This document shows positions 1 to 45,822 of a stretch of DNA of 45,822 bases, one piece after another. How positions within the stretch are numbered: the first letter of the stretch is position 1; the number at the start of each line of letters is the position of its first letter. Made by a program: the position numbers and the translations under genes. The stretch is from a virus: the IMG/VR virus record IMGVR_UViG_3300035670_000381, positions 1 through 45,822 of that record; one strand, 5' to 3'. Below the pieces are notes generated by a model, which was not told where the DNA came from, did no database searches, and saw nothing but the letters and a program-made list of their open reading frames with translations.

Positions 1-302
1 TCGGCACGAAGAGCAGAGGCAAGACGAGCATCAGCTTCACTGTAGAAGGTGGTGATGTTGTCAAGGCAAGCATTGGTGAGAGCAGCAAGTTCAGCACGGG
101 TGGCAGTACGACCAGCCTGGAAAGTGCCATTAGGATAACCAGCAACACAACCATAACGTGAAACCAGATTTGAGATTGCCTGATAGGACCACTCAGTAGG
201 TTGAACATCTTTCAGTTGTGAAACACTGGTGACTTGTGCCATGGCGGGAGCTGCGATAGAAGCAGCAGCAATGCCAGCGGCGAGAAATGAACGAATTAGC
301 AT
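1..302 (-). CDS. SLH-domain, cyanobacterial porin-like protein (3' part beyond window)
   Basis: Partial gene: the start is inside the window and the rest runs off the left edge. It begins ATG at 302 with AGGA five bases upstream. The first 100 residues show a signal peptide (MLIRSFLAAG, then AAPAMAQ as a likely cleavage site). An S-layer-homology segment follows (VSQLKDVQPTEWSYQAI, then RYGCVAGYPNGTFQ, then TRAELAALTNACLD). This arrangement is the N-terminus of cyanobacterial SomA-type outer-membrane porins, where the SLH domain binds the cell wall. Whether a porin barrel follows cannot be seen. It lies directly after the tRNA array and could be a host-derived gene or a virion protein that borrowed the SLH fold. 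Confidence 0.75.
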   Translation of the reverse strand, partial: MLIRSFLAAGIAAASIAAPAMAQVTSVSQLKDVQPTEWSYQAISNLVSRYGCVAGYPNGTFQAGRTATRAELAALTNACLDNITTFYSEADARLASALRA

Positions 303-348
303 AATTTCCTATAAAAAGAACGACATGTCATCCCTAAAATTAGGGAAC

Positions 349-434
349 GGAAGGTGGGAGAGTCGAACTCCCAAGGGCTTTAACACCTCAACTGTTTTCA
401 AGACAGGTTCCGTCGCCAATCGGATTGACCTTCC
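349..434 (-). tRNA. tRNA-Ser (UGA)
   Basis: Class II cloverleaf with a long variable arm, anticodon loop CTTGAAA giving TGA, and T-loop GTTCGACTC. Acceptor ends GGAAGGT/ACCTTCC pair. The last 12 codons of the upstream 71-aa ORF lie inside this gene, and its stop codon TGA is the anticodon triplet. Confidence 0.93.
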
Positions 435-613
435 ATATATTGAAATTGTCCTTCGGTATTATAGAACAATTTGTGGTTTTCTGTCAATACATAGTAACCT
501 GTCAATTCCTTTCCATCATCTGTCCATCCATATGAAATAACTTTTTCATTCACCCGATCATGTTTTTTGTCCGTGTGAAGATAATGGTTATATCTTTGGT
601 GGAGATTTATCAT
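398..613 (-). CDS. Small hypothetical protein overlapping tRNA-Ser
   Basis: 71 aa. Its ATG overlaps the TAA of the upstream zinc-ribbon gene (TAATG), so translation is probably coupled. The product is polar, rich in His, Tyr and charged residues, with no signal peptide or membrane segment. The final 12 residues are encoded by the first 37 nt of tRNA-Ser, so tRNA processing would destroy this mRNA end. I do not recognise the family. The start coupling supports a real gene; the 3' overlap argues for caution. Confidence 0.5.
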   Translation of the reverse strand: MINLHQRYNHYLHTDKKHDRVNEKVISYGWTDDGKELTGYYVLTENHKLFYNTEGQFQYMEGQSDWRRNLS

Positions 614-864
614 TAGCGTACCTCAAAGTCTAGTTTACGAACTTTGCGTTTGCGTCGTTCTTCTTGATATTTTAGGTCAGCATTTGATAACATTGGTTGT
701 TTCTTAACATTCTTTTCAGAATTGATTAACACAACTTTGGATAGGTCAAGAGCAGATATTTGATCTCCTCTAACAGATGTCATGTTTGGACATCCACAAC
801 ACTTAGTTTTCGTTGGGTGAGCCTCTAACTCCTTCCCGCAGTTCTTGCATCTGATTGATAACAT
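613..864 (-). CDS. Small zinc-ribbon protein
   Basis: 83 aa. The N-terminus carries two cysteine pairs (CKNCGKE at residues 6-12 and CCGCPN at 22-27) that form a typical zinc ribbon. The C-terminal half is Lys/Arg-rich (YQEERRKRKVRK), compatible with nucleic-acid binding. An AAAGGA ribosome-binding site lies 9-14 nt before the ATG, inside the upstream ORF. It overlaps the upstream 53-aa ORF by 62 nt and is coupled to the downstream ORF by TAATG. The specific role is unknown. Confidence 0.65.
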   Translation of the reverse strand: MLSIRCKNCGKELEAHPTKTKCCGCPNMTSVRGDQISALDLSKVVLINSEKNVKKQPMLSNADLKYQEERRKRKVRKLDFEVR

Positions 865-964
865 TTTTCAGCATTCCTTTAATTTCGTCAAGTTCTTCGT
901 GAATATCTTGATGGTGGAACCGCAAAGGTCCCTGAATAAGTTTATTAAAAGTTTTCTTTTTCAT
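803..964 (-). CDS. Small coiled-coil-like hypothetical protein
   Basis: 53 aa, starting MKKKTFNKLIQG and containing a short heptad-like stretch (IHEELDEIKGMLKNVINQMQEL). It starts 17 nt after tRNA-Val and overlaps the zinc-ribbon gene by 62 nt in another frame; the coding sequence supplies the ribosome-binding site of that gene. No clear ribosome-binding site of its own is visible, which lowers confidence. Confidence 0.45.
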   Translation of the reverse strand: MKKKTFNKLIQGPLRFHHQDIHEELDEIKGMLKNVINQMQELREGVRGSPNEN

Positions 965-981
965 AGTTTGAGATGAAAAAT

Positions 982-1052
982 GGGCGATACTGGATTCGAA
1001 CCAGTGACAGCTTGCTTGTAAGGCAAGAGCTCTACCACTGAGCTAATCGCCC
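982..1052 (-). tRNA. tRNA-Val (UAC)
   Basis: Cloverleaf with anticodon stem TTGC/GCAA, loop CTTACAA (anticodon TAC), and T-loop GTTCGAATC. Acceptor GGGCGAT/ATCGCCC is perfect. The 3' end of the HNH gene overlaps the first 10 nt. Confidence 0.95.
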
Positions 1053-1321
1053 TTGGAGTGTAATATTCGATGACAATTAGAACATAAACATACACATTTA
1101 TCAATTTCTTCAACTATTCGATGAAGAGCATAACCACCTCTCACAAACTCAGAAATACCTTTGTCTTTTTGAGATGGATCCAAATGATGAAAATCCATAC
1201 ATGCTGGATGAAAGAAACCACAATGAGCGCATGGGGTCATTTTTGACATGACATAATTTTTGTTTCGCTCTCTTCTATTTTTAGAAGCAAGTTGATCTCT
1301 TATTTTTCTGGGGGTTCCCAT
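1043..1321 (-). CDS. Free-standing HNH endonuclease
   Basis: 92 aa. It carries an HNH nuclease fold: CAHCG (about residues 31-35), MDFHHLDP (about 42-49) with the catalytic His pair, and CLCSNCHRILH (about 78-88) with the second zinc pair and final His. The N-terminus is basic. It sits between tRNA-Leu and tRNA-Val and its stop lies inside tRNA-Val, as expected of a homing-type mobile gene inserted in a tRNA array. A TATAAATA late promoter and a hairpin covering the GAG ribosome-binding site lie just upstream. The target site is unknown. Confidence 0.85.
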   Translation of the reverse strand: MGTPRKIRDQLASKNRRERNKNYVMSKMTPCAHCGFFHPACMDFHHLDPSQKDKGISEFVRGGYALHRIVEEIDKCVCLCSNCHRILHSKGD

Positions 1322-1323
1322 TT

Positions 1324-1345
1324 AACTCAGTGTATTTACTGAGTT
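1324..1345 (-). promoter_or_regulatory. RBS-sequestering hairpin upstream of the HNH gene
   Basis: Perfect 8-bp stem AACTCAGT/ACTGAGTT with a 6-nt loop, ending 2 nt before the ATG. The only ribosome-binding-like sequence (GAG) is inside the 3' arm. The last two As of the late promoter box coincide with the 5' edge of the hairpin. Confidence 0.65.
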
Positions 1346-1352
1346 ATTTATA
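1345..1352 (-). promoter_or_regulatory. T4-type late promoter for the HNH gene
   Basis: Exact T4 late box TATAAATA on the minus strand, 24 nt before the HNH ATG. Initiation about 5-7 nt downstream would begin inside the 5' arm of the adjoining hairpin. Confidence 0.7.
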
Positions 1353-1369
1353 ATTATTGGTTTCCCAAA

Positions 1370-1453
1370 TGCTCCAGAGAAGATTTGAACTTCCACGCTT
1401 TTTAAGGCGGCGGATTCTAAGTCCGCTGTGTCTACCGTTCCACCACTAGAGCA
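1370..1453 (-). tRNA. tRNA-Leu (UAG)
   Basis: Class II tRNA with anticodon stem GCGGA/TCCGC, loop CTTAGAA (anticodon TAG), long variable arm, and T-loop GTTCAAATC. Acceptor TGCTCTA/TGGAGCA pairs with one wobble. Confidence 0.93.
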
Positions 1454-1509
1454 TAATTACTGGGTAATTCTACAGTATTTAGATCATCTTGTCAAGGGCA
1501 TTTGAAAGC

Positions 1510-1582
1510 GTCCTCTGTAGGATTTGAACCTACGACACATCGGTTCGTAGCCGATTGCTCTATTCCACTGAGCTAAGAGGAC
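1510..1582 (-). tRNA. tRNA-Arg (ACG)
   Basis: Anticodon stem ATCGG/CCGAT with loop CTACGAA (anticodon ACG). D and T arms are intact and acceptor GTCCTCT/AGAGGAC is perfect. Confidence 0.95.
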
Positions 1583-1585
1583 AGG

Positions 1586-1657
1586 CGAAGGGTGAGGGAT
1601 TTGAACCCCCATCGCAAGGTTTTGGAGACCTGCATCTTACCATTAGACCAACCCAAC
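1586..1657 (-). tRNA. tRNA-Trp (CCA), imperfect acceptor stem
   Basis: Anticodon loop CTCCAAA (anticodon CCA), D stem GTCT/AGAT, and T-arm GGGGG TTCAAAT CCCTC with discriminator G. The acceptor strands GTTGGGT and ACCCTTC give two adjacent T-T mismatches (positions 2-71 and 3-70), so the molecule may be partly degenerate. Confidence 0.85.
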
Positions 1658-1661
1658 AAGG

Positions 1662-1735
1662 TGTCCGTGAGAGGATTTGAACCTCCAACAAATAGATCCT
1701 TAGTCTATTGCCTCTTCCAATTGGGCTACACGGAC
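1662..1735 (-). tRNA. tRNA with class I body and AAG anticodon (identity uncertain)
   Basis: Well-formed cloverleaf: acceptor GTCCGTG/CACGGAC, anticodon stem ATAGA/TCTAT with loop CTAAGGA, and T-arm GGAGG TTCAAAT CCTCT. The anticodon reads AAG, formally leucine. The variable loop is short, whereas leucine tRNAs have a long variable arm, so the charged amino acid is uncertain. Confidence 0.85.
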
Positions 1736-1737
1736 AA

Positions 1738-1808
1738 CTGAGAAACTAGGACTCGAACCTAGATAAACTCCTTCAAAGGGAGTTGTCCTACCATTAGACG
1801 ATTTCTCA
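1738..1808 (-). tRNA. tRNA-Gln (UUG)
   Basis: Anticodon stem ACTCC/GGAGT, loop CTTTGAA (anticodon TTG), T-arm CTAGG TTCGAGT CCTAG. Acceptor TGAGAAA/TTTCTCA is perfect and the discriminator is G, as usual for glutamine tRNAs. Confidence 0.95.
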
Positions 1809-1812
1809 TTAG

Positions 1813-1888
1813 AGTTCAGGGTGGGATTTGAACCCACGGTGATAGAAGTTTTGCAGACTTCCGCATTCGACCACTCTGCCACCTGAAC
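1813..1888 (-). tRNA. tRNA-Cys (GCA)
   Basis: Anticodon loop CTGCAAA (anticodon GCA), acceptor GTTCAGG/CCTGAAC, and T-loop GTTCAAATC. The discriminator is T, the identity base expected for cysteine. Confidence 0.95.
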
Positions 1889-1890
1889 GG

Positions 1891-1962
1891 GGTGTCGTAT
1901 GGGATTTGAACCCATCTACCCAGTTTCACAAACTGGTTCCTTGACCACTAGGATAACGACAC
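1891..1962 (-). tRNA. tRNA-His (GUG)
   Basis: Anticodon stem CCAGT/ACTGG, loop TTGTGAA (anticodon GTG), acceptor GTGTCGT/ACGACAC. The discriminator is C, as expected for histidine. Confidence 0.95.
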
Positions 1963-1963
1963 A

Positions 1964-2035
1964 TAGCAGTAGGTAGATTTGAACTACCGACCATAGGCAT
2001 ATGAGACCCGTGCTCTACCACTGAGCTATACTGCT
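1964..2035 (-). tRNA. tRNA-Met (CAU), elongator or Ile2-type
   Basis: Anticodon loop CTCATAT (anticodon CAT) on a stem with two wobbles, acceptor AGCAGTA/TACTGCT, discriminator A. An isoleucine-2 type (lysidine-modified CAU) cannot be excluded from sequence alone. Confidence 0.9.
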
Positions 2036-2040
2036 AAAAT

Positions 2041-2120
2041 GGACGCTGACCTGATGGATACTCTTTCTGCGGAGGGAGGCGTCAGTCTTTTATATCCTAG
2101 CAAGCACCTTGCTGGAGTCC
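2041..2120 (-). ncRNA. Candidate structured RNA inside the tRNA array
   Basis: An 80-nt spacer between tRNA-Ser and tRNA-Met that is not a tRNA (no T-loop) and has no plausible ORF. On the minus strand its ends pair (GGAC/GTCC). Near the 5' end is a perfect hairpin AGCAAG-GTG-CTTGCT, and CTGAC/GTCAG closes a large 3' loop. Phage T4 carries two stable non-tRNA RNAs in its tRNA cluster, so this could be an analogue; a degenerate tRNA is the alternative. Confidence 0.35.
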
Positions 2121-2122
2121 AA

Positions 2123-2205
2123 CGGAAGATGTTGGGATCGAACCAACGGAGGTTTTATCCTCACGGTTTAGCAAACCGCTGCATTAACCACTCTGCCAAT
2201 CTTCC
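2123..2205 (-). tRNA. tRNA-Ser (GCU)
   Basis: Class II tRNA with anticodon loop TTGCTAA (anticodon GCT), long variable arm, and T-loop GTTCGATCC. Acceptor GGAAGAT/ATCTTCC is perfect and the discriminator is G. Confidence 0.95.
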
Positions 2206-2208
2206 ATA

Positions 2209-2280
2209 TGGAACCGACAAGATTTGAACTTGTGACCGCTCGGTTATCAGCCGAGTGCTCTACCACTGAGCTACGGTTCC
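2209..2280 (-). tRNA. tRNA-Ile (GAU)
   Basis: Anticodon stem CTCGG/CCGAG, loop CTGATAA (anticodon GAT), acceptor GGAACCG/CGGTTCC, discriminator A. Confidence 0.95.
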
Positions 2281-2284
2281 AAAG

Positions 2285-2357
2285 TGGGAATTGGTGGACT
2301 TGAACCACCCACGCAAGGTTCTTCAAACCTTCGCTCTACCAGATGAGCTAAATTCCC
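2285..2357 (-). tRNA. tRNA-Phe (GAA)
   Basis: Anticodon stem AAGGT/ACCTT, loop TTGAAGA (anticodon GAA), acceptor GGGAATT/AATTCCC, discriminator A. Confidence 0.95.
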
Positions 2358-2361
2358 AAAG

Positions 2362-2433
2362 TCCAGAAGGTTGGATTTGAACCAACGTCCTCACCGCCCC
2401 AAACGGTGCCGTCTACCACTGACTTACTCCTGG
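2362..2433 (-). tRNA. tRNA-Pro (UGG)
   Basis: Anticodon stem CACCG/CGGTG, loop TTTGGGG (anticodon TGG), acceptor CCAGGAG/CTTCTGG with one wobble, T-loop GTTCAAATC. Confidence 0.94.
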
Positions 2434-2437
2434 ATGA

Positions 2438-2509
2438 TAGTCTCAACGGGACTTGAACCCGTGTCTACACTGTGAAAGAGTGTTGTCCTAACCACTAGAC
2501 GATGAGACC
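2438..2509 (-). tRNA. tRNA-Glu (UUC)
   Basis: Anticodon stem ACACT/AGTGT, loop CTTTCAC (anticodon TTC), acceptor GGTCTCA/TGAGACT with a terminal G-T wobble. Confidence 0.94.
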
Positions 2510-2513
2510 AAAG

Positions 2514-2586
2514 CGACCCTAACGGGATTTGAACCCGTGATACCACCGTGACAGGGTGGCGTGATAGACCACTTCACTATAGGGTC
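2514..2586 (-). tRNA. tRNA-Asp (GUC)
   Basis: Anticodon stem CACC/GGTG, loop CTGTCAC (anticodon GTC), acceptor GACCCTA/TAGGGTC, discriminator G as expected for aspartate. Confidence 0.95.
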
Positions 2587-2590
2587 AAGG

Positions 2591-2681
2591 TGAGAGAGGA
2601 GGGAATTGAACCCCCGATGGTTCTTATGTAACGGTTTTACAGACCGCAGCCACACGTATTGCCAACAGTAGCCACTCTCTC
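2591..2681 (-). tRNA. tRNA-Tyr (GUA), enlarged D arm
   Basis: Anticodon stem GCGGT/ACCGT, loop CTGTAAA (anticodon GTA), class II variable arm, T-arm GGGGG TTCAATT CCCTC, acceptor GAGAGAG/CTCTCTC, discriminator A. The D-arm region is about 24 nt, several bases longer than usual. Confidence 0.88.
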
Positions 2682-2684
2682 ATA

Positions 2685-2757
2685 TGGGTTTGGTCGGGGT
2701 CGAACCGACGACTTACAGGTTAAAAGCCCGCTACTCTACCAACTGAGTTACAAACCC
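2685..2757 (-). tRNA. tRNA-Lys (UUU)
   Basis: Anticodon loop CTTTTAA (anticodon TTT), acceptor GGGTTTG/CAAACCC, T-arm GTCGG TTCGACC CCGAC. It is the first tRNA of the main array in the direction of transcription. A TTGACA hexamer lies about 20 nt upstream but its -10 box is poor. Confidence 0.95.
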
Positions 2758-2878
2758 AAATAATGTGATAAATATTCAGTTGTCAAGGTGCTGGTGGTCT
2801 CTCGACCACTTGATTAGAATACCACCGTTTGGTCTCTGGGGAGGGACTGGTGGACACTTGAAGGACCGTCACAAGCAA
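2758..2878. other. Gene-free spacer with paired elements
   Basis: No convincing ORF. On the minus strand there is a perfect GTGGTC-GAGA-GACCAC hairpin (2801-2816 region) and a longer CCACC/GGTGG pairing just upstream, followed by TTGACA about 20 nt before tRNA-Lys. The stretch may be a leader or processing region for the tRNA transcript. Confidence 0.4.
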
Positions 2879-2913
2879 CAAAAAAGGGGAGGAAACTTTT
2901 GGTTTCTCTCCCC
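2879..2913 (-). terminator. Intrinsic terminator before the main tRNA array
   Basis: On the minus strand, GGGGAGAGAAAC and GTTTCCTCCCC pair around a CAAAA-type loop (stem 2886-2913) and are followed by TTTTTTG. It ends the small late gene at 2940-3038. Confidence 0.8.
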
Positions 2914-2939
2914 GTTCTTTTGCTTTTATGGATTACATC

Positions 2940-3038
2940 TTACATATGCTTATCCATATCCGCAAACAGGGGAGATCCCTCAATATGCCAATAGCGGCAA
3001 TCGAGAATACTAAACTGTTTGGGCATTGGATAAGACAT
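2940..3038 (-). CDS. Tiny late gene, 32-aa product
   Basis: 32 aa, beginning MSYPMPKQFSILDCRYWH and ending ADMDKHM. An exact TATAAATA late promoter lies 23 nt before the ATG, AAAGG lies 11 nt before it, and an intrinsic terminator starts about 27 nt after the stop, so the unit is a complete monocistronic late transcript. The product is soluble, aromatic-rich and unrecognised. It sits between tRNA-Arg (TCT) and tRNA-Lys. Confidence 0.6.
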   Translation of the reverse strand: MSYPMPKQFSILDCRYWHIEGSPLFADMDKHM

Positions 3039-3060
3039 TGTTTTCGACCTTTAATGTGTT

Positions 3061-3068
3061 TATTTATA
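3061..3068 (-). promoter_or_regulatory. T4-type late promoter for the 32-aa gene
   Basis: Exact TATAAATA on the minus strand, 23 nt before the ATG at 3038. Confidence 0.7.
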
Positions 3069-3087
3069 AGAGTTTTTGAAAACTCAA

Positions 3088-3160
3088 CGCCTCAGGTTGG
3101 ATTCGAACCAACGGCTAACCGCTTAGAAGGCGGATACTCTGTCCCCTGAGTTACTGAGGC
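3088..3160 (-). tRNA. tRNA-Arg (UCU)
   Basis: Anticodon stem TCCGC/GCGGT, loop CTTCTAA (anticodon TCT), acceptor GCCTCAG/CTGAGGC, discriminator G. It is separated from the main array by the 32-aa gene. Confidence 0.95.
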
Positions 3161-3174
3161 ATGTAGATAGTATA

Positions 3175-3573
3175 TCAGTGTTTGGGGCAAGTGTCAATCC
3201 ACGGAGAGCACAACCTGATTTCCCCTCCCAGTGATCGACACTCATCAGTATAGCACACAGAGGTGTCCACTGGTTTTTCTGAGTATCTTGGAGATGGTAT
3301 TTTAACAGTTCCATCGTCTCCTGTCAATCGTTCATAATCTCTGATCGCTTTATCAACAGTTCTCTTTACTTTGCGTTCTATGATACCAGGATCTTTCTGT
3401 AGTTCTGGTATCAAAGGTGAATCTGGTTGATACTTTACTAATGCTTCGTAAATTATATCCCAGATATGTTTATCCTCTATCTTGAGGCAAGATGAGAGTG
3501 ATGCTACAACTAATGTAAGTATTAGTATTGTTTTTATAGATGTTTTCTTTTTACCAAAATTAAAATTAAACAT
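3175..3573 (-). CDS. Putative secreted lipoprotein, cyanophage conserved type
   Basis: 132 aa. A basic N-terminus (NFGKKK) is followed by a hydrophobic segment (TILILTLVVASLSSC) that ends in a lipobox-like LSSC around residue 29, suggesting a lipoprotein or an anchored periplasmic protein. The rest is charged and has three more cysteines near the C-terminus (VCYTDEC, LCSPWIDTC). It follows the RlpA-like gene in a cell-wall cluster, so a role in lysis (for example an outer-membrane spanin) is possible but unproven. The ATG lies in the T-tract of the upstream hairpin and no ribosome-binding site is obvious. Confidence 0.75.
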   Translation of the reverse strand: MFNFNFGKKKTSIKTILILTLVVASLSSCLKIEDKHIWDIIYEALVKYQPDSPLIPELQKDPGIIERKVKRTVDKAIRDYERLTGDDGTVKIPSPRYSEKPVDTSVCYTDECRSLGGEIRLCSPWIDTCPKH

Positions 3574-3607
3574 AAAAAAAGGAAGAGCTGCGGCACCACT
3601 CTTCCTT
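3574..3607 (-). terminator. Terminator hairpin after the rlpA-like gene
   Basis: On the minus strand AAGGAAGAG (3607-3599) pairs with CTCTTCCTT (3587-3579) around an 11-nt loop, followed by a T run that leads into the next ATG. Its 5' arm abuts a late promoter box. Confidence 0.75.
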
Positions 3608-3614
3608 ATTTATT
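3607..3614 (-). promoter_or_regulatory. Late promoter variant for the lipoprotein gene
   Basis: AATAAATA on the minus strand directly before the terminator hairpin. A start 5-7 nt downstream falls within the 5' arm, so late transcripts would not fold the terminator. Confidence 0.5.
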
Positions 3615-3630
3615 ACGAAAGTAAGATTGA

Positions 3631-3993
3631 TCAGATCCTACTATAGCATACAGTTGTCACACCTTGCCCTGGGTGAGCAATAGAAGAGAACGCACCATAA
3701 GACAGGTCAAGATCCCTATCTCCAACATAGGGTCCGCGATCATTTACACGCACAATTACAGATCTACCATTTCGTTGATTCGTAACTCGTAATCTGGTTC
3801 CGAATGGAAGCCATCTGTGTGCTACCGATTTACCGTATGCGTTATACTTTTCGCCATTAGCAGTTGTTTGCCCATGATATCCATCACCAATTCCATAATG
3901 TGAAGCGAGGGAACATCCGCTCGCTGCCTTTGCTGTTACGGGTGCCAATCCGACGAGACCAAAGGCAAGAATTGAAAGTGTTTTAAGAAGCAT
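3631..3993 (-). CDS. RlpA-like secreted double-psi beta-barrel protein
   Basis: 120 aa from ATG at 3993; an upstream TTG at 4020 would only extend the signal peptide. The N-terminus is a clear signal peptide (MLLKTLSILAFGLVGL, with APVTAKA before the likely cut). The mature part is an RlpA-type barrel: ASHYG, TTANGEKY, AHRWLPFGTRLRV and VRVNDRGPY, which holds the conserved Asp, then DLDLSYGAF. RlpA proteins bind or cleave peptidoglycan glycan strands. It lies beside the lysozyme and peptidase genes, so action on the host cell wall is likely. A consensus sigma-70 promoter is located upstream. Confidence 0.85.
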   Translation of the reverse strand: MLLKTLSILAFGLVGLAPVTAKAASGCSLASHYGIGDGYHGQTTANGEKYNAYGKSVAHRWLPFGTRLRVTNQRNGRSVIVRVNDRGPYVGDRDLDLSYGAFSSIAHPGQGVTTVCYSRI

Positions 3994-4126
3994 TAATTTA
4001 CATTGAACTCTACATCCCAATAGAGAAAGCGCACTTCCCCCTTCTCAAGGGGCAATCTCCTGGGCTCTAATTGTCACTCACTCTCTCATTATGAGAAAAC
4101 CCGCCGAATTTGACGGGTATGAAATC

Positions 4127-4155
4127 ATTATAAGTGATTATTTAGGTTTTGTCAA
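4127..4155 (-). promoter_or_regulatory. Perfect consensus sigma-70 promoter for the rlpA-like gene
   Basis: On the minus strand: TTGACA (4155-4150), 17-nt spacer, TATAAT (4132-4127). A hairpin ACCCG/CGGGT followed by TTTTC lies just downstream (about 4120-4096) and could act as an attenuator. Host RNA polymerase would use this early in infection. Confidence 0.8.
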
Positions 4156-4161
4156 GATTTT

Positions 4162-4169
4162 CCTAAATA
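4162..4169 (+). promoter_or_regulatory. Late-type box for the plus-strand gene
   Basis: CCTAAATA on the plus strand, 22 nt before the ATG at 4191. The same CTAAATA core occurs before minus-strand genes at 17525 and 23996. Confidence 0.4.
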
Positions 4170-4190
4170 CCCCTGGCAACGAGGGCACAG

Positions 4191-4430
4191 ATGAAACTCA
4201 ATCTAAATAAGCTCATTTTTATCGTATGCGTATCAGCAGTTGGATTTGTTGGTCTCAACTTTGTTGCCTGTAACTTCATGATACCAGGATCTATTATTAG
4301 TGCTAATGTATTAGGTGGATTAAAAAATCCTCCTCCCCTGGATTGTAAAGAATCCGAGAGAAGAGGATATGAAACTTTATTGGCAATTCTAACTACTGTG
4401 ATTGCTCTAAGAACTAAAGTAGAAGATTAA
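4191..4430 (+). CDS. Small membrane protein on the opposite strand
   Basis: 79 aa with a GAGG ribosome-binding site 8 nt upstream of the ATG. One N-terminal hydrophobic segment (LIFIVCVSAVGFVGLNFVAC, residues 8-27) could be a signal or membrane anchor ending in a lipobox-like VAC. A second apolar helix lies near the C-terminus (YETLLAILTTVIAL). It is the only credible plus-strand gene in the window and converges on the lysozyme reading frame with a 4-nt overlap of stop codons. Lying among cell-wall genes, it may be a holin or lysis accessory; this is inference only. Confidence 0.65.
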   Translation: MKLNLNKLIFIVCVSAVGFVGLNFVACNFMIPGSIISANVLGGLKNPPPLDCKESERRGYETLLAILTTVIALRTKVED

Positions 4431-4921
4431 GAAACCCAGAGTTTGCCTTCTGCTTTTCTTCTTCTAAGTAATCCTGCTTCAACACTACTACCAGGATTAC
4501 GATACATCTCTAATACTTTTGGTACATCATTCCATTTGTGATCTTTGAGTATTCTTGAGATCGTGTCAAACCCAGGACTGTTAAAAAAGTTAGCCCCGAG
4601 ATTGTAAGCAAAAGATAATAATGCTCCACGCTGGTTTTCATTCATCTCTCCCCAATACGGTATTTTTGCGAGTGTTGGAATGTATTCTTTTTTAATTTGA
4701 GAGATTAGCAGATCATCAGCAACTTTTTGGGAAATCTTTTGACCGAGTTTAAATGGTTTTCCATTGAAATCTCTGGTACTTCCCCATCCTATAGTAATAG
4801 GTAATCCGCCAGTACGAGGGTCTGGATAAGCAGTTAATTCACAACCCTCAAATTCTTTAATGAGTTCTACTCCTTTTACGGGTAAAGTGTATTTACCTGT
4901 AAAAGGAGTAGAACTTGTTAC
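4427..4921 (-). CDS. GH24 lysozyme domain, expressed by -1 frameshift from the upstream peptidase gene
   Basis: This 164-codon open frame encodes a full phage-type lysozyme. It has EFEGCELTAYPDP with the catalytic Glu and, nine residues on, Asp; then TIGWGST with the conserved Thr; and a C-terminal half MNENQRGALLSFAYNLG...LLRRRKAEGKLW typical of GH24 enzymes that cut the MurNAc-GlcNAc bond. The first ATG (4645) lies after the catalytic residues, and the 92 codons before it contain no ATG, GTG or TTG. The frame is exactly -1 relative to the peptidase ORF at its A AAA AAG heptamer, so it is predicted to be made only as the C-terminal part of a 401-aa fusion. Confidence 0.85.
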   Translation of the reverse strand, partial: VTSSTPFTGKYTLPVKGVELIKEFEGCELTAYPDPRTGGLPITIGWGSTRDFNGKPFKLGQKISQKVADDLLISQIKKEYIPTLAKIPYWGEMNENQRGALLSFAYNLGANFFNSPGFDTISRILKDHKWNDVPKVLEMYRNPGSSVEAGLLRRRKAEGKLWVS

Positions 4922-4942
4922 TTTTTTGCGTTAAAAATCCTT
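4863..4942 (-). promoter_or_regulatory. Programmed -1 ribosomal frameshift signal
   Basis: Three elements in dnaX-like order on the minus strand. A Shine-Dalgarno-like AAGGA lies at 4942-4938. The heptamer A AAA AAG is at 4927-4921, ten nt later, in phase with the peptidase codons GCA AAA AAG TAA. After a 5-nt spacer (4920-4916) comes a stem of 17 perfect base pairs (4915-4899 with 4879-4863), which contains a further 6-bp inner stem (GGTAAA/TTTACC) and a 5-nt loop. Slippage of both tRNAs by one base makes the next codon GTA, in the lysozyme frame. Confidence 0.85.
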
Positions 4943-5631
4943 CCCCATCCATCGTTACCCTTAGGGCACCATCTACGAGCAAGATCAGACTTTTTATATA
5001 CAGCACCCTTGCCATTGGTTACAGCACCAGTGTATCCATCATTTAGTGAACCATATGGATCATTCACCACATAATCACCAGAAGGTGTCTTACCAATCAC
5101 TACACACATGTGCCCACCAGTAGGAGCAGATAAAGAACCCCTGTGGAGAATACCAATAACAACGGGTCTGTTAGCAGCAAGCTCACGATCAAGGTCATTG
5201 AAAGTAAGACTATAGCTAAACTGTGACTGAATACCATAAGACGCCAGAGCACGGGTTTGAACCAAGTGATCTGTCGTATCACCGATTGAGAATACTTTTT
5301 GAACATAAGCATCATCACCTTTTGCTCCTTTTAAAGTACCAGGCTTGAAGTATTCAAGTACCATAGCACAAGCAGAAGAATTACAGGTTCTATCAGCATC
5401 TCTATAGTTGTCTGTCTGAGGAAAGAAAGGAACATCAAGAATTGATGATCTTGGTTTGTCTGGTTGTGATCTAAAAATTCTCACCCAGTTTGCTGTATCT
5501 TCCATTTCTTCTGGCACTTTTTTGTCAAGCGTCTTTTCCAGTTCTTCTACAGCAGCGCGATGTTTTGGGTTATTTTCATCGTAGTGTTTAAAAAAATTGT
5601 GAAGGTCAATCTTGGGCATTGGGTTCTCCAT
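4918..5631 (-). CDS. C39-like cysteine peptidase, frameshift parent of the lysozyme fusion
   Basis: 237 aa. Residues 1-65 are a charged, helical N-terminal region. A papain-like C39-type domain follows: TCNSSACAMVLEYF (about residues 85-98) with the candidate catalytic Cys, GGHMCVVIG (about 175-183) with His, and VNDPYG with Asp. It could cleave peptide cross-links in peptidoglycan or process proteins. The ORF overlaps the nuclease gene by 26 nt, and Met5 (5619) is an alternative start. The last codons GCA AAA AAG form a slippery site before TAA, so some ribosomes should continue into the lysozyme frame. Confidence 0.85.
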   Translation of the reverse strand: MENPMPKIDLHNFFKHYDENNPKHRAAVEELEKTLDKKVPEEMEDTANWVRIFRSQPDKPRSSILDVPFFPQTDNYRDADRTCNSSACAMVLEYFKPGTLKGAKGDDAYVQKVFSIGDTTDHLVQTRALASYGIQSQFSYSLTFNDLDRELAANRPVVIGILHRGSLSAPTGGHMCVVIGKTPSGDYVVNDPYGSLNDGYTGAVTNGKGAVYKKSDLARRWCPKGNDGWGRIFNAKK

Positions 5632-5953
5632 AGAGGTTTATAAAATATTCCGCATCAACTACAACTAATGGACTTTCTCCATTCTTCTTTATAACCACAA
5701 TTGGTTCATAATTTCCTTTGTTGGCAACAGCTTGTTTGTATGCCTCCCAGATATTTAGTTTCTCCACATTCTTACACTCAATACTGTGAGGAAATTTTGA
5801 CCTGGCATCCCTTGCCATAATTAGATCTTCACCTCCCGCGCCCATACTACGACTTTCAATATCTTCGGGATGAATATTAAGACATTCTATTAATTTTTCA
5901 CGTACCCATTGTTGAAGACGACGACCTTTTGCTTTAGCAGATTGTGGACGCAT
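5606..5953 (-). CDS. Small PD-(D/E)XK nuclease, resolvase-like
   Basis: 115 aa. A basic N-terminus (QSAKAKGRRLQQWV) is followed by GAGGEDLIM (about residues 38-46) and SIECKN (about 57-62), matching the D...ExK active site of PD-(D/E)XK nucleases such as Holliday junction resolvases. The C-terminus packs beta strands (PIVVIKKN, PLVVVD). The ATG follows AAGGAGG at a 9-nt distance, and that ribosome-binding site is the 3' arm of the terminator hairpin. It may act on recombination intermediates. Confidence 0.75.
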   Translation of the reverse strand: MRPQSAKAKGRRLQQWVREKLIECLNIHPEDIESRSMGAGGEDLIMARDARSKFPHSIECKNVEKLNIWEAYKQAVANKGNYEPIVVIKKNGESPLVVVDAEYFINLYGEPNAQD

Positions 5954-5956
5954 AAT

Positions 5957-5978
5957 AAAAAACCTCCTTCACGGAGGT
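5957..5978 (-). terminator. Terminator hairpin that masks the next ribosome-binding site
   Basis: On the minus strand ACCTCC (5978-5973) pairs with GGAGGT (5967-5962), loop GTGAA, followed by a TTTTTATT tract. The 3' arm contains AAGGAGG, the ribosome-binding site of the nuclease gene. Confidence 0.8.
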
Positions 5979-5985
5979 ATTTATC
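5978..5985 (-). promoter_or_regulatory. Late promoter interlocked with the terminator
   Basis: GATAAATA on the minus strand, ending on the first base of the hairpin. Late initiation about 6 nt downstream would remove the 5' arm, abolish termination and expose AAGGAGG. Confidence 0.6.
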
Positions 5986-6134
5986 TATTCAATTAAACCA
6001 GGGGTCTGGTATTTTCTTTTCATTGCTCCCAGAAACCACGCTTCTGACAGAGCTTTCGGACCCTCCCTTAGTATTCGTTTGTTGTGCTCTGTCAGTTTTT
6101 CGTACTTCAGTGCTTTCTCTTTCCAGTCTTCCAT
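5985..6134 (-). CDS. Small basic protein coupled to nrdB
   Basis: 49 aa, MEDWKEKALKYEKLTEHNKR at the start and KRKYQTPGLIE at the end. The ATG overlaps the nrdB TAA (TAATG), and the stop is followed closely by a terminator, so it is the last gene of the primase-nrdA-nrdB operon. Amphipathic helix, no membrane segment. Family not recognised; short open reading frames after nrdB are plausible accessory genes. Confidence 0.55.
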   Translation of the reverse strand: MEDWKEKALKYEKLTEHNKRILREGPKALSEAWFLGAMKRKYQTPGLIE

Positions 6135-7312
6135 TACAGTTTAAAACCAGCGAAAGTATCTTTCTTAACATCTTGTTTAATGCTCCCAATTAAATAGCTC
6201 TCAACCTCTGTCTCTTGAGGGGCAACCTGCATTCCTTTAGAAGATAACCAATGCTCTGTCCAAGGAAGAGGATTGTTAATAATAGGAGTGTCAAAAATTG
6301 CTTTGAGACCGATAGACTTCAGACGGCGGTTAGCAGTCCACTCAACATACTTAGCAAGCAGTTTGTCATTCAGACCAATAATAGATCCATCCTTGAACAG
6401 ATATTCTGCCCATTGCTTTTCTTCATCAACACATTCTCTAAACATTTGATACACTTGTTCTTTCTCTTCTTTGGCAATCTGAACCATATCAGGATCATCA
6501 CCTTCCTTCCATTTGTTTAGAATGTTCTGGGTGATGGTCATGTGTTGGCTTTCGTCTCTTGCGATAAGTCCGATGATTTTGGCACTTCCTTCCAAGAGTT
6601 TAAGTTCACCAAAAGCGAAAGAGCAGGCAAACGATACGTAGAACCGAATTCCTTCGAGGATATATACGTTCGCAACCGCTCGATATAGTTTTCTTTTGAG
6701 ATCATAGAGTGTATCTTTTGCTGATGGTGTTCCTTCCAATTCGTGTTGCCATTGGTTTCCTGCTCCCCATTCTGTTGCTGCCTGTAAAAACTCATCATAT
6801 GAACGAGTTACCGAACGAGCACGTTGAAGGATCTTATCATCATCAAGGATCGTATCAAACACCTCAGAGGGGTCAGCATAAACATTCTTGATGATATGGG
6901 TGTAGGAGCGACTGTGAACCATCTCCATCGTCTGCCAGATGTTCATAGCACCCTCAAGTTCAGGAAGGGAACAGTAGGGCAAAAATGCCATACCAGGACC
7001 TCTACCCTGAACACTGTCAAGAAGAATTTGATACTTCAGATTGGAAGTAAAGATATGCTTTTGTGCGGTATTTAAAGTTTGATAATCAGCACGATCTTTC
7101 TGAAGGGATACCTCTTCAGGTCTCCAGAAATATCCAAGCTGCTGTTGTGTCAGTTTGTCAAATACAGGATACTTGAACTTATCATAACGCTGAACCCCCA
7201 GAGGAGGTCCAAAAAACATTTTCTGTTTTGTGGTATCAACTTTATTTGTGTTGAATACAGTCATACCTTCTACGTTCTGTGGTTCTGTAACTCTAAATTT
7301 TACAACTGTCAC
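6134..7312 (-). CDS. nrdB: Ribonucleotide reductase class I, small subunit
   Basis: 392 aa from a GTG at 7312 preceded by GGAGG; ATG at 7264 is an alternative and would give 376 aa. It generates the radical cofactor for NrdA. Iron ligands are visible in the usual order: a Glu region (LPELEGAMNIWQTMEMVHSRSYTHI, with ExxH) and a later second pair (ARDESQHMTITQNI). The C-terminus KDTFAGFKL has the Phe-rich tail that docks into the large subunit. It overlaps nrdA by 20 nt. The enzyme supplies dNTPs for phage DNA synthesis. Confidence 0.95.
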   Translation of the reverse strand: MTVVKFRVTEPQNVEGMTVFNTNKVDTTKQKMFFGPPLGVQRYDKFKYPVFDKLTQQQLGYFWRPEEVSLQKDRADYQTLNTAQKHIFTSNLKYQILLDSVQGRGPGMAFLPYCSLPELEGAMNIWQTMEMVHSRSYTHIIKNVYADPSEVFDTILDDDKILQRARSVTRSYDEFLQAATEWGAGNQWQHELEGTPSAKDTLYDLKRKLYRAVANVYILEGIRFYVSFACSFAFGELKLLEGSAKIIGLIARDESQHMTITQNILNKWKEGDDPDMVQIAKEEKEQVYQMFRECVDEEKQWAEYLFKDGSIIGLNDKLLAKYVEWTANRRLKSIGLKAIFDTPIINNPLPWTEHWLSSKGMQVAPQETEVESYLIGSIKQDVKKDTFAGFKL

Positions 7313-9614
7313 AATCTTCTTCCTCCGTTTTGAAAATGTCGTCTAATAGATCTTTGATTGAATTTTTCTTTTCTTCTTCTGTTAAGAGAAGTTCATCACT
7401 CTTGATGTCATATGTATTCTGATAGTATGAGGTCTTCCAACCATATTTGTAGGTCTTCAGAAGATCGCCAGCCATTACAGATACTGGAACTTCGTTGTCA
7501 TCATAGTTTTCTGGATTATAACTCCAGTTACCAGAAATTGCTTGGTCAAAGAATTTCTGCATCGCAGCAACGATTTTGATATAACCATCATTATCTTTCA
7601 TGTCCCAAAGAAGAGTGTAGTTATTTTTGAGAGACCCATACTGCGGAACAATCTGCTTAAGGGGTCCTTTCTTACTCTTCTTAGTGGACATATAACCTCT
7701 TGGTGGTTCAATTCCGTTTGTGGCATTTGACACAACGGAACTGCTTTCTGAAGGCATTTGTGCTGACAGTGTGCTATGTCGTAATCCAAATGTTTGTATC
7801 TCGGAACGTAGAACTTCCCAATCATACTTCAGCGTTGGATCACAGAACTCATCAATGTCGCGCTTGTATGTATCAATTGGGAGGATACCGTCAGCATATT
7901 TGGTTCTTGAGAAGTACTCACATGCTCCCTTCTCCTTGGCGAGGGTATTGGAAGACTTGAGAAGATAGTACTGGAAAGCTTCAGTAAGGTCGTGGACGAG
8001 TTGCCATGCTGCTGGATCATCATAGTGTTCTCCTTGTTTTGCGAGATAGTGTGCCAATCCAATGTAACCAATGCCAAGAGAACGACGAGCTAGCGTAGAT
8101 CTTCTGGCAGCAGCAACTGGATATCCTTGATAATCAATCAATTCTTCAAGACCGCGAACAGCAAGATCGCAAAGTTCTTCCAGATCATCAAGAGTTTTTA
8201 GTTTACCAACATTGATCGCAGACAAAATACAGAGAGCAATCTCACCTTCTTTGTCATCAATATGATTGATTGGATCTGTAGGAAGAGTAATTTCCTGACA
8301 GAGATTTGACATATTAACCTTATCTTTGAAAGAAGAGTGAGAGTTACAATGATCAATATTCATAATGTAAATACGACCAGTCTCTGCTCTCTCCTTCAGG
8401 AGGTCCAGAATGAGTTCTTGAGCGCCAATAGTTTTTCTTGGAATAGTTGTATCTCGTTCAAAAGATACATATAACTCGTCAAATCTATCAGTGCCAAAAG
8501 CATCATACAGACCAGGAACATCATGGGGAGAGAAGAGTGAGATTTCTTGATCTTGGATGAAACGTTCATAGAACAGTTTTGAGATTTGAATAGAGTAGTC
8601 TAACTTACGAACACGATTATCTTCGGTTCCTTTATTGTTTTTTAATACAATAATATCTTCTATTTCTTTGTGCCAGATTGGAAAGTGGACAGTAGCACTT
8701 CCACCGCGAATCCCGTTTTGTGTACAACATCTAACAGTTGCTTCAAACTTTTTGAGGAATGGGATAACACCTGTATGAGTAACTTCTCCCCCTCTGATTT
8801 TGCTGTTGATGCCACGGATGCGACCTGCGTTGATACCGATGCCCGCCCTTTGACTAACATAGTAGCCGATAGCCATGTCACTGCTAAAAATGCTATCGAG
8901 GGTGTCATCAACATCAACAAGAACACAGCTAGCAAATTGTCTGAGTGGTGTCCTAACGCCCGCCATAATGGGGGTGGGGATGTTGATCTTGTGCTTTGAG
9001 ATTGCGTCGTAGTATCTCTTGACATACTCTAACCTGTCCTTGCGATAGTTCTGGAACAAAGTCGCAGCAATCATCATATACATGTATTGTGGAGTTTCAT
9101 AAAGATCCCCACTGCTACGATCTTGAACGAGATACTTATCTACAACCTGACGTAAACCAGCATAGGTAAATAAGAAATCTCTTTCATGATCAATAAAGCT
9201 GTTGATCTTGTCCCATTCTTCTTTAGTATATTTACCAAGAATTTCTTTGTCGTAAATTCCCTTCACAGCACACTTGAAGGCATGATCCAATATGTGAGGA
9301 TAACCATTCACCCAAGCAGATCCAAATACTTGTTTGCGAAGTCCGAATAAAAGTAGTCTGGCAGCAACAAATTGATAGTTTGGACTATCAAGGCTGATCA
9401 AATCACTGGCAGAACGAACAAGAATTTCTTGAATGTTTTTCGTTTCAATACCATCAAAGAATTGAAGACCAGAATTCATTTCCACTTGAGAGGCACTCAC
9501 ACCGCTCCCTAACCCCTCGCAAGCTTCTTCTACCATCTTATGGATCTTATCAAGATTAAGAGGTTCTACAGACCCATTACGCTTGCGAACTTGAATGTTG
9601 TATCCGTTTGTCAT
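7293..9614 (-). CDS. nrdA: Ribonucleotide reductase class I, large subunit
   Basis: 773 aa from ATG 9614, whose ATGA overlaps the primase stop; a TTG at 9626 is less likely. It reduces ribonucleotides to deoxyribonucleotides. An N-terminal ATP-cone (IQVRKRNGSVEPLNLDKIHKM) implies allosteric control. The catalytic barrel includes FASCVLVDVDDTLDSI (active-site Cys), NLCQEITLPT with a second Cys, and the C-terminal pair CDSC that relays electrons. Length and motifs look complete. Confidence 0.95.
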   Translation of the reverse strand: MTNGYNIQVRKRNGSVEPLNLDKIHKMVEEACEGLGSGVSASQVEMNSGLQFFDGIETKNIQEILVRSASDLISLDSPNYQFVAARLLLFGLRKQVFGSAWVNGYPHILDHAFKCAVKGIYDKEILGKYTKEEWDKINSFIDHERDFLFTYAGLRQVVDKYLVQDRSSGDLYETPQYMYMMIAATLFQNYRKDRLEYVKRYYDAISKHKINIPTPIMAGVRTPLRQFASCVLVDVDDTLDSIFSSDMAIGYYVSQRAGIGINAGRIRGINSKIRGGEVTHTGVIPFLKKFEATVRCCTQNGIRGGSATVHFPIWHKEIEDIIVLKNNKGTEDNRVRKLDYSIQISKLFYERFIQDQEISLFSPHDVPGLYDAFGTDRFDELYVSFERDTTIPRKTIGAQELILDLLKERAETGRIYIMNIDHCNSHSSFKDKVNMSNLCQEITLPTDPINHIDDKEGEIALCILSAINVGKLKTLDDLEELCDLAVRGLEELIDYQGYPVAAARRSTLARRSLGIGYIGLAHYLAKQGEHYDDPAAWQLVHDLTEAFQYYLLKSSNTLAKEKGACEYFSRTKYADGILPIDTYKRDIDEFCDPTLKYDWEVLRSEIQTFGLRHSTLSAQMPSESSSVVSNATNGIEPPRGYMSTKKSKKGPLKQIVPQYGSLKNNYTLLWDMKDNDGYIKIVAAMQKFFDQAISGNWSYNPENYDDNEVPVSVMAGDLLKTYKYGWKTSYYQNTYDIKSDELLLTEEEKKNSIKDLLDDIFKTEEEDCDSCKI

Positions 9615-10609
9615 ACCTTTTTCCAATTGTTTAATTTGAGAGTTGCTTCTAATCCACTGTAGATATTACATTCTACTATATTTTGAACGTCTCGCCCAGC
9701 AAGGGACATATCGTTCAAATCTTTTTCTACTACACCGTTAGGATAAATCACCACTGAATATCCTGCTTTAATTACCTTCTCATATTTTGCTACAATCTCT
9801 TTGTTACGTGGTTCATTATCAAATACAAATACAGTATCTTTTGAAAATTGAGACAATGAAACATCAGAACCCGCCATTGCTAATCCGTTCTTTATGAACA
9901 TACTATCAAAGGGTCCTTCTGTTACAAATAATCTCTTGTCGTAATTTACTCTGTCCTGTCCGAAAATCTTTGGTTGCCCTTCGTCCAGCATGATCGTGAT
10001 GTATCTGAGTTTTGCTTTAGGAGCTAGCGATCTGCCTTGGTATCCAAAAAGGTTACCTTCTTTGTCTCGGAAAGGAATGATAATTCTGGGACTATCTTGA
10101 CGAAGAGTTTCAAAGATTTTCTTTTGTTTATTTGTCCACTCTTTAAACTTTGGACAATAATAGAAATAATCTAAATCTTTGATACCTCTATTTTCAAGAT
10201 ACTCTCTCGCCGGGTGAGAAATATTTAGGTCTGAAATTTTTTCAAGATCAATTGAATTTTCAGTTTTGGTGAAAAACTTTGGTTCCTGAAAATTAAAGAC
10301 TGGGTTTGGAATTGTGGTTCCTTTACCAGTCTTACCATCCTTGAATTTTTCCATCACGTATTGATCGTGAAGAAATGTGTCTTGGTCTTTTAAGAAATTG
10401 GAGAGGGTTCTACCTGCTCCACAATTGTGACACTTAAACACAAAATCATTCTTGATCTTGAACAAATATCCCCTTGCCTTATTTCTACGCTTCTGACTAT
10501 CTCCACAGTATGGGCACCTGAAATTATACAGGTCTGCTTTTTTGCGTGTAAAGAGAATAAGGCGAGAGGATACAAGTTGAATGTATTTTACATCAATAAA
10601 AGAACTCAC
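9611..10609 (-). CDS. 61: DNA primase
   Basis: 332 aa, close to T4 gp61. An N-terminal zinc ribbon (CPYCGDSQKRRNKARGY, then FKCHNCGAG, residues 32-64) recognises the template. A TOPRIM-type core contains the acidic motif RLFVTEGPFDSMF and FVFDNEPRN. It makes RNA primers with the gp41 helicase for lagging-strand synthesis. It is coupled to nrdA by ATGA and overlaps the upstream gene by 4 nt. Confident. Confidence 0.9.
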   Translation of the reverse strand: MSSFIDVKYIQLVSSRLILFTRKKADLYNFRCPYCGDSQKRRNKARGYLFKIKNDFVFKCHNCGAGRTLSNFLKDQDTFLHDQYVMEKFKDGKTGKGTTIPNPVFNFQEPKFFTKTENSIDLEKISDLNISHPAREYLENRGIKDLDYFYYCPKFKEWTNKQKKIFETLRQDSPRIIIPFRDKEGNLFGYQGRSLAPKAKLRYITIMLDEGQPKIFGQDRVNYDKRLFVTEGPFDSMFIKNGLAMAGSDVSLSQFSKDTVFVFDNEPRNKEIVAKYEKVIKAGYSVVIYPNGVVEKDLNDMSLAGRDVQNIVECNIYSGLEATLKLNNWKKV

Positions 10610-11040
10610 TTAACAAGGTCTATACTTTCCTGTATATTAGCATCTCGCTGAGGCATTGTCAATATACTGCCAAAAAATTCAGCAGATCCAAGAATTATGA
10701 CCGCAGCCATAGATACTCCAACCACCATCCATCTAAATTTAATGAGTTCAACAACTCTATTTTCTACTTTTTCAATTCTTTCAATTACAGCAGCATGTTC
10801 TTTGCTATTGCTTTCGCGCATTTCTTCGACCATCTTAACGATTAGTTCGTCTGCGCGAATTCCTTGCTCTATTTTTTCCTCATGCTTTGCGAGGATAAGT
10901 GCGACTTTTTGATTACCTTCGCTAATTTTTTCTACCGCTCTTTCAAGTTTGTCAAGCATCTCTTTAGAGAGATCTTCATAGATCTGAAATTTTCCTTCTA
11001 GAACAGCAAGATCTTTTTGCTTGTCTAAACCGAATGGCAT
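10606..11040 (-). CDS. Coiled-coil protein with C-terminal membrane anchor
   Basis: 144 aa from ATG 11040, which has GAGGAG about 9 nt upstream; the longer frame to 11106 overlaps the upstream gene and lacks such a site. Residues 6-110 are a nearly continuous coiled coil (KDLAVLEGKFQIYEDLSKEM...). They are followed by one membrane helix (RWMVVGVSMAAVIILGSAEF) and a short tail. The design suggests an inner-membrane tether or spanin-like or virion-entry protein. Function unknown; the type is common in cyanophages. Confidence 0.7.
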   Translation of the reverse strand: MPFGLDKQKDLAVLEGKFQIYEDLSKEMLDKLERAVEKISEGNQKVALILAKHEEKIEQGIRADELIVKMVEEMRESNSKEHAAVIERIEKVENRVVELIKFRWMVVGVSMAAVIILGSAEFFGSILTMPQRDANIQESIDLVK

Positions 11041-11056
11041 TGTAGTAGTCTCCTCT

Positions 11057-11767
11057 TTAAACGTTGCGAACAGCAAAGTCAAGAGCAGATTGGAATGTGG
11101 AAGCATCCTTATTCAATAGGTAACGGAACTGGTTTTGCTTCTCATCATCTAGCTGAGCATAACAAGCGGCAATACGTTTTGCCGAGAAGTTATCTAAATT
11201 TTGAGTGCTGCCATCGCTAAACTGAATTTTAGCGAAAGAAGCTTCACCGCTTGGGTTCAACTCAGATGTTGCTACGTCTAAAGCAACCTGTATAACATCT
11301 TGATTTTCCATCATCATATTTCCCGTTGGTTCAAATGAGTTTTTTTGTACGCGCTTCTGCTGCTCAGATGCTTTCTTTTTAAAATCAGCAAGACGAGCTT
11401 TCATGAGAGTATCCATTTCTCTCGTCTTGTTCATCATCTTTTCTTTCGCTTCTTTACGCTTCTTCTGAAGATCTTTCTGACGGTTCAGCTTCTTCATCTG
11501 ACCGATTTGCTTTTGTGCTCTCTCTGTTTCAGAGGGAACTGCTTCAGAAATAATTTGTTCTTCTATATGTTCTTTCATTTTTCTGCGTTGAATACGATTA
11601 AAGAGAGCACGAGCACCTTTTGTGCGTCCGTCGATTTTTTCTTGGTTTGCCTTCTTATATCTACGATGTTGTTTAGGATTGATTAATACAAAAGCAGGTG
11701 GTAACTGAAGGGATGAACCATCACCGGCAACCATTTCATTTAAATTAAGTTCAGACTTTTCAGACAT
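11057..11767 (-). CDS. Basic helical protein of unknown function
   Basis: 236 aa. A low-complexity basic middle (residues 30-140, rich in Lys, Arg, Gln and Met, for example KKLNRQKDLQKKRKEAKEKM) is followed by a compact C-terminal domain (SFAKIQFSDGSTQNLDNFSAKRIA). The charge pattern suggests binding to nucleic acid or packaging into the head. It overlaps the upstream gene by 28 nt. I do not recognise a characterised family. Confidence 0.7.
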   Translation of the reverse strand: MSEKSELNLNEMVAGDGSSLQLPPAFVLINPKQHRRYKKANQEKIDGRTKGARALFNRIQRRKMKEHIEEQIISEAVPSETERAQKQIGQMKKLNRQKDLQKKRKEAKEKMMNKTREMDTLMKARLADFKKKASEQQKRVQKNSFEPTGNMMMENQDVIQVALDVATSELNPSGEASFAKIQFSDGSTQNLDNFSAKRIAACYAQLDDEKQNQFRYLLNKDASTFQSALDFAVRNV

Positions 11768-12096
11768 TCCTGGTCAACATCCTCGTTAAGTGAAGGGGGT
11801 AATCTATTTAGAAACAACATAAATGCTCTAATTTGTGACCAATATGTTGCTTCAGTTTTATAAAAAAGCAGCGGTGTTGCTGCGTCATCAAATACATTAT
11901 ACAATACTATCACATGATTTAGAATGAGATGAGTTTTCAATTCACCCGTCGTTTCGTATCTCTTGAGTAATCTTTTGATGTATTTGAAGCGTTTTAAGTC
12001 TTCTTCAAAATCAGCGTAAGTTACAGACGACGGGTTATGATAATTTTGAATGGCAAAGAACAACCAATTCTCATGATTTAATTCACTAATATTCAT
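11740..12096 (-). CDS. Conserved cyanophage hypothetical protein, possible virion accessory
   Basis: 118 aa, all-helical appearance (MNISELNHENWLFFAIQNY at the start; ATYWSQIRAFMLFLNRLPPSL near the end). No signal or membrane segment. It starts 5 nt after the stop of the Ig-like virion protein, within the same late transcription unit. Function unknown, and the placement suggests head or tail assembly. Confidence 0.65.
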   Translation of the reverse strand: MNISELNHENWLFFAIQNYHNPSSVTYADFEEDLKRFKYIKRLLKRYETTGELKTHLILNHVIVLYNVFDDAATPLLFYKTEATYWSQIRAFMLFLNRLPPSLNEDVDQECLKSLNLI

Positions 12097-12101
12097 TTAG
12101 A

Positions 12102-12944
12102 TCATGCTGCGGTAACAGTTAAAGTTGCTGCGTTAGAAACAACTTCTTCGGCACCAGCAGATGATGTAATTCTGACACGATACTGATAACCGTCTGCTGC
12201 TGTTGTAAGACCTGTGAGAGCAAGTGAAGAACTTGTAGCACCAGAAACGTTTGCCCACTTAGCAGTGCTGCCTGCTTTACGCTGCCACTGATAAACAAGT
12301 GATCCAGTTGTAGCAGAAGCAGTAACAGAGAATGTGTGAGCAGCAGTAGCAACAGTAGCAACAGTGATTGTGAGATCGTTAGTTGTATCAGCTCCACCAA
12401 GAGCACTACCAAGAACTGTAATGGTATCATTAGCAGCAAATCCGGAACCAGCAGCAGTTTGTGTAACTGTGTAAGTTCCGCCAGCACGAGAAACATTGAA
12501 TGTTGCTCCAGTTCCAGAACCACTTGTTGTATAAGCAACGTTGGTGTAGGAAGCAGTTCCAGCAGCAGCAGTTCCAGCAACAGTTCTGGTTAGAATACCA
12601 CCAGCTGGTGTGTATGTAGTAGCACTTGCTGGTTGTCCAGAGATGGTGATGGCAGATGCTACGTCTGCTGCGATGGTGTCATCGGACTGAGTTTCGTTAG
12701 CATTGGTATCTGGATTAGCAATGGTAACGAGATGCTCTGCTTTATGGCGAGTGTTGCCTTCACAATCAGTATATGTAAAATACGACCACCAACCAGGAGC
12801 GTTAATTCCACGCTCTTTATTTTCTGATAATGCGGCTTCGGTATTATCTACAAATACAATTGTTTTTGCTTGTGATGACGCAGCAACGCCTCTTTCAGCT
12901 TTTGTTTTATTGGTGTTGCTGTCAGTTCTTCCGTACAGAGACAT
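12102..12944 (-). CDS. Virion protein with Ig-like C-terminal domain
   Basis: 280 aa with a GGAG ribosome-binding site 8 nt before the ATG. Residues 1-85 form a charged domain with WWSYFTYTDCEGNTRHKAEHL. Residues 90-200 are Thr/Ala/Gly-rich beta repeats, and the last 80 residues form an Ig-like sandwich (SVTASATTGSLVYQWQRK...GYQYRVRITSSAG). Such domains decorate capsids and tails and help adsorption. A TATAAATA late promoter lies 34 nt upstream and marks it as a late gene. Confidence 0.8.
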   Translation of the reverse strand: MSLYGRTDSNTNKTKAERGVAASSQAKTIVFVDNTEAALSENKERGINAPGWWSYFTYTDCEGNTRHKAEHLVTIANPDTNANETQSDDTIAADVASAITISGQPASATTYTPAGGILTRTVAGTAAAGTASYTNVAYTTSGSGTGATFNVSRAGGTYTVTQTAAGSGFAANDTITVLGSALGGADTTNDLTITVATVATAAHTFSVTASATTGSLVYQWQRKAGSTAKWANVSGATSSSLALTGLTTAADGYQYRVRITSSAGAEEVVSNAATLTVTAA

Positions 12945-12977
12945 CTAATTTCTCCAATGAGATCTATTTTCTAATTT

Positions 12978-12985
12978 TATTTATA
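12978..12985 (-). promoter_or_regulatory. T4-type late promoter for the Ig-like virion gene
   Basis: Exact TATAAATA on the minus strand, 34 nt before ATG 12944 and directly downstream of a terminator. Confidence 0.7.
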
Positions 12986-13007
12986 AAAAAGGGGGATTGG
13001 ATCCCCC
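12986..13007 (-). terminator. Intrinsic terminator
   Basis: On the minus strand GGGGGAT (13007-13001) pairs with ATCCCCC (12997-12991) around a 3-nt loop, then a run of Ts. It ends the 58-aa gene. Confidence 0.8.
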
Positions 13008-13013
13008 TTCTTA

Positions 13014-13190
13014 TTACTTACAGTTCTTGAGAAGAGCTGTTCTTACAGTGCCAGCAATCAAGTTATCAACGTCATTATCGGTTGATGCTGCGTAGCGATC
13101 TAAAAGATCACATACAAGTTTTTTTGTGTGGCAAGAGGCAATAGCAGCAAATAAAAGTGGCTTAACAAGTTCTACGAGTTGACCGAGCAT
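13014..13190 (-). CDS. Small conserved-looking late protein
   Basis: 58 aa, MLGQLVELVKPLLFAAIASC at the start and NLIAGTVRTALLKNCK at the end. Mostly helical with an amphipathic N-terminal half and three Cys. A CATAAATA late promoter is 26 nt before the ATG and a strong terminator follows the stop, so it has its own late transcription unit among virion genes. Function unknown. Confidence 0.65.
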   Translation of the reverse strand: MLGQLVELVKPLLFAAIASCHTKKLVCDLLDRYAASTDNDVDNLIAGTVRTALLKNCK

Positions 13191-13215
13191 GATTAGAGAC
13201 CAAAATCTACAAAAT

Positions 13216-13223
13216 TATTTATG
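13216..13223 (-). promoter_or_regulatory. Late promoter variant for the 58-aa gene
   Basis: CATAAATA on the minus strand, 26 nt before ATG 13190; it lies just after the stop of the upstream gene. Confidence 0.5.
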
Positions 13224-13225
13224 AT

Positions 13226-13624
13226 TTATTTGCCTCTAACACTCATCATGTAATCGGTAGCTGTCTGAACATAGTCTGCTGCCATCGTGATTTTCGATTG
13301 AACCCACTCAGGTAGATTGTCAGCAGGTTGTAACATATCATGTAATTCCTGAGCATTACGAATAATTCCTTTCAATTGGGTCTTTGCCATATCTCCTTCA
13401 TAATCATATTCACCCCTGTCATAATTTTCTTTCTTGATATCTGGGTGAGGAGAATAAAGTGGTCCTTTGTAGTTGCCAGCAAATCCTTCGTTTGTAGCTC
13501 TGGTGGTCATACCCTTCTGACCATCGTTGATTGTTGGCATCACTTCAACGGTTGCTTTCTTTTTACCTTTGCTTTCTTTCTTTTCGCAACCACACTCTTC
13601 GCAGAATTGTTTAAAGGATTTCAT
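13226..13624 (-). CDS. Probable head-associated protein
   Basis: 132 aa, coupled by ATGA to the upstream gene. The N-terminus MKSFKQFCEECG resembles the short amphipathic capsid-targeting peptides of T4 internal head proteins (MKTYQEFIAEA type). It is followed by a Cys pair and a Lys-rich linker. The C-terminus LPEWVQSKITMAADYVQTA is a compact helical motif. I infer a capsid protein cleaved by gp21; not proven. Confidence 0.6.
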   Translation of the reverse strand: MKSFKQFCEECGCEKKESKGKKKATVEVMPTINDGQKGMTTRATNEGFAGNYKGPLYSPHPDIKKENYDRGEYDYEGDMAKTQLKGIIRNAQELHDMLQPADNLPEWVQSKITMAADYVQTATDYMMSVRGK

Positions 13625-14367
13625 GACTTCTTCATTGCCATAATTTTACTAATCTTCTTGCGACGAGCAGCAAGGTACTTATCTGACTTATCCTTGTCAC
13701 CGTCGTTATCAATATCTCCATCTTCCTTGCCGACAGGATCCATACCTTCTTTCATCTTTTTCTTTTCAGGAAGTCCTTTGTGCTTAGTTGAAGCAAACTT
13801 TTCTGCTTCCTTTCCAGTCATTGAAGCAGCTGCTTTAGCAACTTCCTTGCTGGGTGCTTTCTCTCCTTTCTTTGTGGCATGAACCATTCCCATAAAGCGT
13901 TGCTGTGCTTTGCTAACTGCCTTCTCTTGTAGTTCCTCACCTTCTGGTTCAAAACCAGCCTTGACACAATCATTAACTTCTTTGCCACCCTTTACTTTGG
14001 TGCCAACTTTCTTGTAACCTTTCCAGCAAGTTTTGAAACCATTGTCATCTTTGCCATCCATCTTAACTTTCTCAATGACATAGACTTCACCATCAATCTC
14101 ATACTCTTCTCTTTCAAGAACTTCGTACTCTTCTTTAGTTGCTAACTGAGCCTTTGGACTTTCTTTCTTAGCAGTCTTTTTCTTAGTAGTGGTGCTCTCA
14201 ATCTCTGCTCCATGTGATTGAGGATCCATACCATCAAATGGTGCTTCGCTAATTGTATTAGGAGTTTGGAAACCCTCGCCGCCCATCCAACGATCAAATG
14301 CTTCCATCAAACTGGAAGAAAACTCATCATTATTTTGAACTGTGTTAACTGGCTTCTGATACTTCAT
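13621..14367 (-). CDS. Virion-associated protein with DUF3008-like segment
   Basis: 248 aa, modular. It has an acidic N-terminal part, a Lys/Glu-rich middle, and a DUF3008-like block SKAQQRFMGMVHATKKGEK then SKEVAKAAASM (about residues 150-180). Near the C-terminus is an EF-hand or dockerin-like calcium loop DIDNDGDKDKSDKYL followed by a basic tail. An exact late promoter lies 28 nt upstream. Such composite proteins are usual in cyanophage heads. Function unknown. Confidence 0.65.
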   Translation of the reverse strand: MKYQKPVNTVQNNDEFSSSLMEAFDRWMGGEGFQTPNTISEAPFDGMDPQSHGAEIESTTTKKKTAKKESPKAQLATKEEYEVLEREEYEIDGEVYVIEKVKMDGKDDNGFKTCWKGYKKVGTKVKGGKEVNDCVKAGFEPEGEELQEKAVSKAQQRFMGMVHATKKGEKAPSKEVAKAAASMTGKEAEKFASTKHKGLPEKKKMKEGMDPVGKEDGDIDNDGDKDKSDKYLAARRKKISKIMAMKKS

Positions 14368-14599
14368 TGTTGTAGTGAAAGGTTCTCTTTTGACTATTTA
14401 TAGATCTTACATTTCTGATCCACTCTCTAAACATTTCACCATCTTCAGTAACAATAATCGCATAGTTCCCACCAACTCTATGAATTATTCCCTTCTCTCC
14501 ATTACGTGAAGACATGACAATATCACCTTCCTTGAAAACTTCCTGCTGCCTTTGCTGTTGGCGCAGTGCTTCTTCTCGTAGTTTTTTAAAATCCTTCAT
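14345..14599 (-). CDS. Small protein with KOW/SH3-like fold
   Basis: 84 aa. It begins MKDFKKLREEALRQQQRQQ (amphipathic, similar to a capsid-targeting peptide). A small beta barrel follows: EGDIVMSSRNGEKGIIHRVGGNYAIIVTEDGEMFREW in outline (GDIV at 25-28, EKGIIHRVG at 34-42). It is coupled by ATGA to the nucleotidyltransferase gene and overlaps the next gene by 23 nt. Function unknown. Confidence 0.6.
   Translation of the reverse strand: MKDFKKLREEALRQQQRQQEVFKEGDIVMSSRNGEKGIIHRVGGNYAIIVTEDGEMFREWIRNVRSINSQKRTFHYNNEVSEAS
14395..14402 (-). promoter_or_regulatory. T4-type late promoter
   Basis: Exact TATAAATA on the minus strand, 28 nt before ATG 14367, inside the end of the upstream small gene. 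Confidence 0.65.
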
Positions 14600-15156
14600 T
14601 TAAATGTTTTTGGTAACCTACTCTGTATTTCATTCATTAAGTTCATACACTCCTTATCATTCAAAGCTCTAGGAATACCAGAACGGAATGTTTTGAAGTC
14701 TCCAGCAAATGCTGCTCTTCTCATTTTTGTTCCTGAGATGGCGAATGTATCACCGTCAGCATCTCTACTTCCAGAAGATTTAATCTCAATGTTTCTGAAA
14801 GAGAAATCTTTTCCATTATATTTATGGAGGAACTGCATGGCGCTGACCCGATCAGACCCCACAAGAAATACCACTTCATCATAACCCGCCATCATCAATT
14901 CTTGTAAAATTTCTACTGGTTGTTTAGGACCAGAGTATATATTACCACGATGTTCGGGGAACATCTTATTCATGTATTCAAATTTAATATCTGGTGGCAA
15001 CGGATTGCTCCCTTTCGTATCAACAGTTTGGGAGATATAGATCCTGTAATCATTTGATCCAGCTGCTTGCTTCACACCGTCAAAGTTTTCTTTGTGTCCA
15101 GTCGTTGGTGGTTGAAACCTACCAAACGTAAAGTAGCAAGTCTTTCCTATCGCCAT
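14596..15156 (-). CDS. NMNAT/NadR-type nucleotidyltransferase
   Basis: 186 aa. It shows the defining motifs of the class: GRFQPPTTGH near residue 12-21 (nucleotide-binding HxGH variant) and ISGTKMRR (about 139-146, the ISxTxxR motif). FLVGSDRV is the central strand. Family members join a nucleotide to NMN or a phospho-substrate with release of pyrophosphate. It overlaps the ligase-like gene by 10 nt, suggesting related work, perhaps NAD metabolism or RNA/DNA end chemistry. Exact substrate unknown. Confidence 0.8.
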   Translation of the reverse strand: MAIGKTCYFTFGRFQPPTTGHKENFDGVKQAAGSNDYRIYISQTVDTKGSNPLPPDIKFEYMNKMFPEHRGNIYSGPKQPVEILQELMMAGYDEVVFLVGSDRVSAMQFLHKYNGKDFSFRNIEIKSSGSRDADGDTFAISGTKMRRAAFAGDFKTFRSGIPRALNDKECMNLMNEIQSRLPKTFK

Positions 15157-16340
15157 TGCTTTTGTAGAGTGAAGTTATTGTAAGCAAACTCCAGACGATT
15201 GACAAACTTAATCATACTACCGTCTTTGTGAAGAACATATCCTTCAGGAGTTGTGACCTTATATCCTTTCTCGGTCTGAACAAAAGTTCTAAACTCTTCA
15301 AGATGGTCTAACTTATCTATAACCATTTGCTTGACTGCTTGTAGTTCTTTGTATAGAGCAATCATGGTCTTGAACTTATAGACATTATCGAGAAGGTAGT
15401 TCTCACTCTTATAAACAAGATTTCTTTTCTTCGTCAAATTATCAACGGTCTTGATCTTGGCAAGTTCTGTTGTCATCTTTGAGTGATAGAAATTTACTAA
15501 TTCATTGATTGTCTCATCAACATTACTAACACTGCGGGCATTCTTAATCTCACTGTTAAAAAATTGCTTTAGATAAGATGAGATATGAAACTTAGCATCA
15601 CCCGTGGTTCCAAAGTTGCTAACGAGATCATCCAAGAAGTCACCACACAATTGACACATACGTTCAATCTTAGCAATGTATCTATCAAATGTTGCCATCT
15701 CAGTTTTAGAAAATCCCACCCTATTCATAGGAGTATCATTTTTAACAACCAACACATCAGCAGATCCATTTACATTAGCTCCAGCACGAGCTTGCATTTC
15801 TCCCAACACATCTCCAGTGTAATGCGTATGGAATACTACACCTATTTTTGCTCTACCAGCTGCTCTGCCTATGGGATGATCAACTGGAATTCCATATGTA
15901 ATTGTATTTGGTCTAAAAGTATACAGTTGTTCTCCGTTTACAGTTTCTCTTTTAATATCAGTTGTGAATAAAAGATCTCCTTGAATTACTCCACTAATAT
16001 TCAGATCTTTAAAGTATCTTAAAGAAAATTTTAGCTTTTCTGCTAGGTCTCCGCTATAGTAACCATCAACATATTCTTCTGTATAGCAAATTTTTGGTTC
16101 CGTTTTATTAAATACAGACTTCGTTCCAACAAAAAATTGACCAGTTGTAGGATCTGTTCCACAAATAACAGATGGTGCCCCGTCCCATTTTGTTTGCATA
16201 AATCCAAGACTTTCTTGATGCCCAAGCATCTTCCTAAGTTCTTTCAAAAAAGAAATTGCCGACATACACCCGTCAACTCCATAGTTGAGCATTTCATCTT
16301 CAAGGTGTTCTAAATGTTTTAGTTGTTTTACGTTTGCCAT
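15147..16340 (-). CDS. Putative ligase-fold covalent nucleotidyltransferase
   Basis: 397 aa; its ATG overlaps the stop of the upstream gene (TGATG). Lys51 lies in TKWDGAPSV, which matches motif I (KxDG) of ATP-dependent DNA/RNA ligases. VIQGDLLF (118-125) resembles motif III, PEGYVL (365-370) motif IV, and MIKFV (376-380) motif V. Spacing between the third and fourth motifs is longer than in ligases, with a helical insert. I infer a nucleotidyltransferase acting on polynucleotide ends or proteins; the family has no assigned function known to me. Confidence 0.6.
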   Translation of the reverse strand: MANVKQLKHLEHLEDEMLNYGVDGCMSAISFLKELRKMLGHQESLGFMQTKWDGAPSVICGTDPTTGQFFVGTKSVFNKTEPKICYTEEYVDGYYSGDLAEKLKFSLRYFKDLNISGVIQGDLLFTTDIKRETVNGEQLYTFRPNTITYGIPVDHPIGRAAGRAKIGVVFHTHYTGDVLGEMQARAGANVNGSADVLVVKNDTPMNRVGFSKTEMATFDRYIAKIERMCQLCGDFLDDLVSNFGTTGDAKFHISSYLKQFFNSEIKNARSVSNVDETINELVNFYHSKMTTELAKIKTVDNLTKKRNLVYKSENYLLDNVYKFKTMIALYKELQAVKQMVIDKLDHLEEFRTFVQTEKGYKVTTPEGYVLHKDGSMIKFVNRLEFAYNNFTLQKQWR

Positions 16341-17503
16341 CAGATTGTATTAGTAACTGTTCTTCCACCAATTGGATAAATTGAAATTCTCATGCCACGA
16401 ATATTAAAATCACTACGCACTCCTCTGGCTGTTGGATCAATAATTTTTTCCCATGCTCCCTTTTTAATTGCCATCAAAGATGGAACATAAGATCCAGTCA
16501 TACGATCCCCATTATTATGAACGTGAGTTGCTCCCATAATATATTTTGTATTTGATTTTCTTAATGTTGGATCTCCCTGAAGTAAAACATGAACATTTTG
16601 TTCTCCAAATTGTCCACCGTATTCTGGACCATATAAAGAATACATTTTTAATGTTTCATCAGTAATTTCACGCATCATCGCAAATCCACTCACTCTTGCC
16701 CAATTAGGATTTGCTGCAGTATATTGCCGTACAGATTCAACAAAAGAAGTAACTTCTGGATGAATACCTATTACTCTACCAGCAGACTGAACAGTTACTC
16801 CGCTCCACTGTCCAAAGTCTCTAGCGACTGTTCCCATCTTGTGGGATATAAATCCAACATTTTCTAAATGACCATTTTTACAAGTTACTAATGCCAAATC
16901 TGCTTTTGGTGTTCCACTTACTTTATTAACTCCAACGATATGATCAAATTCATAGTTACCAACCTTCACTGTAATAGAAGGATTATCTTTATCTATGTGT
17001 GATCTGGGATTTCTTAATTCTGTTTCTATAGCATTGTTTATTGCTGTATTCATATCATTAATAAAATGATATTCTCCCATTTCCTGTGCGCTAGGCATAT
17101 TTAACTCATACGATGTATCATACAATTCAGTAAGCATCGCAAGTCTTCCCCATCGTGCGGTCAAAGATGCTCCTGCTGGAGGGCGTCCACCAAACTCGAC
17201 GTTCTTCAATATTTGTCCACTAGAAATAGTTCTGTTTCCTTTTTTAAACGACACAGAACAAGATCTTAGAAATGGCGGTGCCTGTGCTTGTGCCGCAGCA
17301 ACAAAACGATCTTCTGTCATTGAAGCAATAGATATGCTAACAGCGTCTCTTCCAGCTACTTTAAATTCTATCTCGTCAAAAACAAAAGAATCTCCATCTG
17401 TTGTAAGGAGAGGAGCTCCAGAAATTGCTTTCTTATGAATTTCTCTTAAATTTCTTTCGTATCTTCCACTTCTATTTAAGTGAGCCCAAGTAAGTGCTGT
17501 CAT
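16340..17503 (-). CDS. Large hypothetical protein, possibly nuclease-like
   Basis: 387 aa, with an AGGGAGG ribosome-binding site inside a hairpin. Central segment FDHIVGVNKVSG then KADLALV and GFISHKMGT (about residues 205-240) has the spacing of a PD-(D/E)XK active site (Asp, then xxK), but one acidic residue is not evident. The N-terminal third is mixed alpha/beta, and the C-terminal part is Gly/Arg-rich with YGGQFGEQNVHVLLQGD. Expressed late; may be a nuclease or a virion protein. Confidence 0.55.
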   Translation of the reverse strand: MTALTWAHLNRSGRYERNLREIHKKAISGAPLLTTDGDSFVFDEIEFKVAGRDAVSISIASMTEDRFVAAAQAQAPPFLRSCSVSFKKGNRTISSGQILKNVEFGGRPPAGASLTARWGRLAMLTELYDTSYELNMPSAQEMGEYHFINDMNTAINNAIETELRNPRSHIDKDNPSITVKVGNYEFDHIVGVNKVSGTPKADLALVTCKNGHLENVGFISHKMGTVARDFGQWSGVTVQSAGRVIGIHPEVTSFVESVRQYTAANPNWARVSGFAMMREITDETLKMYSLYGPEYGGQFGEQNVHVLLQGDPTLRKSNTKYIMGATHVHNNGDRMTGSYVPSLMAIKKGAWEKIIDPTARGVRSDFNIRGMRISIYPIGGRTVTNTI

Positions 17504-17541
17504 AAGAAAAAACCTCCCTGCTAGTATTTAGAGGGAGGTTT
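17504..17541 (-). terminator. Hairpin that masks the RBS of the 387-aa gene
   Basis: On the minus strand AAACCTCCCT (17541-17532) pairs with AGGGAGGTTT (17519-17510), 10 bp, followed by TTTC. The 3' arm contains AGGGAGG, the ribosome-binding site 9 nt before ATG 17503. The loop carries a late promoter core. Confidence 0.7.
17525..17532 (-). promoter_or_regulatory. Late-type box in the hairpin loop
   Basis: TCTAAATA on the minus strand within the loop. Initiation about 6 nt downstream would give transcripts that start just before AGGGAGG and lack the 5' arm. Confidence 0.45.
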
Positions 17542-17545
17542 ATAA

Positions 17546-17950
17546 TTACAGATCGTCGTCTGCTCGGTTTTCACTGTAGTAGATATCAAACTGACCACCA
17601 GGATATCGCTTCTCCAGTTTCTGTACATTACGAGCAAGAACTTCATCAAAGGAAATATCAAGAGCAAGAGTTGCCTGAGCAACATACCACATAATATCAC
17701 CCAACTCAATAATCAGATGCTCTCGGTTGTCATCATTCCATGGTTTTCCTTGAAAGATCATCTTCTTAATAATCTCAAGAAACTCACCACCTTCAGCATT
17801 AATGCCAACTCCAGCAGTCAACAGGCGTTCAATATTAGCTCCTTGCCGATCAAGTTCAACAATACGATCGGCAAAATCAACAAAGTTTGTTGAAGCATCC
17901 GAGGTAACGGCAGCAACAAATTCTTTGTAGCGATTAAAATCAATAGTCAT
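17546..17950 (-). CDS. mazG: MazG-type nucleotide pyrophosphohydrolase
   Basis: 134 aa from ATG 17950 (ATGA overlap with gp41). It hydrolyses NTPs or dNTPs, or lowers ppGpp-type alarmones in the host. Motif helices are visible: GGEFLEIIKKM (about residues 53-63) with the ExxE metal ligands, and IIELGDIMWYVAQAT (about 79-93) with the ExxD ligands. Cyanophages often carry a MazG. It is at the end of the uvsX-gp41 operon and precedes a terminator hairpin. Confidence 0.9.
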   Translation of the reverse strand: MTIDFNRYKEFVAAVTSDASTNFVDFADRIVELDRQGANIERLLTAGVGINAEGGEFLEIIKKMIFQGKPWNDDNREHLIIELGDIMWYVAQATLALDISFDEVLARNVQKLEKRYPGGQFDIYYSENRADDDL

Positions 17951-19335
17951 ACATTCCACTCAGCAAATTTAGATAAACGGTTTTGTGTTTGGGCAAATTG
18001 GGAAAACTCTTCACCGGGGTCTTCACTATCAATGCTGATAGCAGAAGCATCATCAGCAACATCATACAGCTTCATCTTCGCTCTGTCAATTCCCACCATG
18101 AATTTTCGTGAGGAAGTTGGGTCATTGTATCGGTTTTTAAGTTGTTTGACCATGAGGCGACCTTGTTGTTCAAGTTCCTCAGTAGAGATAAGGGCAAACA
18201 TAAAGTCAGCAGTGGCAGGAAGACCAAAAGACTCAGAAGTATCGGTAAGGTCAGGGTCAGAATTACCGTAACCACTACGAGTAGTTTGAGTAGCAGAGAC
18301 AATTGGTACATTATTCTCCACAGCAAGACCGCGAAGCTCTTCAGCAATCGCTTTGACATACGTGTAAGAATTAACAATCGCACCCTTATACCTCGCGCTC
18401 GCGCAGATGTTAAGATAATCTATGAATATTATATCAGGTTTGAAACTTTTTTTCAAGGACAAATCCGAAAGTAGCGCCTTGAAATGCCCAGCATGAGCAG
18501 ACGCTGTTGGATATTCTTTGATAATAATTTTACCTCTGGTCTTTCTGGCAATCTCCTGAACTTTTGAAGTGAAAAGAACTTGAGGAAGTTCAGCAAGATC
18601 TTTAACATTGACATTCAAAAGGTTCGCGTCAATTCGCTCAGCAATTTTCTCCTCTGCCATTTCACATGTAATGTAGAGTACGTTACGCCCCTGTGTGAGG
18701 GCGGCAGCAGCCATATGGCACATGAATAGACTTTTCCCGACACCCGTACCAGCAAGAGCGATGTTGAGAGTTTTATTAGGGAGACCACCTTTGGTAATGA
18801 AGTTAAACTTTTCAAGATCAAACGGGATCTTTTCTTCAACACGGTGGTAAAAATCATAACGGTCTTCTGCTTGTTCAATGTAATCGTGTCCTATGTGTTC
18901 GTCAAACGATACTGCCAGGGCCTCTTGTAAGATACTGGGGATCGCATCCTTTGATAATTTTTTATCACCTCCATCTGCGATCTTGATAGACTGCATGAGA
19001 GCGAGGTAGATAGCTCTGTCTTGACACCATTTTTCTGTGGCATCAAGGAGCCATCCGTAGTCAACCCATTCGTCTCCAAGGGATTTGAGGGTAGATAACG
19101 AACTCTGAAATGTATCTTCTGTAAGATCGTTTCTGGATTGGAGGTTGATTGAGAGAACTTCTTGAGTAGGTACTTTGTCATACTTACTGGCGAAATCAGC
19201 AACCTCTTCAAATAAGATACGTTCATGATATTCGTTGAAATAGTCTGCTTTTAGAAATGGTACTACCTTGCGGTAATACTCCTCATTGAAGAGAAGATTA
19301 CGCAAGATAGTTTCTTCAATACGTTCAGTTGCCAT
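17947..19335 (-). CDS. 41: Replicative DNA helicase (DnaB/gp41 type)
   Basis: 462 aa from ATG 19335, 11-nt overlap with uvsX. RecA-fold C-terminal motor: Walker [12 protein letters not shown] (about residues 195-205), Walker [10 protein letters not shown], and the DnaB-like [15 protein letters not shown] sensor. The N-terminal 140 residues form the helical primase-interacting domain. It unwinds the lagging strand together with gp61. Confidence 0.95.
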
Positions 19336-20338
19336 AACCAAATTCTTTCCTTGCTGCTTCTTCTAATTGTGCCATCACTTCTTCCGTGAAATATTTCTCG
19401 GGATCGGCAAGAATAACAGAAGGATAAACAGAGGATTCACCAACAACGATACGATTTCCTTTACGAGTGAATACTCCGTGCTCCTCACCCAATTCCAATA
19501 GTCCGTAATAGCGATCCAATCCACGCTCGTCAAAGAAAAGTCTTGTGGCAATTTTACTACCCTCCTTGGTTAGTCGTGACTTCTTAGCTTCACACTTAAT
19601 GATGTTCCCCACCACTTCTGTGCCGTCCTTCTCTTTCGACTTGGACAAATATATGATAGTCGATGCTGCGTACTTTAGTCCAGTACCACCACCCATTTCT
19701 TTTTGTGGCACATAGGATCCAATCACATCATAAGTATGGTTGGTCACGATCATGGGAACATTTGCTTGCCCAAGTTTTAGGGTCAGCACACGGAAAGCAC
19801 CTTTGATTAGTTGTGATTTAGTCATGTCACGAACTTGCTTGTCGTTGGCAACATCTTCCATCTCTTTGGTGGTAGAAAGCATACCAAGACTATCCAGAAC
19901 AAACATCAACGGTTGACGTTCATCTTTTGGTTCTTTGAGGTACTTGTCAAGAATACGAACTGCTTGTGTTCTAAACTCTTCAATTGTTCCGACAGGAAAG
20001 ATTACCATACGCTTACTATCAATCCCACGACTTTCAATCATATCGCGGGAAATAGCAGACTCACTTTCAAAGTAAATGACGCCACCATCAGGGTTAGCAT
20101 TAAGAAAACTGCGAACGAGAGACAAAGCAAAAAATGTTTTTCCAGTGCTTGTTTCCCCAGCCAGTGCGGTGACTTTGTTAGATGGGATCCCACCAAAGAT
20201 AGATCCACTAACCAGTGCGTTAAAAATGAAAGAACCCGTATCAACAAAAGTAGTAATGTCACCAGCGGCAACACCATCACTAACCAGAGCAGCATACTCA
20301 TTGCCACTGTCTTTAATAACTGAATCTAAAAATCCCAT
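19325..20338 (-). CDS. uvsX: UvsX, RecA-like recombinase
   Basis: 337 aa. Walker [13 protein letters not shown] (about residues 61-72), Walker [12 protein letters not shown], and the L1/L2 region [14 protein letters not shown]. It forms filaments on single-stranded DNA and carries out strand exchange for recombination-dependent replication, helped by UvsY. It overlaps the 56-aa gene upstream by 13 nt. Confidence 0.95.
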
Positions 20339-20496
20339 TGTTTTGCCTCATCTTCGTACATATTAACATAAGAATAATTGTTGCTCATCATTTTAGCAAA
20401 TGCTCTGGCAGTTTCATACTCCTCAAAGCACTTGATGCTATCTGGACCAATCTGCCCAACAACATGATTAGTCCAACTCACAACCCAGACATTCAT
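20326..20496 (-). CDS. 56-aa hypothetical protein between gp43 and uvsX
   Basis: [20 protein letters not shown] at the start; helical middle [17 protein letters not shown], acidic tail. The ATG overlaps the DNA polymerase stop (ATGA) and its own end overlaps uvsX by 13 nt, so coupling on both sides argues strongly for a real gene. Small alpha/beta fold, function unknown. Confidence 0.75.
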
Positions 20497-22994
20497 TCAA
20501 AGAAGCTCCCAATCGTAACTACTTTCTCATGTTTCCATCCAATACATTCTAACACATTTTTGAGTGGTTCAAGAAAAGACTTTTCAAATTGTGTTTGATA
20601 GTCTACATATTTTTCAAGACCAAACTCCTGTGGTAACTCACCGAAGAAACTAATACAGTTCTCGTGAATTGTATTGGGGGTTTTAAGATACATAAACTTG
20701 ATCTTTTCTCCCTCTTGAATAAGTTGATGCTTGTGTTCAATCTTATGTTTTTTGACATAATGATTATAAAGCAGAGCACCTCTTACATGAATGGGGGTTC
20801 CTTTTCTGTAAATTTCTGTGGGGTGACGATACTTTGCCAAATTGTTAACTCCTCTGGGGAAGGCAACTTCTGAATAGGGTCGCTTTCTGGTTTCATCACG
20901 GACAACATTGATGAAATTGATGAGTTCATCATTTGTCTTGCCGATAATAATCTTGAAGGCTTCATACAATTTGTCTCTGAAATATGCCGGAGTTGAAGAT
21001 CTGGCAGTTTCAAGACCCATGATTTTCATCTTCGGGTCGGCATATCTAACACCTTCACTATCCCATACGTTCAAAATGTAACGCTTCTTTGCTGTCCAGA
21101 TGCCACGGTCGGCAATGTTCTCCCGTTTCATCTGCATCTTCTGATCATACGCATTCATATAATCAGCCAGTTCTTGATAGGACTTTTCAATGAAAGGTTC
21201 AATCTGTGTCTGACATGCCTTGTCAAGAAAAGAAACGATCTTTGCTTTCTCTGGCAATTTGTCGCCAAAGACATTTTGAACAAGAGCATCAAGACACAGA
21301 TAAATGCTATCAGTATCAGAAGCAATCACATAATCAACGTCACCAGTCTTCAACACCTTATTTAGATACTGGTTCATTTTGTTCTCGATCCAACGAATTG
21401 AGAGCTGACCAGATAAGGTGATCGCTTCAGCATTTGCTAACTTGTAATAACGAAAGTGCTCGTTACCGATAGCACCATAAGCAGAGTTCAGAGAGATCTT
21501 CTTTGCCATCTGAATATTATTGTATCTGGCAATATCTTTCATGAGTTCCACGGTGGGTGTCTTCTCATACTGCTGTTTGGCAGCAAGCATTTTTTTCTTG
21601 TAGATGACACGACCATCATACATCTTCTGCATCATTTGAGGCAGGAACCCGTGAACGTCTTTGCGATACTGTGCTCCATTAGCGGCGACACAATGATCTC
21701 CCTCAATCTTTACTTTTTTATTCAAAAGATCATCAACGTTTGCTCCAGAGTGTCTCTCGTCTAACAAAGTCTCGGGGGAAATATTGTACTGCATGATCAA
21801 GTGCGGATACAGACTATTAAGGTCAAAAGAAACAACCCAGTCATAAAAACCAGGAATAGGTTCTTTCACATATGCTCCAGCATACTTGGCATCCTTAACA
21901 GCTTCCTTTTTGGGAGGAATAGCAATCTTGCGCTTCAATAGTTCAACAAAAATGTAATTGTCCCACATGCGAACTTGTGAGAAGACATCTTCATAATTTA
22001 CTTTGGCGTCATATGCCATAGTAAACGCCAAATCAAGAAGCTTCATCTTGTCGTCCAATTGATCTACAAGGCGAACGTCATGAATGTTGTATTCAATAAA
22101 CTTCTGCCAGTCGTTCTCATAGAACTCTTTGAATGTATCAAATTCACTGTGATCCAGTTTGTTGGCACCAAGTTCTACAAAAGCAATATGATCAAGACGA
22201 TAACTCTCTTGGTTTGTATAGGTGAATTTTTTATACAACTCAAGATAATCTAATGTAGAAATACCAAGAGTATCTACGGCAAACTGCTTGCGACCTTTGA
22301 TAAAGATCTCTCGTTGAGACACAAGTTTCCAAGGAGAAAGAAGTTTAACGTATTTGTCTCCAAGCAAACGTTCAATGCGATTACAAATATATGGCATGTC
22401 AAACAACTGAACATTCCATCCAGTAATCACGTCTGGATAGTTTGTTTGCCAATAATCAAGAAAAGCAGATAGCATACTCTCTTCTTGACGAAAATGCATG
22501 TAGTCAACCATCGGATCTTTATTATCAAATGGTCTCGCACCCCATACAGTAATGCGACCAGTGAAGCTATCTTTGATAGAGATTGCGAGGATCTCTTGGT
22601 CAGCAGATGCTACATCAGGAAATCCATTCTCTGCTGAAGTCTCAATGTCAATCGTGAATACACGGATCTTGCTACTATCAAACTTAATTTCATCCTCTGG
22701 ATGTTCTTCGGCAATGTATTGATATAGAAATCTGGTGTTGCCGTGAATTTGAAAATCTTCTACTTGATCATACTTTTTTACAAAGTCTCTCGCCTCAGAA
22801 ATAGATCCAAACTTATGTGGTTCTACACAATGACCCTCAAGAGTTCTCCACTCAGAATAATTTTTTGTAGGGAGGTATAACGTAGGATTAAAAGGAACCC
22901 TAACGCTATACCTCGCTTCTGTACTTTTACCACATTCATAACCACGCACCAGCAATCGGTTGCCAGCTTGTTCAACATTAGTGTAAAACTTCAT
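20493..22994 (-). CDS. 43: Family B DNA polymerase
   Basis: 833 aa. Exonuclease motifs: FTIDIETSAENGF (Exo I, about residues 111-123), GWNVQLFDMPYI (Exo II), and a YNIHDVRLV Exo III. Polymerase motifs: DLNSLYPHLI (motif A), KISLNSAYGA (motif B), and YVIASDTDSIYL (motif C). The C-terminal region ends SFFE, without a long tail. It replicates the genome with gp45, gp44/62, gp41 and gp61. It overlaps the upstream Sm-like gene (ATGA). Confidence 0.97.
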   Translation of the reverse strand: MKFYTNVEQAGNRLLVRGYECGKSTEARYSVRVPFNPTLYLPTKNYSEWRTLEGHCVEPHKFGSISEARDFVKKYDQVEDFQIHGNTRFLYQYIAEEHPEDEIKFDSSKIRVFTIDIETSAENGFPDVASADQEILAISIKDSFTGRITVWGARPFDNKDPMVDYMHFRQEESMLSAFLDYWQTNYPDVITGWNVQLFDMPYICNRIERLLGDKYVKLLSPWKLVSQREIFIKGRKQFAVDTLGISTLDYLELYKKFTYTNQESYRLDHIAFVELGANKLDHSEFDTFKEFYENDWQKFIEYNIHDVRLVDQLDDKMKLLDLAFTMAYDAKVNYEDVFSQVRMWDNYIFVELLKRKIAIPPKKEAVKDAKYAGAYVKEPIPGFYDWVVSFDLNSLYPHLIMQYNISPETLLDERHSGANVDDLLNKKVKIEGDHCVAANGAQYRKDVHGFLPQMMQKMYDGRVIYKKKMLAAKQQYEKTPTVELMKDIARYNNIQMAKKISLNSAYGAIGNEHFRYYKLANAEAITLSGQLSIRWIENKMNQYLNKVLKTGDVDYVIASDTDSIYLCLDALVQNVFGDKLPEKAKIVSFLDKACQTQIEPFIEKSYQELADYMNAYDQKMQMKRENIADRGIWTAKKRYILNVWDSEGVRYADPKMKIMGLETARSSTPAYFRDKLYEAFKIIIGKTNDELINFINVVRDETRKRPYSEVAFPRGVNNLAKYRHPTEIYRKGTPIHVRGALLYNHYVKKHKIEHKHQLIQEGEKIKFMYLKTPNTIHENCISFFGELPQEFGLEKYVDYQTQFEKSFLEPLKNVLECIGWKHEKVVTIGSFFE

Positions 22995-23263
22995 TCAGAC
23001 TTTGGCGGATCAACTTTGAGCAGATAGACAGCAAGTAGTTTGCTGTTTGGATTGACAAGTGTGGTGATGTCAGAAGACCTGACAATCACCTCACGATCAT
23101 TTGAATGGCGAGGCCATGGATATATCTCTCCATCACATTCTACCACATATGGTTCCCGTAGAACACAGTCGGGGTCACCTATTGAAGTGGCACCCTCAAC
23201 CTCCTCCACCTGAGAAATAATCCATTCATTCGCTAACTTCAACAGGTTCGCTGTTATCTCCAT
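22991..23263 (-). CDS. Small Sm-like protein, third in tandem
   Basis: 90 aa. Core VLREPYVVECDG then WPRHSNDREVIVRSSDITTLVNP and LLAVYLLKV parallels the C-terminal half of its two upstream neighbours (YPFALSLG...WCPFS...IISVVYPD), suggesting a shortened member of the same Sm-like family. It overlaps the upstream gene by 38 nt and gp43 by 4 nt. Function unknown; perhaps a regulator of replication transcripts. Confidence 0.65.
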   Translation of the reverse strand: MEITANLLKLANEWIISQVEEVEGATSIGDPDCVLREPYVVECDGEIYPWPRHSNDREVIVRSSDITTLVNPNSKLLAVYLLKVDPPKSE

Positions 23264-23609
23264 CCTGTTTTACCTCAAAGAAAAGTTGTTCGTCAGTAAG
23301 TCCGTACTCTTTTAATTTGAGTACATAGTTGTCAAGGATATTATTATCTGGATAAACGACACTAATAATATGATCTCCACTCAGACGATGTTCTTCAATC
23401 GGACTAAATGGACACCACCTTTCATATTGAATAGGAACTGTTCCATCTTCGTTTGGAGTGCCAAGACTTAGAGCAAATGGATACAGCATTCTATATCCAA
23501 CAACATTTTCCTCATCATTTTTGACTTCACCAAACATACACAAAACTCTTTCTGCTGTAGTAAGAGTTACAATACGAATTCCATGATTAGTCTTCAGTTG
23601 CTCTGTCAT
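23226..23609 (-). CDS. Small Sm-like protein, second in tandem
   Basis: 127 aa. An N-terminal strand pair RIVTLTTAERVLCMFGEV, then VVGYRMLYPFALSLG and HIISVVYPDNNILDNYVLKL, gives the five-strand Sm-type pattern; the tail is acidic. It overlaps genes on both sides by 23 and 38 nt. Homologous in layout to the 115-aa gene upstream. Function unknown. Confidence 0.7.
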   Translation of the reverse strand: MTEQLKTNHGIRIVTLTTAERVLCMFGEVKNDEENVVGYRMLYPFALSLGTPNEDGTVPIQYERWCPFSPIEEHRLSGDHIISVVYPDNNILDNYVLKLKEYGLTDEQLFFEVKQDGDNSEPVEVSE

Positions 23610-23934
23610 TTTCTATTTCTCTCTTTTGAGTAATTTTATTTTCATAGGCTTTTTGCAGTCCTGGTTCCGGACTGCTGATTGTCATAACACAATCATACGG
23701 AATTTTAAACATGGTATCTGGAGAATATGGGTTCCACTTACTAAAGCGAACTTGATATTCCATTCCATGTGCTTCTGTTAGATACTGGGGTGTATTGCCA
23801 TCCAGACTTAAAACATAAGGTTCGTCCATCAACAGACAAATTCCTTTTTTATTATCGTCTTCTCCATCAAAGACTTCTTTAAGTTCTGTAATGACACGAT
23901 CACCCGTCTTAAGTGTAACGATTGATACTGCCAT
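23587..23934 (-). CDS. Small Sm-like protein, first in tandem
   Basis: 115 aa. Pattern SIVTLKTGDRVITELKEV, CLLMDEPYVLSLDG, VRFSKWNPYSP, CVMTISSPEPGLQKAYENK. This is the Sm fold signature typical of a family of T4-like cyanophage proteins. A late-type box and a terminator precede it. Whether these proteins bind RNA is untested. Confidence 0.7.
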   Translation of the reverse strand: MAVSIVTLKTGDRVITELKEVFDGEDDNKKGICLLMDEPYVLSLDGNTPQYLTEAHGMEYQVRFSKWNPYSPDTMFKIPYDCVMTISSPEPGLQKAYENKITQKREIENDRATED

Positions 23935-23967
23935 AAGATATTATATGTTTGATATTAGTTTAGCATC

Positions 23968-23992
23968 AAAAAGGGGCACAGTCAAGTGCCCC
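23968..23992 (-). terminator. Intrinsic terminator after hsp20
   Basis: On the minus strand GGGGCAC (23992-23986) pairs with GTGCCCC (23979-23973), followed by TTTTT. Confidence 0.85.
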
Positions 23993-23995
23993 GAA

Positions 23996-24003
23996 TATTT
24001 AGA
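23996..24003 (-). promoter_or_regulatory. Late-type box overlapping the hsp20 stop
   Basis: TCTAAATA on the minus strand at the hsp20 stop codon. A start 6 nt downstream lies inside the 5' arm of the terminator, so the late transcript would pass it. Confidence 0.4.
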
Positions 24004-24403
24004 ACCACTTCTTCCTTTTCTGTTTCTCCGGAAGTTCTTTTCTCAACACAATTGTTAAAAGACCATCCTTAAAATCTACACTCTCAACTTCAACATCCTC
24101 TGCCATCTGCCAGTTACGAGTAAATGATCTTTGAGAAATTCCTTTATGTTGGTACTTGCGTTCTTTATCTTCTTTTGATTTATTAGCAGATACTGTCAAA
24201 ACATGTCGTTCAGTTGCGACTTCAATATCTTCGCTTGTAAATCCAGCCAAAGCGACTTCAAGTATGGTTGTGCCATTGTCTCCGTTAACCACATTGTACG
24301 GAGGATAACTATATCCATTTCCTGCAATAGCTTCCAATCTTCTGAATGTTTCATCGAACCCAATAGAATGCGGTGTATATGTTTCCCAATTAAATGTTAC
24401 CAT
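23999..24403 (-). CDS. hsp20: Small heat-shock protein (Hsp20, alpha-crystallin)
   Basis: 134 aa with AGGA just before the ATG. Alpha-crystallin domain: residues 40-125, including ILEVALAGFTSEDIEV and GLLTIVLRKELPE. N-terminal arm short, C-terminal tail KQKRKKWF. It keeps unfolded proteins soluble and may protect phage or host proteins, including photosynthetic ones. It lies between regA and the Sm-like genes, and a TATAAT-like box is seen at 24460-24455. Confidence 0.95.
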   Translation of the reverse strand: MVTFNWETYTPHSIGFDETFRRLEAIAGNGYSYPPYNVVNGDNGTTILEVALAGFTSEDIEVATERHVLTVSANKSKEDKERKYQHKGISQRSFTRNWQMAEDVEVESVDFKDGLLTIVLRKELPEKQKRKKWF

Positions 24404-24470
24404 TGTCCTAAAAAGCGACGTTTACATGTGACCCGTTAGGCATCACACTATTAATTATAAAACAATTACA

Positions 24471-24496
24471 AAAAATGGGGGTCGTAAAAACCCCCA
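24471..24496 (-). terminator. Intrinsic terminator after regA
   Basis: On the minus strand TGGGGGT (24496-24490) pairs with ACCCCCA (24482-24476), loop TTTTACG, followed by TTTTT. Confidence 0.85.
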
Positions 24497-24509
24497 TCAA
24501 TACTACGGT

Positions 24510-24944
24510 TTATTCACCAACTACCTTTTTTCTACCAATATTATATTTGCTTTCCAAAGTCCATTCGTCTTTTTCTTTGAAAGCAAGTACTTTGATCTGA
24601 TTGAGAGGAGCTAGATCACTAATCTTTTCCGGTGTGACCACAGTAACCAATCCCCAATCGCTAAGTAACTGGATAATACGATTACGGCGTTGAAGATCAT
24701 TTAAAGAAAAGTTTGTGTTCTTCCCGTCAAGGGCAAACAATTCTTTAAAATGAACAATATAATACTTACCTTGCTTATGAAGAATATGGCAAGATTGATA
24801 AATTTTCTTTTCTTTGCGAGAGGCAACTCCAATTCTGGTTAAAGTTTCTCGTACCTTTAGAAAATCATCAGGTTCTCCAAGAAGTACTTCAACCATGTCT
24901 GATTGTTTCCACTGGATTTCAGTTTCTGCGGTCATTCTTTCCAC
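24510..24944 (-). CDS. regA: RegA translational repressor
   Basis: 144 aa; Met4 (24935) is an alternative start. Close to T4 RegA: DDFLKVRETLTRIGVASRKE, IYQSCHILHKQGKYYIVHFKELF, RNRIIQLLSDWGLV, and WTLESKYNIGR at the end. RegA binds the start regions of early mRNAs and blocks their translation. It follows gp62 with a 26-nt overlap, the same order as in T4. Confidence 0.95.
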   Translation of the reverse strand: MERMTAETEIQWKQSDMVEVLLGEPDDFLKVRETLTRIGVASRKEKKIYQSCHILHKQGKYYIVHFKELFALDGKNTNFSLNDLQRRNRIIQLLSDWGLVTVVTPEKISDLAPLNQIKVLAFKEKDEWTLESKYNIGRKKVVGE

Positions 24945-25317
24945 CTTTATCTAACACTTTTTTAATATGATCTAACTGATCCTTTGTGAGAACCCTAAGT
25001 GCCTGTAGAGCTTTATCGTCATTATAACCATAATACTCTTTGACTACATCAAGATAATCAATAGAATCTTTTTTTGCCCAGGGAGAAAATCTTTTCCTTG
25101 GTTTGAGACTATTTAGTAAAAAATCATACTGAAGTTTCTTTGGTAAATGAGAGTTTTTATTCATCTCATTCGCAAACAATATAGTGTCAGTAAAGGAACT
25201 GAGGCAGCGATTAATAATGTATGGCGGATATGCTTTCTCCGCATCAACATCTTCTTCAAGAATGTTTTTCTTTGATTGATTGATGCTGTATAGGTAATCT
25301 TTCAATTGGTATGTCAT
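24919..25317 (-). CDS. 62: Clamp loader small subunit
   Basis: 132 aa. Features shared with T4 gp62: TYQLKDYLYSINQSK start, IINRCLSSFTDTILFANEMN, and KPRKRFSPWAKK in the middle. With gp44 it loads the gp45 clamp on DNA. Position between gp44 and regA agrees. It overlaps the 75-aa gene upstream by 62 nt. Confidence 0.9.
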   Translation of the reverse strand: MTYQLKDYLYSINQSKKNILEEDVDAEKAYPPYIINRCLSSFTDTILFANEMNKNSHLPKKLQYDFLLNSLKPRKRFSPWAKKDSIDYLDVVKEYYGYNDDKALQALRVLTKDQLDHIKKVLDKGGKNDRRN

Positions 25318-25483
25318 TCCAGTGCCTCAAAACTCCAGCAATAATAAAACAGTTAGTAACAAAATACGAAACAAAAATAAGGGTGCGAATAATCGCAACC
25401 CTATCGGATTCTATATCACACCCAGAAGCTTTCTCTCCAAGTGCCTTACACCATAGTCTCCATACTATACGCAACAACTTCAT
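25256..25483 (-). CDS. Small membrane protein, cyanophage conserved type
   Basis: 75 aa. The ATG overlaps the 47-aa gene stop (ATGA). It begins MKLLRIVWRLWCKALGEKA and has one transmembrane helix (RTLIFVSYFVTNCFIIAGVL, residues 33-52), then a cytosolic tail. The tail is encoded within the overlap with gp62. I recall similar small proteins at this place in cyanophages but no function. Confidence 0.65.
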   Translation of the reverse strand: MKLLRIVWRLWCKALGEKASGCDIESDRVAIIRTLIFVSYFVTNCFIIAGVLRHWNDIPIERLPIQHQSIKEKHS

Positions 25484-25623
25484 TTGAATACAGCAGTAAC
25501 ATTCACGACCTTGGCGGTCGGGTTGCGAGCAAGAGCGGTGACACGAGCATCTTGGTAGTTTGCCGCCTCAACGACCTCATCGAAAACACGACCATTGACG
25601 TAGAGTTGAACTTTAATTTTCAT
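25480..25623 (-). CDS. 47-aa hypothetical protein
   Basis: MKIKVQLYVNGRVFDEVVEA at the start; TAKVVNVTAVFK at the end. It overlaps dam by 11 nt and the next gene by 4 nt (ATGA). The fold predicted by eye is a small beta-alpha-beta unit. The double coupling shows it is translated as part of the replication operon. Function unknown. Confidence 0.7.
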   Translation of the reverse strand: MKIKVQLYVNGRVFDEVVEAANYQDARVTALARNPTAKVVNVTAVFK

Positions 25624-26497
25624 AGTTGTAAAGGACGAGTTCCTTGCGTTCTGCTTGATCTATTGTATAGGACCCGACCGACCGCATCGTGTAAGTATGT
25701 GCAAATTCTCCAACTGTCCACTCCTTGAACCGCTCCCTCACGAGGTTGGAGCTATTGTATGAGACCAGTTGAGAGCAAGCAAACTCATCGCAAGTAGTAG
25801 CAAACTTATCGTGATCAAATCCTTTGTGCATTGATCCTTTATTCCCATAGAGATTATCCTTAATGTCGTAAGGAGGATCAAGATAAACAAATACATCTTT
25901 GTAGTTTGATAACAAACTTTCGTATGAATAGTTAGTAATCTTCCAATCTTTAATTAGATTACCATACTCTGGAATTTTCTCAATGTTATTCATAGAGAAG
26001 TTGCTGACACTTGCTTGTCCAGAAAAAGAAGAACTTTCAGTCAGTCCAGAAAAGCTACACTTATTGATAATATAAAAAGCAACCGCACGATAAAAATCTT
26101 CTGCTTCTGGGTGATTGAGTTGGATCTTCATTTCATTGAAGAGTTCTCTACCTTTTTCATAATATGCTTCCAGTTCTGCTGGAGTAGCATCACTTTTGTC
26201 TGGTACATCTCCAAGATCTTCTTTGTATCTTTTCAGACACTCATAGAGTTCTTTTGGATCGTCACGAAGAATAGACCAGAAAGTGTATAGAGGATTATAC
26301 AGATCGTTCACCCAGATTTGAATTCCAGGATAACGCTTGGTAACTTCAAGTGCTACGGAACCACCACCAAGGAAAGGTTCACGAAACTCTCGGTAACCTT
26401 CCAGATCTGGCATAAACTGAAAAAGTTTTGGAAGTGCTCTACTCTTCCCGCCCGGATAGCGCAATGGTGTTTTTAGGGATTTCAAAGTCTGGGGCAT
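25613..26497 (-). CDS. dam: D12-class DNA N6-adenine methyltransferase
   Basis: 294 aa. PLRYPGGKSRAL (about residues 11-22), FREPFLGGGSVAL (about 38-50; AdoMet-binding FxGxG) and VYLDPPYD (about 204-211; catalytic DPPY) are the three motifs of T4 Dam-type GATC methylases. It methylates adenine in phage DNA, possibly to escape host restriction. It is inserted between gp44 and gp62, unlike in T4. Confidence 0.95.
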   Translation of the reverse strand: MPQTLKSLKTPLRYPGGKSRALPKLFQFMPDLEGYREFREPFLGGGSVALEVTKRYPGIQIWVNDLYNPLYTFWSILRDDPKELYECLKRYKEDLGDVPDKSDATPAELEAYYEKGRELFNEMKIQLNHPEAEDFYRAVAFYIINKCSFSGLTESSSFSGQASVSNFSMNNIEKIPEYGNLIKDWKITNYSYESLLSNYKDVFVYLDPPYDIKDNLYGNKGSMHKGFDHDKFATTCDEFACSQLVSYNSSNLVRERFKEWTVGEFAHTYTMRSVGSYTIDQAERKELVLYNYEN

Positions 26498-26681
26498 GAT
26501 ATTTGAGGTACTCTCTAAAAGTAAGTTTCATTTCTTTCTGCGTCATACCACAATGTTTGGCAGCAGCAGGTAAGGTCATTTTAGCACGAAAGAGAGCTTC
26601 ATTTGCTTCTCTCACGTTATCTGGATTTGTTTTTACTGGAACATCATATAGGTCCCATTTACTAATTTTGAATTGGTTCAT
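26439..26681 (-). CDS. Small hypothetical protein between gp44 and dam
   Basis: 80 aa. ATGA overlap with gp44 upstream; its 3' end overlaps dam by 59 nt. NVREANEALFRAKMTLPAAAKH then CGMTQKEMKLTFREYLKY looks like a helix-turn-helix. Possible DNA-binding role; family not recognised. Confidence 0.65.
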   Translation of the reverse strand: MNQFKISKWDLYDVPVKTNPDNVREANEALFRAKMTLPAAAKHCGMTQKEMKLTFREYLKYHAPDFEIPKNTIALSGREE

Positions 26682-27622
26682 TTAAACTCGCAACTCATCA
26701 TAATCTCAGTCAAACAAGCAAGAAGATTAACTTCTTGATCAGGAACAATTGTGATGTCTCGCATGTATTTTGCGATGATCAAAACTGCTTCTGGAATAGA
26801 AGCTGGTTTCAAAACCTCATACAAACTATCATAGACCTTACGCATGATCATACTGGGATCGTTATCCAGATGTTGAACAACCCAGTTCTTCACCGTAGTA
26901 AATTCTTTCTTCTTCAATGAAGTGAGTAGAGTGTCCAGATTGACATCAGCAACATCAACAAGAATAGCGGAACTGATAGCGCCAGTCGCAGCATAACGCT
27001 GGCATTCATTGATGAGACGGCGCCAGTCTGGGTAATATCTTTTGATGAGTTTGGCAAGGACTTTATCTTCATATTCAACTTGTTCGTGGGTGAGAATAGT
27101 TTTAAGACGAGTAAAAAACTCTCCCTGAAGTTGAATTGCCTGATCTGGTTTGATCCTGAAATCCACGACCGTGCATCGGGAATGGAGAGGTTCAATAATC
27201 TTGTTGATGAAGTTACAGGTGAAGATGAAGCGGCAATTGCCATGGAACTCCTCCACGGCGGTCCTGAGGGACAGTTGAACGTCGTTGGTGGTGTTGTCTG
27301 CCTCATCAATGATAACGACCTTGTGGGACGCCCCAGAGGTCAGAGAGATCGTTGTGGCGAACTGACGGACCCGATTGCGTACCGTGTCCAGAAACCGCCC
27401 CTCGTCCGAACCGTTAATGACGATATAGGAAGCCCCGATCTCATGACATAACGCTTTGGCAATTGTGGTCTTTCCGACACCAGCAGTGCCAGTAAGCAGA
27501 AGGTTAGGGATTTCTTCTTGTGCGACAAATCCTTTGAATACATCTTTAATACTTTCAGGAAGAATACAATCCTCAACACACGAAGGACGGTATTTTTCCA
27601 CCCACAAAAACTCTTTACTCAT
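26678..27622 (-). CDS. 44: Clamp loader large subunit (AAA+)
   Basis: 314 aa. Walker A LTGTAGVGKTTIAKAL (about residues 43-58), Walker B KVVIIDEADN, and the sensor region FIFTCNFINKIIEPLHSRC with the SRC arginine finger. It loads the gp45 clamp with gp62. The ATG overlaps the speD stop (ATGA). Confidence 0.95.
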   Translation of the reverse strand: MSKEFLWVEKYRPSCVEDCILPESIKDVFKGFVAQEEIPNLLLTGTAGVGKTTIAKALCHEIGASYIVINGSDEGRFLDTVRNRVRQFATTISLTSGASHKVVIIDEADNTTNDVQLSLRTAVEEFHGNCRFIFTCNFINKIIEPLHSRCTVVDFRIKPDQAIQLQGEFFTRLKTILTHEQVEYEDKVLAKLIKRYYPDWRRLINECQRYAATGAISSAILVDVADVNLDTLLTSLKKKEFTTVKNWVVQHLDNDPSMIMRKVYDSLYEVLKPASIPEAVLIIAKYMRDITIVPDQEVNLLACLTEIMMSCEFK

Positions 27623-27954
27623 TCCAATTCTCGCATAACAATTTGTTTTACAATGTCAGTGGCATTCAGTTCTGCCCTCATATATTCTACACCATCTTCT
27701 GGTCTGGTGTGATCTCCGCAAGTAAAGATGTCACAAACTGCTGTGCCATTCTCTGGCCAAGTATGAATGCTGATGTGACTTTCAGCAAGCATAGCAAAAG
27801 CGGTAACTCCTTGTGGTTCAAACTTATGTGACTTTAAAACAAGCAAAGTAGATTTACAGTACTTTGCTGCTTGATAAAGTACATCTCTGATAAAACCTTC
27901 GTCGTCAAGGTCATCAGCAGCACACCCCTTCAGGGTAAAAAGAATGTGTTTCAA
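27619..27954 (-). CDS. speD: S-adenosylmethionine decarboxylase
   Basis: 111 aa, short prokaryotic class I form. AESHISIHTWPENGT (about residues 57-71) contains the Ser that becomes the pyruvoyl cofactor after self-cleavage, and FTCGDHTRPEDGV has the active-site Cys and His. It makes decarboxylated AdoMet for spermidine. It seems to start with TTG at 27954, with GGAG nine nt upstream; I see no ATG in frame. It sits between gp45 and gp44, an auxiliary metabolic gene inside the clamp/loader cluster. Confidence 0.95.
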   Translation of the reverse strand: MKHILFTLKGCAADDLDDEGFIRDVLYQAAKYCKSTLLVLKSHKFEPQGVTAFAMLAESHISIHTWPENGTAVCDIFTCGDHTRPEDGVEYMRAELNATDIVKQIVMRELE

Positions 27955-27957
27955 TAG

Positions 27958-28623
27958 TCATGGCTCCAACGCAATATAGTATTTAAGGTCCAAATTCTGA
28001 TTTGTCCATTCGGAAATCAAATGTTTGGATATTTTAACAACGTAGTCACCAGGGAACAGACGGATGTTTTCAATCTTAACGTCCAATGAATAATCGCCAG
28101 TACAATCACCAGAAATGGATTGCTCGTAAGTATTGCTGGTATCATTCTCTTTGTCACGAAGGATGAGTTTGATTTGATTGTCTTCGCTCTGGAAAGTCAG
28201 ATCAGGAAGACTATAGACAGCAGATGCTTTTTGAAGAGAAAGAAGATCTTCACCAGTAATGTTGAACTGGATATCAGCACCAGGAAACTTTACATTTTTT
28301 TCCGGAGCTGATTTGAGGGTGATCTCAGGATCAGAAAAATAGTAACGAGCAGACTTGCCGCCACCACGAATATTAACAAAGTCGCTGGAAGAGAATTCCA
28401 GTTCAGGATTGTTAAACAGAGAGATGCCAGAAAGAAACTGACTGAGATCATAAATTGCGAAGTCCATCGGAAATACTTCTTCGCTTGAGAACGCTGCCAG
28501 AATGTTTTCCGCATTGCTGATAGTGCGTACTGTGCTTCCTTCTCGGAATACGATGGAGGAATTGATAGTGGAGAAGTTCTTAAGGACATCAAATGTCTTC
28601 TTAGATAGGATTACTTTACTCAT
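27958..28623 (-). CDS. 45: Sliding clamp
   Basis: 221 aa, the size of T4 gp45. Beta/alpha repeats fit the clamp fold: LSKKTFDVLKNFSTINSSIV, FPMDFAIYDLSQFLSGISLF and the C-terminal LFPGDYVVKISKHLISEW. It forms the trimeric ring for gp43 and also links to late transcription through gp55. Its position next to the loader genes agrees. It is coupled to the DUF3310-like gene by ATGA. Confidence 0.92.
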   Translation of the reverse strand: MSKVILSKKTFDVLKNFSTINSSIVFREGSTVRTISNAENILAAFSSEEVFPMDFAIYDLSQFLSGISLFNNPELEFSSSDFVNIRGGGKSARYYFSDPEITLKSAPEKNVKFPGADIQFNITGEDLLSLQKASAVYSLPDLTFQSEDNQIKLILRDKENDTSNTYEQSISGDCTGDYSLDVKIENIRLFPGDYVVKISKHLISEWTNQNLDLKYYIALEP

Positions 28624-28907
28624 CGGTTGTAGTCTTCACGTGTAGCATTTTTGTCATTGAAGTGTAGAAGGAGCACAGCATAATGTAGCACCTTCATAAT
28701 GTCAAGGCGAGCACTACCTTTCTTGTCATACCGAGAAGCATATTTAAGAATATTGCTACGGCAGAAAGGTTCTCCATCACCACAAGCTGCGATTAGATCC
28801 AAAGTTTGAATTTGGTCATCACCGGCAGAGTAATGCTGTTTGTAAGTGTTCGCAATATAGTCACGCAGTTCTTCAATGATTGCGTCTTCATTGTACTTAA
28901 AGTTCAT
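28620..28907 (-). CDS. DUF3310-like protein
   Basis: 95 aa from ATG 28907 (ATGA overlap with the 58-aa gene); a TTG three codons earlier is less likely. HYSAGDDQIQTLDLIAACG (about residues 25-43) and NILKYASRYDKKGSARLDIMK match DUF3310-type phage proteins. Family function is not established; placed beside the clamp gene. Confidence 0.7.
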   Translation of the reverse strand: MNFKYNEDAIIEELRDYIANTYKQHYSAGDDQIQTLDLIAACGDGEPFCRSNILKYASRYDKKGSARLDIMKVLHYAVLLLHFNDKNATREDYNR

Positions 28908-29080
28908 TCTGTCCAAATGTGTTCAATATTATCATGGTAGCATTCTTCAAGGTTTCCGTCAAGGTCCTTGACAAATAATTTCATACCCTCGCCACCAAGG
29001 ATACGAACGGTCTTGCCGCTTTTGAGAACGGCAAGACTATTCACATAACCGTGAAATTCATCAGAACGGATCGCTGGCAT
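28904..29080 (-). CDS. 58-aa hypothetical protein
   Basis: MPAIRSDEFHGYVNSLAVLK at the start; EECYHDNIEHIWTE at the end. The ATG lies 20 nt before the end of the cobS-like gene and the stop overlaps the next ATG (ATGA). The short beta-rich sequence KTVRILGGEGMKLFVKD suggests a small barrel. Function unknown. Confidence 0.7.
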   Translation of the reverse strand: MPAIRSDEFHGYVNSLAVLKSGKTVRILGGEGMKLFVKDLDGNLEECYHDNIEHIWTE

Positions 29081-30221
29081 TTTGTTCCTCAGTTTCTTCC
29101 TTAGTTTCTACCTTAGCATCAATCTTATCATACAGTTCGATGAAAGATTGCTTGGTCTCATCATCAAAACGATTGACACAGACCTTGATAGCTTTCATAC
29201 GATCCTGCCAGATAGCAAAGGCACGGATGATATGAACCAGACGACGAGTGGAGATCACTTCATCAATACCACCATCTTTGAAAGTTTTACGAATAATGTC
29301 TGCCCAGTTAGCAAGGTTGCCACAGAATTCAACATCATCAACGCTCAGGGAAGCGGCAACTTTCTTGAGAATGTTAGTCTCGATATTAACGGTAGGATAA
29401 TCTTGCTCAAACGTGAGAGCAAAACGCTCAAGGAATGCTTCGTTCAGAACGTTGGTGCCAATAAAGCGACCATCTTCAGAACCCTTACCCTTAGTGTTGG
29501 CAGTAGCGAAGATGTTGAAACCAGCAGCAGGTTGGATGAACTTGCCAATCTTCTTCAGGAAGACACCCTTGCCTTCAAGAATAGATTGGAGACACAGGAT
29601 CTTGTTGGATGCCAGGTCAACCTCATCCAGCAACAGAATAGCACCGCGCTCAAGAGCTTCGATCACAGGACCGTTGTGCCACACAGTCTCACCATTCACC
29701 AGACGGAAACCACCAATCAGATCATCCTCATCGGTCTCGATAGTGATATTCACACGGATCAGTTCTCGCTTCAGTTGAGCACATGCTTGCTCAACAGAGA
29801 AAGTCTTACCGTTACCAGACAGACCAGTGATGAAGGTAGGATAAAACAGACCAGATTGAATGATCTTCTTTACATCAGAGAAGTTCCCGAACGGGACATA
29901 ATTGGCATCTTTGTCAGGAACAAGGTTCTGTTGTTCCCGAACAGGAACAGGAATAGCAGGAGCAGCGGCAGGAGCATTATACACTTGCTCAAGCTTCTCC
30001 TGAACAGTCAGGTTCCAAGTGCCACGCTTCACATAGAAGTCACGCAGTCGCTTGGTAGCAGTAGCATAGGTGATGCCAAAGACACCACAAGCATCTTGAA
30101 CCTGGGCGGCATTGATATCGTTACCAAAGTTGCTGGACAGGTACGAAGTCAGTTGCTCGGTAGTCACGTCAGATTTGGCAGGCATGGAAGTCATTTCGTT
30201 GATGAACTTAGTATAGGGCAT
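29061..30221 (-). CDS. cobS: CobS/MoxR-type AAA+ ATPase
   Basis: 386 aa from ATG 30221, 17 nt after the previous stop. A helical N-terminal domain (residues 10-90), then an AAA+ core: Walker A TGLSGNGKTFSVEQ, Walker B AILLLDEVDLAS, sensor 1 FNIFATANTKGKG, and a FLERFALTFE arginine-finger segment. It resembles the CobS subunit of cobaltochelatase and the broader MoxR family. The genome window has the VWA partner but no CobN, so a chaperone-like role with that partner is at least as likely as a role in cobalamin. Confidence 0.85.
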   Translation of the reverse strand: MPYTKFINEMTSMPAKSDVTTEQLTSYLSSNFGNDINAAQVQDACGVFGITYATATKRLRDFYVKRGTWNLTVQEKLEQVYNAPAAAPAIPVPVREQQNLVPDKDANYVPFGNFSDVKKIIQSGLFYPTFITGLSGNGKTFSVEQACAQLKRELIRVNITIETDEDDLIGGFRLVNGETVWHNGPVIEALERGAILLLDEVDLASNKILCLQSILEGKGVFLKKIGKFIQPAAGFNIFATANTKGKGSEDGRFIGTNVLNEAFLERFALTFEQDYPTVNIETNILKKVAASLSVDDVEFCGNLANWADIIRKTFKDGGIDEVISTRRLVHIIRAFAIWQDRMKAIKVCVNRFDDETKQSFIELYDKIDAKVETKEETEEQNASDPF

Positions 30222-30237
30222 ACGGGTCGGTTTGGCG

Positions 30238-30747
30238 TCAGACCCAGGACGGTTTGCGAAGTGGCATACGCAGATAGTTGGATGCCACCCATGGTTTGCT
30301 GGCAATATACCTTTTGTATGCCGTAAAGGTATCAATGCTACTATCTAATTTATAGAGATCTGGCATAGCTCTGGCAAATGGAGTTACACTGGTGATCTTA
30401 CCTTTAGGGAAAAGATAATATGCTTCCAGCAAAGTGTTGTAGCAAGAATGAAACTTGCCATAGCGAACAGAGTATTCATCGCATAAATTCATACCCCATT
30501 TGATCAACCAGTAGGCATTGTCAATAGTTTCTGCTGCCCATTTAGTACATGGGTGATTACGAAAGGCACCTTTCTCTGTGCGATATGCGATACCATCAGC
30601 TTTGTGAATTGGTCCGTAATTATGATACCACTTGGATGCCACGATGGATAACATCTGGCAACACTCAAGTGGCATCTTTACGATATGTTTATCTGGCAAA
30701 CAAATGGCACTCTCGGCAGGAAATGGCGAGGTGACAAAGATGTTCAT
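30238..30747 (-). CDS. Conserved hypothetical protein between cobS and the VWA gene
   Basis: 169 aa, coupled by ATGA to the VWA gene. LPDKHIVKMPLECCQMLSIV (residues 18-37), NHPCTKWAAETIDNAYWLI, and NLCDEYSVRYGK are well-marked motifs. Some features recall pyrimidine-dimer glycosylase-like folds, but I do not see a decisive active site. Function unknown. Confidence 0.65.
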   Translation of the reverse strand: MNIFVTSPFPAESAICLPDKHIVKMPLECCQMLSIVASKWYHNYGPIHKADGIAYRTEKGAFRNHPCTKWAAETIDNAYWLIKWGMNLCDEYSVRYGKFHSCYNTLLEAYYLFPKGKITSVTPFARAMPDLYKLDSSIDTFTAYKRYIASKPWVASNYLRMPLRKPSWV

Positions 30748-32894
30748 GCGACATACTCCACGAAAGAATTAAGAAGTTTTTTGTTGGTGGATTTAGAATT
30801 CAGCATCTTTTTAAATGCTTTCGTAATATCACCTTTCTTGGCACCGTACTCTACATCAAAAGCAGAGGTTTCGTCAAGAGAGTTGTTACTAATGGCATAC
30901 AAAGCAGTAAACGATTTGGGATGAGGAATGATGGCAGACTTTTCTTTTTTCCACTGCTTCTGGATTTCACCATAGTAAGCAACGTCGGCATACGAGCAGA
31001 CAAAGTTAGAGAGTTGGGAACCAGAAAGAATACGGAAACCCAACACATTCACGCCAGGGTTACGGTCACGCAGTTGCTGAATGAAGGTATTGGTATTACC
31101 TTCCCATCCTTCAAATGGCATATAAACACGACCGGTCTGACGATCACGAAGGCGAACGCCACTATCAAGACGGCGGGGGCGCACATAAGAACGATCGCGG
31201 TATTCATCATAGAACTTGCGACCATAGGCAATCTGACAAGCTTCACCATCAGAAAGAATACAGACATTCACTTTCTGAAGATCGTTCTGTTTCTTAAACT
31301 GTGGAATGATGTAGTTAAGCATGATGATGCCCTCATTCAGAGGAGTGCCAGACAAACCAAGACCGGTAGTAGCACTGTAGTAAGTGTGGTAGGTATAGGT
31401 GTATGCTTCTCGGAAAAGATTACGGCACATACGCTCATAGTCCTTACCGTTAGAACGAGAAGAAACAAAGTTTACCAGATGGAACATACCTTTCTGGAGA
31501 TAGATTTTGTTCTCGTGACAACCGGCGGAAGAGAAATATTCATCATTAGAGATGTACGGATCTCTACCTTCCTTGGCACGACGAACACAGAAGTAATCGT
31601 TCGTGAAAGCATACACTTCAAACGGGATCTGAACTTTCTTACAGAAAGCAGTAAGGTTCAGAAGTTGTTTGACAGTAGCAAAGATCTCACGCTGCATGGA
31701 GCCAGACCAGTCAAGCAGAAACAGCAGACCATGGTTCTTACCGTCAGGAAGGATCGTAACCTTCTTGAAGATATCTTCGTTATAAAGATAAGTATGAAGC
31801 TTGGTGGTATCAAGAACACCAGTCTTAGAGACACCAGCACGAGCATAAGCATCAGCAGACTTACGGCATTCAAACTCCTTCACAAGATAATTCACTTCTT
31901 TCTGTGATTGCTTACGGAAAGAAAGGTAATCTTGATCTACTTCATCAAAAGCAGTAGCAGGCAGATGATCATTAGCTTCGCGCTGTTCATCAATCCAGTC
32001 ATGAACTTCGGTCCAGTCAGCAATATAGTCTTCAAGGACTACGCTATCGGGGATCTCAACATATAGAGTGTTGTTGCTACTATACCCAGTCAAACGCTCA
32101 GCAGCACGATCAAAGGCATCTTGAGTTTGAGAACACTCATCGTCACCTTCATCACCAGCAGCATCGGCATCCTCACCTTTCGGTTGAGTAGCACCACCAG
32201 TTTGCTGACCCTGCTGATCAGAGTTGCTGGAAGGTTGGTCTTCGTCAGCATCACTCTCGGTTTCATCATCACCCCCAGATTGGGTCATACCACCCCCACC
32301 TTGAGTGGTTTGCTCAACATCAACGTTGGCATCTACTTTCTCTTGTTCTTTCTCTTGCTTGCTGAAGTTATAAACATCAACAGCAATCTGGAGCACTTCA
32401 TCAAAGCTCTCTGCTTCCTCGGTACGAGCAACAAACACTTGCTCATCAACAGAGAAGGGAATGAAGGCACCAGCACCAATCTTGAAGTGAAGATTAATAC
32501 GGTCAATCAAACTATAGGTATTCAGATCATCACCAGCAATATCAAAGAAATCCTGGGCATTCAGTTCTTGATAACCACCAGCAAAAGATTTACGCAGACC
32601 AGGATACTTACGCTTCATCAGCTTCTCAATACGAGCATCCTCAATCACGTTGATGAAGTCTTTAGGGCATTCTGCCTTGGCAGTCCAATCCTCGTTGGGG
32701 GTGAAGAGAGCGTGTCCCACCTCATGACCCACCAGCATATCATATACGATGCTGGAAGCACGGTCCCAGTTTGGGAGGGTCAGCACACGGGTCTCAACGT
32801 TGAAGGACGCTGTAGGGCAGTTACGGTGCTCTACAACGAGGTTCTCAGTAGCGAGCAGGCGGGCAAGGTTGCCCTTGATTTCTTGGCGGGTCAT
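30744..32894 (-). CDS. CobT-like VWA protein with HEVGH metallopeptidase motif
   Basis: 716 aa from ATG 32894. Residues 55-75 contain VGHEVGHALF, a zinc-peptidase HExxH motif, in an N-terminal domain. Residues 190-280 are an acidic, Gly/Gln-rich linker. The C-terminal third has a VWA domain with MIDAS DWSGSMQ and later LSDGEAC and SGTPLNEG. Such proteins pair with MoxR/CobS ATPases; here the ATPase lies two genes downstream. I infer a remodelling machine with peptidase activity; the target is unknown. Confidence 0.8.
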   Translation of the reverse strand: MTRQEIKGNLARLLATENLVVEHRNCPTASFNVETRVLTLPNWDRASSIVYDMLVGHEVGHALFTPNEDWTAKAECPKDFINVIEDARIEKLMKRKYPGLRKSFAGGYQELNAQDFFDIAGDDLNTYSLIDRINLHFKIGAGAFIPFSVDEQVFVARTEEAESFDEVLQIAVDVYNFSKQEKEQEKVDANVDVEQTTQGGGGMTQSGGDDETESDADEDQPSSNSDQQGQQTGGATQPKGEDADAAGDEGDDECSQTQDAFDRAAERLTGYSSNNTLYVEIPDSVVLEDYIADWTEVHDWIDEQREANDHLPATAFDEVDQDYLSFRKQSQKEVNYLVKEFECRKSADAYARAGVSKTGVLDTTKLHTYLYNEDIFKKVTILPDGKNHGLLFLLDWSGSMQREIFATVKQLLNLTAFCKKVQIPFEVYAFTNDYFCVRRAKEGRDPYISNDEYFSSAGCHENKIYLQKGMFHLVNFVSSRSNGKDYERMCRNLFREAYTYTYHTYYSATTGLGLSGTPLNEGIIMLNYIIPQFKKQNDLQKVNVCILSDGEACQIAYGRKFYDEYRDRSYVRPRRLDSGVRLRDRQTGRVYMPFEGWEGNTNTFIQQLRDRNPGVNVLGFRILSGSQLSNFVCSYADVAYYGEIQKQWKKEKSAIIPHPKSFTALYAISNNSLDETSAFDVEYGAKKGDITKAFKKMLNSKSTNKKLLNSFVEYVA

Positions 32895-32926
32895 CGGTTT
32901 TTTGCTGATGTGATAAGCATAGCAAG

Positions 32927-32952
32927 AGGGGCACCCCCTTGGAGGCACCCCT
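32927..32952 (-). terminator. Weak hairpin after gp46
   Basis: On the minus strand AGGGGTGCC (32952-32944) pairs with GGTGCCCCT (32935-32927) using two wobble pairs that exist only on this strand. The following bases are CTTGCT, not a good T-tract, so termination may be partial. Confidence 0.35.
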
Positions 32953-34681
32953 ATTCCAGTTCAGAAACTGTCTCTTGGATCACGGAGAAGTTCTTTTCCT
33001 TCACCGCTGTCAGCGTTCTGTCAAACTTTCCTTCCAGTTGTTCTCTGTGAGAAATGACATAAACATTTGTTTTTTCATCAAAGTTACGAAGGATCCATCC
33101 AAGATCACTGCCACCCTGTTGATCCAAAGAACTATCAAAGATCTCATCTAAGATTAGAAGATTAGTATCCACGCTATTCTTAAGTTTAGCAATAGAACGC
33201 CAAGTAAGCAACAGAGCAATATCAATTCTAGCTTTCTCTCCTTCGCTGAAACTATCATAGGAAAACACATCACGGTATCTGGATTTGATGATCTCTTCAA
33301 AGTTTTCATTCAGTGTGAAATTCACATAGAAATCCATACGTTGAAGATATTGATTGATCAATTGGTTCATCGCTGGGAGATAGGTTTTGATAATCCTTGT
33401 CTTGATCCCGTTGTCTTTCAACAACTGCGATGCTACCAACAGTGTATCACGTTCTTTCTTGTAGTCAGCAAAGGTCTTGGTCAAATCTTTTTTATTTGTA
33501 ACAAGTCCTTCAAGTTTGACAAACTCTGCTTTCTTGTCTGGGTTCGTTTCTTCCAGTTCTTTGATCTCAGTTTCTATATCACTGATTGCTTTTCGTATGG
33601 AAGTAATCTGATAATTCGCCTGAGTAATAGAAGAGTTGAAGCCAAGTATAATTTTTGATAATCGTGAGAATTCATTTTCTCGTTCCTCTTCTTTTGCGAT
33701 AGCATCTAAAAGATCTTGAACGCCAGTCTGAAGATTATTTAATTCTCCTTCTCCCTCAGTGATTTTACTCTGTCTAAATTCTTCACTCAGATCTTGAGTA
33801 CAAGTAGGACACACATGATTATCAGTGAAGAAGGCATGTTCTTTCTGACAAGATGAAAGTTTTGATTGAATTTTGAAGAGAAAGGTGTTTAATTTCTTTA
33901 ACTTGGAAGAAGAATTTGATAGGTCTTCCATTTCTTTAGAATGTTTTTCAACTTCAGAAGTCAGACGCGCAATCTCATGGTGCTGTGTGTTTTCATCTTC
34001 TAACAATACAGCAATCTTATTCTGTTTGCGGTCAATCTCTTCTTTGGTCTTCTTCTCCAGTTCCAGCATATAGTTTTTCTGGAGCTCAATCTTTTCCTCC
34101 AGAAGATGAATTTCATAATCAAGGTTCTTGATCTCATCATTGTTCTCTCTGACTTTATCCTTGAGAAGAATATTCATGGTAGAGAACACCTGAATGTCAA
34201 GAATGTCTTCAATGATTTCACGACGTTGTGCCAGAGGCAAACGCATAAAGGGAACAAATGTTGAGGATCCAAGCACCACAATCTGAGTAAAAGATTTGTA
34301 GTTCATCTTGAGAACATTTGTTTCAAAGTTCTTTTGTTGATCTACAACTGTGCTTTCTTGGTTCCAGAACTGACCGTTGTGATAGATCTCAAACTTATTT
34401 GGTTTGATCCCACGAACTACCTTGTAATCATTCTTGCCAATGCTGAATTCAATTTCAGTTAAACAATCCTTTTCGTTGATGCTATTTACCAACAGAGGTT
34501 TGTTAATCTTACGAAACGGTTTTCCAAATAAAGCAAAAGTAAGAGCATCCAAAATGGTACTCTTACCAGCTCCGTTAGAACCGATGATTAGATTTGTTTT
34601 TGCTCCAGTAAGGTCAACTTCACTAAAGACGTTGCCGGTGCTTAAAAAGTTTTTCCAGCGAATTTTTTTAAAGATAATCAT
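32951..34681 (-). CDS. 46: Recombination exonuclease subunit (SbcC/Rad50-like)
   Basis: 576 aa. ABC-type head split by a coiled coil: Walker A IIGSNGAGKSTILDAL (about residues 32-47), coiled coil about 170-430 with a zinc-hook-like CPTC (about 295-298), and signature/Walker B FSEGEKARIDIALLL and LLILDEIFDSSLDQQG. With gp47 it resects DNA ends for recombination. ATGA overlap with the DUF3110-like gene. Confidence 0.95.
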   Translation of the reverse strand: MIIFKKIRWKNFLSTGNVFSEVDLTGAKTNLIIGSNGAGKSTILDALTFALFGKPFRKINKPLLVNSINEKDCLTEIEFSIGKNDYKVVRGIKPNKFEIYHNGQFWNQESTVVDQQKNFETNVLKMNYKSFTQIVVLGSSTFVPFMRLPLAQRREIIEDILDIQVFSTMNILLKDKVRENNDEIKNLDYEIHLLEEKIELQKNYMLELEKKTKEEIDRKQNKIAVLLEDENTQHHEIARLTSEVEKHSKEMEDLSNSSSKLKKLNTFLFKIQSKLSSCQKEHAFFTDNHVCPTCTQDLSEEFRQSKITEGEGELNNLQTGVQDLLDAIAKEEERENEFSRLSKIILGFNSSITQANYQITSIRKAISDIETEIKELEETNPDKKAEFVKLEGLVTNKKDLTKTFADYKKERDTLLVASQLLKDNGIKTRIIKTYLPAMNQLINQYLQRMDFYVNFTLNENFEEIIKSRYRDVFSYDSFSEGEKARIDIALLLTWRSIAKLKNSVDTNLLILDEIFDSSLDQQGGSDLGWILRNFDEKTNVYVISHREQLEGKFDRTLTAVKEKNFSVIQETVSELE

Positions 34682-34941
34682 TCTAAATCATCAGGTGGGA
34701 TCAAAAAATCATCGGGGGTTATGATAGAGAACTTCTGTCCTCTCTCTTGACATGCCCCTATTATAACATGATCGTCAATCTCTACGATCTGCATCGGGGG
34801 GTAATCCGGATCTTCTTGTAACATTAATAAGTATCTGTCGGCATCATCTTCTTCTTGAAAAATTGGTATGATGCGATCGTCTTCTTCGTCAAAGATAGAA
34901 TAAACGCCATCAGGATGATTTTCTAACGTTACAATATACAT
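34678..34941 (-). CDS. DUF3110-like protein between gp46 and gp47
   Basis: 87 aa from ATG 34941; the upstream TTG would overlap gp47 more. The sequence (MYIVTLENHPDGVYSIFDEE; ADRYLLMLQEDPDYPPMQIV; KFSIITPDDFLIPP) matches the cyanobacterial DUF3110 pattern. This family is typical of cyanobacteria and plastids, so it may have been acquired from a host. Function unknown. Confidence 0.75.
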   Translation of the reverse strand: MYIVTLENHPDGVYSIFDEEDDRIIPIFQEEDDADRYLLMLQEDPDYPPMQIVEIDDHVIIGACQERGQKFSIITPDDFLIPPDDLE

Positions 34942-34942
34942 T

Positions 34943-35983
34943 TCAGACAACGTTACAACTTTCAATATATAGAGATCTCATTAACTTTTTGAGATCTGAT
35001 TTGCTGACTGACATTTCAACCTCATCAATATACTCATTGAGAAGCGTAAGTGTGTCTTTTGTTGAGATATCAAGATCTTCTTGATTGTCTTCACCAACAA
35101 GATTTTCAATGATCTTCACATCATGAACACCTATGTTGTAAAGACGATCAACCAGTGTTTCAAACATTTGGTAGTCTTTCTTTTCGTTGACAACGATCTT
35201 GATGTACTTGTCTTTATAATCAGACACATCTTGTTTGTTGTAGTCTTCTTTACTATCGTCGTAGGTGATCTTTTCAAAGATCTCAAACGGGTTTGGGATA
35301 AACTCAAGCTTATTACTTTGAGTATCGTAAATATGAAATCCACGGGTGTCCTTGTAATCATTCCAATACATCTGATAAGGATTGCCAAGATACTGAATGT
35401 TTCCTTTCTTAGAGCGGTGATGGAAATGCCCAGACCAGACACGATTGAAACGATGGAACAACTTTGGATCCATGCCGTGATCCATCTTCATTCCTGGTGT
35501 AACTTCAAATCCATCAAGTTCCAAGTGACCGCAACAAATATCAGCATCAGAAGTTTCAAGTAGCTTCAAGACCTCATCGCGGTTCTCTGTGTTGATCCAA
35601 GGCAACATCAGAAACTTTTTACTACCTAATGTAAGATGCTTTGGTGAAGCATAAATGCTGATGTTTGAATATTGCTCCAGTAGGAGTTCAGGTGAGTTGA
35701 TACGATTGGTATTTTTATAATAAGTACAATGATTGCCAAGAAGCATATGTACTTTATAACCTTGGAGTTTATCAAAATAGTTTGTCTTGACACGATGGAA
35801 AGTATTGAAGTCCATTGACTTACGATTGTCAAAAGTGTCACCAAGATCAAATACATGAGTAACACCTTTCTTCTTTAGAGTAGGAAAGAACACCTCATCA
35901 TAAAACCTCTGAAAATAATTCCAGAATGATAAAGATCCTTTGCGACCATCAAGGTGTTGATCAGTGATTAGTGCTACTTTCAT
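34943..35983 (-). CDS. 47: Recombination endonuclease subunit (SbcD/Mre11-like)
   Basis: 346 aa. Metallophosphoesterase motifs: TDQHLDG (about residues 7-13), FDLGDTFDNR (about 46-55), LLGNHCTYY (about 81-89), CCGHLELDG and WSGHFHHRSK. Partner of gp46 in end resection. Overlaps the 39-aa gene by 23 nt. Confidence 0.95.
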   Translation of the reverse strand: MKVALITDQHLDGRKGSLSFWNYFQRFYDEVFFPTLKKKGVTHVFDLGDTFDNRKSMDFNTFHRVKTNYFDKLQGYKVHMLLGNHCTYYKNTNRINSPELLLEQYSNISIYASPKHLTLGSKKFLMLPWINTENRDEVLKLLETSDADICCGHLELDGFEVTPGMKMDHGMDPKLFHRFNRVWSGHFHHRSKKGNIQYLGNPYQMYWNDYKDTRGFHIYDTQSNKLEFIPNPFEIFEKITYDDSKEDYNKQDVSDYKDKYIKIVVNEKKDYQMFETLVDRLYNIGVHDVKIIENLVGEDNQEDLDISTKDTLTLLNEYIDEVEMSVSKSDLKKLMRSLYIESCNVV

Positions 35984-36080
35984 AATGAGTTCTAATAATT
36001 TTGAAGACCATTCTGATTTTGTTTGGATTTAATTCTCTTAACTTACGGATTGTTGCCAAGTCCAATTCAAAATCTTTCAT
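35961..36080 (-). CDS. 39-aa hypothetical protein between gp55 and gp47
   Basis: MKDFELDLATIRKLRELNPN at the start, basic helical. The ATG overlaps the gp55 stop (ATGA) and the stop lies inside gp47. Coupling supports translation, but the function is unknown. Confidence 0.55.
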   Translation of the reverse strand: MKDFELDLATIRKLRELNPNKIRMVFKIIRTHYESSTNH

Positions 36081-36568
36081 CGGTTCATTCTGGTTTCAAT
36101 GCTTTCTTTGATCGTTCCCATATCAGAATAAGATGCGTTCATACCAGTCATTGTACCATCAAATGTATCGGTATGCATGACTTCATCATATCCTGATCTT
36201 TCAAGAATTTTTCCTTTAATTTCAAGCTGCTTTTTCTCCTTTTGAATACGACGGAGAAAAGCATAGTAGATAATCTGAGTAAAATAAGCAAACGGATTGG
36301 CTGATTTCTCTGGATCAAAATTATCAATGTACTGTAAACAATTTTCAATTCCGTCGCAAATCATATCCTCGCGGAACATGTAATTGACAAAGTTTGGTTT
36401 ATAAGATAAGTGAGTGGCAATCTTAAGAAAGCATTCCCCTAAGTAATTTGTTACTCTGGGGCGAGGTTTCCCTGCTTCCTTGGCAGCAATAACCTTCCGA
36501 CGATATTCAGATATCGCGGCAAGAAACTCCTTATTGTTAACGTAGTTCTCTGTTTTTTTCTTGGTCAT
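36077..36568 (-). CDS. 55: Late transcription sigma factor
   Basis: 163 aa from ATG 36568. Sigma region 2-like core: REDMICDGIENCLQYIDNFDPEKSANPFAYFTQIIYYAFLRR in outline, with FDPEKSANPFAYF (about residues 85-97) as the best-conserved part of T4 gp55. It directs host RNA polymerase to the TATAAATA-type promoters seen throughout this window, with gp45 as activator. It has its own sigma-70 promoter. Confidence 0.93.
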   Translation of the reverse strand: MTKKKTENYVNNKEFLAAISEYRRKVIAAKEAGKPRPRVTNYLGECFLKIATHLSYKPNFVNYMFREDMICDGIENCLQYIDNFDPEKSANPFAYFTQIIYYAFLRRIQKEKKQLEIKGKILERSGYDEVMHTDTFDGTMTGMNASYSDMGTIKESIETRMNR

Positions 36569-36607
36569 TACTGCTGTGATCACGGTTTTCTCACATTATC
36601 TGTATCA

Positions 36608-36636
36608 AGTATAGCATTACGATGGTCAATTGTAAA
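36608..36636 (-). promoter_or_regulatory. Sigma-70 promoter for gp55
   Basis: On the minus strand: TTTACA (36636-36631), 17-nt spacer, TATACT (36613-36608) with an extended TGC just before the -10 box. It fits middle or early expression of the late sigma factor. Confidence 0.7.
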
Positions 36637-36643
36637 GGGGGGC

Positions 36644-36672
36644 TTGACACAACCTCAGAAACCCAGTACAAT
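36644..36672 (+). promoter_or_regulatory. Consensus promoter pointing the opposite way
   Basis: On the plus strand: TTGACA (36644-36649), 17-nt spacer, TACAAT (36667-36672). No plus-strand gene follows; transcription would run antisense into the 132-aa and uvsW genes. An inverted repeat CTTGACA/TGTCAAG brackets the site. Confidence 0.55.
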
Positions 36673-36705
36673 AACTCTGTCAAGGGTTCAAGGGAATTAA
36701 AGCTT

Positions 36706-37104
36706 TTAACTTTTCTTATAGATATCTTCTAAGGATTTTTTCATTTCCTTTATTGATCCGAGATATCCAGATTTACGGGGGAGTTTGTTAGCTCCGTTAA
36801 CAAAACTTTTTCCACTTTCAAATCTGTTTAGGCTCTTTTCGTAAAATTCTAAAATTGTTTCTTCAATTTCAGACATTGTAAGAATGTGATCTCTACGAAC
36901 CACAAACATCTGGTCAAAAGTTGCTGATACCCATTCTTTAAGAACAAATCCAGTAACTTCTAACTGCCCTTTCTTTTGTTTAGCTGTTTCTACTAACAGT
37001 GGTCTATCTAATAAAAGTTTATCTTCTTCTGGCATATAACAAACTTTTGAAATAATTTCTTCGCCAGATACTAATTTAATAGTCGCATAAAATTCTTCTT
37101 CCAT
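36706..37104 (-). CDS. Sm-like protein, fourth member
   Basis: 132 aa, two nt after the uvsW stop. ATIKLVSGEEIISKV, KLLLDRPLLVETAKQ and MFVVRRDHILTMSEI give an Sm-type N-terminal barrel, followed by a helical C-terminal region (FYEKSLNRFESGK). It resembles the tandem set near gp43 in the strand pattern. Function unknown. Confidence 0.7.
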   Translation of the reverse strand: MEEEFYATIKLVSGEEIISKVCYMPEEDKLLLDRPLLVETAKQKKGQLEVTGFVLKEWVSATFDQMFVVRRDHILTMSEIEETILEFYEKSLNRFESGKSFVNGANKLPRKSGYLGSIKEMKKSLEDIYKKS

Positions 37105-37106
37105 AT

Positions 37107-38576
37107 TTAATTTGCGCGTAGATTTACTTTGATTACCTCATACTTAAAGTTTTCTTCATTGTAAATATTAACTCGTTCGTTGAGGTGTTTAAGAGTATAA
37201 TTTTGTCCACCAATATCATCAGCAATATCATATAATGTTGCCATGTCTTTTCCTTCTCCTTTTCGTAAAACCCTACCAATTGATTGAAGGTTTCTAATTC
37301 TTGATTTGCTTGGAGAAGCAAAAATAATATTGTGTAATCTTTTGATGTTAATACCAGTAGAGAAAGTTCCGTATGAAGCAATAATTACAGCATTATTTTC
37401 ATTCTCGGTAATTTGTCTGACTTGCTCTCTATCCTCTACATCTGTTCCGCCGTGGACAAAAAATATTTTTCGTGACGGATCAACTGTCTTATTTATTAAA
37501 TCAAAAAGTGGTTCACCGTGTTTCTCAATATAGTTGAATAGCACAAGCGTATTACCTTCAATATCTTTTACAAGATTTTTAATCAGATTATTTCTTCCCT
37601 TGTGCGATACAAGATAATCAATTTCATCATGATAGCTTTCAAAGTATTGCGGAGCATGTTTACAAAGCAACACTTTAATCCTAAATTTAGATAGATAACC
37701 CGACTTGATCAGATCATCAGTCTTTGTCACACGCTCACAATCACCAAACAAACCTTCCAAAACCCACTTGTGTGTTTTACTGCCATCAAGGGTTCCAGTA
37801 AAACCAAATCTATATTTCGCATTATGAAGTTTTGTCATAATACCAGTGAGTGATTTAGATTTGAATAGATGAGCTTCATCCCCAATCACACAATCAAAAT
37901 CATCAAAGTATCTTTTAGGAAACTTATAGATTGATTGCCAAGTTGAAATGATAATGGGTTTATCAGTATTCTTATCTTTACCAGAGTAAATCTTATGAAC
38001 ATAATCATCCGCATTCCAACCGTAATCCTTAAAGTCATTGACCATCTGTTCTACGAGGGACGTAGTAGGGACGATGATCAACGTTTGCTTGTCGGTAGCA
38101 GTATAGTATCTGACGAGGGCATAGATCATCAAAGACTTCCCAGATCCAGTAGGAGAAAGAAGTAATTTACGATTATTCTTAATCGCTTCATAAACAGCAG
38201 TGTATTGATACTCCCTTGGTTTAATTCCATCTCTGGTAATTTTGTCCATGAAAGTCTTGATACCAGCAATAGAAACAAAATCATTTGTTTCTGTTACATC
38301 ACCATACCAATCATTCTTTTCATACTGTATTGTGTACTGACGTTCTTCCGCCCACACCTGAAGGTGCTTCATCAGACCACCATACAGTTCACCAGTTCCA
38401 GGAGAATACAAACGAATAGTTCCATCCCAGTATTTGTAACGTGGGTTCTTCTTTAAAAACTTTGCTTCAGGAACTTCAAATGTAAAATAATCCGAGAGCT
38501 CCATGTGAACATGAGGCTCTGCGGATTGGATAGTAACGTATACTTCGTTCTTCTTCTTTACAGATAGGAGGGTCAT
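37107..38576 (-). CDS. uvsW: UvsW helicase
   Basis: 489 aa from ATG 38576, overlapping the uvsY stop. SF2 motifs: SPTGSGKSLMIYAL (motif I, about residues 140-153), IGDEAHLFKS (motif II), GFTGTLDG (motif III), and SIGRVLRKGEG (motif VI). N-terminal dsDNA-binding domain with YKYWDGTIRLYS. It drives branch migration and unwinds R-loops, moving the phage from origin to recombination replication. Confidence 0.95.
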   Translation of the reverse strand: MTLLSVKKKNEVYVTIQSAEPHVHMELSDYFTFEVPEAKFLKKNPRYKYWDGTIRLYSPGTGELYGGLMKHLQVWAEERQYTIQYEKNDWYGDVTETNDFVSIAGIKTFMDKITRDGIKPREYQYTAVYEAIKNNRKLLLSPTGSGKSLMIYALVRYYTATDKQTLIIVPTTSLVEQMVNDFKDYGWNADDYVHKIYSGKDKNTDKPIIISTWQSIYKFPKRYFDDFDCVIGDEAHLFKSKSLTGIMTKLHNAKYRFGFTGTLDGSKTHKWVLEGLFGDCERVTKTDDLIKSGYLSKFRIKVLLCKHAPQYFESYHDEIDYLVSHKGRNNLIKNLVKDIEGNTLVLFNYIEKHGEPLFDLINKTVDPSRKIFFVHGGTDVEDREQVRQITENENNAVIIASYGTFSTGINIKRLHNIIFASPSKSRIRNLQSIGRVLRKGEGKDMATLYDIADDIGGQNYTLKHLNERVNIYNEENFKYEVIKVNLRAN

Positions 38577-39049
38577 TATTGTCCATTGATAAACTTTTCC
38601 CACTCAATGGCACTCTTGATCTGAAAACCTCTATTGGAAATTTGACGCATGACTTGATCTAACCAGTAAAGCATCTGGTCTAAGTATTTGATCTTTGCCT
38701 CAAGGTTAACAATATCATCGTCTGCCTCAAGATAAGTTTTCATTTTTTCTGAAGTCTTTATGCTTGACCCGAATGGTTTAGAGGCGTAAGTCTTTGCGTC
38801 TGCCTCACCAGAATAATACTCACGTTTCTCTTTAACCAACTTTCGGATCTCAAACTCTAACGAAGTTTTGATCTGAGAAATGTCAGTGTAATGGTTTAAG
38901 TATTTATTATGTTGAAAAGGGATGTCTAACGCAAGTTGCCCAAGATCTGTGGTATACTGTTTGTTCTTGAACTGGAAATCTACTGCGCTATCTTCTGCCC
39001 ATTCTTCTCTTAATTTTTCAAATTTATTACGAAGATTTTCAAAATTCAT
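38576..39049 (-). CDS. uvsY: UvsY recombination mediator
   Basis: 157 aa. Helical, with FQHNKYLNHYTDISQIKTSLE (about residues 45-65) and RQISNRGFQIKSAIEWEKF at the end, as in T4-type UvsY. It helps UvsX displace the single-stranded binding protein. ATGA overlap with the structural gene upstream. Confidence 0.9.
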   Translation of the reverse strand: MNFENLRNKFEKLREEWAEDSAVDFQFKNKQYTTDLGQLALDIPFQHNKYLNHYTDISQIKTSLEFEIRKLVKEKREYYSGEADAKTYASKPFGSSIKTSEKMKTYLEADDDIVNLEAKIKYLDQMLYWLDQVMRQISNRGFQIKSAIEWEKFINGQ

Positions 39050-39564
39050 AAGGGTTTCATATTTTTGTTCAAGATGAAAAATCGCTGATGCTTGAATGTA
39101 ACTTCAGCTGTGATATAATCCACATCTGTCATTGTAGCATTGAATTCAAGACCAGACAATGACACAGGAAAAATATTTTCAAACGATACAATAAATGCTG
39201 GATTGTAGGCAGAAGTTACAATGTGTAATTGAGCATTGCTGTATTCTTCTTCTGGTGGAGTGTCGGCATCATCATCTGCTCTACCGTTTTGACGCATCCA
39301 CTTGTGAATTGAATAGTAATTCTTCAGATCTTCATCAACAATAAATTGTACAGTAAAATCTCCAAAGTTTACACCACCACCAGGAATAATTGGTAGATTG
39401 CGAAAGCGTGTTGAATATTCAATCGTTGGCATATTAATGTCGGGAACGTTTGCTCTTTGACAAAAGAAATCAGTTCCTTCAAATTTTTCCAACTTTAGGA
39501 GATAACCAATAGGATTTAAAAAATTCCTGTTCGTAGGTTGCTCCTTATACCATTTAGCAGACAT
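39046..39564 (-). CDS. Tail-tube-fold structural protein
   Basis: 172 aa with GGGAAG before the ATG. LLKLEKFEGTDFFCQRANVPDI (about residues 23-44), FGDFTVQFIVDEDLKNYYSIHKWM (about 87-110) and YITAEVTFKHQRFFI follow the tail-tube/gp54-like beta-sandwich pattern. Similar in plan to gp19. It may be a baseplate-to-tube adaptor such as a gp54 counterpart; not certain. A late-type AATAAATA lies 23 nt upstream. Confidence 0.65.
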   Translation of the reverse strand: MSAKWYKEQPTNRNFLNPIGYLLKLEKFEGTDFFCQRANVPDINMPTIEYSTRFRNLPIIPGGGVNFGDFTVQFIVDEDLKNYYSIHKWMRQNGRADDDADTPPEEEYSNAQLHIVTSAYNPAFIVSFENIFPVSLSGLEFNATMTDVDYITAEVTFKHQRFFILNKNMKPL

Positions 39565-39578
39565 GTCAACTTCCCAAG

Positions 39579-39716
39579 CTATACCATATTTATTCTTTCA
39601 AATAAAGGCACCTCACAAGCATCTTCCCATTCTGGTTCATACAATGGACAAGGTTCTTCCATTAGTACATCGTTTTTGATTTTTATGATTTGTTCGTATA
39701 GTTGATCAAATTCCAT
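39579..39716 (-). CDS. 45-aa acidic hypothetical protein
   Basis: MEFDQLYEQIIKIKNDVLME at the start. It starts 1 nt after the upstream stop and ends 14 nt before the next ATG. Its last codons contain the late box of the next gene. Acidic, with two Cys; unrecognised. Confidence 0.55.
   Translation of the reverse strand: MEFDQLYEQIIKIKNDVLMEEPCPLYEPEWEDACEVPLFERINMV
39587..39594 (-). promoter_or_regulatory. Late promoter variant
   Basis: AATAAATA on the minus strand, 23 nt before ATG 39564. Confidence 0.4.
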
Positions 39717-39717
39717 T

Positions 39718-39885
39718 TTAAGAGTGATATTCGTTTATAAAATCTAAGAGTTCATTTAGAACCCATTGTGCTCCTGCTTTTTTATCTTCTGAGCAATTAA
39801 AGCATATTTCATTGTTATGTAGAGATGTTTTTAACTTATAAATTTTGCTTTGAATATCAACCTTAGACAGGCGACCTCTTGACAT
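39718..39885 (-). CDS. 55-aa hypothetical protein
   Basis: MSRGRLSKVDIQSKIYKLKT at the start, WVLNELLDFINEYHS at the end. Helical, two Cys. First of a pair of small genes after the gp23 terminator. Function unknown. Confidence 0.6.
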   Translation of the reverse strand: MSRGRLSKVDIQSKIYKLKTSLHNNEICFNCSEDKKAGAQWVLNELLDFINEYHS

Positions 39886-39914
39886 TGGAGATTATTGAAC
39901 GCTAAATCTATTTA

Positions 39915-39943
39915 ATAAAAAAGGGACCCCTCTCGGGGTCCCC
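39915..39943 (-). terminator. Strong terminator after gp23
   Basis: On the minus strand GGGACCCC (39942-39935) pairs with GGGGTCCC (39930-39923), loop GAGA, followed by TTTTTT. Confidence 0.9.
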
Positions 39944-39964
39944 AGTATTAATGTGTGAATTAAC

Positions 39965-41410
39965 TCACATTAGGTTAGCAACACGTACTCTTCTGTAGTA
40001 CTGGTTGCGGTTTGCGGTTAGAGCTTCAGCATCTGGAGTGCCATTCGACTGAACGACGAATGGGTTAGCAACCATACCGTAACGGGTCTTGAAGCCAATC
40101 TTTGGCTGGAAGGTGTCAGGGTCAATGCTGCGTAGCATCTGGAGGGGAACATATGGGCAGTAGAATAGTCCTGCGTCATATGGAGAAGAACCCTTGTAAC
40201 CAACAACATAGTAGTGAGTGTTGGAAACGTTTGCCGAATAAGGATCAACGTAGACCTTAATTCTGCCGTTCATGGTTCCGACAAGGAGGTTACCGGTGTC
40301 ATCTACTTCACCGATCTGAGGACCACCAGCTCCGGATAGACCAGAGGTGTAGTCAAGAGTTCCGCTCATTGCGAGAGCAGAAGCAACGTCAGCAGAAGTG
40401 ATGATGAAGTTGCCCTTTCCTCTACGAGTTTGCTGAGCAATAGCGTTAGCATCGCGCTCAACTTGGAACATAAGACCCTTGAACTTCTCAACCGACCAAC
40501 GACCGTTGCTGTCAACATCAAGGTCAAATACGCCTGCGTTAGCAACATTGTTCTGAGCACCGCTCTTAGCAATGGTGTATACAGTACGTACAACCTCACG
40601 GTTGATTTCAGCAAGGATCTCGCTGGAGAGAAGGTTAGCAAGCTCTTGCTCAGCGTCAAGACCATGGATTGCCTTAAGGTCTTGTGCTAGCTCAAGAGTG
40701 TACTCTGCCTTGAGTGCTCTGGTCTTAGCAGTAACGGCAGTCTTCTCGATGCTGAAGGTCATCTCGTTGAAGAGAGTTGCTCCAGAACCAAGAGTTTCAG
40801 CAACGTTGCGAGCCATAGCAGTTGTGCCACGCTCATAGTTACCAGCAGTTGTACCACCACCAGTTGTATCGTTTAGAAGACCTGGGTTAGCATCGGTAGT
40901 ACCACCGTCGCCAAGAGGATATACGTCATCGGTTCCGAGTGGATCGTTGTCGTAATCAGCAGGACCTCTTGAAGAAGCAGAGAAGTTGCTATCTGGCTCG
41001 TTGTAGAGAGCTTCACGACCAGCACGGAGGCTAGCGTCGTTCTCAGCCTGATAGTGTGACTTCATTGCGAAGATTAGTCCAGTAGGACCGGTCATTGGTT
41101 GAACACCGCAGATGTCATAAGCAACGAGGTTAGGCATTGCTCTGCGGATTAGGGAGATCATGACAGGATCGAAACCTGCGAGACCACCAGTTTTGGTGTC
41201 GAGACCTGAACCTGAAAGTGCGTTGGTTCCAATGGCACCAGCACTGTTGATGGTTTCAGTCATCATACCACGCTCTTCGCGTAGTGACTTTTCTGTATTT
41301 TCTAAGAGAACAGCGGTAACAGCCTTTCTATAGTTGTCTTTGATGGCACCAGCGCCTTCGTGACCTAGAACAGGTGACCACTTTTCTGTTAGAGCTTTAG
41401 CGTTAAACAT
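39965..41410 (-). CDS. 23: Major capsid protein
   Basis: 481 aa. Begins MFNAKALTEKWSPVLGHEGA, a removable N-terminal part, with LLENTEKSLREE about 34-45. HK97-fold regions: DPVMISLIRRAMPNLVAYDICGVQPM in outline, and the C-terminal YVPLQMLRSIDPDTFQPKIGFKTRYG. It forms the capsid hexamers and is cut by gp21 during maturation. GGAG lies 8 nt before the ATG. Good length compared with T4-like cyanophages. Confidence 0.96.
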   Translation of the reverse strand: MFNAKALTEKWSPVLGHEGAGAIKDNYRKAVTAVLLENTEKSLREERGMMTETINSAGAIGTNALSGSGLDTKTGGLAGFDPVMISLIRRAMPNLVAYDICGVQPMTGPTGLIFAMKSHYQAENDASLRAGREALYNEPDSNFSASSRGPADYDNDPLGTDDVYPLGDGGTTDANPGLLNDTTGGGTTAGNYERGTTAMARNVAETLGSGATLFNEMTFSIEKTAVTAKTRALKAEYTLELAQDLKAIHGLDAEQELANLLSSEILAEINREVVRTVYTIAKSGAQNNVANAGVFDLDVDSNGRWSVEKFKGLMFQVERDANAIAQQTRRGKGNFIITSADVASALAMSGTLDYTSGLSGAGGPQIGEVDDTGNLLVGTMNGRIKVYVDPYSANVSNTHYYVVGYKGSSPYDAGLFYCPYVPLQMLRSIDPDTFQPKIGFKTRYGMVANPFVVQSNGTPDAEALTANRNQYYRRVRVANLM

Positions 41411-41434
41411 TTGTTTGCTCCGGAAAGAAATTTG

Positions 41435-41442
41435 GATTTATT
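41435..41442 (-). promoter_or_regulatory. Late promoter variant for gp23
   Basis: AATAAATC on the minus strand, 25 nt before ATG 41410. Confidence 0.4.
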
Positions 41443-41443
41443 A

Positions 41444-42601
41444 TTATGACCAGCGGTTAAGTGCTTGGAGATATGCTGCCATTACTGGAGTTACCTCTTG
41501 ACCTTCTACTGGGGTTTCGTCAGCAGCATCACTAGGAATTGTGATTGTTTCTTTGAAATATGACTCCTTGATAGTCTTCACTTTCTTGGAGAAATCTTCT
41601 TCTGAAACAAATTCAATGCCCTCAGCAAGTGCGGCGAGTTTTTCCTTCTGAGTGTCTGCGAGACCTTCTGACACAACGGACAGAATATTGATTTTGGCAG
41701 CCTCATTCAGGCGGTTTTGTAATTTCACGTTCGCCTTAACCTGTTCGTCCAGGCGCTCTTCCATCTCACGAATCTGATCAACCATACCTTCTACTACTTC
41801 AACTTTTTCATCAGGAATAGAGATATAGTGCTCTTCAAAGAGATTCTTAAGACCTGCGATGAAGTCTTCAGTAATCTCATTTCTGATACCACGGTCAATG
41901 GCGACTTGGTTCTCTTCCATCCACTGACCAATGGCGTAGTTCACAGTGCCGTTAACTTCTTCAGATAGTTCTGCTTTGGCAGTCTCTACCTGCTTGTCAA
42001 GTTCGTTAGCAAAGTGCTCTACAAGTCTGTCGTACTCTTCAGAAATTTTTGCCTTTACAGCAGCTTCAAAGATTGTCTTTGCTTTATCGGCAAACTCTTC
42101 TGAGAGTTCTGTTCCCTCAAGGAGGGCATTGATATCATCGGAAACATCAAGATCTTCAAATGAAGGCTTGATTGGGTAAGTAACTGCTCCACCCATCTTA
42201 GTTCCATAGGCAACCTCAACACCAACGGTTGGTTGAGTTCCTTGATCACCAGCATCTTTCTTAGAAGAAAGTTGAGGATCACCTGAAATCTGAGAGATAG
42301 GCGCTGCTGCTTTTGCTCCAGGATTTTCTTCGCCATCTTCATCGTTGTCATGAAGTGGACCAGAAGATGAACCGCCAAGATCTGTTGCTGCCTTTTGACC
42401 AGGAGCTACTGATGGTTGAACGGTTGGCATAGGATCCTTTCCGCCAGCTTTAGCAGTCTGTGCGTCAGAAACCTGAGAAGGATCGCTGCCAGCACCAGGG
42501 ATCACAGACGCGGAAACGGTTGGCATTGGATCGCCAGCTTCCAAAATGATATCTTGCTTAGCAACAAACTCCTCAAACTTTTCGTTTAGCATATCTGACA
42601 T
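41444..42601 (-). CDS. 22: Prohead core scaffold protein
   Basis: 385 aa; ATG 42592 (Met4) is an alternative. The first 150 residues are Gly/Pro/Ala-rich and disordered, with DPMPTV occurring twice. Residues 150-330 form long acidic coiled coils (for example ELDKQVETAKAELSEEV and VEGMVDQIREMEERL). The layout gp21-gp22-gp23 and the composition fit T4 gp22, which forms the head core and is later digested by gp21. Confidence 0.88.
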   Translation of the reverse strand: MSDMLNEKFEEFVAKQDIILEAGDPMPTVSASVIPGAGSDPSQVSDAQTAKAGGKDPMPTVQPSVAPGQKAATDLGGSSSGPLHDNDEDGEENPGAKAAAPISQISGDPQLSSKKDAGDQGTQPTVGVEVAYGTKMGGAVTYPIKPSFEDLDVSDDINALLEGTELSEEFADKAKTIFEAAVKAKISEEYDRLVEHFANELDKQVETAKAELSEEVNGTVNYAIGQWMEENQVAIDRGIRNEITEDFIAGLKNLFEEHYISIPDEKVEVVEGMVDQIREMEERLDEQVKANVKLQNRLNEAAKINILSVVSEGLADTQKEKLAALAEGIEFVSEEDFSKKVKTIKESYFKETITIPSDAADETPVEGQEVTPVMAAYLQALNRWS

Positions 42602-42642
42602 TTGAGTTTACCCCTTTAATTTCCTTATGATTAATCTAAAAT

Positions 42643-42650
42643 TATTTATT
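42643..42650 (-). promoter_or_regulatory. Late promoter variant for gp22
   Basis: AATAAATA on the minus strand, 42 nt before ATG 42601. Confidence 0.45.
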
Positions 42651-42653
42651 AAT

Positions 42654-43298
42654 TCAAATATTTGAGAGAAAATCTTCAAATACTTTGAGAACCCTCTCTT
42701 CTAATTTGCGACTTGTCGCTTCATCAATGTATTTACGATATTTATCAAGTTTTGCTTCCTTTAGAATACCGTTTTCCCAGACCCACTCTTTTCCTTCCAT
42801 GATGCCATTGACGAAAGCATCTGGTGCTGAAGGATCTGCTACAATATCAGCAGCAGTAGTTAGCATGAAGTCGTCGCGGACAATCGCAATATCTTCTCTC
42901 TTATCAATGCTTCCCATACCACGAGAAGAAACTCCAAGTTGAACTCCTTCTTCTAAGAGTGATCTTGCGATCCTTCCCATTGGAGTATCAAGAATTTGTG
43001 CCTTACCGTAGAAGTTGTGACCTTCTGCTCTCAATTCTGTAATTCTATGAGATACTCTATCTAAGTTTACAGTTGGTCCATCTGGGTGACCAAGTTCTCC
43101 AAGAGCTCTCTTAGTTTTTACATATTCTTCAGTATATCTTTCAACTTCTCTATTAAGAATGTCAAAAGGATACATACGACCATTACGGTTCTTTAGTTCA
43201 GATTGAAGAAAAACTCCCTCAATATAGAGGAGTTTTTTTCCATCTTTCTCTTCTGTGAGAACTTTTACGTCCTCAATCTGTTCCGTTATCAGTTTCAT
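42654..43298 (-). CDS. 21: Prohead maturation protease
   Basis: 214 aa from ATG 43298. ELKNRNGRMYPFDIL near the start, RALGELGHPDGPTV with the catalytic His, and LGVSSRGMGS with the catalytic Ser fit the herpesvirus-like prohead protease family. It cleaves scaffold, capsid and internal proteins. Overlaps the small core gene by 26 nt. Confidence 0.93.
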   Translation of the reverse strand: MKLITEQIEDVKVLTEEKDGKKLLYIEGVFLQSELKNRNGRMYPFDILNREVERYTEEYVKTKRALGELGHPDGPTVNLDRVSHRITELRAEGHNFYGKAQILDTPMGRIARSLLEEGVQLGVSSRGMGSIDKREDIAIVRDDFMLTTAADIVADPSAPDAFVNGIMEGKEWVWENGILKEAKLDKYRKYIDEATSRKLEERVLKVFEDFLSNI

Positions 43299-43494
43299 CT
43301 GTAGTTTCTTCGGTAGGTTCTTCGGTAGGTTCATCAAAAAATGTATCTGCTACAATCTGCTTATACTGTGCCATGGCATCAGATGCTCTGGCAAAAAGCA
43401 AATCGTGAATAGCATCAATTGCTGATGCCCTATCACTGTCGTTGATTTTGTTTACAATATCAACCACACCAGTTTCTTGATTATTTTCAGACAT
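43273..43494 (-). CDS. Small prohead core protein
   Basis: 73 aa. VVDIVNKINDSDRASAIDAI helix, then an acidic Thr/Glu-rich tail (EEPTEETTDETD). Located between portal and protease like T4 gp67/gp68, small core components. An AATAAATA box lies 22 nt upstream. Homology to those is inferred from position. Confidence 0.65.
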   Translation of the reverse strand: MSENNQETGVVDIVNKINDSDRASAIDAIHDLLFARASDAMAQYKQIVADTFFDEPTEEPTEETTDETDNGTD

Positions 43495-43514
43495 GATATT
43501 AAGACAATATATGT

Positions 43515-45218
43515 CTATTTATTGTTTTCTGATGTTTTCGGTTGTGCTTTCGCTCTTTCTATCTCTCTTTCCATATTGGCATCCGCAGCTTCTTGTTCTC
43601 TGGCGGCACTATCATCTGCTTGAATACCTTGTAATTCTGGACCAAACGCAGTGTTTTGTTGCTGCATTGTATCCATCATATTTGTCTGAACTGGATCAAC
43701 AGCAAGACCAGATGCGATCTCTCCTTTTATCTGCTTATCAATTTCCTTGAATTCTTTTTCAGTTTGATTAAGAATATTCTTACGAATGTATTCAACAGAG
43801 AAATACTTACCAGCAAAAGGATCCATCTGTGTAACAATAGCAACACGCTGGTTCATCATTTCAATTTGCTTTAGTTCATTGAAATGATTATCAAACAAGA
43901 AGTCATATTGAATATGCTCCTTCATGTCATCCCAATCTTCTGGTGAGATTACACCTTTAAGAATTAATTGGGTCTTGAGAATATCTTGGAATAGTTCGCT
44001 GAAACGCTTGCGGAGACGACCAATGAACTTAGCAAACTTGAGTTCATCCCTGAGAACCTCTGTGGTCTTACCAAGATTAAACCCCTTGTTGTCATCCGTA
44101 AGGCGGGAAGGTGGTAGGTTGAGTGAGTTGTAAAGTTTCTTTTTGAAATACTCAACATCCTTGAGTTCACCAAGGTTCTGACCGCCAGGGAGTGTAGTGA
44201 TCTCAGTTCCTCTGCCACCTTCACGACGAGGTAACCAGAAGTCCTCAAGCATTGACATATGCTTTTTATCATCGCGCATCTCTCCAGTGTTAGCATCATA
44301 AACAAGCTTGTTTCTATAACGAGACATAACATCACGAAGGTATTGCTCTGCTTTTACCTTAGGAAGATTGCCTACATCAATGTAAAAAATTCTACGTTCT
44401 GGTGCGCGTGACAATCTGTAGATTACCAAACTATCTTCAATCATTCTGAGTTGATTGAGAGATTTGATTGCTTTATGAAGGAAGCTCAACACCATTCTTT
44501 TGTTAAGATCCTGAAGTCCAGATGTAACAAAAGTGATCGCATCAGTTGAGATCTTAACTCCTTGTGAAAGAGACATATCTCCAATTGGTCCAAGAACACC
44601 GCCTTGATAAAAACCCTTTGGATTGAAGAGATAATAATCAACAAATGTGCCATACTCATATTCAAGTGCTGTTCCTTTTATCGCAGCACGAGTAAGACTA
44701 TCTTTTGCTTTGTTGTCTAATTTTTGGCGAACTTTTTTGATCTTCAGTGGATCAATGTAGCGAAGTTCTAAAATTCCTTTTTTAGGATTGTCTAAATCTA
44801 TAACTTTATGATAAAATAAACGACCATCAATATACCAATTACGCACAATCTCATGTGCTCTATTGTCAAAATTTAGAAGTTTTTTGATGTGATCAAATTC
44901 ATTTCTAATCTTATTCTTTACACCAGAACCAACTTCTAAATTATCAAGATTGATTTCTACTGGACTGTCGTGAGCATCACTGACAACAAACTCATTCACA
45001 ACTTCATCAACGGCACTATCAACTTCTGGATGAAGAGCCATATCACGATATCTATGAATGAGATCATACTCGTTACGAGCAGAATGATCTGTATCTACAT
45101 ATGTTCCGAAATAACCACCAGCAGCAACGGCGATGGGTTCATCAGCAGAAGGAGGGACAGGGGATTGCCCCTTCTGTCCCTCCTTTCTATTGATTTGGAA
45201 GCCAAATAGTTGACTCAT
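43515..45218 (-). CDS. 20: Portal vertex protein
   Basis: 567 aa. YRDMALHPEVDSAVDEVVNE (about residues 50-69), ELRYIDPLKIKKVR, and SLNLPPSRLTDD with NLGKTTEVLRDELKF are conserved portal segments of T4-like phages, and the tail is Gln/Ala-rich. It forms the dodecameric DNA gate and starts head assembly. A GATAAATA box lies 30 nt upstream of its ATG. Confidence 0.96.
   Translation of the reverse strand: MSQLFGFQINRKEGQKGQSPVPPSADEPIAVAAGGYFGTYVDTDHSARNEYDLIHRYRDMALHPEVDSAVDEVVNEFVVSDAHDSPVEINLDNLEVGSGVKNKIRNEFDHIKKLLNFDNRAHEIVRNWYIDGRLFYHKVIDLDNPKKGILELRYIDPLKIKKVRQKLDNKAKDSLTRAAIKGTALEYEYGTFVDYYLFNPKGFYQGGVLGPIGDMSLSQGVKISTDAITFVTSGLQDLNKRMVLSFLHKAIKSLNQLRMIEDSLVIYRLSRAPERRIFYIDVGNLPKVKAEQYLRDVMSRYRNKLVYDANTGEMRDDKKHMSMLEDFWLPRREGGRGTEITTLPGGQNLGELKDVEYFKKKLYNSLNLPPSRLTDDNKGFNLGKTTEVLRDELKFAKFIGRLRKRFSELFQDILKTQLILKGVISPEDWDDMKEHIQYDFLFDNHFNELKQIEMMNQRVAIVTQMDPFAGKYFSVEYIRKNILNQTEKEFKEIDKQIKGEIASGLAVDPVQTNMMDTMQQQNTAFGPELQGIQADDSAAREQEAADANMEREIERAKAQPKTSENNK
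43516..43523 (-). promoter_or_regulatory. Late promoter variant for the small core gene
   Basis: AATAAATA on the minus strand, within the last codons of gp20, 22 nt before ATG 43494. Confidence 0.45.
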
Positions 45219-45247
45219 AATTACTTATTCAACTGTGTTAGTCAAAC

Positions 45248-45255
45248 TATTTATC
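45248..45255 (-). promoter_or_regulatory. Late promoter variant for gp20
   Basis: GATAAATA on the minus strand, overlapping the gp19 stop (TGATAAATA), 30 nt before ATG 45218. Confidence 0.5.
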
Positions 45256-45822
45256 AGACTACTGGAAGCGCGGAAACTCCCTGTCTTGTCCCTGGTTGAG
45301 CAGTGAAGTACGAATACTGCCACTCAACTGTGAATTCTTCAATCTGATCATTGCTATCATAAGCAATGTCAATTTGAGAAACGTTGGTTGGGAAGCAATA
45401 CTTGAGAGTATATGATCTGAGAATAGCTCCCTCTTCGCTGGCATCTTTTTCCAGTTGCTTGACAGAAAGATCTGCCATGTAACCAGTAGAGTTGTTAGGA
45501 ACGAAAAGTGGTGCTGTGTTTGCTTCGTGTGTATTGATGCTGTTTGCCCACTGCTCAAAGAACGAACGGAGTTTGAAATCCTTATCGTTGAAGAATGTAG
45601 TAGTCCAAGTATCAAAGGTGCGATCACCTGCGATCTTAACTGTTCTTCCACGGAAAGGAACTTCGATAACACCCAAGTTTGAACCTGGGAGTGCCGCTGA
45701 CTTACAAAGTAGATTTGTAAGATTTTGATCTTCGGTTTGCTTTGAAAGTGTAGCAGGGAACTGAACGTCGATCAGGAACATATTGGGCTTTACGCCCTGA
45801 CCGATAGTTTGTAGAAACTGAC
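45254..45822 (-). CDS. 19: Tail tube protein (5' end outside the window)
   Basis: The frame stays open to the window edge, adding QFLQTIGQGVKP before the first ATG inside it (45781), so the true start is beyond the end. NMFLIDVQFPATLSK, ALPGSNLGVIEVPFRGRTVK, DTWTTTFFNDKDFKLRSFFEQW and FTVEWQYSYF mark the T4 gp19 tube fold. It builds the inner tail tube. At least 189 aa are encoded here. Confidence 0.92.
   Translation of the reverse strand, partial: QFLQTIGQGVKPNMFLIDVQFPATLSKQTEDQNLTNLLCKSAALPGSNLGVIEVPFRGRTVKIAGDRTFDTWTTTFFNDKDFKLRSFFEQWANSINTHEANTAPLFVPNNSTGYMADLSVKQLEKDASEEGAILRSYTLKYCFPTNVSQIDIAYDSNDQIEEFTVEWQYSYFTAQPGTRQGVSALPVV

Follow-up and report, generated by a model that had tools for sequence, protein, structure and literature searches.

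A large group of viruses of picocyanobacteria, the model phage S-PM2 among them, appear to join a peptidase to a lysozyme by a programmed slip of one base. The gene pair was analyzed in IMG/VR virus record IMGVR_UViG_3300035670_000381, whose 45,822 nucleotides are called the window here, and in its relatives, more than 80 distinct ones of which keep the slippery sequence and the RNA hairpin. The best explanation, in which we place high confidence, is that slippage on the heptamer A AAA AAG, aided by the hairpin, yields both the peptidase and a peptidase-lysozyme fusion. This explanation was reached by comparing sequences, without protein, ribosome-profiling or reporter data.

A portion of the ribosomes translating the peptidase gene would shift back by one base at A AAA AAG, and the hairpin just 3' of the heptamer would promote the slip. 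Ribosomes that do not slip would end at the adjoining stop and release a 237-aa C39-like peptidase, and slipping ribosomes would pass through the hairpin in the -1 frame to give a 401-aa peptidase-lysozyme fusion, a putative bifunctional endolysin that carries the peptidase's N-terminal helical module. Slippage in infected cells, its efficiency and the part of both products in lysis of the cyanobacterial wall are inferred. The features of the window are as follows.

4918-5631, minus strand: frame-0 ORF of the C39-like cysteine peptidase, 237 aa (PF13529, phrog_10051, invariant columns, AlphaFold2, Foldseek)
4921-4927, minus strand: A AAA AAG, slippery heptamer in phase with frame 0; conserved in relatives
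4918-4920, minus strand: frame-0 stop TAA, directly 3' of the heptamer
4427-4930, minus strand: -1-frame lysozyme ORF (PF00959, frame limits, dN/dS in relatives)
4427-5631, minus strand: predicted frameshift product, a 401-aa peptidase-lysozyme fusion, inferred; homologous single-frame fusion in ACG-2014f (L006:1296-2513)
4863-4915, minus strand: putative stimulatory hairpin with a 17-bp stem (4915-4899 with 4879-4863), an inner 6-bp stem (4897-4892 with 4886-4881) and a 5-nt loop (folding, arm swap, pair counts)
4938-4942, minus strand: AAGGA, Shine-Dalgarno-like, 10 nt 5' of the heptamer; seen in the window, not conserved
2684-2758, minus strand: phage-encoded tRNA-Lys, anticodon TTT (ARAGORN)

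Slippery heptamer and reading frame at the junction

The peptidase ORF of the window ends with the codons GCA AAA AAG TAA. The lysozyme frame, with a TAA just before it, is open only from CGC AAA AAA GTA (4930), and the two frames overlap essentially at the heptamer only. Reading after the shift begins at GTA (4921-4919) and continues for 164 codons to the stop at 4429-4427. The first Met of the lysozyme frame is codon 93, which lies 3' of the catalytic Glu, and ATG, GTG and TTG are absent before this Glu. When the window was re-read, the coordinates, heptamer, hairpin and product lengths (237 and 401 aa) given in a preliminary description proved right base for base, and the frame limits bore out its claim of a start-less lysozyme with the first Met beyond the catalytic Glu.

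Four IMG/VR scans together with isolates provided 152 distinct loci after duplicates were removed, 95 of which have an overlapping lysozyme in the -1 frame. An in-phase X XXY YYZ heptamer is kept in 85 of the 95 (81 A AAA AAG, 3 T TTT TTT and 1 A AAA AAA). At all 10 loci without it, an ATG or GTG overlaps the peptidase stop, and 9 of these 10 have an additional N-terminal module ahead of the lysozyme. The 40 control peptidases, which have no lysozyme, a separate or preceding one, or one with its own module, all lack the heptamer. Cross-tabulation of the heptamer with an adjacent -1 lysozyme without its own module gave 85 loci with both, 1 with the lysozyme only, none with the heptamer only and 40 with neither (Fisher p 3e-32), and all nine phylogenetically independent contrasts on well-supported branches agreed with the association. 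Of the peptidases with an overlapping -1 lysozyme, 81 of 95 have an in-phase A AAA AAG within the last three codons; among 488 ends of other ORFs at these loci, one does. The codon ahead of the Lys pair can stand for Ala, Val, Thr or Glu, always with A as its final base; the pair itself is AAA AAG in 81 of 82 cases, though AAG makes up only 36% of Lys codons.

The linkers between the heptamer and the lysozyme motif LIKEFEG occur in 12 lengths, from 10 to 23 codons, and all consist of whole codons in the -1 frame. That frame has no stop in the linker at any of the 85 loci, compared with 77 of 85 for the +1 frame; 12 whole-codon lengths without a -1 stop are not expected from a downstream restart. 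In a gap-free alignment of 64 loci without their own start, the lysozyme stretch ahead of the window's first Met had a median dN/dS of 0.088 (62 codons, 520 pairs), and third positions held 56% of the differences. Past the heptamer, the -1 frame stays open and leads into a conserved domain that is under purifying selection.

Downstream hairpin and Shine-Dalgarno-like element

The 17-bp stem of the window is perfect and begins 5 nt past the heptamer. The fold of the surrounding 106 nt has an energy of -34.9 kcal/mol (z = -5.8), which none of 200 shuffles equalled, and a fold directly 3' of the heptamer was present in 84 of the 85 loci, with a median z of -3.9 and z < -2 in 71. The arms vary between groups (AATCAACACCACA/TGTGGTGTTGATT, GCCAACTAA/TTAGTTGGC, CTCTACTCC/GGAGTAGAG and others), and each arm matches its own partner. 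Across the 85 loci, the mean duplex energy was -15.1 kcal/mol for own arms versus -7.5 kcal/mol for permuted partners (z -16.7; 0 of 5000 permutations as good). In one hairpin family of 20 sequences, 98.6% of the pair cells hold standard pairs and four pairs have changed on both sides. When the partner was slid by 1-3 columns, pairing fell to 30-48%. The window's own hairpin family has changes on both sides at eight pairs. Shuffles and permutations leave the relatedness of the loci in place, so the case for the hairpin relies on three results together: the swapped arms, the slid partner and the variety of arm sequences.

A subclade with an ATGA overlap has only weak hairpins of 5-8 bp, and S-SRM01 has none; separate initiation may have replaced frameshifting there. 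The core claim of the preliminary description, that a -1 programmed frameshift joins the peptidase to the lysozyme, is supported by the heptamer, the frame, hairpin covariation and the natural controls, and a check across related phages found that most keep the heptamer, the stem pairing and the frame. The comparison shows, as far as comparison of loci can, that these elements are under selection and are found where the lysozyme must be reached from the peptidase.

In E. coli dnaX, the heptamer A AAA AAG, a downstream stem-loop and an upstream Shine-Dalgarno sequence accompany a -1 shift that makes the short product. All three elements had been reported for the window. The heptamer and the hairpin are indeed conserved, but AAGGA upstream of the heptamer was found in 1 of 85 loci, the window itself, and the polarity is opposite to that of E. 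coli. Pairing to the anti-Shine-Dalgarno across the 85 loci equalled the expectation from synonymous codons (mean p 0.50). Since AAGGA is peculiar to the window contig, conservation extends to two of the three dnaX elements.

The phage tRNA-Lys(TTT) would decode both the AAA and the AAG of the heptamer; a link to frameshifting is possible and has not been shown. It belongs to a cluster of 19 tRNA genes at 347-3161 (minus strand). An Rfam match to tRNA-Sec at 349-434 in this cluster is borderline (47.4 vs 47 bits), and ARAGORN calls tRNA-Ser(TGA).

Isolates, natural variants and alternative explanations

The closest isolates in a tblastn search of phage records are Synechococcus myoviruses of the Kyanoviridae. 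In S-PM2 the junction reads GCA AAA AAG TAA CC, and the lysozyme again lies in the -1 frame; the six As are present in two separate records of this cultured phage. Its hairpin (AGCTCTACT/AGTAGAGCT) differs from that of the window (AGTTCTACT/AGTAGAACT) by compensatory change. S-CAM7 has no A-run; its junction, GTT TTT TTT CCA CAG TAG, contains a T TTT TTT heptamer, again with the lysozyme in the -1 frame and with a hairpin 5 nt downstream that is unrelated in sequence. The deposited lysin of S-PM2 (S-PM2p154, L003:2274-2492) begins at an internal codon and has 72 aa, and that of S-CAM7 is likewise a 72-aa fragment (CC030809_00215, L005:2268-2486). These lysins, which start past the catalytic Glu, are artefacts of an overlooked frameshift, and phrog_10457 (95 aa) seems to be a collection of such truncated lysins. 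A systematic annotation error is exposed, as the joined product is absent from existing annotation.

Other relatives arrange the two domains differently. ACG-2014f encodes the entire fusion in frame 0 and retains GCA AAA AAG TCT GAG followed by GGAGGG..CCCTCC, so that a -1 shift would stop after one codon. Loci L118-L120 are similar: their single-frame fusions retain A AAA AAG, with a -1 stop directly behind it and a hairpin rich in GC. For these loci and ACG-2014f, a frameshift of E. coli dnaX polarity is predicted. Seven As with an in-frame fusion occur in two lineages (L146; L153 and three further contigs), with the hairpin retained. In the seven-A lineages and ACG-2014f the fusion would be the default and the peptidase alone the product of slipping. 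S-SRM01 keeps A AAA AAG together with an ATGA overlap with the lysozyme start, S-CREM1 has both domains in one ORF in reverse order, and DSL-LC02 and DSL-LC03 have separate genes for peptidase and lysozyme. Seven As and a lysozyme with its own start, which the preliminary description had named as refuting it, are indeed present in certain lineages; these are variants within a family that otherwise keeps the signal.

Termination-reinitiation, an improbable alternative in our judgement, would restart translation in the lysozyme frame at a nearby start and give two separate enzymes with no fusion. Such starts exist: ATG, GTG or TTG overlaps the stop at 15 of the 85 heptamer loci (the S-SRM01 type), the 10 heptamer-less loci use an overlapping start, and a few other loci have GTG or TTG inside the linker. 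However, a start at the stop is missing from 70 of the 85, and in many loci, the window and S-PM2 among them, no start precedes the catalytic Glu. A restart would need neither the whole-codon linkers nor an exact A AAA AAG. At the 15 loci with an overlapping start, the lysozyme may also be produced alone. Transcriptional slippage, where RNA polymerase would gain or lose an A (or U) in the run and so make single-frame mRNAs, could draw on the homopolymers (A6, and T8 in S-CAM7) and on the in-frame fusions of the seven-A variants. Bacterial slippage of this kind is described at runs of about nine (PMC5009743), against which A6 is short. It would also leave unexplained the in-phase G past A6 and the covarying hairpin at a fixed place, and we regard it as very unlikely.

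The remaining two alternatives have, in our estimate, almost no chance of being right. Homopolymers are prone to sequencing and assembly error, and a true gene with seven As would be one plain fusion, as in the in-frame relatives with seven As. This possibility is already contradicted: 81 of the 95 distinct loci, which come from many metagenomes, have six As, and so do the two separate S-PM2 records. S-CAM7 would need a different correction, and an error would be expected neither to be tied to the hairpin nor to be absent from the 40 control peptidases. It could also be supposed that the strong stem at the end of the peptidase ORF terminates its transcript and that the lysozyme is an untranslated, decaying remnant, for which the mere 72-aa fragment in the S-PM2 annotation might be cited. 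The hairpin lies within -1 coding sequence with no T-run behind it, however, and the lysozyme frame is intact everywhere, with the low dN/dS given above. Programmed frameshifting at the heptamer remains our preferred reading.

Domains of the putative endolysin, known systems and evolution

The window peptidase matched PF13529 (E 1.8e-12) and phrog_10051, annotated as endolysin (E 5.8e-90). C83, H174 and D191 are invariant in 40 sequences and probably form the catalytic triad. In an AlphaFold2 model (pLDDT 83), residues from about 8 to 55 form a helical N-terminal module, and the C39 domain is papain-like. Foldseek matched the model to 3erv, 6mpz and 2bu3, with a best TM of about 0.5-0.7 on the target; the matches comprise a C39-like peptidase (3erv), PCAT and ComA peptidase domains, and phytochelatin synthase. 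Searches of PDB sequences with the peptidase, as a single sequence and as a profile, gave no match, and only the fold comparison did. The lysozyme frame matched PF00959 (E 8.7e-22), hence the label GH24, and by eye its FEG...AYPDP...TIGWG presumably corresponds to E11/D20/T26 of T4 lysozyme. The AlphaFold2 model of the homologous single-frame fusion L153 was poor (pLDDT 66, pTM 0.39) and was left unused.

A module of about 45 residues (FFKYY..H..A...L...W...YR) recurs in cyanophage wall hydrolases, at the N-terminus of C39 peptidases and of lysozymes and also between domains. Examples are residues 8-55 of the window ORF 4918-5631, L008:1806-2477, L037:3187-3801, L257:1210-2508 and L258:760-1866. 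The N-terminal helical module had no Pfam match; the 45-residue module is possibly a targeting module. The stand-alone lysozyme of DSL-LC02 is headed by the same N-terminal module (phrog_10051 positions 223-270, E 2.7e-9), and lysozymes with their own start are headed by a module that is similar by eye. The lysozyme is often paired with such a module, taken either from its own gene or, via the frameshift, from the peptidase. From the shared module and the single-frame C39-glycosidase fusions of other cyanophages, a bifunctional endolysin is inferred. Its function in lysis of the host wall has not been shown and rests only on domain content and the PHROG "endolysin" matches.

Several neighbouring or related genes were also noted. 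A 79-aa ORF resembling a membrane protein lies at 4191-4430 (plus strand), convergent with the lysozyme; it matched no PHROG or Pfam family. A homologue occupies the same convergent downstream place at 61 of 95 -1 lysozyme loci versus 1 of 22 loci without lysozyme, and the ORF is a candidate holin or other lysis partner. Two minus-strand genes lie next to the endolysin. The product of the one at 3175-3573 is small, carries a lipobox-like LSSC and matches phrog_3316 (unknown function); the one at 3631-4020 encodes an RlpA-like DPBB protein (PF03330), and the RlpA-like gene recurs downstream in many relatives. In S-CRM01 (genes 113c/112c, L012:1821-3130), the lysozyme's C-terminal part runs on into the following ORF, which is in a different frame, and for this a frameshift, a restart and a sequencing error are alternatives. 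In S-CBP4, a break in frame within the C39 domain has left the C39-glucosaminidase gene (L256, about 1200-2140) unannotated; in DSL-LC07 the gene is intact.

In dsDNA phages, tail-assembly chaperones such as lambda gpG/gpGT, made by a -1 frameshift, are the main known case of programmed frameshifting. As in gpG/gpGT, a phage gene product gains a C-terminal domain from the -1 frame, entered close to the end of the first ORF, but the lambda products are chaperones and those of the cyanophages carry two enzyme domains, and no sequence relation was seen. The cyanophage cassette resembles E. coli dnaX in its in-phase A AAA AAG, in the stem-loop that follows within a few nt and in its two predicted products with a common N-terminus. 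It differs in having no conserved Shine-Dalgarno stimulator and in that slipping leads to the long product in the window and most relatives; moreover, dnaX encodes a DNA polymerase subunit and the cyanophage gene a wall hydrolase. The reverse of the dnaX polarity has been reported in a few bacteria, and Halothiobacillus csoS2 has a stem-loop-stimulated frameshift likewise without a Shine-Dalgarno stimulator, although in an unrelated gene for a carboxysome protein (PMC5009743).

Among endolysins, mycobacteriophage LysA similarly has an N-terminal peptidase, in some cases C39-like, followed by an amidase or glycosidase, and Ms6 LysA makes two products from one gene (PMC3314691). LysA is nevertheless a single ORF, and Ms6 makes its embedded second product by internal initiation instead of by frameshifting (PMC3314691). 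ACG-2014f (C39-lysozyme), DSL-LC07 (C39-glucosaminidase), and S-B68 and MA10 (C39-GH19-like) join the same C39-like family to a wall glycosidase, but in one continuous frame that needs no frameshift. In Alteromonas virus vB_AspP-H4/4, a putative slippery sequence was noted for the overlapping genes 39/40, a pair that includes an endolysin gene (PMC5658483). That virus is a podovirus, however, the -1 product is said to be an internal virion protein, and the single sentence on it gives no hairpin or comparative evidence (PMC5658483). No report of a peptidase-lysozyme frameshift was found in the open-licence PMC literature searched, and a review of recoding, in the part of its text that was available, mentions neither endolysin nor lysozyme. 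We judge the present case to be a known mechanism in a new use, a frameshift-made bifunctional endolysin.

In a tree of 146 peptidases, many inner branches of which are weak, the T TTT TTT type is a single supported clade that lies among single-frame fusions; the A AAA AAG type falls in a different clade, also supported. At least 33 state changes occur on this tree. The simplest reading of these placements would be two origins of the frameshift with repeated loss, gain and module exchange. More tentatively, and with real doubt whether all its parts hold together, a recoding switch may set the ratio of peptidase to bifunctional fusion. Such a switch would have had two or more origins (A AAA AAG and T TTT TTT, whose hairpins are unrelated). 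It would have been reversed in polarity in ACG-2014f and the seven-A lineages, where the fusion would be the default, and would have disappeared where the lysozyme acquired an N-terminal module of its own; the phage tRNA-Lys(UUU) could alter the ratio during infection. Relatives with a single-frame fusion, seven As or an own start offer a natural experiment on the need for both products. A conserved frameshift in a wall-degrading enzyme pair would be a new site for recoding and a new route to an endolysin with two activities, and its occurrence in marine and freshwater cyanophages, including S-PM2, makes it directly testable.
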